NCBI GenBank assembly: GCA_016712865.1
Contig: JADJQH010000002.1
Span: 1,302,001-1,366,000 of the forward strand
DNA length: 64,000 nt
From: Dokdonella sp.
GTDB taxonomy: Bacteria > Pseudomonadota > Gammaproteobacteria > Xanthomonadales > Rhodanobacteraceae
Reading direction: 5' to 3'
In this document: positions 1 to 64,000 of the stretch, piece after piece
How positions within the stretch are numbered: the stretch's first letter is position 1
Layout: the number at the start of each line of letters is the position of its first letter
Program-made: the position numbers and the translations under genes
The notes under the pieces: model-generated
The model's database searches: none
Told to the model about the DNA's origin: nothing
What the model saw: the letters and a program-made list of their open reading frames with translations, nothing else

Positions 1-43
1 ACAGCGGCAGGATTCGATATGGGCGGGTGATTCGAAAGTCCAT
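1..43 (-). CDS. pilP: PilP, N-terminal fragment cut by the window edge
   Basis: An ATG at 43 on the minus strand starts one base after the pilO stop codon and reads MDFRITRPYRILPL to the edge. Only 14 residues are visible, so the call rests on position: in pilMNOPQ operons the gene after pilO encodes PilP, the inner-membrane lipoprotein that links PilN/PilO to the PilQ secretin. The basic start followed by hydrophobic residues fits a signal peptide, but no lipobox is in view. Confidence 0.55.
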   Translation of the reverse strand, partial: MDFRITRPYRILPL

Positions 44-44
44 G

Positions 45-752
45 TCACTCGCCTCCCTTGGTTTTGGCGGGAGCGGGCTTCTTCGCACCCTTGCCTGTCT
101 TGGGTGCGTTCGCGGCCTCAAACTCGGCAATCTCGTCGTTGTCCATGTAACGGTACGTCTTGACGGTACCCTCAAGGGTCAGCGTGCCACCGGCACTCAG
201 CACGGTCGCCCCTCCCTTCTTGGCGCCGCTTGGTCGCAGCGAAACGTCGTGCATGGTCAGGATCACGACGCGCGGGAGCGAGGCGACCTTGCTGATGAAG
301 GCGCCGAACTCATGGTAGGTACCCACCATGCGCAGCTGGATCGGCTTTTCCGCGTAGAACCCCTTCATCACTTCTGGGCCTGGCTGGAAAAGGTCATTGC
401 TAATGCCTGATCCGAGAGCTGCCTGGGAAATCTCCATGATCAATTTCGGCATTTCCGTCTTGCCTGGCAGCTGGTTGATCGCCTCTTGCAGCTTGTCGGT
501 CATATCCTTCAGCTGCTTTTCCAGCGCAGGAAGATTGACCACCTGAGCCCACTTCTTGGTGAAGTCGTCTTTCAGGCCCGCTTCCTTCTTTTCGGCCTGC
601 TTCAACTCTTCTTGCTGCTCGCTGATCTTGAACCACCAACCGAGGAACAGGATGGCGGCGATGATCAGGATGGCAAAGAATGCCTTGATCGATTTTGGCC
701 AGTTGCCGACATTGTTGCGATCAAGATTTCGGAGGTCGTCGAAGAAACTCAT
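45..752 (-). CDS. pilO: Type IV pilus inner-membrane alignment protein PilO
   Basis: PilO (235 aa) pairs with PilN in the periplasm to form the alignment subcomplex joining the cytoplasmic PilM ring to PilP and the PilQ secretin. The sequence shows a short cytoplasmic N-terminus, one membrane helix at about residues 25-41, a charged coiled coil at about 44-95, and then a ferredoxin-like periplasmic domain containing the family-typical stretch around YHEFGAFISKVASLPRV. A Lys/Ala/Pro-rich tail ends the protein. Its ATG overlaps the pilN stop by 4 bases, so translation is probably coupled. Confidence 0.93.
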   Translation of the reverse strand: MSFFDDLRNLDRNNVGNWPKSIKAFFAILIIAAILFLGWWFKISEQQEELKQAEKKEAGLKDDFTKKWAQVVNLPALEKQLKDMTDKLQEAINQLPGKTEMPKLIMEISQAALGSGISNDLFQPGPEVMKGFYAEKPIQLRMVGTYHEFGAFISKVASLPRVVILTMHDVSLRPSGAKKGGATVLSAGGTLTLEGTVKTYRYMDNDEIAEFEAANAPKTGKGAKKPAPAKTKGGE

Positions 753-1488
753 GGCTTCTTCTCCTCTGTGGCCGGCTTTGCTGGAGCCTCCTTGTCGGTC
801 AGCTTGGTCGCCGCCGCATTCAGCTGCGCACCCAAATCCGCAGCTGGCTTGGCAGGCGCCGCTGCCGGAGCTGCAGCCGCGGAAGCCGACGCGGCATCCT
901 TTCCATCGGCAGCCGCACTCTTTTCGGCCTCGGTCTGCGATTTCTTTGTGTTGACTGCCAAGGAAAACTCGAAAGGAAGTCGAGAGTCCACGTCTTTGGC
1001 GCCTTCCTTGTTCTCGATCTTGGCCAGATCCGCCTTGCCAAGATAGGGCGAGTTTTCCAAGGCCTTCATGTAGGTCGCCACACGCGTGCTGGACTCGGCC
1101 ACTCCCGCAAAGGTAAGCGTGTCTCCGCTCTGCTTGATGGAGGTCAAACGCGTGCCGTCGGGGATGGTCTTCGACATCTGGTCAAAAAGATGAACCATCT
1201 GCGCCCGATTGGCTTGCAGGTCCTCGATGATTTCCTTGCGTGCCAGCAATTGGGCTCGAGTGCGCTCGAGCTCCTTGATGGATTCGATATCTTTCTCCAG
1301 CAGCTTGATCTGGTCGGACAAATACCGGTTGCGCTCGTTCTGGTTGTCAATGCGCATGCCCATCCAGTACGACGCGCACAGAAACACGAACACCGCAGCC
1401 GCAGCCGACATGGCGAGCATCATGTAGAACTCGCGCTCGCGCTGCTTGCGCCGCTCAGCTCGCCAAGGCAATAGGTTGATTCTGGCCA

Positions 1489-1489
<1 letters not shown>
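749..1489 (-). CDS. pilN: Type IV pilus inner-membrane protein PilN
   Basis: PilN (246 aa) binds PilM through its short cytoplasmic N-terminus and dimerises with PilO in the periplasm. The N-terminus carries the PilN hallmark INLLPWR (residues 4-10), which contacts PilM. A membrane helix follows at about 22-44, then a coiled coil and a compact periplasmic domain. The last 60 or so residues are an Ala/Lys/Pro-rich low-complexity extension, longer than in many PilN proteins. I place the start at MARINLLPWR and not at an in-frame codon 10 residues upstream, because this ATG overlaps the pilM stop (ATGA) and puts the motif at the N-terminus. Confidence 0.93.
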
Positions 1490-2626
<1,137 letters not shown>

Positions 2627-2789
2627 CAGGGTCCTCTCAATTAGTCGACCCCGTCGCGAAAATGGCCGAATTTGGTGCCTTTCTGGCCCCTTGGCGCCCC
2701 CGGAAAGGCCTGAACGGGCGCTAACACCTATACTGTGTCGTCTGGTCCCGCTTTCTTCCTTGACTGCCATCACAAGTCAAATCCACTGC

Positions 2790-5261
2790 ATGAGAATTTT
2801 CCTACGTCTGGCCCGCTATGCGCTTTACCTCGGACTGGGTGGCGCGCTGCTGGGTTTTCTTGCCCTTGGCATCGCCTATTGGCTGATTTCGCCTCGCCTG
2901 CCGGCCGTCGAGTCCCTGAAGAACGTGAACCTCCAGGTGCCGTTGAAAGTGCTGTCCGCAGACGGCAAGCTGATGGCGACCTTTGGCGAAACCCGGCGCA
3001 TTCCCATCACCATGAAGGACGTGCCGGATCGCCTGCGTTATGCGGTGCTGTCGGCTGAAGACGCGGATTTCTACAGCCATTCGGGTATCGATTTCGGCGG
3101 AATTGCGCGTGCCGTCTGGCTGGTTACCACCACCGGCAGCAAGCACGTCGCAGGCGGCAGCACGATTACCCAGCAGGTTGCACGCCAGTTTTTCCTGAGT
3201 CCCGAAGTCACCTATACGCGCAAATTGTCGGAAATCTTCCTCGCGTTCCGCATCGAGAATGCGCTCAGCAAGGACGAGATCCTCGAGCTTTATCTCAACA
3301 AGAGTTTCTTCGGCAATCGCGCCTACGGTATTGCTGCAGCGGCCGAGTTTTACTACGGAAAATCGCTCGACCAACTGACACTCGCCGAGTGCGCGATGCT
3401 GGCTTCCTTGCCCAAATTTCCATCCACGGGCAACCCGATCAGCAACCTTCCGCGCGCGCTGTTGCGCCGCGCCTATGTGCTTGGACGCATGCTGGATCTG
3501 GGCCATATCGACAAAGCCAGGTATGACGCGGCAATGGCCGAGGACGACCTCTCCTTTGCCCACGAACCACCGATCGAGATCGAGGCTTCCTACCTCGCCG
3601 AAATGGTCCGACAGGAAGCCATTACGCGCCTGGGCAACGACGCACTCAACAACGGCTACGTCATACGCACCACGATTGAATCCGCCGACCAGGCAGCGGC
3701 GAACCAGTCGCTGCGGGAATCGTTGCTCAACTACGACATGCGCCACGGCTATCGCGGCGCGGAAGCGCACGTGGAGCTCGGCTCCGAACGCGACCCCGAA
3801 CACCTGGCCACGCACATCGAATCCCATGATGTGGTCAGCGGGTTGATGCCCGGCATCGTCAGTGCGAGCAGCGAAACCGAAGCCATCGCGTACTTGAAGG
3901 ACGGCCAAAGCGTCGCGCTTGATCTCACCGCCGTTGAATGGGCCCGCCCCTATATTGACGACAGTCGGCACGGCCCCTCGCCCAAGCGGGTTTCGGACGT
4001 GCTCAAGGTTGGCGACATCATCCGCGTGGTGCGTGACGACAAGGGCACTTGGCGCCTGGCCCAACTTCCCGCGGTGCAAGGTGCGTTTGCCGCCCTGGAT
4101 CCGGAGGATGGTGCCATCCGCTCGCTGATCGGCGGCTTCAACTTCTCACGCAGCAAGTTCAACCGGGCCACCCAATCGAGCCGCTCGGCCGGATCCAGCT
4201 TCAAGCCCTTCCTGTATTCGGCGGCTTTCGAGCATGGATTCACCCCCGCCTCGGTGGTCAACGATGCTCCCCTGGTGTTTCCGGACCCATCGCGGCCCAA
4301 CGGCCTGTGGACGCCTTCGAATGACGACAACAAGTTCGACGGCCCCATGCGCTTGCGCGAGGCCCTGGTGCAGTCGAAAAACCTGATCTCGGTCCGCCTG
4401 CTCGATGCCATTGGCGTCCACTATGCCCACGAGTACGTGACCCGCTTCGGATTCAACGCACAACAAATCCCCGAGAACCTCTCCATGGCACTCGGCACCG
4501 CTGCCGTATCCCCGCTGGAAATGGCACGCGGCTACGCAGTGCTTGCCAATGGCGGGTTTCTCGTCGATCCCTATTTCATCGCCGAGATCAGTGACCGGGA
4601 CGGCAAGCTGATCTACCGCGCCGATCCTGCACGGGTCTGCAGCGAGTGTCCGCAGCGCCAGCTCGAAGGCAGCGGCGGCTCCGTCGGCTCGGATGCGTCC
4701 TCGCCTGCTGGATTCAGCGCGATCAGCAGCGCCCATGCAACCACAGCCGCAGTTTCCACCGACGGCAGCCCCCGCCTTGCTCCGCGCGTCCTCGACGCGA
4801 GGGTTGCCTACCTGGTGACGTCCCTGATGCGCGATGTCATCCGGCGTGGAACAGGATCCGGCGCGATGGTGTTGAAGCGCAACGACCTCGCCGGCAAAAC
4901 CGGAACCACCAACGAATACCGGGATGCCTGGTTCTCCGGTTTCAATGCAAGAATCGCCGCAACGGCCTGGGTTGGATTCGACGATTTCAGTTCGCTCGGC
5001 AGCCGCGAGTTCGGTGCCAAGTCCGCGCTTCCGATCTGGATCGGATTCATGCGCGAAGCATTGGCCGACGTGCCAGAGCAGCCCTTCGACATGCCGGCCG
5101 GCATCACCACGGCGCGGATCGACAGACACAGTGGCTTGCTCGCATCCGCCGGTGACGCCGAGTCGATGATCGAGTATTTCAAGACCGAAGATGTCGACCA
5201 ACTGGCAGCGCGCCCGGATTCGCAACAGGAAGAGCTGCGCGAAGCCTATGACGTGTTCTGA
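2790..5261 (+). CDS. mrcA: Penicillin-binding protein 1A (bifunctional transglycosylase/transpeptidase)
   Basis: Class A PBP (823 aa from the ATG at MRIFLRLARY) that polymerises and cross-links peptidoglycan at the outer face of the inner membrane. In order: a membrane anchor at 8-35; a GT51 domain with SAEDADFYSHSGID (catalytic Glu90) and GGSTITQQVARQFFL; then a transpeptidase domain with S469-S-F-K472, S529-K-N and K703-T-G-T. All active-site motifs are intact. An earlier in-frame ATG at 2691 would add 33 non-hydrophobic residues before the anchor and is less likely. The gene is divergent from pilMNOP, a common arrangement in gammaproteobacteria, and its stop overlaps the next start by one base. 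Confidence 0.95.
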   Translation: MRIFLRLARYALYLGLGGALLGFLALGIAYWLISPRLPAVESLKNVNLQVPLKVLSADGKLMATFGETRRIPITMKDVPDRLRYAVLSAEDADFYSHSGIDFGGIARAVWLVTTTGSKHVAGGSTITQQVARQFFLSPEVTYTRKLSEIFLAFRIENALSKDEILELYLNKSFFGNRAYGIAAAAEFYYGKSLDQLTLAECAMLASLPKFPSTGNPISNLPRALLRRAYVLGRMLDLGHIDKARYDAAMAEDDLSFAHEPPIEIEASYLAEMVRQEAITRLGNDALNNGYVIRTTIESADQAAANQSLRESLLNYDMRHGYRGAEAHVELGSERDPEHLATHIESHDVVSGLMPGIVSASSETEAIAYLKDGQSVALDLTAVEWARPYIDDSRHGPSPKRVSDVLKVGDIIRVVRDDKGTWRLAQLPAVQGAFAALDPEDGAIRSLIGGFNFSRSKFNRATQSSRSAGSSFKPFLYSAAFEHGFTPASVVNDAPLVFPDPSRPNGLWTPSNDDNKFDGPMRLREALVQSKNLISVRLLDAIGVHYAHEYVTRFGFNAQQIPENLSMALGTAAVSPLEMARGYAVLANGGFLVDPYFIAEISDRDGKLIYRADPARVCSECPQRQLEGSGGSVGSDASSPAGFSAISSAHATTAAVSTDGSPRLAPRVLDARVAYLVTSLMRDVIRRGTGSGAMVLKRNDLAGKTGTTNEYRDAWFSGFNARIAATAWVGFDDFSSLGSREFGAKSALPIWIGFMREALADVPEQPFDMPAGITTARIDRHSGLLASAGDAESMIEYFKTEDVDQLAARPDSQQEELREAYDVF

Positions 5262-5881
5262 TGCACCATTCTGCGCGGGGCCGACATGGCGACTCCAGAC
5301 GACGCATTGCGGTTGAAGCCGCGCGCCTGATTGCCGACCAGGGCATGCGCGACTATCACGCGGCGAAACTCAAGGCGGCCTCGCGGCTGGGGTTTTCGCC
5401 AGATGTTGATCTGCCGCGCAACGCTGAAATCGAATCGGCCCTGCGCGAACACCAGCGCCTGTTCCAGGCGCAGACCCAAACGGCCATCCTGGCCCGCCTG
5501 CGTTCCGCTGCGCAGGAAGCGATGCGTTTCTTCCACCAGCTTGAACCGCGACTGGTGGGTGCCGTGCTGGAAGGAACCGCCGATGAGCATTCCGCCATCT
5601 GCCTGCACCTGTTCGCGGATGACGTGGCAACGGTCATTGCGCTGCTGGCTGAACGCGGCATCCCCTATCAACTGCATGATCGGCGGATCCGCCTGGATGC
5701 CGTCACCGACACCCGCTTGCCGGTGCTGGAATTCACGGCAGGCACCAACACCATCGACGTCACGGTGTTTCCCCGCGACGGCTTGCGCCAGGCTCCTTTG
5801 GACCGCATCACCGAACGGCCGATGCGTCGCGCAAGCATCGATGCCGTGAGCCAGCTTCAGGACCCAAGCCCAGGCGCCTGA
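5261..5881 (+). CDS. Conserved hypothetical protein translationally coupled to PBP1A
   Basis: A 206-aa soluble protein with no signal peptide or membrane helix. Its ATG shares a base with the mrcA stop (TGATG), so translation is probably coupled. The N-terminal half is helical and basic (RRIAVEAARLIADQGMRDYHAAKLKAA). The C-terminal half (about 95-180) alternates strands and helices and resembles a small nucleotidyltransferase-like or ACT-like fold (LVGAVLEGTADEHS, GIPYQLHDRRIR). I do not recognise a characterised family. Codon usage matches its neighbours, so I regard it as a real gene of unknown function. Confidence 0.75.
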   Translation: MHHSARGRHGDSRRRIAVEAARLIADQGMRDYHAAKLKAASRLGFSPDVDLPRNAEIESALREHQRLFQAQTQTAILARLRSAAQEAMRFFHQLEPRLVGAVLEGTADEHSAICLHLFADDVATVIALLAERGIPYQLHDRRIRLDAVTDTRLPVLEFTAGTNTIDVTVFPRDGLRQAPLDRITERPMRRASIDAVSQLQDPSPGA

Positions 5882-5922
5882 ATCGTCACGCAAGCATCCA
5901 ACGCATGCCCGGCCGCCTTGCT

Positions 5923-7215
5923 TCAGCGCTTGTCCATTGCCACGTAATTGCGCTCGGCGGCGCCCGTGTAGACCTGGCGCGGACGACCGATCTTGCCATC
6001 CGCTGCGCCCTGCTGCTCGAGCCAGTGCGCCACCCAACCGGCGGTCCGCGCAATGGCAAACATCACCGTGAACATCTCGGTGGGAATCTTCAGTGCCTTG
6101 TAGATGATGCCCGAATAGAAATCGACATTCGGGTACAGCTTGCGGTCGACGAAGTAGGAGTCCTTGAGGGCAACCTCTTCAAGCGCCATGGCCACATCAA
6201 GCAGGGGATCCTTGAGGTTGAGGTCCGCCAGAACCTTGTGGGTCATCTCGCGGATGATGGTCGCCCGTGGATCGAAATTCTTGTAGACGCGATGGCCGAA
6301 GCCCATCAGGCGGAATCCGGAGTCCTTGTCCTTGGCCTTGGCCACCGCGGACGCAACATTGCCGGCATCGCCGATTTCCGTGAGCATGCTGAGCACGGCC
6401 TCGTTGGCTCCGCCATGTGCGGGCCCCCACAATGCAGCGATACCTGCAGCCACGCAAGCATACGGATTGGCGCCAGTCGAACCGACCAGTCGCACGGTCG
6501 AAGTGGACGCATTCTGCTCGTGATCGGCATGCAGGATGAACAACAGGTCAAGCGCCTTGGCTACCACCGGACTCAGCTCCAGCGGTTCGCTCGGCACCTC
6601 GAACATCATGTGCAGGAAACGCGTCACGTACTCGAGATTGTTGCGCGGATAGCGCACCGGCCAGCCGATCGAATAGCGGTATGCGGCCGCGGCAATGGTC
6701 GGCACCTTGGCGATCAGGCGGATCGCAGCCAGCCTGCGCTGCTCGGGATCATCCATGTCCAGGGTGTCGTGGTAGAAGGCCGACAGCGAGGCAACCGACG
6801 CGCACAGCATGGCCATGGGGTGGGCGTCGTAGTGGAAACCGTTGAGAAAGTTCTTCTGCGCTTCATGCATCATCGTGTGATGCGTTACCTCATGCTCGAA
6901 AACGCCGAATTCCGCCTTGCTCGGCAACTCGCCATTGATCAACAGGTAGGCAGTTTCGAGAAAGCTTGACTGCTTGGCCAATTGCTCGATCGGATAGCCG
7001 CGATACAGCAACACGCCCTTGTCGCCATCGATGTAGGTGATGGCGCTGCGCGTACTGGCCGTTGAAACAAATCCCGGATCAAAGGTGAAGTAACCGGTGT
7101 CGCGGTGCAGCTTGCCGATATCGAGGGCTGGATCACCCAAGGTGCCAGAGACGACCGGCAACGACGTGCTGCGGTCATTGATGGTATCGGTGAGGTTCAC
7201 TGCTTTGTCGGACAC
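5923..7215 (-). CDS. gltA: Citrate synthase (type II hexameric)
   Basis: Condenses acetyl-CoA and oxaloacetate to citrate, the entry step of the TCA cycle. The 430-aa protein has its catalytic residues at His267 (WGPAHGG), His308 (GFGHRVY) and Asp365 (YPNVDFYSG). These are each three positions later than the E. coli residues, as expected for the NADH-sensitive type II enzyme. I choose the GTG start at 7215 because AAAGGAG lies 6 bases upstream and the N-terminus then matches family length. Further upstream in-frame codons run through rpmE2 and give a non-family leader. Confidence 0.95.
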
Positions 7216-7390
7216 GACGGGCTCCTTTTGGCGGGTTTCGGACTCGCGGCATCTGGCCTTGCGGGAGCGCAGGGGCAAATGGCCGAACGTCGAAGATCGG
7301 ACTCCCGCATGGGATGCGCGCGTCCGCATCCTGATTATCGCATAGCGCATAGGCGCGCATTCGGCGTTCGCGAATGAAGCGCACAAACAA

Positions 7391-7415
7391 GAACGCCGGC
7401 TGTGGGCCGGCGTTC
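7391..7415 (-). terminator. Rho-independent terminator of rpmE2
   Basis: A perfect 10-bp inverted repeat (GAACGCCGGC and its complement) with a 5-base loop is followed on the minus strand by CTTGTTTGTG. It lies 24 bases beyond the rpmE2 stop, so it should separate rpmE2 transcription from gltA. Confidence 0.65.
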
Positions 7416-7438
7416 CTGCATAAATCGGGAATCGTGCG

Positions 7439-7681
7439 TTACTTGGCGTAGCGACGACGGAACTTGTCCACGCGGCCACCGGAATCCACGATCTTCTGCT
7501 TGCCGGTATAAAACGGGTGGGACTGGCTGGAAATATCGATCTTGATCAGCGGATACTCTTGGCCATCCGTCCACTTGACGGTTTCCTTCGACGACATCGT
7601 CGAACCGGTCAGGAACGAAAAGTCGCTGGACAGATCCTGGAAAACGACGGGCTGGTACTTGGGGTGGATATCGGGCTTCAT
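7439..7681 (-). CDS. rpmE2: 50S ribosomal protein L31 type B
   Basis: 80-aa large-subunit protein with the L31 core ([16 protein letters not shown], then SHPFYTGKQ and [10 protein letters not shown]). It lacks the four zinc-binding cysteines of type A L31, which marks it as the C-minus type B paralogue. In many bacteria type B replaces type A under zinc limitation through Zur. I see no convincing Zur box upstream, and whether a type A copy exists elsewhere cannot be judged here. Confidence 0.93.
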
Positions 7682-7725
7682 GGGACGCTACCGTTGACCG
7701 GGCTGACCCCGGAGAAAAGAGCGCG

Positions 7726-7755
7726 ATTATAGGTGGCAATCAGACAACGACGCAA
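7726..7755 (-). promoter_or_regulatory. Sigma-70-type promoter for rpmE2
   Basis: On the minus strand a perfect TATAAT (7726-7731) lies 18 bases downstream of TTGCGT (7750-7755). The expected transcription start is about 40 bases before the rpmE2 ATG. Confidence 0.55.
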
Positions 7756-7862
7756 GTTTTTCGCATTGGAGCCAAAATCATCCGCATGGCGCGAAGAATT
7801 CATGCAAGCCGCTGTTTCCACAATCATTTCATGCGTATTTGGTGTGCGGTCCCAGACAAATC

Positions 7863-8795
7863 TCAAGCGGCGCCCAATGCATCCCTGATCAGGTTCTCGA
7901 ATTTTCCCTGTTCGACTCCCAGCACGATTCGGGCATTCGCCGGCCGAGCCATGCGTTGTTCCCAGTCGACCACGGTGGCGCCACGTGTCAGGCCTCCCGC
8001 CAGTTCAATGCCAACGTGACGTTCGGCGGACTCCACGATGATGGACGGATCAAGGGCCACGGCCATCGCCAATGCGTCTGCGGAAAGCATGCGCTGGCGT
8101 CCATGTTGCCTGGCCCAGCTTCGCGTTCGACGGGAAACCGAGGCATAGAATCGCGCCCGCTCATCATCGGCGGCCAGCCATTGCTCGAGGTCGTCATACG
8201 CAAGGCCATGGTGCATGGTGGCCTCCCAGTCCACCAGATCGAACGTCGGCCAGTTGCTGAACACCACATGCGCAGCTTCCGGGTCGAAGCCGATGTTGAA
8301 TTCCGCCGGCACCAGATGCGTATTGCCGCGCCCGTTGACGGCGCCACCCATGATCACCAGACGCGCAACCCGCCGCGGCAATTCAGGATCCAGGCGCAGC
8401 GCGAGCGCCAGGTTGGTCAACGGCCCCAGTGCCACCACGGTCAGTTGACCGGCAAATTCCCTGCTCAAGCGACTGATCGCCAGTGCAGCGTGTTCGTTGG
8501 CGGCTGCCCGCGTTGATCGCGAATAGCCGGTATCACCGAAGCCATCGGCGCCATGCACGAACGCGGCATCCGCGGCATCCAGCACCAGGGGCGTCGCGCA
8601 GCCAGGGAACACGGGAGTTTCGTGTCCCATCACGTCAACCAGCTTCAGGGCATTGTTCACGGTATGCCGCAAGCCGACGTTGCCCGCGGCGATCGCCAAG
8701 CCTTTCACCTCGGCATGCTGATGCGCCATCAGGATCGCCAGTGCGTCATCGACGCCCGGGTCGGTATCAATCAGTAGCGGTGCGCGCATGGTCAT
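7863..8795 (-). CDS. Inosine/uridine-preferring nucleoside hydrolase
   Basis: Hydrolyses the N-glycosidic bond of ribonucleosides to ribose and free base in nucleoside salvage. The 310-aa protein starts with the calcium/ribose-binding DTDPGVDD motif (residues 10-17). It also has the central VALGPLTNLALAL and the GGAVNGRGN loop with EFNIGFDPEAA, all typical of the IunH/RihA-C family. Substrate preference cannot be read from sequence. A second ATG two codons later is an equally good start. The gene stands alone between rpmE2 and recG. Confidence 0.88.
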   Translation of the reverse strand: MTMRAPLLIDTDPGVDDALAILMAHQHAEVKGLAIAAGNVGLRHTVNNALKLVDVMGHETPVFPGCATPLVLDAADAAFVHGADGFGDTGYSRSTRAAANEHAALAISRLSREFAGQLTVVALGPLTNLALALRLDPELPRRVARLVIMGGAVNGRGNTHLVPAEFNIGFDPEAAHVVFSNWPTFDLVDWEATMHHGLAYDDLEQWLAADDERARFYASVSRRTRSWARQHGRQRMLSADALAMAVALDPSIIVESAERHVGIELAGGLTRGATVVDWEQRMARPANARIVLGVEQGKFENLIRDALGAA

Positions 8796-8871
8796 CCATT
8801 CGAAGGGCCGGCATGGATTGTTTCAGACATGGGTGCGGTTCCTCCACAGGCACGCATTCCACCCCGGGGCG

Positions 8872-10980
8872 TCATGCGTCCGCGAAACGTGCAGAGTTAC
8901 CGACCCAGCGCGCAATCAAACGATCGCATGCTCCTGCATGCTTGCGCAGCATGGTGCCGGCCACGTCCTGGACTTCCGCGAGCATGGCAGCATCGCGCGT
9001 CAGGTTTGCAATGCGGAATTCGAGCCGGCCGGTTTGCCGCGTACCCAGCAACTCGCCCGGGCCGCGCAGCTTGAGATCCTTTTCCGCGATCTCGAAACCA
9101 TCGTTGGTTTCTCGCAGTGCATTCAGGCGCTCGCGCGCCATCGCCGAAAGCGGCGGCTGATACAGCAACACGCAGCTTGACGCCAGGCTCCCCCGGCCCA
9201 CGCGTCCGCGCAACTGGTGCAACTGCGCCAGACCAAGGCGTTCCGCGTTCTCCATGATCATCAGGCTGGCATTGGGCACATCCACGCCCACTTCAATGAC
9301 GGTGGTCGCAACCAGCACGCTGATGGCACCGGACTGGAATTGCTGCATGACCTTCTGCTTTTCGGCCGGTTTCATGCGCCCATGGATCAGGCCGATGGAA
9401 ATGCCTTGCAGCGTGCGCTCCAGTTCGGCATGGGTGGTTTCGGCAGCCTGCGCTTCCAGTTGTTCGGAATCTTCAATCAGGGTGCACACCCAATAGGCCT
9501 GCCGTCCTTCGCCGCAGGCGGCGCGGATGCGATCGACCACCTCGGCGCGACGCGCAGTGGAAATGGCAACCGTGGTCACCGGACTGCGCCCGGGCGGGAG
9601 TTCATCGATGCGTGACACGTCCAGATCGGCATAGGCGGTCATCGCCAGGGTGCGCGGTATCGGCGTGGCCGTGAGCACCAGTTGATGCGGGACAAGTTCG
9701 GCATCGGCTCCCTTGTCACGCAAGGCCAGGCGTTGGTGGACTCCGAAGCGATGCTGTTCATCGATGATGACCAGGCCGAGCTTGCGGAACGCGACGGCAT
9801 CCTGCATCAGCGCATGGGTACCGATGACCAGTTGCGCCGGACCCTGCAGCGCGGTCATGGCCGCTTGCCGTGCCTTGCCCTGGACCTTGCCGGCCAGCCA
9901 TACCGGCTCGATGCCGAGCGGCGCAAACCAGTCGCGGAAGTTGCGCAGGTGTTGCTCCGCCAGCAATTCCGTGGGCGCCATCAGGGCGACCTGGAATCCG
10001 GATTCAATGGCGACCAGCGCAGCCAGCGCGGCAACCACGGTCTTGCCGGAGCCGACGTCGCCGTGCACCAGGCGCAGCATGGGCTCGCTGCGCGACATGT
10101 CGCGTGCGATCTCCCGCGCAACGCGCTGCTGCGCACCGGTGAGCTTGAATGGGAGTGCGGCAAGCAAGTCGCGTTGTGCTTCGCCCGTTCCCGCCAGGCC
10201 CGGTGCGCGATGCGAGCGGATCCTGGCCCGCAGGCGCTTCATGCCCAGGTGATGCGCCAGCAATTCCTCGAATGCCAGCCGCCGCTGGCTCGGATGGATG
10301 CCTTGAAGCAGCGCCGCAACGTCGGCGTCAGCGGCCGGGCGATGTACTTGGAGCAGCGCGTCGCGCAATGACTGCAGGCGCAAGGGTTCAAGCAATGGTG
10401 CCGGGATCTGCTCGAGTTGCGCGGCCGGCGGAAGCTGCAGCAGTGCCTTTGCAATCAGCACGGCAAGCCGCTTCTGGCCGAGGCCTTCGGTGGTCGGGTA
10501 CACGGGGGTCAGGCACTCGTCCACGCCCGAACCATCGGCCAGCACCCGCTGGTATTGCGGATGCACCATCTCGAAACCGTGCGCGCCGTACCTGACCTGG
10601 CCATAACAGCGCAGTCGCGTACCCGGCGCCAGTTGCTGTACCTGGGTGCGACGGAAACTGAAAAAGCGCAAGGTCAGCATTGAACGTGCGTCATCGGTGA
10701 TGACGACGCGCAATTGCGGACGGAAGCGGAACCCTTGCTCGACGGCTTCGACCGTGCCTTCAACCTGGACGCTATCCGCGGCACGCAGGTCGCGAATCGC
10801 AGTGATGCGAGTGCGGTCCTCGTAGCGCAACGGCAGGTGGAACCAGAGATCCTGGATGCGCAGGATGCCCAGCCGCGCCAGCGTCGCTTCCAGGGCCGGG
10901 CCGACTCCGGGCAGGCTGGCGACGGCTGCCAGGCCTGGATCGGCTGATTCGCGCGGATGCAGGTGAGGTGCCGACCTCAT
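8872..10980 (-). CDS. recG: ATP-dependent DNA helicase RecG
   Basis: Monomeric superfamily 2 translocase that reverses stalled forks and processes branched DNA. The 702-aa protein has an N-terminal wedge/OB domain (LPLRYEDRT, then VEGTVEAVEQGFRF). The helicase core includes GDVGSGKT (Walker A), IIDEQHRFGV (Walker B, DEQH box), LTATPIPRTLAM, and the C-terminal QLRGRVGRG motif VI. I start at MRSAPHLHP because the 13 residues upstream are not family-like. It follows ridA and spoT on the same strand, the usual rpoZ-spoT-ridA-recG arrangement. Confidence 0.94.
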   Translation of the reverse strand: MRSAPHLHPRESADPGLAAVASLPGVGPALEATLARLGILRIQDLWFHLPLRYEDRTRITAIRDLRAADSVQVEGTVEAVEQGFRFRPQLRVVITDDARSMLTLRFFSFRRTQVQQLAPGTRLRCYGQVRYGAHGFEMVHPQYQRVLADGSGVDECLTPVYPTTEGLGQKRLAVLIAKALLQLPPAAQLEQIPAPLLEPLRLQSLRDALLQVHRPAADADVAALLQGIHPSQRRLAFEELLAHHLGMKRLRARIRSHRAPGLAGTGEAQRDLLAALPFKLTGAQQRVAREIARDMSRSEPMLRLVHGDVGSGKTVVAALAALVAIESGFQVALMAPTELLAEQHLRNFRDWFAPLGIEPVWLAGKVQGKARQAAMTALQGPAQLVIGTHALMQDAVAFRKLGLVIIDEQHRFGVHQRLALRDKGADAELVPHQLVLTATPIPRTLAMTAYADLDVSRIDELPPGRSPVTTVAISTARRAEVVDRIRAACGEGRQAYWVCTLIEDSEQLEAQAAETTHAELERTLQGISIGLIHGRMKPAEKQKVMQQFQSGAISVLVATTVIEVGVDVPNASLMIMENAERLGLAQLHQLRGRVGRGSLASSCVLLYQPPLSAMARERLNALRETNDGFEIAEKDLKLRGPGELLGTRQTGRLEFRIANLTRDAAMLAEVQDVAGTMLRKHAGACDRLIARWVGNSARFADA

Positions 10981-11027
10981 GCGACCAGCACAGCCTTGAT
11001 GACCCGCGCGATCACGCAAACCCTGGG

Positions 11028-11414
11028 TCAGTCGACCACGGCAACCAGATCGATCTCGACCTGCGCAGCCCGCGGCAGTGCCGCGACACCGATCGTTGAA
11101 CGCGCCGGATACGGTTCACGGAAATACTGCTTCATCACCTCGTTGACCGCGGAGAAATTGCCCAGATCGGTGAGATAGATGCCAACCCGCACGACATTCC
11201 CGAAGTCCGCGTTGGCCGCGGCCAGGACCGCCTTGAGATTCTCGAAAACCTGCCGTGCCTGGGTGCTGATGTCACCTTCCACCAGTTCGCCGGTCGCGGG
11301 ATCGAGCGGCGTCTGACCCGACAGGTACAGGGTATTGCCGACCTGTACGGCCTGCGAGTACGGACCGATGGCCTTGGGAGCGCGGTCGGAATGGATGATA
11401 CGGCGTTGCGACAT
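11028..11414 (-). CDS. ridA: Reactive intermediate deaminase RidA
   Basis: 128-aa YjgF/YER057c/UK114 protein that hydrolyses reactive enamine/imine products of PLP enzymes such as threonine dehydratase. The catalytic arginine is Arg105 (YPARSTIGV), at the same number as in E. coli RidA. The G-Y/S motif AIGPYSQAV and the C-terminal VEIDLVAV are present. The ATG at 11414 has AGGA 7 bases upstream and is preferred to the GTG two codons earlier. It lies between spoT and recG. Confidence 0.94.
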   Translation of the reverse strand: MSQRRIIHSDRAPKAIGPYSQAVQVGNTLYLSGQTPLDPATGELVEGDISTQARQVFENLKAVLAAANADFGNVVRVGIYLTDLGNFSAVNEVMKQYFREPYPARSTIGVAALPRAAQVEIDLVAVVD

Positions 11415-11429
11415 GTTCACTTCCTCGAT

Positions 11430-13592
11430 TCAGACAGGATGACGATAAACCGCGTTGACGACCGCAAGTCGGCGCACGCCGCGCATGACATCGGCCAAGT
11501 GCTTGCGGCTGGTGACTTCTATGGTGAACAACAAGGTCGCCGTCATCAGGTCGCGCTCCTTGTATTCCACATTTTCGATGTTCGAATTGGCCTGCGCCAC
11601 CGCCGCCGCAACCTGTGCAAGCACGCCAGGCTTGTTGGCAACGATGATGCGCAACTCCACCCGATAATCGCCACTGACGCTGGTGTCCCAGGCGATCTCC
11701 ACGCAGCGTTCCGGCGTCTTGCGCAATTCCACCATGTTCGGGCATTCGAGCCTGTGCACGACAATGCCCTTGCCGGCGGACAGGTAACCGACGATTTCGT
11801 CACCCGGAACCGGATGGCAGCAGTTGCCGAAACTGAGCACGCCCCGTTCAGCGCCGGTGATCAGGATCTTTTCGGCGGACCGCGCATTCAAACCGGGCAA
11901 TGCTTCATCATGGAGTTGCAGCAGGCTGCGCGCAACCTGTTCGGCGGTGCGGTTGCCGAGTGCGATGTCGGCAAGCAGGTCCTCCAGGGCACGCAACTTG
12001 TTGTCTTCGAGATAGCGGCCCAGTTGATCCGGCGGCAGTGCTTCGAGCGAGCCACCCAGCGCATCCATGGCGCGATCCAGCATGCGATGACCCAGTTCGA
12101 TGGCGTCTTCGTGTTGCAGGCGCTTGAGGAAATGCCGGATTGCCGTACGCGCCTTCGCCGTGACCACCCATTCCAGCCATTGCGTGCTCGGCACGGCGGA
12201 TGGTGCGGTGATGATTTCCACCGATTGGCCGCTGCTCAAGCGGGTACGCAGCGGCGCCAGCTTCTTGTCGACGCGCGCGGCCACCGCGTGGCTGCCGACA
12301 TCGGTATGCACCGCATAGGCGAAATCCAGGGCCGTGGCATTGCGCGGCAGGGCGAGGATCTTGCCGCGCGGAGTGAACAGATAGACCTCATCCGGAAACA
12401 GGTCGACCTTGACGCTTTCGATGAACTCCAGCGACGAGGGCATCTGGCGCTGTTCGTCGACGAGGCTCGTCACCCATTCACGCGCGCGATTCTGCGCGCT
12501 GTTGGCCGGCATGGAATCGCTCTTGTAGGCCCAGTGCGCGGCAACACCGCGCTCGGCCACGGTATTCATGTCTTCGGTACGGATCTGGATCTCGATGGGC
12601 GCACCAAAGGGGCCAAACAGTACGGTGTGCAGCGACTGATAACCGTTGGCTTTCGGAATTGCGATGAAGTCGCGGAACCTGCCATCCAGTGGCTTGTACA
12701 GGGCATGCACCGCACCCAGCGCGTGGTAACAGTGCATGACCGAATCAACGACCACGCGGAATCCGTAGACGTCCATGACCTGGGCAAAGGATTTGTGGTC
12801 GCTGCGCATCTTCTGGTAGATGCTGTAGGGCGACTTGATCCGGCTGATGGTGCGGTGGGCAAGTCCCTCGGCATTGAGTCGAGCCTCCAGCGCGGATTCG
12901 ATTTTCGCCATGACTTCGCGACGATTGCCCAGCGCGGTGCGGATGCGCTCCGAGATGACCCGGTGTCGGTTCGGATGCATGGCGCGGAAGCCGAGATCCT
13001 GCAACTCGGCCTTGAACTGGTTCATGCCCAGGCGCTGCGCAATCGGCGCGTAGATCTCCAGGGTTTCCAGGGCAATGCGACGGCGCGACTCCGGCTCCAT
13101 GGCGCCGAGGGTTCGCATGTTGTGCAGACGATCGGCCAGCTTGATCAGAATCACGCGCAAGTCGCGTGCCATCGCCAGCAGCATCTTGCGGAAGCTCTCG
13201 GCAGCGGCTTCCTGGCGACTCTTGAAGTGGAGCTTGTCGAGTTTGGTAACCCCGTCAACCAGTTCAAGCACGGCGCTGCCGAACTCGTCGTTCAAGCATT
13301 CGGCGGTGACATCGGTATCTTCGAGGGTGTCATGCAGGATCGCGGCAATGATGGTTTCGACATCCATGCCAAGCTCGGCGAGGATGCCGGCCACCGCGAT
13401 CGGATGGGTGATGTAGGGCTCGCCGCTGCGCCGGGTCTGGCCCTTGTGCGCCAACGCACCGACCTCGTAGGCGCGCCGCACGCGCGCGACTTGCGCCTCC
13501 GGCAGGTAGCCGGAAAGCTTGTCCTCCAGCGCCAGCACATACGCGGGGACCTTGTTGCGCCTGGTCGTTCGCGAATCCGCAGCTGCCTTCAT
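11430..13592 (-). CDS. spoT: Bifunctional (p)ppGpp synthetase/hydrolase SpoT
   Basis: Sets the level of the stringent-response alarmone. The 720-aa protein carries an intact HD hydrolase domain (ILHDTLEDTD, His87-Asp88 with the ED pair). It also has a synthetase domain (DVYGFRVVV, PKANGYQSLH, EIQIRT), a TGS domain (VYLFTPRGKILALPRNATA) and a C-terminal ACT domain (VELRIIVANKPGVLAQVAAAV). Hydrolase residues are complete, so this is SpoT/Rel and not a synthetase-only RelA. The start at MKAAADSRT has GAGGTGG just upstream. It is downstream of rpoZ. Confidence 0.95.
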   Translation of the reverse strand: MKAAADSRTTRRNKVPAYVLALEDKLSGYLPEAQVARVRRAYEVGALAHKGQTRRSGEPYITHPIAVAGILAELGMDVETIIAAILHDTLEDTDVTAECLNDEFGSAVLELVDGVTKLDKLHFKSRQEAAAESFRKMLLAMARDLRVILIKLADRLHNMRTLGAMEPESRRRIALETLEIYAPIAQRLGMNQFKAELQDLGFRAMHPNRHRVISERIRTALGNRREVMAKIESALEARLNAEGLAHRTISRIKSPYSIYQKMRSDHKSFAQVMDVYGFRVVVDSVMHCYHALGAVHALYKPLDGRFRDFIAIPKANGYQSLHTVLFGPFGAPIEIQIRTEDMNTVAERGVAAHWAYKSDSMPANSAQNRAREWVTSLVDEQRQMPSSLEFIESVKVDLFPDEVYLFTPRGKILALPRNATALDFAYAVHTDVGSHAVAARVDKKLAPLRTRLSSGQSVEIITAPSAVPSTQWLEWVVTAKARTAIRHFLKRLQHEDAIELGHRMLDRAMDALGGSLEALPPDQLGRYLEDNKLRALEDLLADIALGNRTAEQVARSLLQLHDEALPGLNARSAEKILITGAERGVLSFGNCCHPVPGDEIVGYLSAGKGIVVHRLECPNMVELRKTPERCVEIAWDTSVSGDYRVELRIIVANKPGVLAQVAAAVAQANSNIENVEYKERDLMTATLLFTIEVTSRKHLADVMRGVRRLAVVNAVYRHPV

Positions 13593-13661
13593 CGCCACCT
13601 CGCTGCCGCGCCCGATCAGGCCGCCGCGCAATGGCCGGATTTGCCGCGGAGCATCGCCAAA

Positions 13662-13955
13662 TTACAGGTCGTCGCCACCCTTCGAAAGGTCGTCATCCAC
13701 TTCCGCGGCCGCCCATTCCAGGGCCTCGCGTTCGGCGCGCTCGCGGGCTTGCCGGTCGATCTCGTCGATCATGGTCAGGTCCACCTTGCGTGCTGCGATT
13801 TCGCGCAGGGAAACCACGGTCGGCTTGTCGTTGTGGGCTTCAATCGTCGGATCAGCGCCCTTGGAGAGCTGACGCGCGCGCTTGGTCGCCATCAACACCA
13901 GTTCGAATCGGTTATCGACGACCGAAAGACAATCTTCTACGGTAATACGCGCCAT
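13662..13955 (-). CDS. rpoZ: RNA polymerase omega subunit
   Basis: 97-aa subunit that binds the beta-prime C-terminus and helps form a (p)ppGpp site on RNA polymerase. The sequence has the conserved [26 protein letters not shown] and [11 protein letters not shown] segments. The acidic C-terminus ([13 protein letters not shown]) is ordinary. It heads rpoZ-spoT-ridA-recG, but gmk, which usually precedes it, lies 4.5 kb away beyond the mla genes. Confidence 0.95.
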
Positions 13956-14177
13956 CTGCAGCCAGCCTCTTGGAAATCAGTTGCAACACCGGTTTGGGCG
14001 GGTATTCTAGCGGGCTGATATATTGCAGTGCAATCAAGGCGCCCGAACGCCCGATCCGCAATGCATCAGCGAGCAACCGGAAGCCGGTTTGATTTACCCT
14101 GCCGGATGTACCCGGCCTGATCCTGGCGCGCCAACCTGACCCGTGGCGCTCGGCGTACTGCAAGGAACCCTGTACCC

Positions 14178-14996
14178 ATGCTGCGATCCTTCAATCCAAC
14201 ACCCGTTCGCAACAGGCTGCTGGCCGCATCCTTGCTGGTGTTGGCCGGCTGTACGATTGCCAAGCCGCGAACCGACGATCCCTGGGAGAAATTCAATCGC
14301 AAGGTCTATGCCTTCAATGTGAAAGTCGACAATGCGGTGATCCGCCCCACGGCCGTGGTCTATCGCAAGATCACATCACCCAATGTGCGACGCATCCTCA
14401 GCAATTTTTTTGCCAATTTGCGCATGCCGATCACCATCGCAAATGATGCACTGCAAGGCGAGATGAAGGACGCCCTCAAGGGTACCGGGCGCTTCCTCAT
14501 CAACAGCACGGCGGGATTTCTCGGCTTTTTTGATCCGGCCAGTGAAATGCGCCTGCCGCCGCAGGAAACCGACTTCGCCGTGACCTTGGCCAAGTGGGGC
14601 GTCGGCGAAGGCCCGTATCTGGTATTGCCCTTGGTTGGCTCGACCAGTGCGCGCGACATCTGGCGCATGCCGGTCGACGGCCGCCTGTTCGATCCCATGG
14701 GGTATTACTCGCGCACCCACGATTACGAACTCGGTCGCCAGTATTGGCCGAGCATGGCTTATCTGGTCACCCTTCGCGCCGGCGCCATCGACGCGGAGAA
14801 CCTGGTCGAGGGTGCGTTCGATCCGTACGTGTTCTACCGCGATGCCTACCGGCAACGACGCCTGTACCTGATATACGACGGCGAACCGCCTTTTGAGGCC
14901 ATCCAGCAATTGCAGGGGTTGGACGAGGACGATCTGGACTCGCTGTTGCAGGAACAGATCGACTACGAAAAACAGCAGCCGACCCCGCAGCCGTGA
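14178..14996 (+). CDS. mlaA: Outer-membrane lipid-asymmetry lipoprotein MlaA (VacJ)
   Basis: Outer-membrane lipoprotein that removes misplaced phospholipids from the outer leaflet and passes them to MlaC. The 272-aa precursor has a signal peptide ending in the lipobox LAGC. The MlaA core follows (DPWEKFNRKVYAFN, LRMPITIANDALQGE, GRFLINSTAGFLGFFDPA, FAVTLAKWGVGEGPYLVLPL). It faces the minus-strand mlaFEDCB genes, an arrangement that keeps the complete pathway in one locus. Confidence 0.94.
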   Translation: MLRSFNPTPVRNRLLAASLLVLAGCTIAKPRTDDPWEKFNRKVYAFNVKVDNAVIRPTAVVYRKITSPNVRRILSNFFANLRMPITIANDALQGEMKDALKGTGRFLINSTAGFLGFFDPASEMRLPPQETDFAVTLAKWGVGEGPYLVLPLVGSTSARDIWRMPVDGRLFDPMGYYSRTHDYELGRQYWPSMAYLVTLRAGAIDAENLVEGAFDPYVFYRDAYRQRRLYLIYDGEPPFEAIQQLQGLDEDDLDSLLQEQIDYEKQQPTPQP

Positions 14997-15023
14997 TTGC
15001 CTGACGCCTGGATCAATCCAGAA

Positions 15024-15347
15024 TCAGGTGCCCTGCACTGGAGCGGTGTCGCTCGAACCCAACATGCCAGTGGCATCTCCCAGCCTGGCAATGGCACGCA
15101 AGCGATCCGACATGCCCCGGTAAACCAGTCGGCACTGGCTGCGACTGGCCGCAGCCGACCAAGCCAGCAGTACTGCCAGGGTCACGCTGTCTGCACTTTC
15201 CAGGTGCTCAAGATCCAGCTCGAAATTTCCATTGGCCGGAATCTGCTTGCCCGCAGCGAGCGCCTGCGCCGCGTTGGCGACATCGATGCGCCCGACCAAG
15301 CGTGCCGAGGTGGCCGAAGTCGGCTGCATTGAAAACGCCGGACTCAC
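15024..15347 (-). CDS. mlaB: STAS-domain protein MlaB
   Basis: 107-aa STAS-domain protein, the small cytoplasmic subunit that stabilises MlaF in the MlaFEDB transporter. A single STAS fold is visible (ARLVGRIDVANAAQAL, FELDLEHLESADSVTLAVLLAW). The Ser/Thr-rich loop before the helix matches MlaB proteins. The chosen GTG start overlaps the mlaC stop (GTGA); an internal ATG at 15329 is possible. It is last in the mlaFEDCB order. Confidence 0.85.
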   Translation of the reverse strand: MSPAFSMQPTSATSARLVGRIDVANAAQALAAGKQIPANGNFELDLEHLESADSVTLAVLLAWSAAASRSQCRLVYRGMSDRLRAIARLGDATGMLGSSDTAPVQGT

Positions 15348-15988
15348 GGCCCGCTCGTGCGCTTGTCGAGGCTCTCCAGGGCCTTCTCGCCCTGGGTTTC
15401 AAGGCGCACGATCAGTGAATCGAGGCTGGTGGCCTGGATTTCCGCCGCAACCTGGTTGCGGTAATTGGTGATGTAGGAAATGCCTTCGATGATCACGTCA
15501 TAGGCCTTCCATTCACCGGATGCCGCCTGGCGGAACGCATAGTCGACGGCGACGCTCTTGCCATCATCGAGGATCACCTGGGTGCGCACGATGGTGCGCT
15601 TGGCATTGAGCTCGCCCTTGAAGGGCAACACGCGCACGTTGCCGCGCGTGTAGTTGAGCAGCCCTTCCGCATAGCGGTGCGCGATCGAGTTGTAGAACGC
15701 CTTGGCAAAACGCGAACGTTGCTGTGGCGTTGCTTCACGCGCATTGCGGCCCAGAACGAGCAGCGAGGCGTACTCGATATCAAAATGCGGCAGCAGGATC
15801 GCGTCGATCTCGCGGATCAGCTTGTCGCGATCCGCCTTGAGCTCCTCGCGGTGGGCGCCAATGCTGTTGGCAAGATCATCGGCGATCTTCTGCACGACCT
15901 GGTCTGGCGCCAGGTTTGCAGCGTGCGCAAACGACACGCTGGAGAATCCCAGAACCAACCCAAGTAGTCCCGCCGTCAACTGCCGCAT
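15344..15988 (-). CDS. mlaC: Periplasmic phospholipid-binding protein MlaC
   Basis: Soluble periplasmic carrier that ferries phospholipids between MlaA and MlaD. The 214-aa precursor starts at MRQLTAGLLG with GGAGG 8 bases upstream. It has a signal peptide with probable cleavage after AHA, then the Tol-Tol-Ttg2/MlaC domain (LLPHFDIEYASLLVLG, FAKAFYNSIAHRYAEGLLNY, YDVIIEGISYITNYRNQ). Its stop is shared with the mlaB start. Confidence 0.93.
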   Translation of the reverse strand: MRQLTAGLLGLVLGFSSVSFAHAANLAPDQVVQKIADDLANSIGAHREELKADRDKLIREIDAILLPHFDIEYASLLVLGRNAREATPQQRSRFAKAFYNSIAHRYAEGLLNYTRGNVRVLPFKGELNAKRTIVRTQVILDDGKSVAVDYAFRQAASGEWKAYDVIIEGISYITNYRNQVAAEIQATSLDSLIVRLETQGEKALESLDKRTSGP

Positions 15989-16027
15989 GCCGTGTGCCTC
16001 CAATGGCTGTCTGTGTGAAGGATGGTG

Positions 16028-16528
16028 TTACTCGGATCCATCCGTTTTCGCCTGGTCACCCTGTTTGGCGGTATCGCCACCCACCAGGAATTTGCCGATC
16101 AGGTCTTCCAGCTGCATCGAGGACTGGGTCAGGATGACTTCATCGCCATCCTTGAACATGTCCGGCGAGCCACCGGGCTGGATGCCAACGTACTGATCTC
16201 CCAATAAACCGCTGGTGAATATGGCGGCAGCGGAATCGTCGGGAATCTCGGCAAAGCGCTTGTCGATGCCGATCATCACGATCGCGCTCAGGGTTTGCGG
16301 ATCAAGCGTGATTGACTGCACCGAACCGATGCGCACGCCCGCCAGCTTGACCGGCGCGCGCACCTTGAGCTGGCCGATGTTGCTGAACTTGGCCTTCAGG
16401 GCATAGCTGTCGCCTTGCTGATAGTTGGCAATGGAGGTGGTCTGCGTGGCGAGGTAGGTCAGCGCGGCAAATCCGAGCAGGATGAAAAGGCCGGTTCCGA
16501 CCTGGAATGAACGTCTTGGCTGGGTCAT
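16028..16528 (-). CDS. mlaD: MCE-domain lipid-transport protein MlaD
   Basis: Membrane-anchored MCE protein that forms the hexameric periplasmic ring of the Mla ABC transporter. The 166-aa protein has an N-terminal membrane helix (about 10-26). The MCE domain follows (YALKAKFSNIGQLKVRAPVKLAGVRIGSV in family-typical form, then LLGDQYVGIQPGG). The reading frame is intact, but the sequence just upstream shows no Shine-Dalgarno motif and runs into an abnormal poly-G tract, so its true 5' context is probably missing. Confidence 0.93.
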   Translation of the reverse strand: MTQPRRSFQVGTGLFILLGFAALTYLATQTTSIANYQQGDSYALKAKFSNIGQLKVRAPVKLAGVRIGSVQSITLDPQTLSAIVMIGIDKRFAEIPDDSAAAIFTSGLLGDQYVGIQPGGSPDMFKDGDEVILTQSSMQLEDLIGKFLVGGDTAKQGDQAKTDGSE

Positions 16529-16540
16529 GGTTGGCCGTTG

Positions 16541-16756
<216 letters not shown>

Positions 16757-16763
16757 AGTCCGG

Positions 16764-17531
16764 TCACATCAGGAAAGCAGTCATCACGAAATCGAGGGCG
16801 AGCACGACAATGGCCGACGAGACAACGGTGCGCGTGGTGGCATAGGCCACGCCTTCGCTGGTCGGTGGCGTGGTGTAGCCCTGGAAGGTGGCGATCAGGG
16901 CGATGACCGCGCCAAACGCCGCACTCTTCCAGACGCCGTTGAGCAGGTCGCTCCACACCTCCACGGTCGAGGTCATGTTGCCCCAGAACGTGCCGTTGTC
17001 GAGTCCAAGCCAGCTGACGCCCACCAGGTGCGCGCCGAGCAAGCCCAGCGCATTGAAGATGCAGACCAGCAAGGGCATGGCAAGGATGCCGGCGAGGAAA
17101 CGTGGCGCCACCACGTAGGACATCGGATCGACGGCCATCATCTCCATGGCCGAAAGCTGGTCGGTTGCGCGCATCAAGCCGATCTCCGCCGTCATCGAGG
17201 TGCCGGCGCGACCTGCAAACAGCAGGGCGGTCACCACCGGGCCAAGCTCGCGGAACATCGACAAGGCCACCACCGTGCCGAGCGCAGCGGTGCCGCCGAA
17301 ATTGGTCAGCACATAGTAGAGCTGCAAGGACAGCACCATGCCGACAAACAAGCCGCAGGTCATGATGATGACCAGGCTCATGGCACCAACAAACCACACC
17401 TGGCGCACGGTCTCGCGGTAGTGGCGCAGGCTCTTGGGTACGGCGGCGAGGATCGAGAACATGAACAGGCCCACCGCACCCACCTGCGCAAGCGCATCGG
17501 CCAGCATCATGTTGCGACGCGGGGCGTTCAT
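16764..17531 (-). CDS. mlaE: ABC transporter permease MlaE
   Basis: Inner-membrane permease of the Mla phospholipid transporter (255 aa). It shows five or six hydrophobic helices and the family signature around FRELGPVVTALLFAGRAGTS-MTAEIGLM, which sits in the coupling region. The C-terminus (VLALDFVMTAFLM) ends with a normal TGA just before the poly-G tract. Its ATG overlaps the mlaF stop by 4 bases. The longer upstream frame into mlaF is not used. Confidence 0.94.
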   Translation of the reverse strand: MNAPRRNMMLADALAQVGAVGLFMFSILAAVPKSLRHYRETVRQVWFVGAMSLVIIMTCGLFVGMVLSLQLYYVLTNFGGTAALGTVVALSMFRELGPVVTALLFAGRAGTSMTAEIGLMRATDQLSAMEMMAVDPMSYVVAPRFLAGILAMPLLVCIFNALGLLGAHLVGVSWLGLDNGTFWGNMTSTVEVWSDLLNGVWKSAAFGAVIALIATFQGYTTPPTSEGVAYATTRTVVSSAIVVLALDFVMTAFLM

Positions 17532-18394
17532 CGTGCACCCGCCGCAAAACCGAGTTCGGCGGCATAGTCGCGGGCCGGATACTGGAAGGGCACCGGGCCA
17601 TCCGCTTCGCCGCCGAAGAACTGCCGCGTCCATTCCGACTCACCGCGGGCCAGCACATCCGGATGCCCGCTGGCCACGAACTTGCCACCGGCGATCAGGA
17701 CCACGTGATCGGCAATCCGGCGCACCGCCGAGAACTCGTGCGCAACCAGGATGCTGGTCACGCCGAGGGTGTCATTGAGGGTGCGAATCAAGGTGAGGAT
17801 CTGGTTCAGCGCAATGGGGTCAAGGCCGACAAACGGTTCGTCGTAGATCATGAGATCGGGGTCGCGCACGATCGCACGCGCCAGCGCCACACGTCGCGCC
17901 ATGCCGCCGGACAGCTCGGAAGGCATCAGGTGCGCGGCACCGCGCAGGCCCACCGACTGCAAGCGGGTAAGCACGATGTTGCGGATGATTTCCTCGGGCA
18001 GGCGCAGGTGCTGGCGCAAGGGGAAAGCCACGTTCTCGAACACGCTGAAATCGGTCAGCAACGCGGAGTTCTGGAACAGGTAGCCGATGCGCTCGCGCAA
18101 ATCGAACAGCTGCGTGCGGTTCAGTCCCGCCACGTGCCGGCCATCGACCTCGATGTCGCCGCAATCGGCGGCGAGCTGGCCGGTGATATGACGCAGCAAG
18201 GTGGTCTTGCCGGTGCCGCTCGGACCCATGATGGCGGTGATCTTTCCCCGCGCAATGTCCAGGTCGACGTCATCGAAGATGGTCTTGCCATTGAGCACGG
18301 TGCGCAAGCCGCGAATGCGCACGCAGGCATTCCCGGCGGCTGGCGTGCGCGCATCCTGGTTGGATCGAGTCGGGTCATTCACGCGCGGGTTCAT
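17528..18394 (-). CDS. mlaF: ABC transporter ATP-binding protein MlaF
   Basis: Cytoplasmic ATPase of the Mla transporter (288 aa). It has Walker A GPSGTGKTT (57-65), signature LSGGM (161-165), Walker B LMIYDEP (181-187) and an H-loop histidine in LVAHEFSA (219). A 20-residue polar N-terminal extension precedes the ABC domain, and the C-terminal tail (about 255-288) is of the type that docks on a neighbouring subunit in MlaF. First gene of mlaFEDCB. Confidence 0.93.
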   Translation of the reverse strand: MNPRVNDPTRSNQDARTPAAGNACVRIRGLRTVLNGKTIFDDVDLDIARGKITAIMGPSGTGKTTLLRHITGQLAADCGDIEVDGRHVAGLNRTQLFDLRERIGYLFQNSALLTDFSVFENVAFPLRQHLRLPEEIIRNIVLTRLQSVGLRGAAHLMPSELSGGMARRVALARAIVRDPDLMIYDEPFVGLDPIALNQILTLIRTLNDTLGVTSILVAHEFSAVRRIADHVVLIAGGKFVASGHPDVLARGESEWTRQFFGGEADGPVPFQYPARDYAAELGFAAGAR

Positions 18395-18481
18395 TGCAAA
18401 TTGGGCTGCTGCGACGAGTCACGGAAACGGCGTACCTTAGCCGATGCCGGGTGGGTTCCACCAGCAACGCCGTGCAGGCTA

Positions 18482-19099
18482 CTAGGCGGGCTTCAGCAGG
18501 TCATCCATCAGCGCCGCATGCCGCACCTGCTGGACATCGCAACGCAGGCGACGGGCCTGGACAATGGCACGCAAGTCGGTCACCGCAAGCGCAAAATCAT
18601 CGTTGATCACGAGGTAGTCGAACTCGCTTGCATGCGCGATTTCCGTTCGCGAATCGGCAATCCGCCGTGCAATCTGCTCGCTGCTGTCGGACGCCCGGTT
18701 GCGCAGGCGGCGCTCCAGCTCCGCGCGCGAAGGCGGCAGGATGAAAATGCTCAGCGATTGCGGCCACAGCTCGCGCACCTGGCGCGCACCCTGCCAGTCG
18801 ATTTCCAGCAGCACGTCGCGACCCGCCGCAAGCAAGGGTTCCACCGCGGCGCGCGCGGTGCCCTTGTAGTCTCCGTGCACGTTCGCGTATTCGAAGAATG
18901 CGCCGGTCTTCGCCATGTGCTCGAACACTTCGCGCGAGACAAAATGGTAGTGCTGGCCATCCACCTCGCTGCTGCGCGGAGGCCGCGAAGTGTAGGAAAC
19001 CGACAAGGTGATGTCGGGCTCGCGCTCCAGCAACGCTCGTACCAGGCTGGTTTTTCCGGCGCCCGAAGGTGCCGCAATGATGAACAGGGTGCCGGACAC
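18482..19099 (-). CDS. gmk: Guanylate kinase
   Basis: Phosphorylates GMP to GDP with ATP. The 205-aa protein has the P-loop APSGAGKTS (10-18), the GMP-binding SYTSRPPRSSEVDGQHYHFV and the IDWQGARQV lid region. It starts with GTG, 2 bases after the yicC stop, so yicC-gmk form one unit. Unlike the usual arrangement, rpoZ does not follow directly. Confidence 0.94.
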   Translation of the reverse strand: MSGTLFIIAAPSGAGKTSLVRALLEREPDITLSVSYTSRPPRSSEVDGQHYHFVSREVFEHMAKTGAFFEYANVHGDYKGTARAAVEPLLAAGRDVLLEIDWQGARQVRELWPQSLSIFILPPSRAELERRLRNRASDSSEQIARRIADSRTEIAHASEFDYLVINDDFALAVTDLRAIVQARRLRCDVQQVRHAALMDDLLKPA

Positions 19100-19101
19100 G
19101 G

Positions 19102-19965
19102 TTACTCCAGATTCTGCACTTGTTCGCGCATCTGCTCGATCAGCACCTTGAGCTCGACCGCTGCCTTGCTGGTGCGCGGATCGGCGGCCTTGGAGCCCAG
19201 GGTGTTGGCTTCGCGGTTGAATTCCTGCATGAGGAAATCCAGCCGACGCCCGACCGCTTCCGAGGTTCCGAGGATGCGCCGCGCTTCGGCCACGTGCGAG
19301 GCGAGTCGATCCAGCTCCTCGTCCACGTCCATGCGCTGGAGCTGGAGCACGATCTCCTGCTCGATGCGTCCCGGATCCGCCGGCTGCTTGATCTCGGCCA
19401 AACGCTGGTCGAGGCGCGCACGAGCGGCGGTACGCACATCGGGCAGGTGTTCGCGCACGCTGTTGATGATGGCAACGACGCCGTCCAGACGCTCGCGCAG
19501 GAATACCGCCAGGCGCTCGCCTTCGCGTTCGCGCGTCGCGATCAATTCGAGCAGTGCGGTATCAAGCAATGCAGCAGCAGCGGCATGCAGGCCCTGTGGA
19601 TCGGCCGCCTCCTCGCGCAGCACGCCGGGCCAGTTGAGCAGGCTGGTGAAATCCACGCCAACGGCGGGAAAGCGGGAAGCCAGATCCTGCGCCCTGCCTG
19701 CCAGTCGATGCAGCAGGTCTTCATCCACATCCAGCGCACTTGCACGCGCCGCGGTGGCCTTCAGGCGCACGGTGACGTCCACCTTGCCGCGTGTCAGGCG
19801 GGTGGCGAGGAACTCGCGCAAGGGCGTTTCAAAGCTGCGCAAGTCGTCCGGCAGGCGCGGGCTGATCTCCAGGTAACGGTGATTGACCGAACGCAACTCG
19901 ATGCTCAGGTTGCCGAATGCCGTTTCGCATTCGGCGCTGGCGAATGCGGTCATGCTGCGGATCAT
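19102..19965 (-). CDS. yicC: YicC-family endoribonuclease
   Basis: 287-aa protein of the YicC family, whose members have been described as endoribonucleases in E. coli and Bacillus. The N-terminal MIRSMTAFAS, the ELRSVNHRYLEISPRLPDDLR segment in its family position and the C-terminal FNREANTLGSKA are characteristic. The start at MIRSMTAF is fixed by this conserved N-terminus; longer upstream frames are not family-like. It lies directly upstream of gmk and divergent from rph, a widely conserved arrangement. Confidence 0.92.
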   Translation of the reverse strand: MIRSMTAFASAECETAFGNLSIELRSVNHRYLEISPRLPDDLRSFETPLREFLATRLTRGKVDVTVRLKATAARASALDVDEDLLHRLAGRAQDLASRFPAVGVDFTSLLNWPGVLREEAADPQGLHAAAAALLDTALLELIATREREGERLAVFLRERLDGVVAIINSVREHLPDVRTAARARLDQRLAEIKQPADPGRIEQEIVLQLQRMDVDEELDRLASHVAEARRILGTSEAVGRRLDFLMQEFNREANTLGSKAADPRTSKAAVELKVLIEQMREQVQNLE

Positions 19966-20154
19966 GCTGCCTGCCCAACAGGAACAAGGCTGCCAATGGT
20001 AACCCGCAACGCCAACCAATAGGGACGGCAGCGAGACCCTGGCGGGCGCTCACACTGGCACATCGCGGTGGCGGGCTGGTGTGCAAGGTAAGCCGCGCGG
20101 CCATTGCATTGGCATGCGGTTACACTGCGCGGCCCCATTGTCCGAACTTCCATC

Positions 20155-20886
20155 ATGCCCAACCCCAGACCCAGCGGCCGCGCACCCGACCAGCTGCGTG
20201 CCGTGTCCATCCAGCGAAATTTCACCCGCTATGCCGAAGGTTCCGTACTGGTGAGCTTTGGCGACACCCGCGTGCTGTGCACAGCCAGCATCGAGGACAA
20301 GGTGCCCGGCTTCCTGCGCGGCAAGGGCGAAGGCTGGCTGACCGCGGAGTACGGCATGTTGCCGCGGGCCACCCACGATCGCACCCAACGCGAAGCCGCG
20401 CGCGGCGGCCAGGGTGGGCGCACCCTGGAGATCCAGCGCCTGATCGGGCGCAGCTTGCGCGCCTGTGTCGATCGCGAGGCCCTGGGCGAACGCACCATCA
20501 CGCTGGATTGCGACGTGCTGCAGGCCGATGGCGGAACGCGCACTGCGGCGATCACCGGCGCGTATGTGGCGCTGGTTGATGCAGTGTCCACCTTGAGGAA
20601 GAAGGGCGCGATCAAGCGCGATCCAGTGCTGGGCGCGGTCGCCGCAGTGTCAGTCGGCATCTGCAACGGCGTGCCCGTGCTTGATCTGGACTACGCCGAA
20701 GATTCCAGCTGCGACACCGACATGAACGTGGTGATGAACGATGGCGGCGGCTTCATCGAGATCCAGGGCACGGCCGAGGGCCACGCTTTCCGCCGTGAAG
20801 AACTTGACGCCCTTCTGGCGTTGGCCGGCAAGGGCGTCGCCGAACTGTGCGCAATGCAGCAAGAGTCGCTTGCGCAGCCGCGATGA
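20155..20886 (+). CDS. rph: Ribonuclease PH
   Basis: Phosphorolytic 3'-5' exoribonuclease that trims tRNA 3' ends and degrades structured RNA. The 243-aa protein contains [11 protein letters not shown] at the N-terminus, [22 protein letters not shown] in its family position, and [18 protein letters not shown] with acidic metal ligands. Length is normal and intact, unlike the truncated E. coli K-12 copy. The stop overlaps the next ATG (ATGA). Confidence 0.95.
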
Positions 20887-21278
20887 TTCCACGCATCACA
20901 CAGATCGCGCTGTTGGTGCGCGAATACGACGAAGCGATCATCTGGTTCGGCCGGGCGCTCGGCTTTGTGGTGCTCGAAGACAGCGACCTGGGCGGCGGCA
21001 AGCGCTGGGTGCGCGTGGCACCAACTGCGGATGCCGCGTTCAACCTGCTGTTGGCCCGAGCCACGAACGAGAGGCAGCTTGCCGCTGTCGGCAACCAGCA
21101 CGGTGGACGCGTCGGATTTTTCCTGCACACCGACGATTTTTGGCGCGATCATGCGTGCCTTGTCGCCGGGGGCGCCCGCATTGATGGGGAACCTCGCGAG
21201 GAATCCTACGGCACGGTCGTGGTGTTCGAGGATCTCTACGGCAATCGCTGGGATCTGATCGGCCCAGGCCAACCGTGA
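20883..21278 (+). CDS. VOC-family (glyoxalase/bleomycin-resistance fold) protein
   Basis: 131-aa single-domain vicinal-oxygen-chelate protein ([18 protein letters not shown], then [13 protein letters not shown], and a C-terminal [16 protein letters not shown]). Such proteins include metal-dependent lyases, dioxygenases and binding proteins. The specific substrate is not readable. It overlaps both rph and rdgB by 4 bases, so the three genes are a tightly coupled operon. Confidence 0.85.
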
Positions 21279-21868
21279 AACTGGTGCTCGCCAGCGGCAA
21301 CCGCGGCAAGCTCGTGGAGATGCGGGAAATCCTCACCGGCCTCGACATTGAACTCATCGCCCAAGGCGAGCTTGGCGTTGTCGATGTCGAGGAAACCGGC
21401 GCGACATTTGTCGAGAACGCGATCCTCAAGGCACGCCACGCCGCGCGGATCACCGGCCTGGCCGCAATGGGCGATGATTCCGGCATTTGCGTGGATGCCC
21501 TGCACGGCGCACCCGGACTGCGGTCGGCGCGCTATGCGGGCGAGCATGGCAACAGTGCGGCCAATATCGCCAAGTTGCTCGGTGCATTGCAGGGCGTTCC
21601 TGAAACAGAACGCACTGCGCACTTCATCTGCGTGGTGGTCATGCTGCGCCATGCCGACGACCCGGCACCGCTGATCGCCGAAGGACGCTGGCATGGCCGC
21701 ATCCTCGATGCGCCCTGCGGCAACGGCGGCTTCGGCTACGACCCGGTGTTCCGCGATCCCGCCAGCGGCTTGAGTGCCGCGCAATTGGACTCGACGTGCA
21801 AGAACCGCATCAGTCATCGTGGCCAGGCGTTGGCGCGCCTGCGCGCGCTGATCGAGCAAGCCCGCTGA
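21275..21868 (+). CDS. rdgB: XTP/dITP pyrophosphatase RdgB (HAM1)
   Basis: House-cleaning enzyme that hydrolyses dITP, XTP and other non-canonical purine triphosphates to monophosphates. The 197-aa protein has SGNRGKLVEM (residues 7-16), the catalytic/metal DDSGICVDAL and the C-terminal ISHRGQAL motifs. The GTG start overlaps the preceding stop (GTGA). It is often linked to rph and hemW, as here. Confidence 0.94.
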   Translation: MKLVLASGNRGKLVEMREILTGLDIELIAQGELGVVDVEETGATFVENAILKARHAARITGLAAMGDDSGICVDALHGAPGLRSARYAGEHGNSAANIAKLLGALQGVPETERTAHFICVVVMLRHADDPAPLIAEGRWHGRILDAPCGNGGFGYDPVFRDPASGLSAAQLDSTCKNRISHRGQALARLRALIEQAR

Positions 21869-21879
21869 TCAATCGGTGC

Positions 21880-22045
21880 TAGGAGCCTGCGCGGCAGAAG
21901 CCATCCGGCTGCAACGACGCTGTCATCGATTGATCGGATCAATCGTCAGGCTTTCATAGAGCCCGCTATGCGCACCTTCCGCTTAATCCGCTGAATCGCG
22001 CCAGCGCCGTTTCGCTTCGAATTCATTCTGCCGCGCAGGCTCCTA
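21880..22045. repeat. 166-bp terminal-inverted-repeat element, copy 1
   Basis: A MITE-like element bounded by perfect 20-bp inverted repeats (TAGGAGCCTGCGCGGCAGAA and its complement). It contains an internal near-palindrome at 21927-21945. A second copy of identical length, differing at about 11 positions, lies at 58604-58769. It encodes no transposase. It reaches into the 3' end of the histone-deacetylase-like gene and supplies that gene's last codons and stop. No clear target-site duplication is visible. Confidence 0.85.
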
Positions 22046-22869
22046 GCCGAGTACGCGCCCAGGCACTCGAGCATGGTGTTGTCGTGGATATCGAGCACCT
22101 TGCGCAGGTTGGTCTGGTAACCACCGGCCAGATTCCAGGCTATCGGCAGGCGCATGTCCCGACAGGTGGTGAACACGCGACGGTCGCGCTCGCGCAGCTG
22201 TTCGGTGGTAAGCCAGCCACCCAGCGGATCATTGACGTGCGGATCGGCACCGGCCTGGTACAACAGAAGGTCGCAACCGGCAAAACGCCGCATGATATCG
22301 GGAATCTTCTCGAGGAACGATTCGGCCTGGTCCTCGCGATCCCACCAGGCCCCCGAGGAGTAGTGCTCGACCCAGTCCAAGCCAAGCTCGCGGATGATGT
22401 CGGACGTGCCATTGCCATAGTGCTGGTCGAAATCAAGAATGCCTACACGCCGCACCGCGCCCTCGCCGTGCAGCACCAGCGAAGTGATCATCAAGCCGTT
22501 GAAGGTGCAGTAGCCGCCACCCTGCTCGTGGCAGGCGTGATGGAACCCGGCAACCGGTGCCACGGCACAGCCTTCGATCAGGGCCACGCGCGCCGCCTTG
22601 AGCATCGCACCGCTGGTCCACGGCAGACTGGCCGCCACTTCCGGCAGATGGTTGCCAAAACCGTTGGCACGCTTGAATGAGAAAATGCCGCGCACGTAAT
22701 GCGGCGCATGCGCCAGACAGATCTGCTCGACACTGACCGCCTCCGGACCGACGATTTCTATCACCGGGAAACGCCGCAACCACGAATTCACCACCTCGCG
22801 CGGCTTGCGCGCACTGGGCGAAAACGATTGCGCATCGGCCACCACGGCATCGCTGTAGATCACCTTCAT
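21946..22869 (-). CDS. Histone deacetylase/AcuC-AphA-family hydrolase with repeat-derived C-terminus
   Basis: Zinc-dependent deacetylase-fold protein (307 aa). Active-site segments are AGFHHACHEQGGGYCTFNG (His-His pair) and ILDFDQHYGNGT, with a later YQAGADPHVNDPLGG and a NLAGGY loop. Bacterial members deacetylate acetyl-lysine, polyamines or other acetylated amines; the substrate here is unknown. I start at MKVIYSDAVV, preceded by GAGGGGGA. The last 32 or so residues (from SLRGRMNSKRN on, strongly basic) are encoded inside the 166-bp repeat, so the native end of the protein has been replaced or extended. Confidence 0.82.
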   Translation of the reverse strand: MKVIYSDAVVADAQSFSPSARKPREVVNSWLRRFPVIEIVGPEAVSVEQICLAHAPHYVRGIFSFKRANGFGNHLPEVAASLPWTSGAMLKAARVALIEGCAVAPVAGFHHACHEQGGGYCTFNGLMITSLVLHGEGAVRRVGILDFDQHYGNGTSDIIRELGLDWVEHYSSGAWWDREDQAESFLEKIPDIMRRFAGCDLLLYQAGADPHVNDPLGGWLTTEQLRERDRRVFTTCRDMRLPIAWNLAGGYQTNLRKVLDIHDNTMLECLGAYSARSLRGRMNSKRNGAGAIQRIKRKVRIAGSMKA

Positions 22870-22972
22870 CATTCCCCCTCGCTTGGCTCGGCGCATGCGC
22901 GCGCGGATGTCCTGCTCCGCGCAGCGTGCACTGCCTGCGTCTCAATTCCTGCGATTGCCCTAGAATGTGCGA

Positions 22973-24154
22973 ATGCTGGTCGCCCCACCCCTGTCGCTGT
23001 ACATCCACATTCCGTGGTGCGTGAAGAAGTGCCCGTACTGCGACTTCAACTCGCATGCGGCGGGTGGAGCCATACCGCAGGATGCCTATGTCACCGCCTT
23101 GCTTGCTGATCTCGACCAGGATCTCGCGGATTTCGGCAGCGCCATCGGGGGCCGCGCGCTCGGCAGCATCTTTTTCGGCGGCGGCACACCCAGCCTGTTT
23201 TCACCGGATGCCATCGGACGCATTCTGCAAGGGGTAGAAGCGCGGCTGCCGCTCGCAAACCCGAACGAAATCACCCTGGAGACCAATCCAGGCACCGTCG
23301 AACACGGACGCATGGACGGCTATCGCGCCGCGGGCATCAATCGCCTGAGTTTCGGCGTGCAGAGTTTCGATGACGCCATGCTGCGGCGGCTTGGCCGCAT
23401 CCACTCCGCCGCCGAGGCAGCGGCGGCCATTGCCGAAGCGCGCAAGGCGGGCTTCGACAACGTCAATGTCGATCTCATGTACGCCCTGCCCGGACAGGAC
23501 CTGGCCGGCGCGCAGCGCGATATCGAGCAGGCCATCGCACTGTCACCCAATCACATCTCGCACTACCAGCTCACCATCGAGCCGAACACCGAATTTGCCG
23601 CCAGGCCCCCGCAACTTCCCGACAGTGATGCGGCCTGGGACATGCAGGAGCATTGCCAGCAACTGTTGGCGGAGACCGGTTATGCGCAATACGAGATTTC
23701 CGCGTACGCGCAATCGGGTTCGCGCTCCCGGCACAACCTCAACTATTGGCATTTCGGTGATTACCTCGGCATTGGCGCCGGTGCACACGGCAAGATTTCG
23801 GACTCAGGCAGCGCCACGATCCGGCGCCGCGCCAAGCAGCGCACGCCACGGTCCTTTCTGGAAAACGCCGGGTCGCCGCGCGCCATTGCCAGTGACGCAC
23901 AAGTGGCGGAATGCGATCTGGCGTTCGAATACATGATGAATGCGCTGCGCCTGATCGAGGGTGTGCCGATGGCGGAATTCCGCGAACGCACCGGGCTCGA
24001 CCAAACCGCCATCGGAGGCGTGCTCGACAACGCCCGCACGCGCGGCTGGATCGAGGAAGACGACAAGCGCCTGCGCACCACCGACATCGGCCAGCGTTAC
24101 CTCAATGACGTGATTGCATTGTTCCTGCCCGATGCGGATACGCGCCATGCTTGA
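22973..24154 (+). CDS. hemW: Heme chaperone HemW (radical SAM)
   Basis: Radical SAM protein once annotated as coproporphyrinogen III oxidase HemN and now regarded as a heme-binding chaperone. The 393-aa protein has C16-V-K-K-C20-P-Y-C23 for the 4Fe-4S cluster, FFGGGTPSLF and INRLSFGVQSF. The C-terminal HemN domain has NLNYWHFGDYLGIGAGAH. The extra cysteine typical of true HemN before the cluster motif is absent, favouring HemW. A GTG two codons upstream is an alternative start. Confidence 0.92.
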   Translation: MLVAPPLSLYIHIPWCVKKCPYCDFNSHAAGGAIPQDAYVTALLADLDQDLADFGSAIGGRALGSIFFGGGTPSLFSPDAIGRILQGVEARLPLANPNEITLETNPGTVEHGRMDGYRAAGINRLSFGVQSFDDAMLRRLGRIHSAAEAAAAIAEARKAGFDNVNVDLMYALPGQDLAGAQRDIEQAIALSPNHISHYQLTIEPNTEFAARPPQLPDSDAAWDMQEHCQQLLAETGYAQYEISAYAQSGSRSRHNLNYWHFGDYLGIGAGAHGKISDSGSATIRRRAKQRTPRSFLENAGSPRAIASDAQVAECDLAFEYMMNALRLIEGVPMAEFRERTGLDQTAIGGVLDNARTRGWIEEDDKRLRTTDIGQRYLNDVIALFLPDADTRHA

Positions 24155-24335
24155 AGCCGTCACCCTGCACTGCCCGTACTGCGGCGAAGCCTTTGAGAGC
24201 TCGGTCGATTGCTCGGCCGGTTCACAGGCTTATGTCGAAGACTGCGCGGTCTGCTGTCGACCCATCGAAGTGCAGGTGCGTGTTGATGAGGCAGGCGAAC
24301 TGGTGAGCGTTGAAACCCGCAGCGACCGGGAATAG
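24147..24335 (+). CDS. CPXCG-motif small cysteine-rich protein
   Basis: 62-aa protein with two zinc-ribbon-like cysteine pairs: CPYCGE near the N-terminus and CAVCCRP near residue 40. It belongs to the CPXCG cysteine-rich family of unknown function. Its ATG overlaps the hemW stop (ATGCTTGA), so it is probably co-translated with hemW. No signal peptide. Confidence 0.82.
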   Translation: MLEAVTLHCPYCGEAFESSVDCSAGSQAYVEDCAVCCRPIEVQVRVDEAGELVSVETRSDRE

Positions 24336-24401
24336 AAACGCCTTCGCCCCTGAAGGGGCTCCTACAGAATGACGACCAATGCGCTAGACTGCGCGCCACC
24401 A

Positions 24402-24606
24402 GTGGTGCCTGATCCTTCGGGATCGGGTGAAACGGGAAGCCGGTGCGTTGTTCTTGCGATCATCCCTGGTCGCACGCTTCAACAATTCCGGCGCTGCCCC
24501 CGCAACGGTAAGCAAGCCAAACCTGGTCAACACGCCACTGTGCACTGCACGGGAAGGCGATCAGGTCGATGCCACGCATCGCTTGCAAGCCCGGAGACCG
24601 GCCACT
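24402..24606 (+). promoter_or_regulatory. Cobalamin (adenosylcobalamin) riboswitch
   Basis: The 5' leader of btuB carries the ordered conserved blocks of the cobalamin aptamer. These are GGTGCC (24404), AACGGGAAGCCGGTGC (24430-24445), the B12 box GCTGCCCCCGCAACGGTAAGC (about 24493-24513), and GCCCGGAGACCGGCC (about 24589-24603). A GC-rich hairpin around 24605-24630 may act as the expression platform. B12 binding would repress btuB. Confidence 0.93.
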
Positions 24607-24743
24607 GGCTGACGTCGCAAGGCGTCACAGGTTCCAGGCGTTGCGGCGGGCAACGAACGGGCATGAGTGGCCGAATGTCCACCACGCTTGTTGTTCCGTG
24701 CAATCGCCTGGGTTTTCGCGGGTGTGCGTTCGGAGAATCCTTC

Positions 24744-26540
24744 ATGTTGCGTCTTTCCCTGTGTTTCCTGTCTGCCGCCATCGGCGGTTCCGTGCTGGCC
24801 GATGAGCCAATCCTGCAACCCGAGGTGATGGTTACCGCCTCGCGATTCGAGCAAGGACTCGATGCCACCCTAGCCGATGTCAGCGTGATCACCCGCGCCG
24901 ATATCGAGAAAAGCGCAACCCGCGACATCAGCGACCTGCTCAGGCTGGAGGCCGGCTTCGACATTGCGCGCACTGGCGGCCCGGGTGGGCAGACGTCCAT
25001 TTTCCTGCGCGGCAGCAACAACAACCACGTGCTGGTGCTGATCGATGGGGTGCGCGCGTCGGCGCTGGGCACCGGCGTTTTCACCTGGGAAACCCTGCCG
25101 CTTGATTCCATCGAGCGCATTGAAATCGTGCGTGGCCCGCGCGCCAGCTACTGGGGCTCGGATGCCATTGGCGGCGTCGTGCAGATTTTCACGCGCCGAC
25201 TGGACGCGGCGCGCGCATCGCTCGGCTATGGAAGTTACGGCGATGCCAAGTCCGACGTGGGCTATGGCCAGCGCGGCGAGTCTGGCGGTTTCAGCATCCA
25301 GCTCGGCGCCCGTGATCGCGATGGCTTCCCCAGCCAGAACGAGAACGGATTTGCCTTCGAGGACAAGGACCACGGCTTGCGCAACCGGCACCTGGCGCTG
25401 CGCGGCGACCAGCGCGTGGGCACGCAAATGCTTGACGGCATCTACCTGCGCAGCCAGGGCACGGCCGAATTTTCAGGAGGCCAATCCAACTTCCGCCTGC
25501 AGAGCCTTGGCCTTGCGCTGGATGGAAAGCTCGCCCCGCGCTGGCAGCATCGCCTGCAACTCAGCCACGCCAGCGAAGACTACGAAACACCCGCGTATTT
25601 CTCTGCATACGACTCCCGACGCAACCAGCTGGCATGGCAAAACCGCATTGCCATCAACACCAGCCAGCAGCTGATCTTCGGCATCGACTGGATGCGCGAG
25701 CAAGGCAGGAACCTGGATACCTTCGGCAATACCGCGGTGTACGACAAGCAGCGCCGCAACACGGGCGTTTACGCAGGCTGGCAGACCAGCGGCTCGCAAT
25801 TCGACAGCGAACTTTCGCTGCGCACCGACGACAACAGCCTGTTCGGAAACTACACAACGGGATCGCTTGCCGCCGGCTGGCGCTTCAACGACCAGACCCG
25901 GTTGTATGCGAGCCAGGGAGAGGGCTTTCGCGGCCCTTCCCTGAACGAGCAGTTCTCACCCGGCTTCGGCGGCCTGTATGCCGGCAATCCCGACCTCGAA
26001 CCGGAACAGTCACGCAGCCAGGAAATCGGACTGGAGTGGAAATCCGATGCGGGGCAGCAACTCAAGGTCAATGCGTACTCGAGCCGGGTGCGCAACCTGA
26101 TCAGTTTCAGCGGAGTCGATTTCCAGGCGGAGAACGTCGCCCGCGCACGCATCCGTGGCGCGGAACTCGACTATCGGCATGCGTTCGGTCCCTGGTTGGC
26201 CGCGGCCAACCTGACTTGGCAGATTCCGCGCAACGAAGATTCCGACAACGACCTCCTGCGGCGTCCTCGGCAGAAGTTCAGCGGCACGCTGGAGCGCAGC
26301 TTCGGCAACACGTTCCAGCTCGGCGCCGAGTGGCTGCTTTCCGGTTCCCGCGATGATGTTGGCGGCATTCAACTGCCCGGCTATGGCCTCTTGAACCTGC
26401 GCGCAAGCTGGCAGGTCGCGCCGCAGTGGAAAGTGCTGGCTCGCATCGAAAACGTGAACGATCGTGACTACGAACTGGCGCGCGGCTACAACACCCCGGG
26501 CCGCAGCGGGTTTGTCGAGCTGATCTGGTCGGCACATTAG
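24744..26540 (+). CDS. btuB: TonB-dependent vitamin B12 outer-membrane receptor BtuB
   Basis: 598-aa TonB-dependent receptor. A signal peptide ends near VLADEP, a TonB-box-like EVMVTASRF follows, and then the plug domain (SDLLRLEAGFDIARTGGPG, VLVLIDGVRA, IERIEIVRGPRASYWGSDAIGG). The rest is a 22-strand-type beta-barrel ending in GFVELIWSAH. The cobalamin riboswitch directly upstream identifies the substrate class. The ATG at 24744 has GGAG upstream; in-frame codons further upstream lie inside the riboswitch and are not starts. Confidence 0.93.
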   Translation: MLRLSLCFLSAAIGGSVLADEPILQPEVMVTASRFEQGLDATLADVSVITRADIEKSATRDISDLLRLEAGFDIARTGGPGGQTSIFLRGSNNNHVLVLIDGVRASALGTGVFTWETLPLDSIERIEIVRGPRASYWGSDAIGGVVQIFTRRLDAARASLGYGSYGDAKSDVGYGQRGESGGFSIQLGARDRDGFPSQNENGFAFEDKDHGLRNRHLALRGDQRVGTQMLDGIYLRSQGTAEFSGGQSNFRLQSLGLALDGKLAPRWQHRLQLSHASEDYETPAYFSAYDSRRNQLAWQNRIAINTSQQLIFGIDWMREQGRNLDTFGNTAVYDKQRRNTGVYAGWQTSGSQFDSELSLRTDDNSLFGNYTTGSLAAGWRFNDQTRLYASQGEGFRGPSLNEQFSPGFGGLYAGNPDLEPEQSRSQEIGLEWKSDAGQQLKVNAYSSRVRNLISFSGVDFQAENVARARIRGAELDYRHAFGPWLAAANLTWQIPRNEDSDNDLLRRPRQKFSGTLERSFGNTFQLGAEWLLSGSRDDVGGIQLPGYGLLNLRASWQVAPQWKVLARIENVNDRDYELARGYNTPGRSGFVELIWSAH

Positions 26541-26658
26541 TCGCCCCCAGGCTGGTGCGGACATGGCGGCAACCGCTGGCCGGTCGCCGCCCCCGGCACC
26601 TGTCGTCCGCGTTCATGGCATGCCAGAATGCGGGCTGCGTGCGTGTTGGGGGAATGTC

Positions 26659-29193
26659 GTGAGCAATAGCGTCAAGGGAGCAGGAAAATCGGCCGATGGC
26701 CCGACCCGCCTGGTACGGCTGGCGGAACGGTCACTGCCGCGACGGGTGCGATTCCTGCTGGACGGCTTGCTGGAGCGAACCGTCTATTTCGAGTCTGCCC
26801 TCGGCACCTTGTGTACCGAAGTCGAACAGCGCCTGTTCAAGCAGGCCGACAACGCACGCAGCAACGAACAGCAGGCTCGCCTGTTCGAGGCCATCCGCGA
26901 GATCAAGCGCGGCAAGGCGGACATTGCGCCGCGCTTTCTCATGCACCTTGAATCGAGCCTGGCCACGTTCGATCAGGCGCCGGGCGAGGCAAGCGCGACC
27001 AGCGGCAGTGGCCGCGGGGAGCGCCACGCGACCAAGCTCGAACTGGTCGACTCGCGCGATCTCGAGATAACCCTGGCCATTCAGGAAATCGGCAACCGCG
27101 CGGAAATCCGCCACACCGGTGCACTCTACCTGCTGGGTCACCGCATGGGGCTTGTCGCCGGTCGCGCCGCGTTCGAGTCCGATGAGGTTCCGCTGGGTCC
27201 GGTGGCTTTGGCGCGCGCCTTGCAGCATGCGCTGCTCGAGCTCGACCTCGAACAGGTGGATCGTATCCAGGTGTTCCACGACTTCGACAGCATCGTGATG
27301 GGTCCGATCGGGCAGTTCTACGAAACGATCAACCGATATCTTGCCGAGCAGGGAATCCTGCCCGGCCTGCAGGCGCAACTGCCGAAAACCTCTCCGCATC
27401 GCGCCTCGGCGGCCAAAAGTTCAGAAGAAAACGCATCCCCCGACGAAGCCAAACCGACCGAAGACTCTGCCGGTTCGCAACCGACGCCCGCGGGCGCGAC
27501 AGCCAAGGCAGGCGCACCGATGGGTGCCGCTCCAATGGGTGCCGCTCCAATGGGTGCCGCTCCAATGGGTGCCGCTCCGATGGGTGCCGCTCCAATGGGT
27601 GCCGCTCCAATGGGTGGCGCTCCGATGGGTGGGACACCGAGGATGGGTTCTCCGATGGGCGGCACACCTGCCGGCGGAAGCCATTCTGGCCAAGGATCCC
27701 AAACTCTCGGAGCCGGGGGGCTCGAAGGCGCAGGCGCTGAAGGCGGTGATTCGGAGATGTTTTCCTCGCTGCGCGGCCTGCTCGCCGCTCGCCGTCGCGC
27801 CCTCAACATCAAGCCATCGACGCCGTCGGCTTCCAGCTACATGGCCAGTCGCCAGGACCTGCAAAGCGTCCTTGGCAACATGCAGCAGGGCCCGACCGGC
27901 GGTTTCCAGCAAGGCGGCAAGGCCGTCACCCGCACCATCAGCCATCTCAAGCAGGACCTGCTCACGCAGTTGCGCACTGCCAGTCCGGATGGCCAGACCC
28001 CGGTCATTGCCGAGGAAGATTCGGACACGATCGATCTGGTCGGCATGCTGTTCGACTACATCAACGACAATCTTTCCTCGCACCACAGCAGTCGTGACCT
28101 GATTGCCAAGCTGCAGGTTCCGATCCTGCGCAGCGCGATCGGCGACAAGCATTTCTTCACGCGCCGCAACCATCCGGCACGCCAGCTGCTCAACAGCGTT
28201 GCCGAAGCAACGGCCACCTGGATGTCGGATGACGAGGCCGACAGCGGCATGGTCGACACCATGACCGCCATGGTCGACCGCGTGACCCACGAATTCAACG
28301 GCGACATGTCGCTGATGGAATCGCTGTTGGGTGACCTCGGCCGTTACATGTCGCAGGTGACCAAGCGCGCGGAAATTGCCGAGCGCCGGCATATCGATGC
28401 GGCCAAGGGACGCGACCGGCTGGAGACTTCGCGTCAGCAGGCCAATGCAGCGATCACGCGATTGCTCAAGCGCGGCAACCCGGCACCCATGGTGCGCGCC
28501 GTGCTGGAACAAGCCTGGACCGATGTGCTCGCCCTGAACCTGCTGCGCCATGGCGAAGAAAGCCAATCCTACCGGCGCTCGCTCGCGGTGGCCGACCAGT
28601 TGATGCAGATTGGCACGGGCGCCGACATAGCCAAGGTGGACAAGAAGGTCCGCGACGAGGTCCGTAGCGGCCTGCTCCAGGTCGGCCTTCACGATGACGA
28701 AGTCGAAGGCGTCCTCGGCAAACTGTTCGATCCCGGATCCGTCGAGAAGAAGACCAGCCATACCGAGATCGCGGTTGCCCTGAAGAGCAAGGCACGACTG
28801 GGGACGGATTCAACAACCCAGGCCAAGCCCGGTGAGCCGGCGACCCCACCCGCGCCGGCCACGCCGCTCAATGCGGAGGAAAAGGACATGGTGCAGCGCA
28901 TTCGAACGCTGCCATTCGGCACCTGGTTCGAATTCGTGACCAATCAGCAAGGCAAGACCGTGCGCCGCAAATTGGCCTGGTTTTCCACGGTGACCGGACG
29001 CTGCCTGTTCGTGAACCAGCGCGGCGCGCGGGCCGATGAGAAAACCATCGACCAGCTCGCCCGCGATCTGGTACGCGGCCAGGTGCGCATCGAACAGCGT
29101 GAATCGGAATCCTTCATTGACCGCGCCTGGAAGGCCATCAAGCAAAAACTGCAGGACCTGTCCTCGCCGACCAGCGAGGTGGCCCCGGCATGA
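26659..29193 (+). CDS. DUF1631-domain protein with GAAPM repeats
   Basis: 844-aa cytoplasmic protein of the DUF1631 family, sometimes mislabelled thymidine phosphorylase. Conserved blocks flank a disordered insert. The N-terminal helical part (about 1-240) contains RVRFLLDGLLERTVYFES, and the C-terminal part (about 390-830) contains LKQDLLTQLRT and VRRKLAWFSTVTGRCLFVNQRG. Residues about 285-335 are tandem GAAPM repeats encoded by 15-bp units. The GTG start at 26659 follows GGGGGA. A PilZ gene starts 10 bases after its stop, suggesting a link to c-di-GMP signalling; the molecular function is unknown. Confidence 0.85.
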   Translation: MSNSVKGAGKSADGPTRLVRLAERSLPRRVRFLLDGLLERTVYFESALGTLCTEVEQRLFKQADNARSNEQQARLFEAIREIKRGKADIAPRFLMHLESSLATFDQAPGEASATSGSGRGERHATKLELVDSRDLEITLAIQEIGNRAEIRHTGALYLLGHRMGLVAGRAAFESDEVPLGPVALARALQHALLELDLEQVDRIQVFHDFDSIVMGPIGQFYETINRYLAEQGILPGLQAQLPKTSPHRASAAKSSEENASPDEAKPTEDSAGSQPTPAGATAKAGAPMGAAPMGAAPMGAAPMGAAPMGAAPMGAAPMGGAPMGGTPRMGSPMGGTPAGGSHSGQGSQTLGAGGLEGAGAEGGDSEMFSSLRGLLAARRRALNIKPSTPSASSYMASRQDLQSVLGNMQQGPTGGFQQGGKAVTRTISHLKQDLLTQLRTASPDGQTPVIAEEDSDTIDLVGMLFDYINDNLSSHHSSRDLIAKLQVPILRSAIGDKHFFTRRNHPARQLLNSVAEATATWMSDDEADSGMVDTMTAMVDRVTHEFNGDMSLMESLLGDLGRYMSQVTKRAEIAERRHIDAAKGRDRLETSRQQANAAITRLLKRGNPAPMVRAVLEQAWTDVLALNLLRHGEESQSYRRSLAVADQLMQIGTGADIAKVDKKVRDEVRSGLLQVGLHDDEVEGVLGKLFDPGSVEKKTSHTEIAVALKSKARLGTDSTTQAKPGEPATPPAPATPLNAEEKDMVQRIRTLPFGTWFEFVTNQQGKTVRRKLAWFSTVTGRCLFVNQRGARADEKTIDQLARDLVRGQVRIEQRESESFIDRAWKAIKQKLQDLSSPTSEVAPA
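27521..27660 (+). repeat. 15-bp tandem repeat array inside the DUF1631 gene
   Basis: Units of GGTGCCGCTCCAATG encode GAAPM. Six near-identical units are followed by degenerate GGAPM, GGTPRM and GSPM units. All are multiples of three, so copy-number change would alter protein length without breaking the frame. Confidence 0.85.
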
Positions 29194-29203
29194 GGTCCCA
29201 GCA

Positions 29204-29542
29204 ATGAACGAGCATCGTCGATCACGGCGCAAGCCCGCTTACCTGACCATTCCGGTGGTCAACAAGATGACCGGCCAGACCCTGGGCAGAATCGGCAACT
29301 TGTCGGCCGATGGCATGTTGTTGGTGTGCGAAGCGCCGATCACGCAAGGCGCCCTGTTCCAGCTCGGATTCGAGCTGAGCAACGCCCAGGGCAATCCACA
29401 CAGCATCGACATCGGCGTGCAGGAGATGTGGACCGAGAATGCCAATGTTCCCGGCCAATACTGGGCCGGTTTCCAGTTCATTGACGTTTCGGACCGGGAT
29501 CTGGCCGCAATCGAATCCTGGCTGGGTGAGAACAACGACTGA
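29204..29542 (+). CDS. PilZ-domain c-di-GMP-binding protein
   Basis: 112-aa single PilZ domain. The ligand motifs are R5-R-S-R-R9 (RxxxR) and N32-L-S-A-D-G37 ((D/N)xSxxG), followed by a beta-barrel ending in YWAGFQFIDV. Both motifs are intact, so c-di-GMP binding is likely. It follows the DUF1631 gene by 10 bases and is probably in the same transcript. Confidence 0.88.
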   Translation: MNEHRRSRRKPAYLTIPVVNKMTGQTLGRIGNLSADGMLLVCEAPITQGALFQLGFELSNAQGNPHSIDIGVQEMWTENANVPGQYWAGFQFIDVSDRDLAAIESWLGENND

Positions 29543-29655
29543 ATCGAGGCATCGCGGATCGAGTCTCGTCCGTCCTCAACCCTTTCGCGTTGCTCAGGAC
29601 ACGCCTGTCGACGAACAGGCGCGCAGTGCCGTGAGGCAACGCTTTCGGCCTTGTA

Positions 29656-30306
29656 TCAAGTGCCTGCGCGCGGGGTGCAGGCTCGCAGGAAGAAATCGAC
29701 GCTGGCCTTCAGGTGCGCATCGATCTCCGCTTCGCTGAATTCATTGGCACAGAACCCACACAACTGGCGGGCGTGCAATTCGCCCTTGACCAGGCAGAAG
29801 AACTGCGAGGCGCTGCGCTCCACGTCGACAACGGCAAGTTGACCCACTTCCACCTTGCGACGCAGGAATCCGGCAAACTCCTCCTGGATCAATTGCGCAC
29901 CGGCAGTCCAGAACATTTGTCCCAGCTTGCGCGTGTCACCCGCGCCGGATGCCAGCAAACGCAGCAGCGACATGGATTCCTCGCTGGTGATCAGGCGGAA
30001 GAACGCACGCGCAATGGCCAGCAACTGTTCGCGGATGGATCCATCCACTGCCACGTCAAACAACTCCTCCGGCATCTGCTCCATGCACTTTTCACGGATG
30101 GCTTCGGTGAAAAGGGATTCCTTGTCCTTGAAGTGGCTGTAGACGGTCAACTTGGAAACATTGGCCAGCGCAGCAATGGCGTCCATGCTGGTGCCTTCGA
30201 ACCCGTGCACGGGAAACAGGTGCTTGGCGGCGGCCAGAATTGCCGCCCTTTTTTCGAGGTCCTTGGGGCGGCCGGGGCCGGCGCTGCGGGCGGATCGGGC
30301 GTTCAT
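29656..30306 (-). CDS. TetR/AcrR-family transcriptional repressor
   Basis: 216-aa regulator with an N-terminal TetR helix-turn-helix (about 22-66: LEKRAAILAAAKHLF, then TSMDAIAALANVSKLTVYSHF). The C-terminal helical ligand domain is of the AcrR type found next to RND pumps. It is divergent from the efflux adaptor gene with an 80-bp intergenic region holding a TATAC/GTATA palindrome. It most likely represses the pump operon and itself. Confidence 0.9.
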   Translation of the reverse strand: MNARSARSAGPGRPKDLEKRAAILAAAKHLFPVHGFEGTSMDAIAALANVSKLTVYSHFKDKESLFTEAIREKCMEQMPEELFDVAVDGSIREQLLAIARAFFRLITSEESMSLLRLLASGAGDTRKLGQMFWTAGAQLIQEEFAGFLRRKVEVGQLAVVDVERSASQFFCLVKGELHARQLCGFCANEFSEAEIDAHLKASVDFFLRACTPRAGT

Positions 30307-30343
30307 TGAAAAATTACTGGACTCATCAGTTCTGTAACATTAC

Positions 30344-30359
30344 TATACCACGCAGTATA
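30344..30359. promoter_or_regulatory. Candidate operator for the TetR-family repressor
   Basis: TATAC-N6-GTATA, a 16-bp inverted repeat in the divergent TetR/adaptor intergenic region. Its size and position fit a TetR-dimer operator overlapping the pump promoter. Predicted by symmetry only. Confidence 0.45.
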
Positions 30360-30386
30360 CGAACTGTCGCCCGCTCGGGGAAGCTG

Positions 30387-31493
30387 ATGAGCATGGATAC
30401 ATGGGGCCAATCCGCCGCAGTGCTGGCAGCAGCCGCGGCCCTCTGCCTTGCCGGCTGCCAATCCCGTGCCGGCAAGCCCGAAGCGGAACGCGTGGTTCGT
30501 GTCGCGCCGGTCTCGGCCGCCAGCGAGCAATCGGTGGAGGTTTATCCCGGCGAGGTGCGCGCTCGATACGAAAGTGCCCTGGGTTTTCGGGTGGCCGGAA
30601 AGATCCGCGCACGCAAGGTCGATCTGGGCGCACACGTGGTGACGGGCCAGGTCCTGGCCGAACTGGATCCCCAGGACCTGGAGCTGGCCCGCTCCAGCGC
30701 CAGGGCGGGCCTCGCCTCGGCGCAAGCCGCCCTTGATCTGGCGAAATCCGAACATGCCCGCTTCGCTGCCCTGCGCGAACGCAATTTCGTCAGCCAGTTT
30801 GAACTGGATGCCAAGGCCAATGCGCTGGAGGCTGCCCGTGCGCACGTGACGGAAGCCCGTGCCTTGCTGGACACCGCCAGCAACCAGGCCGGATATGCCG
30901 ACCTTCGCGCGGACGCCGATGGCGTCATCATGGCCATCAGTGGCGAACCCGGCCAGGTGGTAGGCGCAGGCCAGACCATCATGATGTTGGCCCACGACGG
31001 CACCACCGAAGTAGAAATCGACGTGCCCGAGCTCGCTGTTGCAAGCCTTGCAGTCGGCAGGTCGGCACAGGTTGAAATGTGGACAGGCGATGGCGGCCGC
31101 GAACCTGCGCGTGTGCGGGAGATCGCGCCCTCCGCCGATCCGGTCACGCGCACCTATCGGGTGCGCGTTGCCCTCGATGCCGCCTCGACCACAGCCAAGC
31201 TCGGCCAGACCGCGCGCGTGTATTTTTCCGCGGCCGCGCTGGATGGCCAGTTTGTCGTGCCCTTGAGCGCGCTGCACGAGAAGGATGGCAAGCCGGCACT
31301 TTGGACGATCGACCGCAAGACGCGGAAATTGCACCTCGCGCAAGTCGGCCTGGTCAGCTTCAGCGAATCCGGTGCGGTGATCAACCAGGGCGTGGCAGGC
31401 GATACCTGGGTAGTGACCGCCGGCGTGCACCGCCTGCGCGAAGGCGAATCGGTGCGCCCCATTGATGCCATGAATCGACCCGTCGAGTTTTAG
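30387..31493 (+). CDS. RND efflux periplasmic adaptor (membrane fusion) lipoprotein
   Basis: 368-aa HlyD/AcrA-type adaptor joining the inner-membrane RND pump to an outer-membrane channel. A signal peptide ends in the lipobox LAGC with Cys24. Then come a barrel-sandwich half (VRARYESALGFRVAGKI), a coiled-coil hairpin (about 95-165), the second lipoyl half (YADLRADADGVIMAISGEPGQ in two parts) and a beta-barrel. GGGGAAG precedes the ATG. The pump gene follows after a palindromic repeat. Confidence 0.9.
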   Translation: MSMDTWGQSAAVLAAAAALCLAGCQSRAGKPEAERVVRVAPVSAASEQSVEVYPGEVRARYESALGFRVAGKIRARKVDLGAHVVTGQVLAELDPQDLELARSSARAGLASAQAALDLAKSEHARFAALRERNFVSQFELDAKANALEAARAHVTEARALLDTASNQAGYADLRADADGVIMAISGEPGQVVGAGQTIMMLAHDGTTEVEIDVPELAVASLAVGRSAQVEMWTGDGGREPARVREIAPSADPVTRTYRVRVALDAASTTAKLGQTARVYFSAAALDGQFVVPLSALHEKDGKPALWTIDRKTRKLHLAQVGLVSFSESGAVINQGVAGDTWVVTAGVHRLREGESVRPIDAMNRPVEF

Positions 31494-31499
31494 GGAGGG

Positions 31500-31597
31500 T
31501 CTGAACAAGTGTTGTCGCGAGCAAGCTCGCTCCCACCATTGCTTGATTTTGTGGGAGCGAGCTTGCTCGCGACGAATGAATTCCGTACTTGTTCAGA
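31500..31597. repeat. Nested palindromic repeat between adaptor and pump genes
   Basis: A 98-bp element. A perfect 23-bp inverted repeat (31514-31536 with 31551-31573, core CGAGCAAGCTCGCTCCCAC) is nested inside an outer 11-bp inverted repeat (TCTGAACAAGT at 31500-31510 with its complement at 31587-31597). Its core resembles REP palindromes common in gammaproteobacteria. In the transcript it would form a strong hairpin between the two efflux genes. Confidence 0.8.
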
Positions 31598-31737
31598 GTT
31601 TCCTTGGTTTCACGTCCTCTTGCTGGGCTGGCGGAACCCTCCCTCCCCCATCCGCCAGCTCAGTGAAGAGGACACCTTTCCTCGCCGTTGCAGGCTGTTC
31701 GCCCGCAGCGCGAATGACCAAGTCGGGTAAGCGCTAG

Positions 31738-34700
31738 ATGCCATCATTCAATCTGTCATCGTGGGCCTTGCGCAACCAGGCCCTGGTTCTCTACTCGATC
31801 ATCCTGCTCGGACTGATCGGCATCTGGTCGTTCCGCGGACTTGGCCAGGCCGAAGACCCGCCATTCACCTTCAAGGTGATGGTCGTGCACACCGTGTGGC
31901 CGGGCGCGACGGCTGGCGAGGTGGCCGAGAAGATCACCGAAACCATCGAGAAGAAGCTGCAGGAGATTCCCGATCTCGATTTCCTGCGCAGCTATTCGCG
32001 CCCGGGCGAGTCGCAGGTGTTCTTCGTGGTCAAGGATTCCATCGCGCCGGGTCGGGTGCCGGATGTCTGGTACCAGGTGCGCAAGAAGGTTGGCGATATC
32101 CGCTCACGCCTGCCGACCGACGTGCGCGGGCCGTTCTTCAATGACGAGTTCGGCGATACCTTCGGCAACATCTACGCCCTCAGCGGCGAGGGATTCAACG
32201 ACGATGACCTGCGCGAGTATGCCGAGCGCATCAAGCTCGAACTGCTGCGCGTTGCCAACGTGGCCAAGGTTGAATTGATTGGCCAACAGGACCCGAAAGT
32301 CTACGTCGAGGCATCGAACACCAAGTTCGCCACCCTCGGCGTGACCTTCGCCGAACTCAAGCAGACCCTGGCTGCGCAGAATGCGATAGCGCCCGGCGGC
32401 AGTTTCGAGACGGCAACCGATCGCATCTACCTGCGTACCAGCGGTGCCCTGGATTCCGTGGAAGCCATCCGCAATCTCAGCATCCGCGGCAATACCGGTC
32501 GCCTGTTCCGCCTAGGCGACATCGCCGAAGTCCGCCGCGGCTTCGTCGATCCGCCGCAGCCGCGCATGCGCTTCAACGGCGTCGATTCGATCGGCATTGC
32601 CGTGTCGATGCGCAGCGGCGGCGACATCATTGCCCTGGGTCGCGACCTCGAGGCCGCCACCCGGCGCATTGCCATGACCTTGCCGGTCGGGCTGGATTTG
32701 CACAAGGTCTCCGACCAGCCTGCCGCGGTCAGCCGTTCGGTCAACGAGTTCGTGCGCACCCTGGCCGAAGCGGTGCTGATCGTGCTGCTGGTCAGCTTCT
32801 TCTCGCTCGGCCTGCGCAGCGGCATCATCGTCTCGATCACCATCCCCCTGGTTCTGGCGATGACGTTCGCGCTGATGAACCATTTCGATATCGGCCTGCA
32901 CAAGATTTCCCTCGGCGCGCTGGTGCTGGGCCTGGGCCTGCTCGTGGATGACGCCATCATTGCCGTGGAAATGATGGCGGTGAAGATGGAACAGGGCTTC
33001 GACCGGGTCAGCGCGGCCGCGTATGCCTACACTTCCACCGCATTCCCGATGCTGACCGGAACCCTGGTGACCGCGGCAGGTTTCCTGCCCATTGCCACGG
33101 CCAGGTCCGGCACCGGCGAGTACACGCGGGCGATCTTCGAGGTGGTCACGATTGCATTGCTGCTGTCGTGGATTGCCGCCGTCGTTTTCATCCCCTATCT
33201 CGGCTACAAGCTGCTGCCGGATCCGCATGCGCAACTGTCCGACCAGCCGCGTGGCCGCATCGCACGCCGGGTCCACGCCCTGCGCAAGCGCCTGCCCGCA
33301 TGGTTGGGCGGTATTCGCGAACGCACCAACCCGGATGCGCATGATCCCTATGCAACCCCGTTCTACCGCCGCTTCCGCGCACTGGTGAGTGCCTGCGTGG
33401 CGCACCGCTACCTGGTCATCGCATCCACCGTCGTCGTGTTCGCGCTTTCGATATTCGGCTTCGGTTTCGTGCAGCAGCAGTTCTTCCCGCATTCCACGCG
33501 GCCGGAATTGCTGGTCGATCTGAAGCTCAGTGAAGGCTCCTCGTTGAACGCCACCCTCGACCAGGTCAAGAAGCTGGAAGCGTGGCTGGCCAAGCGCCCG
33601 GAGCTGGAAAACCATGTCAGCTACGTCGGATCGGGCTCGCCGCGTTTCTACCTGCCGCTGGACCAGCAACTGCCGCAGGCGAGTTTTGCCGAGTTGGTGC
33701 TGCTCACCACCGGCATCGATGCACGCGAAACCTTGCGCCATGACCTGCTCGATCTGTTCACCCGCGACTTCCCCGAGCTGCGGGCGCGCGTGATCCGGCT
33801 CGAAAATGGCCCGCCGGTCGGCTACCCGCTGCAGTACCGCGTATCCGGTGCCGACATGGCAACGGTGCGTAGCCTTGCGCGCCAGCTGGCCGAGGTGGTG
33901 CGCGCCAACCCGGCCACGCGCAACGTCAATCTGGATTGGGAAGAACCCAGCAAGGTCATCCGCCTGGTCATCGACCAGGACCGCGCGCGCGTGCTCGGAG
34001 TGAGTTCACAGGATGTCGCCACCTTCCTGCAAAGCTCGCTCAACGGTGCGCCGATCGCCACCTATCGCGAGCGCGACCAGATGATCGAGGTGTTGCTGCG
34101 CGGAGTCGACGAGGAGCGCGCGCGCATGAGCCTGCTCAAGAGCCTGTCGGTGCCGACCGCTTCCGGAAACAGCATCCCGCTCGGCCATATCGCAAGCCTT
34201 GAATACGGGTTCGAGGAAGGCATCATCTGGCGACGCGACCGTCTGCCCACCGTCACCGTGCGCGCGGACATCGACGGCGACCTGCAACCGGCCACCGTGC
34301 ATGGCCAGCTTGCATCCGCCATCGACTCCGCACGCGCGGCCTTGCCGCTGGGCTACCGGCTGGACGTGGGTGGTTCGGTTGAAGACTCCGGCAAGGGACA
34401 GCAGTCGGTCAATGCCGGATTCCCGCTGTTCGTGGTGGTGGTCCTGAGCATCCTCATGCTGCAACTGCGCAGCTTCCAGCGCGTGCTGCTGGTGGCACTG
34501 ACCGCACCCCTGGGCCTGATCGGAGTGGTGCTGTTCCTGCTCGTCTTCCAGGTTCCGTTCGGTTTCGTGGCCATGCTTGGAACCATCGCCATGTTCGGCA
34601 TGATCATGCGCAACTCGGTGATCCTGGTCGACCAGATCGAACACGACATCGAGCACGGGCATTCGCCCTGGGATGCCATCGTCGATGCAACCGTTCGCCG

Positions 34701-34899
34701 CTTTCGCCCCATCGTATTGACGGCGGCGGCGGCGATCCTGGCCATGGTGCCGCTGTCGCGCAGTGCGTTTTTCGGCCCCATGGCGGTGGCGATCATGGGC
34801 GGACTCACGGTTGCCACGGCCTTGACCCTGCTGTTCCTGCCGGCCTTGTACGCAGCCTGGTTCAAGGTGCGACCGGCCAATCCCGGCTTGGCCCGTTGA
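31738..34899 (+). CDS. RND-family inner-membrane efflux transporter
   Basis: 1053-aa proton-driven pump of the AcrB superfamily with 12 predicted membrane helices and two large periplasmic loops. The TM4 proton-relay pair is Asp404-Asp405 in GLLVDDAIIAVE. The sequence is closer to the VexF/OqxB-like and 'AcrB/AcrD/AcrF' annotation group than to heavy-metal CzcA pumps. Substrate cannot be read. It works with the upstream adaptor and plausibly with the TolC gene 1.2 kb downstream. Confidence 0.92.
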   Translation: MPSFNLSSWALRNQALVLYSIILLGLIGIWSFRGLGQAEDPPFTFKVMVVHTVWPGATAGEVAEKITETIEKKLQEIPDLDFLRSYSRPGESQVFFVVKDSIAPGRVPDVWYQVRKKVGDIRSRLPTDVRGPFFNDEFGDTFGNIYALSGEGFNDDDLREYAERIKLELLRVANVAKVELIGQQDPKVYVEASNTKFATLGVTFAELKQTLAAQNAIAPGGSFETATDRIYLRTSGALDSVEAIRNLSIRGNTGRLFRLGDIAEVRRGFVDPPQPRMRFNGVDSIGIAVSMRSGGDIIALGRDLEAATRRIAMTLPVGLDLHKVSDQPAAVSRSVNEFVRTLAEAVLIVLLVSFFSLGLRSGIIVSITIPLVLAMTFALMNHFDIGLHKISLGALVLGLGLLVDDAIIAVEMMAVKMEQGFDRVSAAAYAYTSTAFPMLTGTLVTAAGFLPIATARSGTGEYTRAIFEVVTIALLLSWIAAVVFIPYLGYKLLPDPHAQLSDQPRGRIARRVHALRKRLPAWLGGIRERTNPDAHDPYATPFYRRFRALVSACVAHRYLVIASTVVVFALSIFGFGFVQQQFFPHSTRPELLVDLKLSEGSSLNATLDQVKKLEAWLAKRPELENHVSYVGSGSPRFYLPLDQQLPQASFAELVLLTTGIDARETLRHDLLDLFTRDFPELRARVIRLENGPPVGYPLQYRVSGADMATVRSLARQLAEVVRANPATRNVNLDWEEPSKVIRLVIDQDRARVLGVSSQDVATFLQSSLNGAPIATYRERDQMIEVLLRGVDEERARMSLLKSLSVPTASGNSIPLGHIASLEYGFEEGIIWRRDRLPTVTVRADIDGDLQPATVHGQLASAIDSARAALPLGYRLDVGGSVEDSGKGQQSVNAGFPLFVVVVLSILMLQLRSFQRVLLVALTAPLGLIGVVLFLLVFQVPFGFVAMLGTIAMFGMIMRNSVILVDQIEHDIEHGHSPWDAIVDATVRRFRPIVLTAAAAILAMVPLSRSAFFGPMAVAIMGGLTVATALTLLFLPALYAAWFKVRPANPGLAR

Positions 34900-34914
34900 T
34901 TGCAAATGCGAACC

Positions 34915-35355
34915 ATGAACCAGACGTTTGAAGACTTGAATGCACAACCCCGCCACGATTCGGCGGAGCCTGAGACGCGGAGATCGAGCATGGGCAAAGC
35001 AGCAACGGATTGGACCCGAACCAGCGGCCAGAGCCCGGCCTCATGGCCTTTGCGTCTGGCCCAACAGGCATTGGCCAGTGCGCTGGAGCGCGCGGCAATC
35101 GGCCCGCAGTTGGATGTCGCACGCCTGCGCAACAACGCACGCGAGGCCCTGTCCGCGCTGTCGGCGGACGACCGCGGACAGCTCGAGCGCTGGATCTGCC
35201 TGCTGTGGCGCAGTCGGCATGGCGAGGGGCTGGCGCAGTCCGGACGGGCGCTGGGGCTCATCGATGCAAACCTGGCCAATGCCATCGGCAGATGCATGCC
35301 ATGCGCCGCGCAAGCTGTGCGGCATGGCACGGCCGGCATGGAAATCGCGGCTTGA
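34915..35355 (+). CDS. Hypothetical protein between the RND pump and pcm
   Basis: 146-aa soluble helical protein of unknown function. Third codon positions are strongly G/C in this frame from about 35040 to 35340, which supports coding. The core reads ALERAAIGPQLDVARLRNNA and DRGQLERWICLLWRSRHGEG. No domain is recognised. The start is uncertain (ATGs at 34900, 34906, 34915 and 34990, none with a clear ribosome site). Confidence 0.5.
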   Translation: MNQTFEDLNAQPRHDSAEPETRRSSMGKAATDWTRTSGQSPASWPLRLAQQALASALERAAIGPQLDVARLRNNAREALSALSADDRGQLERWICLLWRSRHGEGLAQSGRALGLIDANLANAIGRCMPCAAQAVRHGTAGMEIAA

Positions 35356-35422
35356 TCCGTTTGCCGGCCATGCGCAGACCTTCTATGCTCTTGCCCCTTT
35401 TTCCGTGCAGCCGGACCCCGCA

Positions 35423-36082
35423 ATGAATACCAACCTCGAACTTGCCCGCGACAACATGGTCGAGAACCAGATCCGCACCTGGGATGTCCTCGACCCGCGT
35501 GTCCTGGACGTGCTGGGCCGCCTGCAGCGCGAGAACTTCACCCCCGAGCGCTATCGGCACATGGCGTTCATGGATGTCGAATTGCCGCTGGGTCACGGCG
35601 AGGTGATGCTCAAGCCCATCATCCAGGGTCGCATCCTGCAGGCGTTGGCGATCGAAAACGGACAGCGCGTGCTCGAAATCGGCACCGGCTCCGGCTTCCT
35701 CACGGCCTGCATGACGGCGCTGGGCGGCGAAGTCACCAGCGTCGAACAGCATGCCGACCTGGCCGACACAGCCCGCCACAACCTGGCCCAGGCCGGCCTT
35801 GCGCGGGTGAACGTGACCACGGCCGATGCGCTAAAGGGCTATGCCCCGTCCGGCACCTTCGACCGCATCGTCCTGACTGGCGCGGTTTTTGCGTTGCCTG
35901 AGCAGGTCAAGACCTGGCTCAAGCCCGGTGGACGCCTGTTTGCGGTCAGTGGCGAATCTCCGGCGATGCAGGCCTTATTGCACACGCGCGTTGACGATTC
36001 CCACTGGCAGACTGAAGACCTGTTTCAAACCGATATCCCCTACCTGAACCACGCCGCACCCCCTTCCCGCTTCGTTTTCTGA
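35423..36082 (+). CDS. pcm: Protein-L-isoaspartate O-methyltransferase
   Basis: 219-aa SAM-dependent methyltransferase that repairs isoaspartyl residues, with motif I VLEIGTGSGFLTACM at about residues 83-97. The family N-terminus is NLELARDNMVENQIRTWDV. It belongs to the short Pcm-like group found next to tolC in Xanthomonadales, whose true methyl acceptor is not always demonstrated. The ATG at 35423 gives the expected length; upstream in-frame sequence belongs to another frame's gene. Confidence 0.88.
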   Translation: MNTNLELARDNMVENQIRTWDVLDPRVLDVLGRLQRENFTPERYRHMAFMDVELPLGHGEVMLKPIIQGRILQALAIENGQRVLEIGTGSGFLTACMTALGGEVTSVEQHADLADTARHNLAQAGLARVNVTTADALKGYAPSGTFDRIVLTGAVFALPEQVKTWLKPGGRLFAVSGESPAMQALLHTRVDDSHWQTEDLFQTDIPYLNHAAPPSRFVF

Positions 36083-36123
36083 GCAGCAATGGGCCGGCAA
36101 CGCAACCGCTGAAGGATGAAGCA

Positions 36124-37509
36124 ATGATCCGTTTCCGCCATTTGTCGCTCGCCGTTTCCGTCGCCCTGTGCAGCGTCGCTGCGCAAGCCCATGCCGAGGA
36201 TCTGCTGCAGGTCTACGGCGAAGCCCGCGCCTCGGACCCGCAGCTTGCCGGCGCCGAAGCCAGCCGCAATGCCACCAATGAGGGCGTCGACCAGGCGCGC
36301 TCGGCCCTGCTGCCGCAGATCAGCGCTTCGCTCGACTATTCGCGCGGCCACGGCAGCCGAGGGGGTCCGCAATTCGTCACCAACGAAGACGGTAGCCAGA
36401 GCCTGGTCAACGTGACCAGCTCCAGTCACGACTACTCACGCACCCTGAGCGGCCAACTCAACCAGAGCCTGCTCGACCTCGGCAAGTGGACGTCGCTCAA
36501 GGCCGCGCGGGCAACCGCGAAAGCCGGCGACGCCAGCTACACCGCTGCCGAACAGGACTTGCTCATCCGCGTGGCTACGGCGTACTTCGACGTGCTCACC
36601 GCCGAGGACGCGCTCAAGTTTGCCCAGGCCAACGAACAGGCGCTGAACCGGCAGATGGAACAGGCCCAGCAGCGTTTCGAGGTAGGCCTTTCGGCCATCA
36701 CCGACGTGAACGATGCCAAGGCCCAGCACGACACCTCCGTGGCCAATGTCATCACCGCGCAGAACACGCTTGACGACAACGAGGAAGCCTTGCGCCAGTT
36801 GACCAACAAGGAGCCGGGCACGCTCAAGGGACTGCGCGAGAAGTTGCCCATGGACAAGCCTGAGCCGGCCGATCCGGATGAATGGGTGTCCGTCGCCGTG
36901 GCCCAGAATCCGACCCTGCATTCGTATGCGCAGCAACTGGAAGCAGCCAAGGCCAACGTGCAGACCGCGCGCAGCGGCCACCTGCCGACCTTGAATGGCC
37001 AGGTGCTGTATTCGAAGACACCGAGTTGGAGTGACAACAGCGCCTCCAGCTTCAACGAGGCCTTCCACACCAACAGCGAACGCTGGTCAACCACGGTTGG
37101 GTTGACCCTGAACGTGCCGCTGTTTTCCGGCGGATTCACGCAGTCGCGCGTGCGCCAAACCATCTTCAACCGCGACAACGCGCAAGACCAGTTCGAGCTG
37201 CAGAAGCGCTTGGTCGAGCGCAGCACGCGCAACAGCTACCGTGCGGTGATTGCCGGCGCAAGCCAGGTGGAGGCCACCGGTCAGGCTGTGGTTTCCGCAC
37301 AGAGTTCCCTCGATGCCACCCAGGCCGGTTACGAAGTCGGAACGCGCACCATCGTCGACGTGCTGATCAGCCAGCAGCAATTGCTGCAGGCACAGAGCAG
37401 CTACTCGCAGGCGCGCCATGCCTTCATCCTCAATGGACTGCGCCTGAAGCAGGCGGCCGGCGTCATCGAGGTGAAGGATCTGGAAGCCGTCAACGCGCTG
37501 TTGGAATGA
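36124..37509 (+). CDS. tolC: TolC-family outer-membrane efflux channel
   Basis: 461-aa precursor with a signal peptide of about 24 residues (cleavage after AHA). Two OEP repeats of long helices and barrel strands follow (LLQVYGEARASDPQLAGAEA, LNQSLLDLGKW, LNVPLFSGGFTQSRV, then DVLISQQQLLQAQ). TolC trimers form the exit duct for RND pumps and type I secretion. It follows pcm by 41 bases and converges with waaA. Confidence 0.93.
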   Translation: MIRFRHLSLAVSVALCSVAAQAHAEDLLQVYGEARASDPQLAGAEASRNATNEGVDQARSALLPQISASLDYSRGHGSRGGPQFVTNEDGSQSLVNVTSSSHDYSRTLSGQLNQSLLDLGKWTSLKAARATAKAGDASYTAAEQDLLIRVATAYFDVLTAEDALKFAQANEQALNRQMEQAQQRFEVGLSAITDVNDAKAQHDTSVANVITAQNTLDDNEEALRQLTNKEPGTLKGLREKLPMDKPEPADPDEWVSVAVAQNPTLHSYAQQLEAAKANVQTARSGHLPTLNGQVLYSKTPSWSDNSASSFNEAFHTNSERWSTTVGLTLNVPLFSGGFTQSRVRQTIFNRDNAQDQFELQKRLVERSTRNSYRAVIAGASQVEATGQAVVSAQSSLDATQAGYEVGTRTIVDVLISQQQLLQAQSSYSQARHAFILNGLRLKQAAGVIEVKDLEAVNALLE

Positions 37510-37512
37510 GCC

Positions 37513-37622
37513 GGGATTCGGGATTCGGGATTCGGGACGCGGTGAGCAAAAGGGCGAGATCTGAGATCTGAGATCTGAGATCAGGGGAAGAGCGGACTTC
37601 TCGCATCCCCGATCCCCGATCC
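37513..37622. repeat. Short tandem heptamer repeats between tolC and waaA
   Basis: Three stretches of imperfect 7-bp tandem repeats: GGGATTC units at 37513-37537, CTGAGAT units at 37555-37582, and ATCCCCG units at 37605-37625. They are simple-sequence intergenic DNA between convergent genes and contain no gene. Confidence 0.6.
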
Positions 37623-37625
37623 CCG

Positions 37626-38894
37626 CTATTCCCCCAATACCTGCTCGACGATGCGCAAGGTACGCTCCACCGCGCCGCGTTCGCGGTCCAGCACGGCCTG
37701 TGCCGCCTGCCCCATGGCCAGGCGTTCATCGGCCTGGGCGAGCAGGCGCGACAATGTCGCTCCGAGTGCCGCTTCATCCTCCACGCGCAGCGCCGCACGG
37801 GCTTCGATCAGGCTGAACGCCACTTCCTCGGTATTGAACGTGTGCGGGCCGACGATGACCGGCTTGCCGAGCGCCGCCGGTTCCAGCAGGTTGTGGCCGC
37901 CGATGGCTTCCAGGCTGCCACCAACGAAAGCGATGTCGGCGGCCGCGTAGAAGCGGAGCAACTCACCCATGGTGTCGATGACGAAACACTGGGTGCGCGC
38001 ATCGGCCGCCGTCTTCTCGCTGCGCACACGGGTGATGAATCCCAGTGAACGGCACACGCTGGCCACGGCGCGAAAACGCTCCGGATGGCGCGGCGCAATC
38101 AGCAACAAGGCATCGGGAAAGCGCTTGAGCACCATGCTGTGCGCCTTCAACACCGGCAGTTCCTCGCCTTCGTGGGTACTCGCGGCAATCCACACCGGTC
38201 GCTGCGCGCCCCAGGCCTCGCGCAGCTCGGCACCCATGCTCGGCAAATTGTCGGGGACCTGCATATCGAATTTGAGATTGCCGATCACTGCCAGGCGGGT
38301 CACCGCCGCACCCAGCGTGCGCAAGCGCTCGGCATCCTGCGGTGACTGTGCAGCGACGAAACTGGCGCAACGGATCGCGCGCCGTGCCAGCGGCCGCACC
38401 GGCCCGTAACCGCGCAGGCTGCGTTCGGAAAGACGCGCGTTGGTCACCACGATGGGAATCGAGCGTTCCTTGCAGGTGATGAACAGGTTGGGCCAGATTT
38501 CGGTTTCCATGATCACGGCAAAGCGCGGCTGGATGCGGTCGAGAAAACGCTTGACCGAGGCCGGCAGGTCGTACGGCAGGTAGACATGAAAAACCTTGTC
38601 GCCAAACAGTTTCTGCACCCGTTCCGATCCGGTCGGCGTGACCGTGGTCACCACCATGGGCTGGTCCGGATAGCGTTGCATGAGGGCGCGGATCAGCGGC
38701 GCAGCGGCATTCACTTCACCCACCGAAACCGCATGCACCCAACTGCTGTTGCGGAATCCTGGCGCGGGGAAAAAGCCGAAGCGCTCCTTCCAGCGCGAAA
38801 GGTAGCGTCGATAGCGCAGTCCGCGCGCCGCCAGCCGGTAGAGGATGACCGGCGTCAGCAGGTACATGGTCAGGGTGTAGAGCAGGCGCAGCAC
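37626..38894 (-). CDS. waaA: 3-deoxy-D-manno-octulosonic acid (Kdo) transferase
   Basis: Adds Kdo from CMP-Kdo to lipid IVA at the inner membrane, the first step of LPS core synthesis. The 422-aa GT-B enzyme has an N-terminal hydrophobic anchor (LLYTLTMYLLTPVILY), the catalytic Glu60 in HAVSVGEVNAA, METEIWPN and a C-terminal GGSLEAIGGHNLLEPAALGKPVIVGP block in its family position. The GTG start at 38894 places the anchor and Glu60 as in E. coli WaaA. Confidence 0.94.
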   Translation of the reverse strand: MLRLLYTLTMYLLTPVILYRLAARGLRYRRYLSRWKERFGFFPAPGFRNSSWVHAVSVGEVNAAAPLIRALMQRYPDQPMVVTTVTPTGSERVQKLFGDKVFHVYLPYDLPASVKRFLDRIQPRFAVIMETEIWPNLFITCKERSIPIVVTNARLSERSLRGYGPVRPLARRAIRCASFVAAQSPQDAERLRTLGAAVTRLAVIGNLKFDMQVPDNLPSMGAELREAWGAQRPVWIAASTHEGEELPVLKAHSMVLKRFPDALLLIAPRHPERFRAVASVCRSLGFITRVRSEKTAADARTQCFVIDTMGELLRFYAAADIAFVGGSLEAIGGHNLLEPAALGKPVIVGPHTFNTEEVAFSLIEARAALRVEDEAALGATLSRLLAQADERLAMGQAAQAVLDRERGAVERTLRIVEQVLGE

Positions 38895-38973
38895 GCGGAA
38901 TTCCGGAGCAAGGGTCGCGGCGCAGTATAAGTTGCATAGGCAGAATCAAGCCGCATGGCCATAATCAGCGCCC

Positions 38974-39903
38974 ATGACCACGGCCCCGACATCGTTCCGC
39001 CTGCGCCTGCTGGCCCCCGATCATTGGCCGGCGTGGATCGGGCTCGGCCTGCTCTGGCTGCTGTCGCGCATTCCCTATCGCGCACTGATGATGCTGGGCG
39101 GTGGCCTCGGATGGGTTTTCGCGCGCATTCCCGGTTCGCGTCGCCGCATTGCACGCAGGAACATCGAACGCTGCTTTCCGCAGCTCGATGGCAACGCACG
39201 CGAGCGCCTGCTTGAGGACAACCTGCGCGACGCCGGCCGCATGCTGGCCGAGTTTGCCCTTGCCTGGCTCGGCTCGAAGCGCGCCATTGCACGCGTGCCG
39301 GTGCACATCGAGGGCCTGGAACATGTCGCGGCGGCAGTCGCGGCAGGCCGCGGGGTGCTACTGACTGGAGCTCATTTTTCACATCTGGAACTTGCCGGGC
39401 GCCTGCTGGTGGAGCGCGGCGGGGTGCCTCTGGCCGGCATGTATCGCGAGCACGGAGATGCCGCGTTTGAATGGGCGATCCGCCGCGCGCGCCTGCGCTA
39501 TGCGACCGCCATGTTCACCAAGTACGAGATCCGCGCCTGCGTGCGCCACATGCGCGATGGCGGAAAGCTCTGGTATGCGCCGGACCAGGACATGCGCGGC
39601 AAGGACAACGTGTTTGTCCCGTTCTTCGGCATCCCCGCGTCCACGCTGACTGCAACCCACCACCTGGCCCGACTCTCCGGCGCTTGCGTGATCCCCTTCT
39701 TCCATCGCCGCCTTGCCGGTGGCGGTTACGAACTTCGCCTGGAGCCCGCGCTGGAGAATTTCCCGAGTGCAGACATCGAAAATGATTGCGCCCGCATCAA
39801 CCAGGTGATCGAACGCATGGTGCGCGAAGCACCAAGCCAGTATCTTTGGATACATCGCCGCTTCAAGACCCGCCCACCCGGGCATGCTTCGTTCTATCAA
39901 TAA
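38974..39903 (+). CDS. lpxL: Lipid A biosynthesis lauroyl/myristoyl acyltransferase (LpxL/HtrB family)
   Basis: 309-aa membrane-associated late acyltransferase that adds a secondary acyl chain to Kdo2-lipid IVA. The catalytic HX4E is His134-FSHL-Glu139, and the C-terminal WIHRRFKTRPPG is characteristic. An N-terminal hydrophobic helix is present (about 18-34). It is divergent from waaA with a 79-bp gap, which fits the shared pathway. LpxL versus LpxM specificity is inferred only. Confidence 0.9.
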   Translation: MTTAPTSFRLRLLAPDHWPAWIGLGLLWLLSRIPYRALMMLGGGLGWVFARIPGSRRRIARRNIERCFPQLDGNARERLLEDNLRDAGRMLAEFALAWLGSKRAIARVPVHIEGLEHVAAAVAAGRGVLLTGAHFSHLELAGRLLVERGGVPLAGMYREHGDAAFEWAIRRARLRYATAMFTKYEIRACVRHMRDGGKLWYAPDQDMRGKDNVFVPFFGIPASTLTATHHLARLSGACVIPFFHRRLAGGGYELRLEPALENFPSADIENDCARINQVIERMVREAPSQYLWIHRRFKTRPPGHASFYQ

Positions 39904-39930
39904 AATTGCGCGCGCCCCGGAGGCGTATCC

Positions 39931-42684
39931 ATGAACCTGCTGTGGATCATCATTGGTGCATTCGTCGGCGCCGTCCTGGGCGCAACCATCGCTGACGACT
40001 CGACCGCGATACTGGGTCTCCTGAGTGGCGGCTGCATCGGCTTCCTGATGGCGCGGGTCGCCAGTCTCGGTGATCGCATCCATCGCGCCGAGCAACGCCT
40101 GGCCAGCGTGGAACTTGCCGGCCGGCGTGCAAACGCGGCAAGTCCGCAGACTGCGGCGGACAGGGGGCGCGTGCAGGATCTTCGTCCCGAAGCGGCAGCG
40201 GGCGTCACCGCGCAACCGGCTGCCGACCCGGGCAACAGCGATCCGGGCCCGATGGCATTCGATCTTTCGACAGCGCCGCCACCGCCATTGCCCCCGGCTG
40301 CGCCCGCCGAACCCGCGCCGGCGCCGGTGGCGCCGATTCCCGCGCCAGGACTTGTCTACCATGCGCAGCCCGCACACGCGGCGGAAGACCCTGATCGGGT
40401 CATCAGCGCAATCAAGCGCTGGTTCACCCAGGGCAATGTGCCGGTCAAGGTCGGCATGCTGGTGTTGTTTGCCGGTGTTGCGGCACTGCTCAAATACGCC
40501 ACCGACGAAGGCTGGTTCTCGTTCCCCATCGAATTCCGCCTCACTGGCATTGCCCTGGCCGCGCTGGCCACCCTGGTCTTTGCCTGGCGTCAACGCGAGC
40601 AGCGACGCGCGTTCTCGTTGAGCCTGCAAGGTGGCGCCATCGGCATCCTCCTCTTGACCGTGTTTGCCGCATTCCGCATCTACCACCTGCTGCCGGCATC
40701 GCTTGCCTTCGCCTTCATGATTGCGCTGGTGATCGGCATCTGCCTGCTCGCCGTGTTGCAGGATGCGCTGGCCCTGGCCGTGCTCGGCATACTTGCGGGG
40801 TTTGCCGCCCCCATCCTGATTTCCACCGGCAGCGGCAACCATGTCGCACTGTTTTCCTACTACGCCATCCTCAACATCGCGATCTTTGCGATTTCCTGGT
40901 GGCGCAGCTGGCGCGTGTTGAACCTGCTTGGTTTCCTGTTCACCTTTGCCATCGGCACGACTTGGGGCGTGCTTTCCTACAAACCGCAATTGTTCGACAG
41001 CACCGAGCCCTTCCTGATCCTGTATTTCGGCATCTACCTGCTGATTCCCATCCTGTATGCAATCAGGCGCGGCAGCGACCGCCCGGGAGCCATCGACGGC
41101 ACCCTGGTCTTTGCCAATCCCCTGATCGCTTTCTCCCTGCAGGCCTGGCTGCTGGATGGTGAACGCACGCCCTTGGCAATCACGGCCATCGTGCTGGGCC
41201 TCATTTACCTGGTGTTGGCTGCGCTCACCCTGCGCCGCCTGCGCGTGCTGGGCGAAGCCTATGCCGTGCTCGCCCTCGGCTTCTCCACCCTGGCCATACC
41301 GCTTGCACTTTCCGCACGCACCACCGGCTGCGTGTTTGCGCTGGAAGGCGCCGCCCTGGTGTGGCTGGGCTTGCGCCAGCAACGCCGCTTGCCGCGCTGG
41401 ATCGGCCTGCTGCTTCAGGTATTGGCGGCGCTTGCCTATGCCTATGCATTTTTCCTGGGCCCGACGGACCCGGATGCCCTGCCCGTCGCCAACGGCATCT
41501 ACCTGGGTGCGCTGCTGATTGCCTTGGCCGCGTTTGCCAGCGCCTGGCTCTACCAGCGCGCCGGTGCGTCGGGCGGCTTGTGCACCGTGCTCTATCTGTG
41601 GGGTCTGGCCTGGTGGTTGGGTGCGGGCCTGGTCGAAATTGATCGTCATGTGCCTTGGCCACACGAATCCACCACGGTACTCGCGCTGTTTGCAATCACC
41701 GCCTGGCTCGCCGCGGAGGCCTGGCGAATTTGGCAACGCGCGGCGCTGGCGTGGACCACCGCAATCGGTTTCTGGCTCGCGTTTGCCATGATCCTTGTAT
41801 TGGGCATCGACACGCAGCTGTTCGCCGATTGGCGACTGGCCGCCTTGCTGCTGTTTGCGGTGAGCGGCTGGCGCAGCCTCGTCAATCTGCGCAGCGCGTC
41901 CATCGCCGCCGTGGCCGCTGCGCACGTCGGCTGGATCTGGAGCTGGACCGTGGCCGGGGTTCTTGGCATGCGCGAACTTGCCGAGGACGCAGCGCTGGGC
42001 AGTGGCTGGCGATTCGCCATGAGCGGACTGCCGGTGCTTGTCGCGTTCGCCCTGACCCTGCTGCGTGACTTCTGGATTTCAATTCCGCTCGGCCAGGTGT
42101 TCGCCCGTTATCGGCCGGGCCTGATGGTGTCCCAGGTGGTCGTGCTCGGCCTCATTCTCGCCATCAGCCTGTTTCACCCGGGTTCGAGCTTGCCCTTGGC
42201 CTTCGTGCCCGTTCTCAATCCGCTGGAGCTGTTCCAGATCGTCGCCTTGGTCGTGCTTGCGCTGTGCGTGCGCGGATTTGGCAGCAGTGCGTCCGATCGC
42301 GGGCCGCTGACCGCCATGGTCTGGGTGGCGGCATTCTTGGTGATCAGTTCTGCCGGCCTGCGCGCGGTGCACCATCTGGGCGGCCTGCCATGGAGCCCGA
42401 GCCTGCTTTCCTCGAGCATGGCGCAAACAACCCTGACCCTGATCTGGAGCGTGTTGGGCGTGGCCGGTTGGGTGATCGGCTCGCGTCGCGGCAAGCGCGC
42501 ACTCTGGCTGGTCGGCGCCGTGCTGATGGCCATCGTGCTGGCCAAGTTGTTGCTCGTTGATCGCCAACACCTGGGCAATCTCACCGGCATTGTTTCCTTC
42601 ATCGCCTATGGCCTGCTGTGCACGCTGGTCGGTTACCTGGCCCCGGCTCCGCCACGCGCCGCCAACCAGGAGCACGCCGCATGA
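39931..42684 (+). CDS. DUF2339 polytopic membrane protein
   Basis: 917-aa inner-membrane protein with more than 20 hydrophobic segments. A cytoplasmic or periplasmic linker at about 60-150 contains a Pro/Ala-rich stretch (PPPPLPPAAPAEPAPAPVAP). The DUF2339 core starts near KVGMLVLFAGVAALLKYATDEG. Function is unknown. GGAGG lies 8 bases before the ATG. Its stop overlaps the next gene by 4 bases; DUF2339 and DUF3999 genes are commonly paired, suggesting a joint complex. Confidence 0.88.
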   Translation: MNLLWIIIGAFVGAVLGATIADDSTAILGLLSGGCIGFLMARVASLGDRIHRAEQRLASVELAGRRANAASPQTAADRGRVQDLRPEAAAGVTAQPAADPGNSDPGPMAFDLSTAPPPPLPPAAPAEPAPAPVAPIPAPGLVYHAQPAHAAEDPDRVISAIKRWFTQGNVPVKVGMLVLFAGVAALLKYATDEGWFSFPIEFRLTGIALAALATLVFAWRQREQRRAFSLSLQGGAIGILLLTVFAAFRIYHLLPASLAFAFMIALVIGICLLAVLQDALALAVLGILAGFAAPILISTGSGNHVALFSYYAILNIAIFAISWWRSWRVLNLLGFLFTFAIGTTWGVLSYKPQLFDSTEPFLILYFGIYLLIPILYAIRRGSDRPGAIDGTLVFANPLIAFSLQAWLLDGERTPLAITAIVLGLIYLVLAALTLRRLRVLGEAYAVLALGFSTLAIPLALSARTTGCVFALEGAALVWLGLRQQRRLPRWIGLLLQVLAALAYAYAFFLGPTDPDALPVANGIYLGALLIALAAFASAWLYQRAGASGGLCTVLYLWGLAWWLGAGLVEIDRHVPWPHESTTVLALFAITAWLAAEAWRIWQRAALAWTTAIGFWLAFAMILVLGIDTQLFADWRLAALLLFAVSGWRSLVNLRSASIAAVAAAHVGWIWSWTVAGVLGMRELAEDAALGSGWRFAMSGLPVLVAFALTLLRDFWISIPLGQVFARYRPGLMVSQVVVLGLILAISLFHPGSSLPLAFVPVLNPLELFQIVALVVLALCVRGFGSSASDRGPLTAMVWVAAFLVISSAGLRAVHHLGGLPWSPSLLSSSMAQTTLTLIWSVLGVAGWVIGSRRGKRALWLVGAVLMAIVLAKLLLVDRQHLGNLTGIVSFIAYGLLCTLVGYLAPAPPRAANQEHAA

Positions 42685-44093
42685 GATGGCCCGTATTCCT
42701 GATCGCGTCCATCGCCACCTCGGCATTGGCCAACACACCCGCGGACTATGCCGCGCGCATTCCGATCCAGGCCGACAACAGCAGTGCCGCCTGGCAGATC
42801 ACGCTGAGCGAGGAGGTCTACCGCTGGTCACAGGATGACCGGCTTCGCGATGTCGCCGTTTTCAACGCCGAAGGTCGCCCGGTACCGCTTGCGCGCTGGC
42901 AGCAGGAACCCGAGGAGCACATCGAGCGGCGGCAATCCGAACTGCCTGCCTTCGAGCTGCCTGAGCCGCCAGCAGAAGGACAGTCCGGCGACTGGAACCT
43001 GGTCATTGAACGCGATGGCAGCGGTCGCGTTCGCCGCATCCAGACCCGCGATGATGGCGAACGCACGGAGCCCGCGGCCTCGCGCGACTGGCTTCTGGAT
43101 GCCAGCGCATTCGACAAGGGCATCGATACCGTCACGCTCGACTGGAATGACCCCCACGATGGCGTGGTCGCACGCTTCCGCGTGGAAGGCAGCGATGACC
43201 TGCAAAGCTGGCGCAGGTTGCGCGAGGATGCCGTGATCGTGCGCCTGCAGCGCGATGGCATCCCGGTTGAACGCCGCGACATCGATTTGCCGGGAATGCA
43301 AAACCGCTACCTGCGCCTGATCCGCCTGGATGCAGGCGAAGCCTTGCGCGGGATGACCGCCGTCGTGCGCAGCGAAACGCGCAGCCGGCAAGCGGCCGAG
43401 CTGCGTTGGTTGACGCCACGATGGACGGCATCGCTGGCGGGAGTTGAGGCCAGTGCAACCCGCCATCTGTACATGCTGCCCGGATCGATTCCCGTGCAGC
43501 GGGTTCGCATCCATCTGGCCAATGACAATGCGCTGGCCGACCTCGAACTGCTCAGCGCCGAGCCGCTCACGGCAAATCGCACGCGCTGGCAATCGCGCGC
43601 CCGCCTCGTCGCCTTCCGTCTGCAACAGGATGGCACGCGCATCGACAATGCCGATATCAGCCTGGCCCCAGCGCTCAACCTGCGCAGCCTGCGCATTGAT
43701 TCGGCAACGCCGCTGGCCGACGTACCGCAGGTCCAGGTCGGCTACCGTCCCGAGCACCTGGTATTTCTCAGCGAAGGCAGTGGGCCTTACCTGCTTGCCG
43801 TCGGCAACGCCCGCGAGCGTCGCGCCGATGCCCCGGTGGAAACCGCGATCAAGCTGCTGCGTGCGGAGTTTGGCCAGGACTGGCAACCGCCGCAGGCGAG
43901 TCTCGGTGCGCTGCAAGCCAACGCTGCGCCGCCGGATCCCGATGCAGCGGCAACGGCCTCAGCGTGGCGACGCAAGCTGTTGTGGCTGGTGCTGATCGGC
44001 GCGACCCTGGTGATCGCCGGCATCGCCATCCGCCTGTTGCGCAACCCGGCTGAACGCGGCGCAGTAGAGGGCCAGCAACCACCAGAAGAATAA
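42681..44093 (+). CDS. DUF3999 exported membrane-anchored protein
   Basis: 470-aa protein with a signal peptide (cleavage near ALA), a large predicted beta-rich periplasmic region and one C-terminal membrane helix (LLWLVLIGATLVIAGIAI) followed by a short basic tail. It belongs to DUF3999, function unknown. ATGA overlap with the DUF2339 gene indicates co-translation. Its last 135 bases overlap the 3' end of the convergent O-antigen ligase gene. Confidence 0.87.
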   Translation: MRWPVFLIASIATSALANTPADYAARIPIQADNSSAAWQITLSEEVYRWSQDDRLRDVAVFNAEGRPVPLARWQQEPEEHIERRQSELPAFELPEPPAEGQSGDWNLVIERDGSGRVRRIQTRDDGERTEPAASRDWLLDASAFDKGIDTVTLDWNDPHDGVVARFRVEGSDDLQSWRRLREDAVIVRLQRDGIPVERRDIDLPGMQNRYLRLIRLDAGEALRGMTAVVRSETRSRQAAELRWLTPRWTASLAGVEASATRHLYMLPGSIPVQRVRIHLANDNALADLELLSAEPLTANRTRWQSRARLVAFRLQQDGTRIDNADISLAPALNLRSLRIDSATPLADVPQVQVGYRPEHLVFLSEGSGPYLLAVGNARERRADAPVETAIKLLRAEFGQDWQPPQASLGALQANAAPPDPDAAATASAWRRKLLWLVLIGATLVIAGIAIRLLRNPAERGAVEGQQPPEE

Positions 44094-45263
44094 TCCCCAC
44101 CACGCCGAGTAGAACGCCAGGTGCGTGTTGAGCGGATTGCAGGTCACCACCAGTGCCAGTGCGGGCACGAATGCGCGCTGGCGCTGAGCGGGCGTCGCCC
44201 GGCGAAACATGCGGATGGCCGTGGCGCTGCCGAAGATCCAGCACAGCAAGCCGATGATTCCGGTTTCACTGAGCACCTCGAGCACGATCTGATGGGCATG
44301 CGCCGCGCCTTCCCCGGACTTCGCATCGACAAACGGATCGCCGCCGCGCGCATGCTCTGCATAGTCGTTGCGGAATCCGCGCGCGCCCACGCCATTGAGC
44401 GGATGCGCACGAATCATGTCGATGGCCGCTGCCCAGATGCTCAGGCGCCAGGCCGAAGCCTGGTCGATGGCCTGGGCATTGCCATTGAACACGAGCAGGC
44501 TGCGCTCGATGCGCGCCTGGAATCCGTCCGACTCCTTCCACAGCATGCCGATGCTGAACACGATGCCGAGCACGACACCCAGCAGCAAAGGCAGGAAACG
44601 CCGCAGGCTGCGCGTCTCGCGCCAGGCAAACACGCAGGTCACCAGGGCGAAGGTCAGCCAGGCCGCGCGTGAGCCGGCCAAGAGGATCGGTGCCAGCATC
44701 AGCAGGAAGGCAAGCAGCAGGCCCCAGCGTCCGGTCCTCTCCCGCGCGACGTGCAGGAAAAACGGAGACAGCGCGGCCAGCGCAGGACCCAACTTGAGGT
44801 TGTCCGCGCCGAAGATACCCGCCAGACGTTCCTGTTCGGCGGCGCCTGCCAGGCTGTAGCCGGTTGCCATCTGCACCCAGGCATCGAGCAGCCACAGCCC
44901 CACCACGGCGGCAATCGCCAGTTGGCAACGCTGCCACGCATCCGCGTCCCGCAGCGCCCACGCCACGAACAGGGCAAAGGGCAGGAATCGCAGGGTTTCC
45001 AGCGCCACCATCCAGGTCTTGTGAGGATTGACGGCATCGAACGCCGAAAACAGGATCGGCAACCAGTAGCTGGCGAACAGCAACAGAACCGAGCGTGCCG
45101 CGGTGCCGTTCCAGGCGTGGCCACGCAACAGCGCAACGAGCAAGAAGGCGCCAATGCAGGCGATGAGCACCGGCAGTTCCGAGATTCGCCCAACCGGAAG
45201 CAGGATGAGCACGCCAAGCACAAGCCACTGTGCGGCGATCTCCAGTCGCCCTGCCGCCGTCAT
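43959..45263 (-). CDS. O-antigen ligase/polymerase-like membrane protein (Wzy_C family)
   Basis: 434-aa polytopic membrane protein with about 10-12 helices. A central periplasmic loop holds the Wzy_C signature (AHPLNGVGARGFRNDYAEHA, then AHAHQIVLEVLSETGIIGLL). Such proteins join O-antigen to lipid A-core (WaaL) or polymerise repeat units; which one cannot be decided. The ATG overlaps the glycosyltransferase stop. The hydrophilic tail after the last helix overlaps the DUF3999 gene antisense. Confidence 0.85.
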   Translation of the reverse strand: MTAAGRLEIAAQWLVLGVLILLPVGRISELPVLIACIGAFLLVALLRGHAWNGTAARSVLLLFASYWLPILFSAFDAVNPHKTWMVALETLRFLPFALFVAWALRDADAWQRCQLAIAAVVGLWLLDAWVQMATGYSLAGAAEQERLAGIFGADNLKLGPALAALSPFFLHVARERTGRWGLLLAFLLMLAPILLAGSRAAWLTFALVTCVFAWRETRSLRRFLPLLLGVVLGIVFSIGMLWKESDGFQARIERSLLVFNGNAQAIDQASAWRLSIWAAAIDMIRAHPLNGVGARGFRNDYAEHARGGDPFVDAKSGEGAAHAHQIVLEVLSETGIIGLLCWIFGSATAIRMFRRATPAQRQRAFVPALALVVTCNPLNTHLAFYSAWWGLFFWWLLALYCAAFSRVAQQADGDAGDHQGRADQHQPQQLASPR

Positions 45264-46420
45264 CGATCCTCGCGCCGACGCCGCGGCTCGCCGACCAGTT
45301 CCTGGTACAGGTCCAGCGTGGCCTGTTGCATGTCGATCAGGCGATAGCGGGTCAGCGGCGGAATGGCCGGTGCTGCGCGCATCAGTTCCGCGGCACGCTC
45401 GGCCAGGCGCGCGCGATCCCCGGGCGGCACGCGACCGGCCGGATACAGGTCGGTCAACAATTCGCCGACTCCGCCATGGGCAAAGCCGAGCACCGGCCTG
45501 CACAAGGACAGAGCCTCGATCACGGTGCGGCCGAAGGATTCCGGTTGCGTGCTCAATTGCAGCACCAGGGTGGAGATCGCCATGATTTCACGCACGTCGG
45601 CTCGCGCCGCAGTCATGGCCACGCGCTCGGCGATGCCCAGTGCAGAAGCCATGGCTTCGAGTTCAGCCAGGTAGTCTTCACGGCCCGCCTCACGCACGCC
45701 AAGCAGGAGCAGGCGCGCATCCACGCCGCGTGCCTTGAGATCGGCAATCAACTCCAGGGCAAAGGCATGGCCCTTAAGGCGCGTGCCACGCGCCGGCAAG
45801 GTCAGCAGCGGAGCCCCATCGAGCATCGGGAATTCGGCGAGGAAGCGGCGACGCCATTCGTCTTCGGGTTGGTAGCCGAACGGAAACTCCTCGGCATCCA
45901 CACCCCGCGGAATCAGGATCAGCTTTGACGGATTGACGCTTCGATAGTGGCGCACGACATGATCGCGGACCAGGTTGGAAACGCAGATCACGCGTTCGCC
46001 GCGCGTCATGATGCCGCTGTACCAGCCCGGTGTGTTGAGTCCATGCACGGTGGTGACGAAGCGCGGCCGTGGCCCGTTCAGGCCATTCAGGGCACGCCAA
46101 CCCAGCCAGGCCGGCAGACGCGAACGCGCATGCACGATGTTGGCCCCTGTCTCGTCTATCACGGCGCGCAGGCGGGGTACGAGGGCCAAGGTCTTCAGCG
46201 ACTTCCTGCCGATCGACATTTCGATGTGCCGGCTGCCCTCGGCCACCAGCCGCTCCACCAGCCGCCCGCCAGCGGAGACGACAATCGACTCATGGCCGGC
46301 GGCAACCAGGGCGCGGCCAATCTCCAGGGTCGAGCGTTCGGCACCGCCGCTTTCCAGCGCGGGCACCAATTGCACGACGCTCAGGCGCGGCGCGTTCAGG
46401 TTCGTGCCCGGCGTGGACAT
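45260..46420 (-). CDS. GT4-family (GT-B fold) glycosyltransferase
   Basis: 386-aa cytoplasmic glycosyltransferase of the WaaG/RfaB type. The N-terminal acceptor half has VVQLVPALESGGAERSTLEI and NIVHARSRLPAWLGW, and the C-terminal donor half has LTLPARGTRLKGHAFALELIAD and the E-x7-E region QPESFGRTVIEALSLCRPVLG. It probably extends the LPS core or a related glycan, given the ligase gene that follows. I start at MSTPGTNLNAPRLS; the upstream in-frame residues overlap the preceding gene. Confidence 0.88.
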   Translation of the reverse strand: MSTPGTNLNAPRLSVVQLVPALESGGAERSTLEIGRALVAAGHESIVVSAGGRLVERLVAEGSRHIEMSIGRKSLKTLALVPRLRAVIDETGANIVHARSRLPAWLGWRALNGLNGPRPRFVTTVHGLNTPGWYSGIMTRGERVICVSNLVRDHVVRHYRSVNPSKLILIPRGVDAEEFPFGYQPEDEWRRRFLAEFPMLDGAPLLTLPARGTRLKGHAFALELIADLKARGVDARLLLLGVREAGREDYLAELEAMASALGIAERVAMTAARADVREIMAISTLVLQLSTQPESFGRTVIEALSLCRPVLGFAHGGVGELLTDLYPAGRVPPGDRARLAERAAELMRAAPAIPPLTRYRLIDMQQATLDLYQELVGEPRRRREDR

Positions 46421-46460
46421 GTGACTCTCGATCGGGCTGCGGCCGGGGCCAGGCTCATCA

Positions 46461-46670
46461 TCAATCCACGAGCTCGAATCCGGCCCCGCAATACGGGCAC
46501 TTGGCACTTCCACCCTGCTCCTCGATGGGAAGGTAGACCTTGGGATGGGAGTTCCACAGCGCCATGGCAGGCATGGGACAGCTCAAGGGAAGGTCGGAAC
46601 GACTGACCCGGTAATGATTGTCGGCATTGGCCTGCAGGCCCGAAGAAACCGCAGGATGGTTCGGCGACAT
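46461..46670 (-). CDS. Zinc-finger (zf-CHCC) domain protein
   Basis: 69-aa protein with a C...H...CxxC zinc site: CPMPAMALWNSHPKVYLP followed by AKCPYCGAGFEL. This is the zf-CHCC family related to the mitochondrial complex I subunit NDUFS6. The role in bacteria is unclear. It starts the minus-strand set zf-CHCC, glycosyltransferase, ligase, with a 40-bp gap to the glycosyltransferase. The ATG at 46670 is preferred over one 10 codons upstream. Confidence 0.82.
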   Translation of the reverse strand: MSPNHPAVSSGLQANADNHYRVSRSDLPLSCPMPAMALWNSHPKVYLPIEEQGGSAKCPYCGAGFELVD

Positions 46671-47156
46671 GACTGGAGACTCCCGCAAGATGGCAGTCAC
46701 AAAGTTTAGCCTGCATTATTCATGAACGGGCGCGGATGATCGCGGAGGATTTTGCCCCAAGCGCAAGGCGCGCGGAGCCGAAATGGTGGTTCCATTGGGG
46801 CGACAAGCAACGCCGCGATTGGGGCAAAAGACCCGCGATGGCCGTGCCAGCAGGGAAACGCATGTGGACGCTTTGTTGAAATAGCAGAGTTGTCGGATGC
46901 GTTGTCATACCAAGGCTTCGAGCGTTTTCCTGCGACGTTCGTGAATAATGCAGGCTGTTAGCAGCACGGAATGTGCCAAGTGGCTCACACACCCCATGTG
47001 CAGCGGTTCATCAACAGGCCTGCTGTTCGCTTGCAGACTGCGAGAGGTTTGTCACTTGCAGCCGCTGGTCTAGAATCGACGGGACACGTCTGAAAAATCC
47101 ACGCGCTGCCAATCCGATTGCTCGCAACGTTCCACACTACCAGTAGGGGAGACATC
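46671..47156. other. 486-bp intergenic region with a long-range inverted repeat
   Basis: No convincing gene. It contains an 11-bp perfect inverted repeat, TTTTGCCCCAA (46750-46760) and its complement (46819-46829), enclosing 58 bases with further CCATTGGGG-like pieces. The segment 46736-46960 has the look of a decayed dispersed repeat. The promoter and leader of the downstream Yip1-like gene must lie at its right end. Confidence 0.55.
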
Positions 47157-48413
47157 ATGGATTTTGCAAAGCTCATGGCCCGGGTCAAGGCCATCCTGAT
47201 CACGCCCAAGACCGAATGGCCGGTGATTGCCGCCGAGCCGGAGACGGTCGCCGGCCTTTACAAGAACTACATCCTGATCCTGGCCGCGATTCCGGCGGTA
47301 TTCGGCTTCATCAAGGGCAGCATCATCGGTTTCAGCCTGTTTGGCATTACTGCCCGTACGCCGATGGTCAGCGGCATCATCGGCATGCTGGTCACCTACG
47401 GTCTGACCCTGGTCATCGTTTACGTGCTGGCCCTGATCATCGATGCGCTGGCACCCAATTTCGATGGCGAGAAAAACCAGATCCAGGCGCTGAAAACCGC
47501 CGCCTACACCTACACCGCGAGCTGGGTTGCCGGTATTGCCGTCATCGTGCCGTGGATTGGCTGGCTGGTGGTATGGGCCGGTGCCATTTACGGAATCTAC
47601 CTGCTGTACCTGGGCCTGCCCCGCACCATGCGCTGTCCTGAGGACAAGTCCGTCCTCTACACCGTGGTCATCGTCGTCATCGGCTTCGTGCTGAGCATCG
47701 TGCTCGGCATTGTCGTCGGCGCGATCACCGCCGTCGGCGCCGCAACCGGCGCAATCAATCTCGGCAACAGTTCCAGCAGCGTGACCATCGACAGCGACGG
47801 CGCACTCGGCAAGCTGGCCGCTCTGGGCCAGCAGATGGAAGCACAGACCAAGAAGATGGAAGCCGCACAAAAGAGCGGCGATGCGAATGCCCAGGCCGAT
47901 GCGGCTGCCGCCATGGTTGGCAGCCTGCTTGGTGGTGGTGATCAGGTCGAGGCTCTGGCCCCGGACGCACTCAAGCCGTTCATGCCGGAACGATTGGGCT
48001 CCTTCAAGCGCACCTCGATATCCGTCGAGCGCAACGGTGTCATGGGTGTGCAGGTCAGCACCGGGCATGCGTCCTACCAGGATGCCGACAACAACCAGAT
48101 CAACCTGGAGATCACCGACATGGGCGGCGCCAAGGGCATCATGGCCCTGGCCGGCTTTGCCAATGTCGAATCCGAACGCCAGACCGAAACCGGCTATGAA
48201 AAAACCTACAAGCAGGACGGCCGCCTGGTGTCGGAGCGCTGGGACAACAATAGCCGCAATGGCGAATTCAGCATCGTGTTGGGCGATCGCTTCTCGGTGA
48301 AAGTGAGCGGCTATGGCAGCGGCTTGGACATCAACATGCTGAAAGCAGCCCTCGGCTCACTGGACCTGGCTGGCCTCGAAAGCCTGAAGAACCAGGGCGT
48401 CAAGCAAGGCTGA
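47157..48413 (+). CDS. Yip1-domain polytopic membrane protein
   Basis: 418-aa inner-membrane protein. The N-terminal Yip1 domain (about 1-200) has KAILITPKTEWPVIAAEP and five hydrophobic helices. The C-terminal 210 residues are hydrophilic with an Ala/Lys/Gln coiled-coil segment (ALGQQMEAQTKKMEAAQKSG) and a beta-rich end. Bacterial Yip1-family function is unknown. The start has GGGGAG upstream. It is followed by a strong hairpin terminator. Confidence 0.85.
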   Translation: MDFAKLMARVKAILITPKTEWPVIAAEPETVAGLYKNYILILAAIPAVFGFIKGSIIGFSLFGITARTPMVSGIIGMLVTYGLTLVIVYVLALIIDALAPNFDGEKNQIQALKTAAYTYTASWVAGIAVIVPWIGWLVVWAGAIYGIYLLYLGLPRTMRCPEDKSVLYTVVIVVIGFVLSIVLGIVVGAITAVGAATGAINLGNSSSSVTIDSDGALGKLAALGQQMEAQTKKMEAAQKSGDANAQADAAAAMVGSLLGGGDQVEALAPDALKPFMPERLGSFKRTSISVERNGVMGVQVSTGHASYQDADNNQINLEITDMGGAKGIMALAGFANVESERQTETGYEKTYKQDGRLVSERWDNNSRNGEFSIVLGDRFSVKVSGYGSGLDINMLKAALGSLDLAGLESLKNQGVKQG

Positions 48414-48457
48414 TCGGCGGCTGCCCCACGCCTGCGCTGAACGCACGCAACGATTCA

Positions 48458-48492
48458 AAAAACATCGGGCCGCACATGCGGCCCGATTTGTT
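48458..48492. terminator. Bidirectional Rho-independent terminator
   Basis: Perfect 10-bp stem ATCGGGCCGC/GCGGCCCGAT with an ACAT loop (48464-48487), flanked by AAAAAA on the left and TTGTTT on the right. It lies between the convergent Yip1-like and YceI genes and should stop transcription from both sides. Confidence 0.85.
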
Positions 48493-48516
48493 TCAGCGAA
48501 GCAAAGAGAGGCGTGC

Positions 48517-49107
48517 TCAACTGCCCGTTTGCTTGGCAACCGAAGCTTCGGTGGTGATGCGGATGCGAACCTCGTCACTGACGTTGGGCACGTACTTGCC
48601 GATGCCGAAATCACTGCGCTTGATGAAGAGCACGCCATCGAACCCAACGGTCGGCTGCTTGCTCATCGGATGCGGCGCGGCGCGATTCAGGGTGGCATCG
48701 ATGGTGACAGGCTTGGTCACGCCATGAATGGTGAGGTCGCCGCTCACCAGCAACTTGTTGTCGGCCGCACCTTTCTTTACCGACGTGCTCTTGAATGTCG
48801 AACTCGGGTACTTGGCGACGTCGAAGAAGTCGGCGCTGGCCAGGTGCTCGTTGAAATCCTTGACGTGGCTGTTGATGCTGGACGTGGCGATGGTCACCTC
48901 GACCGACGACTTGGTGATGTCGTCGGCGTCGTAGTTGATGCTGCCTTCAATGTTGTCGAAATTGGCAACCGGATTGGAAAAACCGAAATGATTCCAGCTG
49001 AATTCCACCTGGGTATGGTGGTTGTCCATGACATAGGTTTCAGCCGCGGCAAAAGCACCGCTTGAGGCAAACGCAAGCGCGACGGCGAGCAGGGATTTCT
49101 TGAACAT
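48517..49107 (-). CDS. YceI-family periplasmic lipid-binding protein
   Basis: 196-aa precursor with a signal peptide (cleavage after GAFA) and a YceI lipocalin-like barrel (YVMDNHHTQVEFSWNHFGFS, DADFFDVAKYPSSTFKSTSV in its family position, GDLTIHGVTKPVTI). Members bind polyisoprenoid or other lipophilic molecules; some are induced by alkaline stress. The ligand here is unknown. It is upstream of the bidirectional terminator. Confidence 0.9.
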   Translation of the reverse strand: MFKKSLLAVALAFASSGAFAAAETYVMDNHHTQVEFSWNHFGFSNPVANFDNIEGSINYDADDITKSSVEVTIATSSINSHVKDFNEHLASADFFDVAKYPSSTFKSTSVKKGAADNKLLVSGDLTIHGVTKPVTIDATLNRAAPHPMSKQPTVGFDGVLFIKRSDFGIGKYVPNVSDEVRIRITTEASVAKQTGS

Positions 49108-49131
49108 GGGGAGACTCCGTGTGGGTTGGCG

Positions 49132-49734
49132 TCAGAGGATCTGACAGGCTTCTTCAAACGCGAACCGCTGTTCGCGGGGGCGCAGGCTTTCGGGATTGCC
49201 GTAGCCGATGTTGATGAGGAAATTCGACTTGATTTCCGTTCCCGAAAAGAAAAGTTCGTCGACCTTGACATTGCTGAACCCCGACATGGGACCGCAGTCC
49301 AGTCCCAGCGCACGCAGCGCGATGATCAGGTAGGCACCCTGCAGGCTGGAGTTGCGGAATGCCGTTGCCGCGATGGCATCCGGCTTGCCTTCAAACCAGG
49401 GCACTGCGTTTTCCTCCGTGTACAGACGCGGCAAGTGCCGGTAAAAGGCATGGTCGGCGGCGATGATGGCCGTGGCCGGTGCCGCCATGCTCTGCTCCAC
49501 GTTGCTTGCCGAAAGCGCCGAACGCAGTTTTTCCTTGGCTGCGGGCGAACGCACGAAAACCACGCGCAGCGGCTGGCAATTGGCACTGGTCGGGCCGAAC
49601 TTGGCCAGGTCATAGGCCTGGCGCAGCAGGTCATCGCTGACCGGCGTGTCCAGCCAGGCATCGGCGGAGCGACGATAGGTGCGCGCCGTACGGAAAATCC
49701 GGTCAAGCGCGAGGTCGTTCAATGGGGTGGTCAT
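49132..49734 (-). CDS. RutE/HadB-like nitroreductase-family protein
   Basis: 200-aa FMN-dependent nitroreductase fold. The family stretches are RTYRRSADAWLDTPVSDDLL, LAKFGPTSANCQPLRVVFV, and LRALGLDCGPMSGF with INIGYGNPESLRPR at the end. It is closest to the malonic semialdehyde reductase RutE group. No other rut genes are near, so a role in pyrimidine catabolism is doubtful and a general NAD(P)H reductase role is equally possible. Confidence 0.85.
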   Translation of the reverse strand: MTTPLNDLALDRIFRTARTYRRSADAWLDTPVSDDLLRQAYDLAKFGPTSANCQPLRVVFVRSPAAKEKLRSALSASNVEQSMAAPATAIIAADHAFYRHLPRLYTEENAVPWFEGKPDAIAATAFRNSSLQGAYLIIALRALGLDCGPMSGFSNVKVDELFFSGTEIKSNFLINIGYGNPESLRPREQRFAFEEACQIL

Positions 49735-49886
49735 GGCGACTCCGTTGCACAGAAATGGCGGTCATCCCTGCTTGGGTTAAAGTTTAGGGGCGGTTGCTGA
49801 TCGATCAACGCAACAATCGACAACGGATTGCTCCCACCGGATGGACAATGCCTGAGGCCCACGGCTCCCGCAATCAGCAGGAACGC

Positions 49887-50906
49887 ATGACTGGCAATGG
49901 AATTGAATTGAACGACGATGGTTCCCGCGAGACCTGCTGGGTGATCAGCGACGGTGCCGCGGGCAACGAGCGCCAGGCCCTGGCACTCGCGCAGGGGCTT
50001 GGCCTGGAAGCCGTGACGATACGCCTGCGCTTGGCCCGCCCGTGGCGCTGGTTTGCCCCTCATCTGACCTGGCTGGCCGGATCCGCCATGCGCTGCACGG
50101 ATGGCTCGCGAATCAGCACGGCATGGCCGGATGTGGCGATTGGCTGTGGACGCACGGCCGCACTGCTGACGCGTTGTTTGCGCCAATGGAGTGGCGGGCG
50201 CTGCTTCACCGTCCAGATTCTCGACCCGCGCATCGCACCCCACCACTTTGGCGCCGTCATCGCCCCGCGCCACGACGCGCTGGCCGGTGACAATGTCATC
50301 ACCACGCTGGGGGCCATCAACACCATCGATGATGCATGGCTGGCCCACGCGCGTGAACAGTTTCCCGCGCTGGAAGCCCTGCCCGTGCCACGCATTGCCG
50401 TCCTGGTCGGCGGTCCGCACAAGGCGCAGGCGCTGGATGACGACTATCTTGAGTCCCTGAAACAATGCCTGGTCTCGTTGCACGCGCGGCATGGCGGCAG
50501 CTTCCTCGTCAGCACTTCGCGGCGCACGCCACCGGAAATGCGGGCGGCACTTCGAAGCTGGTTCACGCAATGGCCGGGCGTGTTCTGGGCGGATCGCAGC
50601 GATGGCGAGAATTCCTATCCCGGCATGCTCGCCTGGGCCGACCGCTTCGTGGTCAGTGCCGATTCGGTGAACATGATTTCCGAAGCCTGCGCCACCGGCA
50701 AACCCGTGCACGCCTTCGCCCCGAAGCCGGTTGCCGGGAAACTCGCCCGCTTCCATGACGCCCTTCGCAATGCAGGGCACCTGTGCGCGCTGGATGCGGA
50801 TGCGCCAACCGCGCAGCAACCCCTGCGCGAACTGCCAGGAATTGCCGAGCGCGTGCGTGCTTTGTGGGGCACACACCGGACCGCCTTGTGCGAAACCGAG
50901 TCGTAG
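49887..50906 (+). CDS. ELM1-like (mitochondrial fission ELM1 family) protein
   Basis: 339-aa protein of the COG3660/ELM1 family with a GT-B-like appearance: CWVISDGAAGNERQALALAQ at the N-terminus, VAIGCGRTAALLTRC and VQILDPRIAPHHFGAVIAPRHD in the middle. The C-terminal ADRFVVSADSVNMISEACATGKPVHAF resembles nucleotide-sugar-binding segments. In bacteria these genes are often near LPS genes; function is unproven. In-frame ATGs at 49794 and 49848 are alternative starts. Confidence 0.78.
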   Translation: MTGNGIELNDDGSRETCWVISDGAAGNERQALALAQGLGLEAVTIRLRLARPWRWFAPHLTWLAGSAMRCTDGSRISTAWPDVAIGCGRTAALLTRCLRQWSGGRCFTVQILDPRIAPHHFGAVIAPRHDALAGDNVITTLGAINTIDDAWLAHAREQFPALEALPVPRIAVLVGGPHKAQALDDDYLESLKQCLVSLHARHGGSFLVSTSRRTPPEMRAALRSWFTQWPGVFWADRSDGENSYPGMLAWADRFVVSADSVNMISEACATGKPVHAFAPKPVAGKLARFHDALRNAGHLCALDADAPTAQQPLRELPGIAERVRALWGTHRTALCETES

Positions 50907-50998
50907 CGCATCCGCTCACACGCACTTGTGTCGTTGCGGATTCCGGATTCGGTCCGCGTGCGTGCATGCAAAGTGTAATCACGATTCCCAATCCCCGA

Positions 50999-53857
50999 TC
51001 AATCAAACGCCAGATCCAGTTCGCGGGCGACGGCCAGCACCTGCGTGCAGGCGGCATCGAGCGCTGCGTCGCGATGGACCAGGCGCGGTTTCGCATCCAG
51101 TTTGCTGGCGAGCGAGCGCGACAACATCAGCGCATGCGCGGAGGTCAGCGTTTCGGCTTGCACCGGCGTGAGCAGGCCGAGTCGGGCGGCAGCTTGAATC
51201 AAATCCAGCGTGTGCGTGGCGGCAAGCAGTGCGGGCTGCCGCGGCGCGTGCTCCAGCACGATGGCCTGCATCAGGAACTCGATATCCACCAATGCGCCGA
51301 GGCCTTGTTTCAGATCAAGACGAAGAGCATCCGAACGATCACTCTCCTGGCGCCAGCGCGTCCGCATCTCGACGATCTGCCGATGCAGTTGCGCGCCCTG
51401 GCCGCGCGCTTGCAGCGCATTCGCGCGCACGTCTGCAAACAGGCGACCCAAACCCACATCACCGGCCACCGCACGCGCCCGCACGAGAGCCTGATGCTCC
51501 CAGGTCCAGGCGCGCGCCTGCTGGTAGGCGGCATAGGCGTCGAAGCTGCTGACCAGCAGGCCGGAACCGCCATCCGGGCGCAGTCGCACGTCGATGTCAT
51601 ACAGCTTCCCGGAGCGGGTCGGCATGCTGAGCACGTGGACAAAACGCTGCGCCAGTCGCGCGTAGTAGCGACTGCCTTCCAGCGGTTTGGCACCATCGGA
51701 TTCCAGTGCGGCATGCGCGCTGTCGTAAATGAAAACCAGGTCGAGGTCGGAACCGAAGCCCAGCTCCATGCCGCCAAGGCTGCCGTAGCCGATCACCGCC
51801 ATGGCGGTTCCATCACCCGGGCGATCATCCATGCGGCCGTGTGCGGCAATCAGGTCGCGTTCGGCAATGCGCAGTGCCGTTGCCAGCACCGCTTCGGCGA
51901 CATCGGTGAGCGAGCGCGCAGCGGCCACCGCATCGATGCGTCCACCCAGGAAGGCGAGGCCCACATGAAACTGCACCGCCAGTCGTTGCTCCTGGAGAAG
52001 GTCAACCTCGCGCTCCAGGTCCGGCTCGTGCACCGCACCCAGCCGCCGCGCCATTTCCGCTTCAATCTGTTCGCGGCTGGGAGGCAACTCCTGGCCGCGA
52101 TCGATGAGCAGTTCGTCAAGCAACAGGGGATGGGCAATGACCCGCTCCGCGAGCAAGGCGCTGGCGGCAAACACCGAGGCCAGGCGACGCAATGCGGCGG
52201 GTTGTTCATCCAGCAAGGCCAGATAGGCGGACCGTCGCGCCACCGCCTGCACCAGACCGATCAGGCGCACCAGGCAGGCGCTGGGTGCCGAACTTCGTGC
52301 AGCGGCCTTGAGCAAGGCCGGCATGATGCGATCAATGCGTTCGCGCGAGCGAACCGATGCGGCCCGCAGGATCGGACTGCCGAGAAATCCCCGCAAGGCC
52401 TCCAGTACCGGCTGCACCGGTTCAAAGCCGGCGGCGGCAAATGCCTGGTCGTCGATCTGCTCTGCGCTGGCGCGCTGCCACAGGCTGTCCCAGGATGCTG
52501 TTGCCTCGCTGCCGCGCTGGTTTTCACTCGCCGCCATCACCGCCTTGAATTCATCGCTGACCACTGCGCGATGGCGATCCAGTTCGGCCACGAGTTCAGT
52601 CGCTCCGGCAAATCCGAGCGCCAGCGCAATGCGCTCGCGGGCCAGCGCGTCGTCCGGCAACTCATGGGTCTGCGCGTCGGCAAACATCTGCACGCGGTTC
52701 TCGACCCGGCGCAGCAGGCGATAGGCATCGAGCAAGCCCCTGGCGCGTTTTGCGTTGATCAGCCCGAGTTGTTCGCAGGCAGCGAGGGCAACCTGCAAAC
52801 CACGCACGCGCAGGGATGGCTCGCGCCCGCCACGGATCAATTGAATCAACTGCACGATGAACTCGATCTCGCGAATGCCGCCGGGACCGAGCTTGAGATT
52901 TTCGGCGAGGTCCTTGCGCGCGACCTCGGCGTCGATCAAGGCCTTCATCTCGCGCATGCCGGCGAAGGCCGTGTAGTCGAAATAACGGCGGAACACGAAT
53001 GGCCGCAAGGTGGCCAGCAGGCGGTTGCCGGCGGCCTTGTCGCCGGCCACCGGGCGCGCCTTGATCCAGGCATAGCGTTCCCAGTCGCGGCCTTCGCGCT
53101 GGTAGTACTGCTCCATGGCGGTGAACGACAGGGCGACGCGGCCGGCGTTGCCGAATGGCCGCAGGCGCAAATCGACGCGGTACACGTAACCTTCGCGCTC
53201 GCGGTCGGCCAGCAGCGAGATCAGATGCTGGCACAGGCGCGCGTACCAGACTTCGGCATCCAGCGCACGAGCGCCATCACTGCTGCCCGGCTCGTCGTAA
53301 GCCAGGACCAGGTCGATGTCGGATGAGAAATTGAGTTCGCTGCCACCGAGTTTGCCGAGCGCGAGCACGACCAGGCGCTGCACCTCGCCGCGCGCATTGC
53401 GCACGACGCCATGGCGCGCAGCCAACTGGCGCTCGGCATGACGCAGCGCGGTTTCCAGACACACCTCGGCAAGCACGCTGGCCCCGGTGAGAGTGGTTTC
53501 AATGCCGTCCACATGGTTGACGTCACGCCAGATCAGGCGGATAGCCTCGCGGCGGCGGAAGCGGCGCAGTTCGCCGCGAAACTCCTCGTCACTCATCGCC
53601 ATGGCGAACGGTGCCACGCGCGCATCGGCGTGGCGCGGATCGTTCATCAGGCGAACCAGTTCGGGTCCGAGCAGGCCCGGATCCTGAAGAAAACTCTCGA
53701 AGGCAAAATCGCTGGCCAACAGCACCCGTTCCAGATGACTGTCGACGCCGGCATCGTCATAAAACGGCACTCCCGCGTCGCGGCACAGTGCATCCAGCCG
53801 TGACATGCGCGAATCCAGCAATTGGTGAATGGCCTGCGGCCGGGCGCGTAGGGACAT
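50999..53857 (-). CDS. glnE: Glutamine synthetase adenylyltransferase/adenylyl-removing enzyme
   Basis: 952-aa bifunctional regulator that adenylylates glutamine synthetase and removes AMP from it in response to PII and glutamine. Two nucleotidyltransferase domains are visible. The N-terminal adenylyl-removing site is LGKLGGSELNFSSDIDL (about 168-183), and the C-terminal adenylylating site is GYGSLGGMELGFGSDLDL (about 690-707). The second half has the KLYDIDVRLRPDGGSG motif. Both active sites are intact. It converges with the ELM1-like gene. Confidence 0.95.
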   Translation of the reverse strand: MSLRARPQAIHQLLDSRMSRLDALCRDAGVPFYDDAGVDSHLERVLLASDFAFESFLQDPGLLGPELVRLMNDPRHADARVAPFAMAMSDEEFRGELRRFRRREAIRLIWRDVNHVDGIETTLTGASVLAEVCLETALRHAERQLAARHGVVRNARGEVQRLVVLALGKLGGSELNFSSDIDLVLAYDEPGSSDGARALDAEVWYARLCQHLISLLADREREGYVYRVDLRLRPFGNAGRVALSFTAMEQYYQREGRDWERYAWIKARPVAGDKAAGNRLLATLRPFVFRRYFDYTAFAGMREMKALIDAEVARKDLAENLKLGPGGIREIEFIVQLIQLIRGGREPSLRVRGLQVALAACEQLGLINAKRARGLLDAYRLLRRVENRVQMFADAQTHELPDDALARERIALALGFAGATELVAELDRHRAVVSDEFKAVMAASENQRGSEATASWDSLWQRASAEQIDDQAFAAAGFEPVQPVLEALRGFLGSPILRAASVRSRERIDRIMPALLKAAARSSAPSACLVRLIGLVQAVARRSAYLALLDEQPAALRRLASVFAASALLAERVIAHPLLLDELLIDRGQELPPSREQIEAEMARRLGAVHEPDLEREVDLLQEQRLAVQFHVGLAFLGGRIDAVAAARSLTDVAEAVLATALRIAERDLIAAHGRMDDRPGDGTAMAVIGYGSLGGMELGFGSDLDLVFIYDSAHAALESDGAKPLEGSRYYARLAQRFVHVLSMPTRSGKLYDIDVRLRPDGGSGLLVSSFDAYAAYQQARAWTWEHQALVRARAVAGDVGLGRLFADVRANALQARGQGAQLHRQIVEMRTRWRQESDRSDALRLDLKQGLGALVDIEFLMQAIVLEHAPRQPALLAATHTLDLIQAAARLGLLTPVQAETLTSAHALMLSRSLASKLDAKPRLVHRDAALDAACTQVLAVARELDLAFD

Positions 53858-53997
53858 GCCGCGATTCTGGCATCCACCTTGCATTGCCACCAGCCGGCCC
53901 GGGTCGGTGCACAGACACCTGCCCAGTTCACCCTATACTCAGCAGGTTTCAGGATGATGACGCACCCCGCCCTTCCCTCTTGCCGCCGGTCACCACG

Positions 53998-55839
53998 ATG
54001 ACTTCAAACCTCCGCCCCGCGACTGCTGGGCGCAATTGGCACAGTGCCCTCTGGTTGCTGTTGCTGGTAGTGCTGTTTGCGCTCGGCGTGGAACGCCTGG
54101 ATCCCGCATTCGGCGGAGCCGTCGGCTTGGCGGATGCGCGCGCATGGCAGCTCGCGCTGCTGGGTGCCATTCCGTTCCTGCTGGTGGTGTTGCTGGTGTG
54201 CGCGTTGACCCGGCGTGTGCTGCTGGCGAGCTGGATCGGAGGTCTTCTTCTGGCGGCGACCTTTGGTGCAAATGCGGTGAAGGTCGAACAGCTGGAAATG
54301 CCGCTGTTGCCCGGTGACTTTCATTTTCTCCAGGAGATCGGCTCATCCTGGCCACTGTTCTCCCATTACCTCGGCTCCAGCGGAATGGTCCTGCTGGTTG
54401 TCGCAGTGATCCTGCTCTTGACCCTGGCCCTGGTGCGCGAAACCCCGTGGCCGGCCATGCGTGGTTGGCGCCGGCTGGCGCTTGCCACCTTCACCCTCGT
54501 CATGGCCACGGGACTGCTGGTGGGCTGGACGCCGTGGCGCGTGGTCTACAGTGCCGAACGCCTGCAGTTTGCTCCGTGGTCGGTGGTGGACAGCGCGCGC
54601 CAGGCGGGTGTTGTCGGCAATTTGGTGCTGTACAACTGGGAGCTGGCGCGTCGCCAGAATCTGAAGCCCGACCGCTCCGCTGCCGTGCGCCTGCTGGGCG
54701 AACATGCCGAGGAACTGCGCGCGCGCCAGTACCCCAATCATTCCGCTTGGGCGATGCCCAGCGACACGCGCCCGGACATCGTCATTGTGCAGAGTGAATC
54801 CCTGTTCGATCCGGCGCGCCTGCGCAATGCACCCGCACGCACCTACCTGCCGAACTACCATCGCTTGGCCAAGCGCGGCCTGTCCGGTGAAATGTCGGTG
54901 CCTACCTATGCCGGCGGCACCATCCGCACCGAGTTCGAGGTGTTGACCGGGCTTGCCCTCGCCTTTTTCCCGGGCGTGCAGTATCCGTACTACGAAATCG
55001 CCGACCGGCCCATCCCCGGCATCGTGCGCACCCTCGGCAGCCAGGGTTACCGGACAACCGCCATCCATCCCAATACCGGCGTGTTCTGGAATCGTCGCCA
55101 GGCCTTCCAGCAGATAGGCTTTGATGCCTTCATCGACGACCGCGAATTTTCCAAGGACGACATCGTCGGCCTGTTCATCGGCGACGCCGCACTGACCGAC
55201 AAGGTGCTGCAGAACCTCGACGAGCAGGGTCCGCCGCAACTGCTGTTTGCCATCAGCATGGAAAACCATGGCCCGTTTGACTGGCGGCCTGGCCTCGATG
55301 TACAGCGTCTGAAAAACCTGAAGGTGCCACCCAACCTCAGTGAAGGTGGCGACTACTGGCTGCGCAACTACCTGTACCTGCTGGAGGATGCCGATCACGA
55401 ACTCGGTCGCCTCGCGGCGGCGCTGGAAAAGCGCAAGCGCCGCACCTTGCTGCTCTTTTACGGCGATCACTTGCCGGGACTGGGTCCGGTCTATGAGGAC
55501 ATCGGTTTTGCCGACGGTGGCGATGCCAAGTCACAGCCGGTGCCCTGGCTGCTGCTCGACAACGGCCGGGATCTTGTACAAGGCGCACCCATGAACACCA
55601 CCTCGTGGATGTTGCCCGGCCTGCTGCTGGAGGCCGCAGGCATCCAGGGCGATTCGTACTTCGCCACGCTCAGCACCCTGCGCGATGCATTGCCGCCGAA
55701 CGTGATGAGCGCATCGACGTCCCTGCCCGCCGAGCTGCGAGCACTCGGCCAGTTGCGCTACCGCAATGAGCTGGAGCCCATCATGCAGCAGGTTCTCGAT
55801 GGCAGCGGCACAGATCCGGCCTCGACCATCGCGCCATAG
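53998..55839 (+). CDS. LTA-synthase/OpgB-like membrane sulfatase-fold phosphotransferase
   Basis: 613-aa protein with four or five N-terminal membrane helices (to about residue 170). A periplasmic alkaline-phosphatase-superfamily domain follows. DIVIVQSESLFDP binds metal, Thr308 in AGGTIRTEFEVLTG is the nucleophile position, FAISMENHGPFD and FYGDHLPGLG supply later ligands. In Gram-negatives this family transfers phosphoglycerol or phosphoethanolamine to glucans or LPS; the acceptor here is unknown. The gene is divergent from glnE and followed by the hairpin-repeat region. Confidence 0.87.
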   Translation: MTSNLRPATAGRNWHSALWLLLLVVLFALGVERLDPAFGGAVGLADARAWQLALLGAIPFLLVVLLVCALTRRVLLASWIGGLLLAATFGANAVKVEQLEMPLLPGDFHFLQEIGSSWPLFSHYLGSSGMVLLVVAVILLLTLALVRETPWPAMRGWRRLALATFTLVMATGLLVGWTPWRVVYSAERLQFAPWSVVDSARQAGVVGNLVLYNWELARRQNLKPDRSAAVRLLGEHAEELRARQYPNHSAWAMPSDTRPDIVIVQSESLFDPARLRNAPARTYLPNYHRLAKRGLSGEMSVPTYAGGTIRTEFEVLTGLALAFFPGVQYPYYEIADRPIPGIVRTLGSQGYRTTAIHPNTGVFWNRRQAFQQIGFDAFIDDREFSKDDIVGLFIGDAALTDKVLQNLDEQGPPQLLFAISMENHGPFDWRPGLDVQRLKNLKVPPNLSEGGDYWLRNYLYLLEDADHELGRLAAALEKRKRRTLLLFYGDHLPGLGPVYEDIGFADGGDAKSQPVPWLLLDNGRDLVQGAPMNTTSWMLPGLLLEAAGIQGDSYFATLSTLRDALPPNVMSASTSLPAELRALGQLRYRNELEPIMQQVLDGSGTDPASTIAP

Positions 55840-55840
55840 A

Positions 55841-56696
55841 CCGGCAATTGCTCCTGCATTGCCGGCATACCGACCATCCCTGGTCATAGGCCGGCAATTG
55901 CTCCTGCATTGCAGGCATACCGGCGCTCTGCGCAATCCACCTGCGTGGCGTATTTGAGGCACCGCGAATCAAGCAGTATCCGTTCGTGGTGAGCCCCCAA
56001 AATCCGTTCGTGGTGAGCCTGTCGAACCATGAACGGAATCAGGGTGCCAGGCAATCCTGTTTCAACATGCTCCGGACGGACGGGACGTGGTCGTCGTTGC
56101 CTTGATCATCCCTGGCCATCGCCTGCAATTGCGCCTTCATTGCCGGCATACCGGCGCTCTGCGCAATCCAGCTGCGTGGCGTATTTGAGGCACCGCGAAT
56201 CAAGCAGTATCCGTTCGTGGTGAGCCCCCAAAATCCGTTCGTGGTGAGCCTGTCGAACCATGAACGGAATCAGGGTGCCAGGCAATCCTGTTTCAACATG
56301 TTCCGGACGGACGGGACGTGCTCGTCGTTGCCTTGACCATGCATGGTCATCGCCTGCAATTGCTCCTGCATTGCAGGCATACCGTCCATCCATGGCATCG
56401 CCGACAACTGCTCCTGCGTTGTCGGCATACCGTCCATCCATGGCATCGCCGGCAATTGCTCCTGCATTGCCGGCATACCGACCATCCATGGATGGAATCC
56501 GCATGGCATGGGTGCCATGCGTTCCATGGCCATCGCCGGCAATTGCTCCTGCATTGCCGGCATACCGACCATCCATGGATGGAATCCGCATGGCATGGGT
56601 GCCATGCGTTCCATGGCCATCGCCGGCAATTGCTCCTGCATTGCCGGCATACCGACCATCCATGGCATCGCCGACAACTGCTCCTGCGTTGTCGGC
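55841..56696. repeat. Nine-copy covarying hairpin repeat array
   Basis: Nine copies of a hairpin with 8-9 bp arms and a 9-base loop. They start at 55841, 55890, 56121, 56352, 56400, 56448, 56535, 56622 and 56670. The loop TGCTCCTGC is identical in eight copies. Stems come in subfamilies: GCCGGCAAT/ATTGCCGGC, GCCGACAAC/GTTGTCGGC and GCCTGCAAT/ATTGCAGGC. Substitutions occur on both arms so pairing is kept; two copies have a single mismatch. Copies 4-9 are spaced 48 or 87 bp. None of the reading frames through it looks like a conserved protein. Confidence 0.85.
55890..56351. repeat. 231-bp direct tandem duplication
   Basis: Two copies, 55890-56120 and 56121-56351, with about seven differences in the last 200 bases. 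Each starts with one hairpin of the array. Each also carries a GTTCGTGGTGAGCC direct repeat and an imperfect palindrome (CCGTTCGTGGT near its complement, at 56004-56036 and 56235-56267) resembling a widespread REP-type motif. Confidence 0.85.
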
Positions 56697-56717
56697 ATAC
56701 CGTCCATCCATGGACAT

Positions 56718-56753
56718 AAAAAAACCCGCCGGGCATTTCTGCCACGGCGGGTT
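56718..56753 (-). terminator. Rho-independent terminator of the flavin amine oxidase gene
   Basis: On the minus strand AACCCGCCG pairs with CGGCGGGTT (56723-56731 with 56745-56753) around a loop containing a further GGCA/TGCC pairing, followed by seven T. It lies 170 bp past the oxidase stop and separates that gene from the hairpin array. Confidence 0.85.
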
Positions 56754-56924
56754 CTCCCTCCCCACGAGTCGATCTCGCAATTACACAATCCTAATGATTT
56801 TCTGACATATGCCACGCCGCAGCGCAGCATGAAAAGTCGATGCGGCTTACGACGAAAAAGCTCGTAGTCAGGACGACTGCGCGAAGCGAGACCGCCCGGC
56901 GTTTGCACACTGGCAAGCAGAGAC

Positions 56925-58520
56925 TCACGCCATCGCGCCGGTGGCGCGCTTGCGTGAACCGGCAATGGCCTCGGCAACCCACTCGCCACTTTCCACTCCG
57001 CCTTCCATGAAGCCCTGGTTGTCCAGCGCGCAATGCTCGCCGGCAAAATGCAGGTTGCCCACGGCTTCGCCGGGCGCACCACGCACGCTCGTCCATTGCC
57101 CGGGGCGATAGCAGGCATAGCTGCCCAGAGTCCACGGATGCGTTGGCCAATGCATGCGCGCCTGCTTCATGCCATCGCGTGCCGCCGACAGCCCGGGGAA
57201 GATGGCATCGAGTTCACGCGCCGCCTTGTCGGCCTGCATCATCGCGCTGCCCTCGCCGATCTCGACGCCATGCTTGCCGCCGACGAAATTGGTGAGGATG
57301 CCGGCCGTGCCCGCCTGCATGCGGCTGGTTTCCCAGGTGGTCTGCAGCGGCAGGTCACTGAAGCTGCTGGCGGAGCTGGCATGCCGCGTGCGCCAGATGC
57401 GTTCGTTGAAGCCGATCATCAGTTTGGCATTGGTGCCGTAACCGAGCTCATGGATGGCGCGACGCTTCACCTCGGGAAGCTCAACATCCATGCGCACGCG
57501 GCGCAGGGTGGTGAATGGCAGGGCCAGCACCACGCGTGAGGCATTCACCTCGAAGGCCGAAGAACCACGCTTGAAACCCAGGCGATAGCCGCCGCCTGCG
57601 GACTGGCTGATCGCTTCCAGCACCGCATCGGTTTCAATGGCATTGCCGAGCTTGGCTGCCAGCGCCTTGACGATCAGGTCGTTGCCGCCGCGCACGTGGA
57701 AGCGTTCGTCGCTTTCGCCAAAAATGCGGAAGGCCTCGGTGCCCGGATCAATGAAGGTAAGCAGGTTGAGCGCGGATTGCTCGCCACACTCCAGCCCCAT
57801 CTCGGTGGTGTAGGCCACCTCGATCAGCGTGCGCAGCCAACCCGAAGCCCCGTTGCGATCCAGCCACTGGCTGATCGACTCGCGATCCAGCGTCTCGCAG
57901 CCACCCGGTTGTGCGTAGGTGATCTGACCCTCGGGCAAGGTATCCGCATCGCGCGCAATGGCCTGGGCCAGCGGGGCAAAGTCGCGCAGGATTTCGGCTT
58001 CGTCGTGGCGTCGGCCTTCGGCAAACCAGACATCGCCAAAGGCGTGCGTGGGGTCTTCACTCAAGTCATCCAGCGCAATACCCAGTTCCGCCGCCAACGC
58101 GCGGATGCGCACATGGCCGGTGTCGATCAATTCACCGCCAAGCTCACACACCTGGCCATCGGCAAAGTGGTTGGTCAGGCTCAGCATGCGCCCGCCGATG
58201 CGGTTCTGCGCCTCGTACAGGCGCACCGGGATGCCCGCCTGACGCAAGCGCCAGGCGCAGGTCAGCCCGGCGATGCCGGCGCCCACGACGACGACATCCC
58301 CACCGCCCTTGTCGGATTGCATGGGCACGCGCGCGCACGCGCCCAGCAGCAGCGCCGAAGCCGCCGTTGCCGATTGCTGGAGAAACCGTCGGCGTGACGA
58401 ACCCCGACGCAGTTCCTTTTCCCGCATCACCGCTTCCGCAAGCGGCTCGCCAGTGGATTGCGCCACCCGCGCAATGGCTGCCGAGCGACGCAACAGGTTC
58501 ACCAGATGAGTACGCGCCAT
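56925..58520 (-). CDS. Tat-exported flavin-containing amine oxidase
   Basis: 531-aa FAD-dependent oxidoreductase of the monoamine oxidase family. A twin-arginine signal (SSRRRFLQQSATAASALLLGAC, RRR at 43-45) is preceded by an unusually long N-region, and Cys62 makes a possible lipobox. The FAD site is VVVVGAGIAGLTCAWRL with YEAQNRIGGR. The C-terminal NLHFAGEHCALDNQGFMEGG is typical of the family. Substrate is unknown. An internal ATG at 58427 (MREKELRRG) would give a standard Tat N-region and is a credible alternative start. Confidence 0.88.
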   Translation of the reverse strand: MARTHLVNLLRRSAAIARVAQSTGEPLAEAVMREKELRRGSSRRRFLQQSATAASALLLGACARVPMQSDKGGGDVVVVGAGIAGLTCAWRLRQAGIPVRLYEAQNRIGGRMLSLTNHFADGQVCELGGELIDTGHVRIRALAAELGIALDDLSEDPTHAFGDVWFAEGRRHDEAEILRDFAPLAQAIARDADTLPEGQITYAQPGGCETLDRESISQWLDRNGASGWLRTLIEVAYTTEMGLECGEQSALNLLTFIDPGTEAFRIFGESDERFHVRGGNDLIVKALAAKLGNAIETDAVLEAISQSAGGGYRLGFKRGSSAFEVNASRVVLALPFTTLRRVRMDVELPEVKRRAIHELGYGTNAKLMIGFNERIWRTRHASSASSFSDLPLQTTWETSRMQAGTAGILTNFVGGKHGVEIGEGSAMMQADKAARELDAIFPGLSAARDGMKQARMHWPTHPWTLGSYACYRPGQWTSVRGAPGEAVGNLHFAGEHCALDNQGFMEGGVESGEWVAEAIAGSRKRATGAMA

Positions 58521-58603
58521 GCTTCTTTCCTCCCAAGGCCGTCGATTGCGACGAGGTAAAGACTAACCCGAAGCGCAGACGGCGGTAGCGCTCTTGGCCA
58601 TGC

Positions 58604-58769
58604 TAGGAGCCTGCGCGGCAGAAGCCATCCGGCTGCAACGTCGCTGCCATCGATTGATTGGATCAATCGTCAGGCTTGCATAGTGCCCGCTATGCGCACC
58701 CTCCGATTGATCCACTGAATCGCGTCAGCGCCGTTTCGCTTCGAATTCATTCTGCCGCGCAGGCTCCTG
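58604..58769. repeat. 166-bp terminal-inverted-repeat element, copy 2
   Basis: Same length and orientation as copy 1 at 21880-22045 and about 93% identical. The 20-bp ends are conserved except for the last base. It sits in the 352-bp intergenic region between the amine oxidase and lipoprotein genes and does not enter a gene. Confidence 0.85.
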
Positions 58770-58872
58770 GCCAGAGATTTCAGCGCGTGGCCCCTGCGCG
58801 TGGGTTTGTCCGTGTTAGCGAATGACAGCAGCCATTGTGGCGGCTGGCTTTCCTTTCACGGAGCCATCACCC

Positions 58873-59802
58873 ATGAAACATGCAACGCTCGGATTGGCCT
58901 TGCTTGCCCTGCTGGCAAGCTCTGCATGCAGTCAGGCGCAAACCTCGCCGGAAGCCTTGGCCAAGGCGGTGCAAGGCGCATTCTCCAAAGGCGATTTCGA
59001 AGCAGCGCGCAAACTGGCCGATATCGATCTGGCTCCCGCGCAGCTGCACTTCTTCTATTTCGACGCGGTGCGCGAATGTGCCAGCGAAGCCGTGTGCAGC
59101 ACCAGCACCGCCGCCGCAGACGAGGAATTGATCACCCGCCTGAAGGAGCAGGCTGCGCAAATCAATGCCGAGGCGCCAAAAGTCGAGGGCACCATCAGGA
59201 TCGAGATGAAGGCGAAGGACGGCTCCAGCTCGGGCAAGATGGAAATGCCCTACGCCAGGATCGGCAATGACTACAAGCTGGTCAGCATTGCCTATTCGCC
59301 GGCTGAAATCGCCAGGCTGAAAGCCACCAGCAACGAATCACTGGTCAAGGAGTTCTTCGGCAAGGGCATACGCGACAGCCAGGGCGAGTTGCGCACCGAT
59401 TGGGAAAAAGCGGCAACCAAGCTGCCGGCCGATGGCGGTGCCGTGGGCAAGGCATTCACCGAGCAAACCCGCAAGATGGCCGCAGCGGTGGACGCAAAGG
59501 ATCCGGATGCGGCCATGAGCTCTGGCAGCCAGATGGCGCAGATTGTCTATCGCGACAAGGATTTCGAAGGAAACACGATTCCACTGACCCAACGCCAGGC
59601 CAAGCTCAAGGTGCAGGCCCTGCGCATGCTGCGCGACGTGAAGGTCAGTGGCGGCTACCAGTTCGAGGATGCCGCGGTGTTGCTGATCGAAGCGCGCGAC
59701 GGCATCGGCTGGACTGTGCATGGCCCGATCCTGCTGGTGCAGGAAGGCGAAAACTGGGACAAGGCCGGCGACAACCTGGTCAGCGTCCCGGCTGCGAAAT
59801 AG
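58873..59802 (+). CDS. Hypothetical lipoprotein
   Basis: 309-aa precursor with a short signal peptide ending in a lipobox-like ASSAC (Cys19). The remainder is a hydrophilic Ala/Lys/Asp-rich alpha/beta protein. No known domain is recognised. The ATG at 58873 has GGAG about 10 bases upstream, and the frame further upstream is not signal-like. Codon usage matches the neighbours. Confidence 0.75.
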   Translation: MKHATLGLALLALLASSACSQAQTSPEALAKAVQGAFSKGDFEAARKLADIDLAPAQLHFFYFDAVRECASEAVCSTSTAAADEELITRLKEQAAQINAEAPKVEGTIRIEMKAKDGSSSGKMEMPYARIGNDYKLVSIAYSPAEIARLKATSNESLVKEFFGKGIRDSQGELRTDWEKAATKLPADGGAVGKAFTEQTRKMAAAVDAKDPDAAMSSGSQMAQIVYRDKDFEGNTIPLTQRQAKLKVQALRMLRDVKVSGGYQFEDAAVLLIEARDGIGWTVHGPILLVQEGENWDKAGDNLVSVPAAK

Positions 59803-59833
59803 GGTGACGGGTGGCGCGCCTGGTACAGATTCC

Positions 59834-59960
59834 GCCTCTCCCTCCAGCGGGAGAGGCCGACGCGTAGCGGCGGGTGAGGTTGGCGCTTCGTCTTGCTGAC
59901 CACCCTCACCCCAGCCCTCTCCTTCATGCCCTTTTGGGTACGCCAGCGGGAGAGGGAGAC
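59834..59960. repeat. Intergenic palindromic repeat of the GGGAGAGG type
   Basis: A 9-bp perfect inverted repeat GCCTCTCCC/GGGAGAGGC (59834-59857) is followed by GGGTGAGG (about 59872) and its complement CCTCACCC (about 59904), then another CCCTCTCC/GGGAGAGGG pair. This layout is familiar from dispersed repeats of Xanthomonadales genomes. No gene. Confidence 0.65.
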
Positions 59961-60079
59961 AAGAAGATCCCCGATCCCCAATTCCGCAGCACCGTGGCCC
60001 CTCCTGTCGCCGCCTTCCGTGATTGCAAACAAGGCCCCTGTTTCATCCAGGGTTCGAACGGTCCAACCGGAGTTTTGCC

Positions 60080-60802
60080 ATGCGCAACTTTGCCAAATCC
60101 ACCATTTCCCGCACGACCCGTCTGTGCTCAGCATTGCTGGCTGGCCTTGCCTTCGCCGCACCCGTGGTGCAGGCCCGCGAACACCTGGGGCCGATCGACA
60201 ACCTGCTGCTCAAGAATCCCTATGCCAATCCGGCGGGGGCATTTTTCGGTCGCGGAGTCGTGGCCGGTGATGTCGACAACGACGGCATCGATGACCTGAT
60301 CGTGTCGGAGAACGGAGGTGATCGTCTGCGCGCATTGCTCGGCAATCCGTTCGATGTGGGTTCCGACCCGCTGTTCCCGTTCTCCCCGAGCACCGTGAGC
60401 ATGCCCAATCACGGCTATGTCATGGCGGCCGGCGACTTCGATGGCGACGATCGTGACGAAATTGCCGTGGCCTATCCCAACTCCAGCGTGGGCGGCGAAT
60501 CCGGTGCGGGAAAAGTGTATGTGATGAACCGTCGTCCGGCCGATGGCGAATGGGAAGTGCAGTCCACCATCCAGGCCGGCGGTGCCTATCCGGGTGCAGT
60601 GCAGGCTCAGGCCAACCTTGGCAACAGCCTTGCCTCGGGCGATTTCGATGACGACGGTTATGACGACCTCGCCATCGGCATGCGCGGCCAGGTCGTGGGT
60701 GGTTTCGAAAATGCGGGTGCGGTGATGGTGGTTTACGGGGGATTCTTGGCGTCAACGGCAGCTACGGTGCGGAAATCTTCGACCGCGACAGCGACGGCCT
60801 GA
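60080..60802 (+). CDS. FG-GAP/VCBS repeat exported protein, N-terminal part (frameshifted)
   Basis: Signal peptide (cleavage near VVQA), then integrin-like FG-GAP blades with calcium-type loops: GDVDNDGIDDLIV, GDFDGDDRDEIAV, GDFDDDGYDDLAI. The protein-like sequence ends at VMVVYGG (about 60739). The last 20 codons (FLASTAATVRKSS...) are out of frame with the continuing gene. One missing base in the G-run at 60737-60741 (five present, six expected) would restore one reading frame to 61647. Function is unknown; such propellers are usually extracellular adhesion or carbohydrate-binding modules. Confidence 0.8.
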   Translation: MRNFAKSTISRTTRLCSALLAGLAFAAPVVQAREHLGPIDNLLLKNPYANPAGAFFGRGVVAGDVDNDGIDDLIVSENGGDRLRALLGNPFDVGSDPLFPFSPSTVSMPNHGYVMAAGDFDGDDRDEIAVAYPNSSVGGESGAGKVYVMNRRPADGEWEVQSTIQAGGAYPGAVQAQANLGNSLASGDFDDDGYDDLAIGMRGQVVGGFENAGAVMVVYGGFLASTAATVRKSSTATATA

Positions 60803-61647
60803 CCTTCTCGCCGCGGATTAATGATTACTACGGTTGGGCACTGACCACCGGCGATTTCGATGCCGACGGTGACGCCGACCTTGCCATCGGCATTACGGGT
60901 GCCACCTGCCCGAACGGAACCGATCGCGGTGGCGGCGTCGTCGTGCTGAACGGAACCACGACCAGCACGGGCCTTACAACCACTGGTTCGAAGATCTGGC
61001 GTCCCGGCACCCAGGGCATTGGTGGCGATTGTGCAACGTCCGACAACTTTGGCGGCGCCCTGGCCACTGGCGAGTTCGGCGACCGCGATTTCCTCGAAAC
61101 CAACTACGCCGACCTCGCCATTGGCGCGAATGGCACCAATGGTGATCAGGGAGCGGTGCATGTGATTTACGGCACGGCCAGCGGGCTGGATGCCGCCGGC
61201 AACGAGTTCATCCTGCCGCCCGCGCTGCCCGGTGTGATCACGGACGCCGGCCGCTTCGGAGTGGTTCTGAGAGCTGGCCGGCTGGGCTACGAGTGTGATG
61301 GCCTGAACTGCAGCGGTGACAGCCTGGCAATCGGGGCACCGTTTGCGGTGGTCAACGGGGTCGACAATGCCGGCGCGGTGTGGGTGATCGATTCCGGCAG
61401 CGACAGCGAAGGACTGCTGGTTTCCACGGCCTACCCGATCCTGCCGCTGGCGCCATTGCGCATCGATGGACCGCACGAGAACGACCAGTTCGGCAACGAC
61501 CTCGCCATCGGCGACTTCAACGGCGACGGTCGCGATGACCTTGCCGTTGGCGCCTATCTCTACGACGATGGTGTCGACACCGATTCGGGTGCGGTGCAGG
61601 TGCTGTACCAGACCGACATCCTGTTCAAGGACGGATTTGACGATTAG
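60742..61647 (+). CDS. FG-GAP/VCBS repeat protein, C-terminal part (frameshifted)
   Basis: Continuation of the upstream gene in the next frame. It begins ILGVNGSYGAEIFDRDSDGL and has further blades GDFDADGDADLAI, and GDFNGDGRDDLAVGAYLYDD near the end. There is no credible start codon of its own; the first internal ATG (60943) is inside a blade. The protein ends ILFKDGFDD, a short terminal motif I associate with exported proteins of this bacterial group. The full product would be about 520 residues. Confidence 0.75.
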   Translation: MLGVNGSYGAEIFDRDSDGLTFSPRINDYYGWALTTGDFDADGDADLAIGITGATCPNGTDRGGGVVVLNGTTTSTGLTTTGSKIWRPGTQGIGGDCATSDNFGGALATGEFGDRDFLETNYADLAIGANGTNGDQGAVHVIYGTASGLDAAGNEFILPPALPGVITDAGRFGVVLRAGRLGYECDGLNCSGDSLAIGAPFAVVNGVDNAGAVWVIDSGSDSEGLLVSTAYPILPLAPLRIDGPHENDQFGNDLAIGDFNGDGRDDLAVGAYLYDDGVDTDSGAVQVLYQTDILFKDGFDD

Positions 61648-62025
61648 GACGTTGCCGATGTGTCCCGCAGCGGCTCCACACCCTGGAAGTTGCCGAATCG
61701 AGCGGAGCAAGCTCCGCTCTACGGGATTCGATGTTGGACTCTTGTAGAGCGGAGCTTGCTCCGCTGCCCTCAATCACGCGCTTGTAGAGCGGAGCTTGCT
61801 CCGCTGCCTTCGTCCGCTTTGCATGACATCGTCGCACCATCGCGGCAAGGATCAGAACTTTCCTGGCCGCATCCCACGCACGCTTTCACCGTTCCGCCGG
61901 ATGCGGAGCGGTCGGTCGGGGAGGACCGACATGACGCACGCACCGCAAGCCGGATCAGGGAAAGGTCCGGCGCGGCGTCAGGTTTTCAACGGCGTTTCCT
62001 GGCGCAACAGTGTTCGCCACGCCGA
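61648..62025. repeat. 378-bp intergenic region with three REP-like palindromes
   Basis: Three palindromes of AGCGGAGC-N2-GCTCCGCT lie at 61701-61718, 61748-61765 and 61788-61805. The last two are direct copies of a 28-bp unit (CTTGTAGAGCGGAGCTTGCT and onward) 40 bp apart; the first is in opposite orientation. The remaining bases to 62025 show no gene. The neighbouring genes are convergent. Confidence 0.75.
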
Positions 62026-64000
62026 TCAACGGATAGCAGGCATTCGCTTGATGCGCTGGCTCAGGTTTGCTGCCATGCGCCGCTCGCGCTCGCGGTCCAG
62101 GCCCTTGCCCTGCAATGAGGGCAACGCGGCATCGATGTCCCGCTGCGCACCCATTGCTTCGCCTGCGTCCAGTCGCAATTCCGCCCGCACCAGCAAGGCC
62201 ACTCCCGTGTCCGCCGTGCCTGCATCGGCTTTTTCGATGACCGGGTAGGCCTGCTCAATCAGGGTGCCAGCCTCCATGCGGCTGTCGGCATCACCGATGG
62301 CCAGCAGGCTGCGCGCCAGGGCAACCCGCATGCGCGCCACTTCCGGATGCTGCTCGCCATAGGTTTGGATCTGCACCTTGAGGCAGTGGCGAAACGGTGC
62401 GATGGAATCCTCGAATCGCCGCTGGCGCCAACGCAAGTAACCCACAGTTCCGCTCAGGTAGCCACTTTCGTAGGAGTCCGGCTGGCCCATGCCTGCAAAC
62501 GCGCGGCTGGCTTCCTTTGCCAGGGTGTCGGCTTCAACCAGTTGGCCGTCCTGGCCCAGGCTGTCGATCAGCAGCAGCGCGGTCAGCCAGGTGAACGTGC
62601 TCTCGCCAGTGGCCTTGCGGAAAACGTCCATCGATTTGCGGAAGCGTTCGCTGGCCAACGCGTATGCGCCGCGTGCGGATGCCAGCGTGCCGTACACCTG
62701 AAGCATCTGCGCATACTCGCCGCTGCCGGATCCTTGCAGCTTGGCCACGCCCTCGGCAAAAACCTGCTCGGCTTCATCATAACGCTGCATGCGCCTGAGC
62801 AAGTCGCCGTAGCGAATCAGCACACCGGCAATGATGGGGTTGGATGCCGGCAACTGACTGCGCGCAATTCGCACTGCCGCATCCATTTCCGGCAATGCTT
62901 CCGCGTATTTCTGCTGGTAACGCAGGGCATCGGCAATCTGCGTATGCGGCACGATGGCGAGCACATGATCGGGGCCGTTGCGCTGCTCGACAATGCGCAG
63001 TGCGCGGCGGCTGAGCTTGTTGGATTCTTCAAACCTGGACATCTCCACATATTGGCCAGACAGTGCGGTCAGGCGCGGTACCAGTTCGATCGCATCAGGG
63101 CCGTACACAGTGCTGTACACATCGACTCCGTGTTGCAGCAGCTTCAACGACTCGTCGTCATGTCCGATCATCAACTCCAGACGGGCCAGGGCGATCTCGG
63201 CGTCCACCGTGCGCAGGTGATCCGGGCCCAGGCTGGCGCGCAACCGATCCAGTGCGCCACGCAGCAGAGGTTCGGCCTGTTTGGCATCGCCGGACTGCAG
63301 CAACGCGCTCGCATACAGCGCCTGCGCCGTTGCGCTGGCGGCGCTGTCTTCGCCGCTGAGCTGCTTTTGTTGGTCCCATGCGCGTTTCAGCGTGACCACC
63401 GCTGCCGCCCGATCCCCCATGCTGAGCTGGATTTCACCGAGGTCGCGGCGCAATTCGGCTTGCAGGCCGGGATCCGCTCCCATGCTGGCATCCACCTGCT
63501 TCACACCTTCGGCAATCATCTCGCTGGGCTTGCGCCCCTGTGCCTTGGCACGGGAAAACGGGTCCTGTTCGCGGAACAGGGTGAGCAGGAAGTCCTTGAC
63601 CTTCTGCGCGCGCGCAAGCTGCAGCTCGGCCTTGGCGCGTTCGCTGTCTGCGCGCCGCGCCTCATCGCGCGCGACATTGGCCTGCCACAGCGCCGCACCC
63701 AGGCCGCCGAGCAGCGACAGCAGCACCAGCACGCCCGCCGCCACGCCCAGGCGATGGCGTTGCACGAAGCGACGCATCCGGTACCAGCCGGAATCCGCGC
63801 GGGCGCTGATCGGTCTGCCCGCGAGCCACTGGCGCAGATCGCGCGCCAAGGCGGAAGCGGTGGCATAGCGCCGTGCAGGGTCCACCTGCAACGCGGTGGC
63901 CATGATGATGTCCAGATCACCACCGATGCGGCGCGCGAGCCGCGCCGGGTCAATGGCGTCGCCATACAACTCGCGAACTTGCTCCGGCTGCAGGCGTCCG
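62026..64000 (-). CDS. Pkn-type Ser/Thr protein kinase with TPR domain, N-terminus outside the window
   Basis: 658 visible residues. The first 70 are the end of a bacterial Ser/Thr kinase domain (GGDLDIIMATALQVDPARRYATASALARDL, then GRPISAR). One membrane helix follows (about LGVAAGVLVLLSLLGGLGAAL). The remainder is a long array of tetratricopeptide-like repeats (DRAAAVVTLKRAW, KQAEPLLRGALDRLR, DEAEQVFAEGVAKL). The layout suggests an inner-membrane kinase with a TPR sensor or scaffold domain. Catalytic residues lie beyond the edge. Confidence 0.88.
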   Translation of the reverse strand, partial: GRLQPEQVRELYGDAIDPARLARRIGGDLDIIMATALQVDPARRYATASALARDLRQWLAGRPISARADSGWYRMRRFVQRHRLGVAAGVLVLLSLLGGLGAALWQANVARDEARRADSERAKAELQLARAQKVKDFLLTLFREQDPFSRAKAQGRKPSEMIAEGVKQVDASMGADPGLQAELRRDLGEIQLSMGDRAAAVVTLKRAWDQQKQLSGEDSAASATAQALYASALLQSGDAKQAEPLLRGALDRLRASLGPDHLRTVDAEIALARLELMIGHDDESLKLLQHGVDVYSTVYGPDAIELVPRLTALSGQYVEMSRFEESNKLSRRALRIVEQRNGPDHVLAIVPHTQIADALRYQQKYAEALPEMDAAVRIARSQLPASNPIIAGVLIRYGDLLRRMQRYDEAEQVFAEGVAKLQGSGSGEYAQMLQVYGTLASARGAYALASERFRKSMDVFRKATGESTFTWLTALLLIDSLGQDGQLVEADTLAKEASRAFAGMGQPDSYESGYLSGTVGYLRWRQRRFEDSIAPFRHCLKVQIQTYGEQHPEVARMRVALARSLLAIGDADSRMEAGTLIEQAYPVIEKADAGTADTGVALLVRAELRLDAGEAMGAQRDIDAALPSLQGKGLDRERERRMAANLSQRIKRMPAIR

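Follow-up and report, generated by a model that had tools for sequence, protein, structure and literature searches.

A nine-copy hairpin array in a Dokdonella genome is probably a tandemly amplified cluster of a short mobile DNA element

Introduction

Between a sulfatase-domain gene and a convergent flavin amine oxidase gene, the genome of Dokdonella sp. carries an array in which one hairpin loop recurs nine times while the stems around it vary in matched pairs. Does such an array encode a structured RNA, or is it a palindromic repeat that matters at the level of DNA? The window (the whole stretch of DNA analyzed, 64,000 nucleotides; positions 1,302,001 to 1,366,000 of contig JADJQH010000002.1) had an initial annotation that read the array as a regulatory RNA and named a DNA-level repeat as an alternative. 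Here, we weigh these readings against the architecture of the array, its relatives in other genomes, and the sites at which they lie. We conclude, with a probability of about 0.8, that a short (47–50 nt), non-autonomous mobile DNA element has been amplified in tandem to form the array.

Results

Architecture of the array

The nine hairpins are 27 nt long each (Table 1) and carry the loop TGCTCCTGC in eight cases and TGCGCCTTC in the ninth. All nine stem positions are paired in six of them; the remaining three have one mismatch each, an A.C at the base of the hairpin at 55840, a G.A at 55890, and a T.C at 56121. These counts bear out the initial annotation, which had described nine hairpins between 55840 and 56696 with eight identical loops and stems varying in matched pairs. 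The stems at 55890 and 56121 appear to combine a GCCGGC unit with a GCCTGC unit as reciprocal hybrids, and both fall in a 231-bp tandem duplication with 95% identity between its copies.

Table 1. Features of the array and its surroundings (window coordinates).
Feature	Position	Strand	Remarks
Upstream gene, Sulfatase domain (PF00884), presumably LTA-synthase-like	53611..55839	+	true start probably later
Whole array, 880-bp insertion between GCGCCA (55831–55836) and TAAAAAAACCC (56717 on)	55837..56716		empty or single-unit sites in relatives; junction ambiguous by 3–4 nt
Hairpin 1, unit 1, ACCGGCAAT / ATTGCCGGC	55840..55866	+	orthologous unit of genome G099 is ACCAGCAAT / ATTGCTGGC, a paired change
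Hairpin 2, unit 1, GACC-ATCCCT-GGTC	55872..55885	+	
Hairpin 1, unit 2, hybrid stem, one mismatch	55890..55916	+	
Two 231-bp direct repeats (55890–56120, 56121–56351)	55890..56351		both contain CCGTTCGTGGTGAGC...GAACGG, an unrelated palindromic repeat
Hairpin 1, unit 3, hybrid stem, loop altered to TGCGCCTTC	56121..56147	+	
Hairpin 1, unit 4, GCCTGCAAT stem	56352..56378	+	
Hairpin 1, unit 5, GCCGACAAC stem	56400..56426	+	
Hairpin 1, unit 6, GCCGGCAAT stem	56448..56474	+	
Hairpin 1, unit 7	56535..56561	+	
Hairpin 1, unit 8	56622..56648	+	
Hairpin 1, unit 9, GCCGACAAC stem	56670..56696	+	
Hairpin 2, unit 9, GTCC-ATCCAT-GGAC	56702..56715	+	
Conserved block ending in the terminator at 56717..56753; candidate small RNA or leader	56715..56833	-	outside the array
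Intrinsic terminator, bulged AACCCGCC...GGCGGGTT hairpin, then T tract	56717..56753	-	array sits at the edge of its T tract
Downstream convergent gene, flavin amine oxidase (PF01593)	56925..58520	-	

The repeat unit is larger than first described. Hairpin 1, with its loop TGCTCCTGC, is followed at a near-constant distance by an unlike hairpin 2 with the loop [A/G]TCCNT, the two together making a unit of about 47–50 nt with TCC at the apex of both loops. Within a first collection of 97 units, the hairpins lie 17 nt apart in 78, 16 in 16, and 18 in 1, and two longer spacings are mis-assigned second hairpins. Hairpin 2, the flanking terminator, and the dispersed copies had all been missed at first. 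Three of four window units form the hairpins when folded as single-stranded DNA (z scores of −3.9 to −6.8), and one of these three does so on both strands; the fourth, the degenerate unit at 56121, does not (z −2.3).

Window units are spaced by 48, 87, or 231, all multiples of 3, and in one case by 50, while other arrays of the same genome step by 49, 50, 85, or 87. Because of the step of 50 in the window and those of 49, 50, and 85 in its sister arrays, a coding repeat is ruled out.

Several loci elsewhere show variations on this plan. By eye, an inverted hairpin 2 precedes the unit at three of them (L071, L136, and L153) to give a three-hairpin variant, which at L071 lies directly after a T tract. 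At four others (L025, L012, L018, and L407), mobile palindromes form a mosaic in which a different palindromic repeat, CCCTCTCCC...GGGAGAGGG, lies within loop 1 or close to it. Array units are bordered by runs of tens of G (and C) at two loci of the window's own genome (L009, about 1060–1095; L024, about 910–1028), which probably reflect sequencing or assembly trouble at hairpins.

Covariation of the stems

To quantify pairing, we used a gap-free alignment of 145 distinct 47-mers chosen by loop 1, the form of loop 2, and the spacing. They derive from 147 distinct units after removal of one with an N and one overlapping row; at least three rows, from viral contigs (L307, L311, and L322), look like chance matches, and several rows with a 10-nt loop are scored as unpaired by the fixed columns. 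Over all 14 pairs, 82.9% of the cells pair, compared to 58.6% after shuffling, and the covariation score is 0.552, compared to 0.161 (sd 0.009) in shuffled and at most 0.147 in slid versions. The 15-mer used to fetch many of the loci fixes three inner pairs of hairpin 1, and the two-loop phylum pattern used for some others fixes the closing pair of hairpin 2. Because these patterns fix inner pairs of some loci, the test was rerun on the 10 pairs that no search pattern fixes. Of the cells at these pairs, 78.6% are paired, compared to 49.3% after shuffling, and the score is 0.653, compared to 0.189 in shuffled controls, which remove no relatedness, and at most 0.158 in slid controls, which keep it.

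Units gathered in other ways agree. Among 31 fetched without any hairpin-1 stem letters, the five inner pairs of hairpin 1 are Watson–Crick in 27–28. At orthologous sites, unit 1 of the window has G-C where the single unit of a same-genus genome (G099) has A-T, and the stems of an array beside pnp read GCCCGC in the window's genome (L011) and GCCTGC in the same-genus genome G121 (L296; site matched by eye). The earlier proposal that the stem itself is what is kept is supported. Strong covariation with conserved loops is no proof of RNA.

Distribution in the genome and across Gammaproteobacteria

Copies of the element also lie outside the array. The genome has 55 matches to the loop motif YTGCTCCTGCR, many of these being unrelated sites with no stem, and 8 to the reversed pattern; the 15-mer core AATTGCTCCTGCATT has 31 copies, compared to 0 for its reversed control. 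Scattered copies of this kind, which the initial annotation held to be at odds with its own RNA reading, are thus present. The core occurs in 8 of 197 genomes of the family and 3 of 10 of the genus, again with a reversed control of 0.

Broader searches extend the range. A two-loop pattern matches 24 of 398 phylum genomes, with at most 26 copies per genome and a reversed control of 0, although some of the 24, single matches with odd spacing (e.g., G570, G496, G380, and G261), look like chance. When 11 hairpin-1 positions are left free, one subtype of the unit is matched in 21 of the 369 class genomes searched, which represent 17 of 272 genera. Most of the matches listed retain TGCTCCTGC as loop 1, with a closing pair that alternates between T-A and C-G. 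Whole units are present in 61 of the 118 GTDB stretches listed for the 15-mer, including stretches from Methylobacter, Methylomonas, Shewanella, Colwellia, Vreelandella, Halopseudomonas, Rheinheimera, and Kangiella. Judged by these comparisons, the twin-hairpin repeat family is real and widespread in Gammaproteobacteria.

Mobile replicons yield matches as well. Six Pseudoalteromonas plasmid records match; in the four viewed, no annotated feature lies under the match in an incomplete gene table. The pattern occurs in 25 IMG/VR contigs, and the full unit is found in six of them (L308, L313, L314, L315, L323, and L325), which may be true phages or host fragments; one 48-base query had no match in phages. 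On the Salmonella plasmid NZ_CP133280.1 (L334, about 4001–4036), a 36-nt stretch 94% like the unit lies within the BREX gene pglX, and Moellerella NZ_CP093250.1 is among the listed matches as well.

An Rfam search returned nothing at gathering level, the weak matches reaching 12–18 bits where gathering scores are 43–380. The exact repeat strings are absent from the literature searched, in which the 24 GTAG families of PMC3733652 (Figure 1) were not compared by consensus. Within that literature, the twin-hairpin mobile repeat family appears to be undescribed.

Empty, single-copy, and nine-copy sites

Two same-genus relatives without the core (G131, L408; G059, L400) preserve the empty site of the array, GCGCCA^TAAAAAA, with the sulfatase gene continuing directly into GCGCCATAAAAAA(A)CCCGCC. 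The same site holds a single unit in G099 (L409/L291) and nine units in 880 bp here, inserted at CA^TAA. It is both the stop codon and the terminator edge of the upstream sulfatase gene, whose stop is TAA in the two empty-site relatives and a TAG supplied by the insertion in the window.

In another clade, a 47-nt copy sits at C^T on the tip of the palindrome AGCCCGGCTC^TGAAGAGCCGGGCT (L368). Two more loci (L370 and L371) have the same right arm and a partly changed left arm, and the empty form of the palindrome is found at two places in the same genome, G740. A 47-nt insertion likewise interrupts CCCTCACCCTAGCCC^TCTCCC (L344), a common CCCTCACCC...CTCTCCC repeat whose degenerate empty pattern, with one mismatch allowed, has 47 matches in G693. 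At 42 junctions of the C^T type, the preceding base is C in 37 and the following base is T in 35. No target sequence is lost or duplicated at the insertion sites, within an ambiguity of one T in the C^T cases and 3–4 nt at the window site.

The flanks of single copies pair with one another beyond expectation. Arms of at least 9 nt were found in 16 of 110 copies, a few of them at homologous sites, compared to 1.3 expected from permuted flanks, and arms of at least 12 nt in 5 of 110, compared to 0.04; units with another unit or a look-alike in their flanks (88 of 198) were left out. At the pnp site, the core is present in 0 of the 29 relatives fetched, and those displayed have what appears by eye to be a terminator-like hairpin. 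Across the genomes compared, the unit is thus present or absent as a precise insertion, and its single copies lie within larger palindromes above chance. Together with the dispersed copies, these insertions favor the alternative that the initial annotation had offered, a DNA-level palindromic repeat.

Terminators and neighboring genes

Of 29 main-subtype clusters in four genomes of the window's family, 26 lie directly beside an intrinsic terminator. The 29 include orthologous sites (about 18–20 distinct terminators by eye) and cover four of the eight core-bearing family genomes, G121 through 20 of its 27 copies as listed. One locus (L020) is in neither group, one whose stem was read as "?" (L285) is placed in the main subtype, and one (L286) has no unit; two of the three misses (L294 and L287) are truncated by a contig end. 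All 26 clusters end directly at the A tract of a terminator read towards the array; therefore, the array begins where the neighbor's transcript should stop. Clusters of the GGAAAT-stem subtype lie at a terminator in 0 of 6 cases. At four terminator sites, profiles identified the neighboring genes: pnp, ahcY, a phasin, and a TonB receptor. Because few units in other clades have a terminator beside them, the terminator is one kind of hairpin target and no general rule.

Relative to genes, units lie in both orientations, as assigned by a crude longest-ORF caller that leaves many rows unknown or within an ORF; the right-hand neighbor points to the unit in 52 of 82 called rows and the left-hand neighbor in 39 of 76. 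Outside the array, the conserved block at 56715–56833 (about 115 bp), closed by a strong terminator, is about 81–100% identical in seven other same-genus genomes. Folded as RNA on the minus strand, it has a z score of −3.9, and it has no Rfam match at gathering level. Its distance to the amine oxidase gene varies, and in several same-genus genomes the two are kilobases apart or on different contigs.

Alternative explanations

The initial annotation likened the array to CsrA/RsmA-binding sponge RNAs and considered a stand-alone or 3'-UTR RNA; on this reading, minus-strand hairpin loops with NGGA would titrate CsrA. The CsrA-binding consensus is CANGGANG, and minus-strand loop 2 comes close to it, being A-N-GGA closed by C-G in 141 of 145 units, where the loop form, and at some loci the closing pair as well, was imposed by the searches. 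Minus-strand loop 1 has AGGA, which gives two sites per unit about 22 nt apart, and if such an RNA is made, its ANGGA loop 2 may bind CsrA. A.C mismatches outnumber G.T over all pairs of the 145 units (125 compared to 53), leaning to the minus strand, but the excess is driven by the two outermost pairs, which hold 82 of the 125 and look like a fixed unpaired boundary. The inner pairs have 20 G.T and 27 A.C, favoring neither strand; the corresponding counts are 3 and 6 in stem 1 and 10 and 8 in stem 2 of the first unit set, and 4 and 12 in long-stem units. There is no clear strand preference in these wobbles, although there may be a weak lean to the minus strand. GGA does occur in hairpin loops, as in a sponge, but promoter and terminator are not in the right order: on the minus strand, the neighbor's terminator comes before the array. 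A scan of 55600–57000 yielded no sigma-70-like promoter; it is weak, because only 0.5 is expected in shuffles and the known terminator at the array edge was also missed. Since the terminator is on the wrong side, the inner wobbles are neutral, and units occur in both gene orientations, a sponge or 3'-UTR RNA is unsupported; the scattered copies and their precise insertion into other palindromes also speak against it, and no publication joining CsrA, a REP element, and a sponge was found. We regard it as highly improbable. Selection might instead keep the array as a structural site for handling chromosomes or supercoils downstream of strong genes, for which gyrase-binding BIMEs are a model. Main-subtype arrays do follow the terminators of the four genes named above, but the patchy occurrence of the core within family and genus, and relatives without an array at the same terminators, make this improbable.

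A different objection is that the paired stem changes reflect template switching from arm to arm, or gene conversion, with no selection for the hairpin. The likeness of stems within the pnp array, set against a different stem in the orthologous G121 array, is what such a process would leave, as are the hybrid hairpins at 55890 and 56121. Yet those hybrids remain uncorrected, and matches across the class mostly keep the same loop 1 although the search did not fix it, so the unit is constrained in part. We consider this explanation possible, if somewhat unlikely, and it can operate together with a mobile element. The units could also be REPs proper, moved in trans by a RAYT (TnpA-REP) that is encoded elsewhere or has since been lost. 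They are hairpins in intergenic clusters, they insert at C^T, the dinucleotide at which TnpA-REP enzymes are reported to cleave (C|T; PMC8266576), GTAG is present near hairpin 1 on the minus strand of the CTCGGCAA subtype, and this genome has four Y1_Tnp genes. However, GTAG is not conserved, the minus strand beside hairpin 1 reading GTAT in 57, GAAT in 22, and GTAG in 3 of 145 units. Of the 38 PF01797 matches in 15 element-bearing genomes, 30 loci were examined, and none of these, nor any of the four Y1_Tnp loci in this genome, has a unit within about 1.5 kb. A PF01797 match is absent altogether from 5 of 20 genomes that carry the element. Copies run head to tail rather than as inverted dimers: 201 unit loci, many only about 1.2 kb long, contain a single inverted pair 150–5000 bp apart, with no ORF of 80 aa inside it and no composite element with units at both ends. 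What the units share with REPs is a short, repeated intergenic stem-loop. Because the GT(A/G)G head, the unit-flanked RAYT gene, and the inverted dimers (BIME, REPIN) are missing, the statement that the element is a REP fails, and we find membership in that family doubtful; that it works like a REP is a plausible analogy. The element inserts without target duplication as IS200/IS605-type elements do, and no cognate Y1 transposase with the same ends was found at the loci examined.

Separately, three of the four Y1_Tnp genes (L030, L031, and L032) adjoin other tandem repeats, which encode repeated peptides and are unrelated to the twin-hairpin unit.

Discussion

We infer that the twin-hairpin element moves, and the following scheme would account for the array. 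The site downstream of the sulfatase gene, at its stop codon and terminator edge, first received one copy, from which the nine units later arose. Movement would take place on the folded single strand of the element, with both cutting and joining done by an enzyme that recognizes hairpin shape together with loop bases, as in IS200/IS605 or TnpA-REP systems. Terminators and palindromes would be favored targets because they expose hairpins in single-stranded DNA. Growth of arrays by unequal recombination or repeated insertion would then explain the two hybrid hairpins. The substrates of TnpA-REP enzymes are REPs folded as single strands, in which these enzymes recognize loops or stem irregularities and cleave at C|T, or in one case also at C|A (PMC8266576). 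The C^T junction, the lack of target duplication, the fixed loops with free stems, and the hairpin targets all fit an enzyme of this style.

More tentatively, the family may represent a novel single-strand DNA transposition system, spread across Gammaproteobacteria by a non-RAYT enzyme that homes on hairpin tips and terminator T-tract edges and reads only loop bases and shape. We put this forward as a possibility worth considering rather than as the expected outcome. If it holds, the element would be among the smallest mobile elements known, 47–50 nt consisting essentially of two hairpin ends, and free adaptation of its stem sequence would follow from such recognition by loop bases and shape alone. 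Within one genus, a single site is found empty, with one copy, and with nine, so that one can read directly how a bacterial palindromic array arises and grows. The family is also a natural test case for how loops, more than stems, can mark a nucleic-acid hairpin for recognition across a bacterial class, and for whether mobile DNA uses terminators as landing pads.

Comparison with known systems

CsrB/RsmZ-type sRNAs consist of repeated hairpins with GGA loops, a design that the units share if read on the minus strand. Unlike these sRNAs, the units lie in many dispersed places and both orientations, without a recognized transcription unit. Group IIC introns insert downstream of intrinsic terminator hairpins, as main-subtype clusters do, but they are ribozyme retroelements many times longer, and nothing of that kind was seen here. 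Non-autonomous derivatives of IS200/IS605 elements have terminal hairpins, a short target motif, and no target duplication. This resemblance (PMC8266576, in the part that treats them) is tempered by a unit that is far shorter, by a target consisting only of C^T or A^T plus a hairpin, and by the absence of an autonomous partner among the loci found.

The closest likeness is to REP, BIME, and REPIN sequences, which, in the portions of PMC2817692, PMC3733652, and PMC8266576 that describe them, are short, dispersed intergenic palindromes with paired stem changes and a tendency to cluster. Some REPs also lie within other palindromes (PMC3733652, in part), and their enzymes cut at C|T (PMC8266576, in part). 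In contrast to REPs, the element has no GTAG tag and no RAYT found adjoining it, and its copies are arranged head to tail. Each 47–50-nt unit joins two unlike hairpins with conserved loops, the same loops recur across many gammaproteobacterial families, and in one family the insertions lie at terminator edges.
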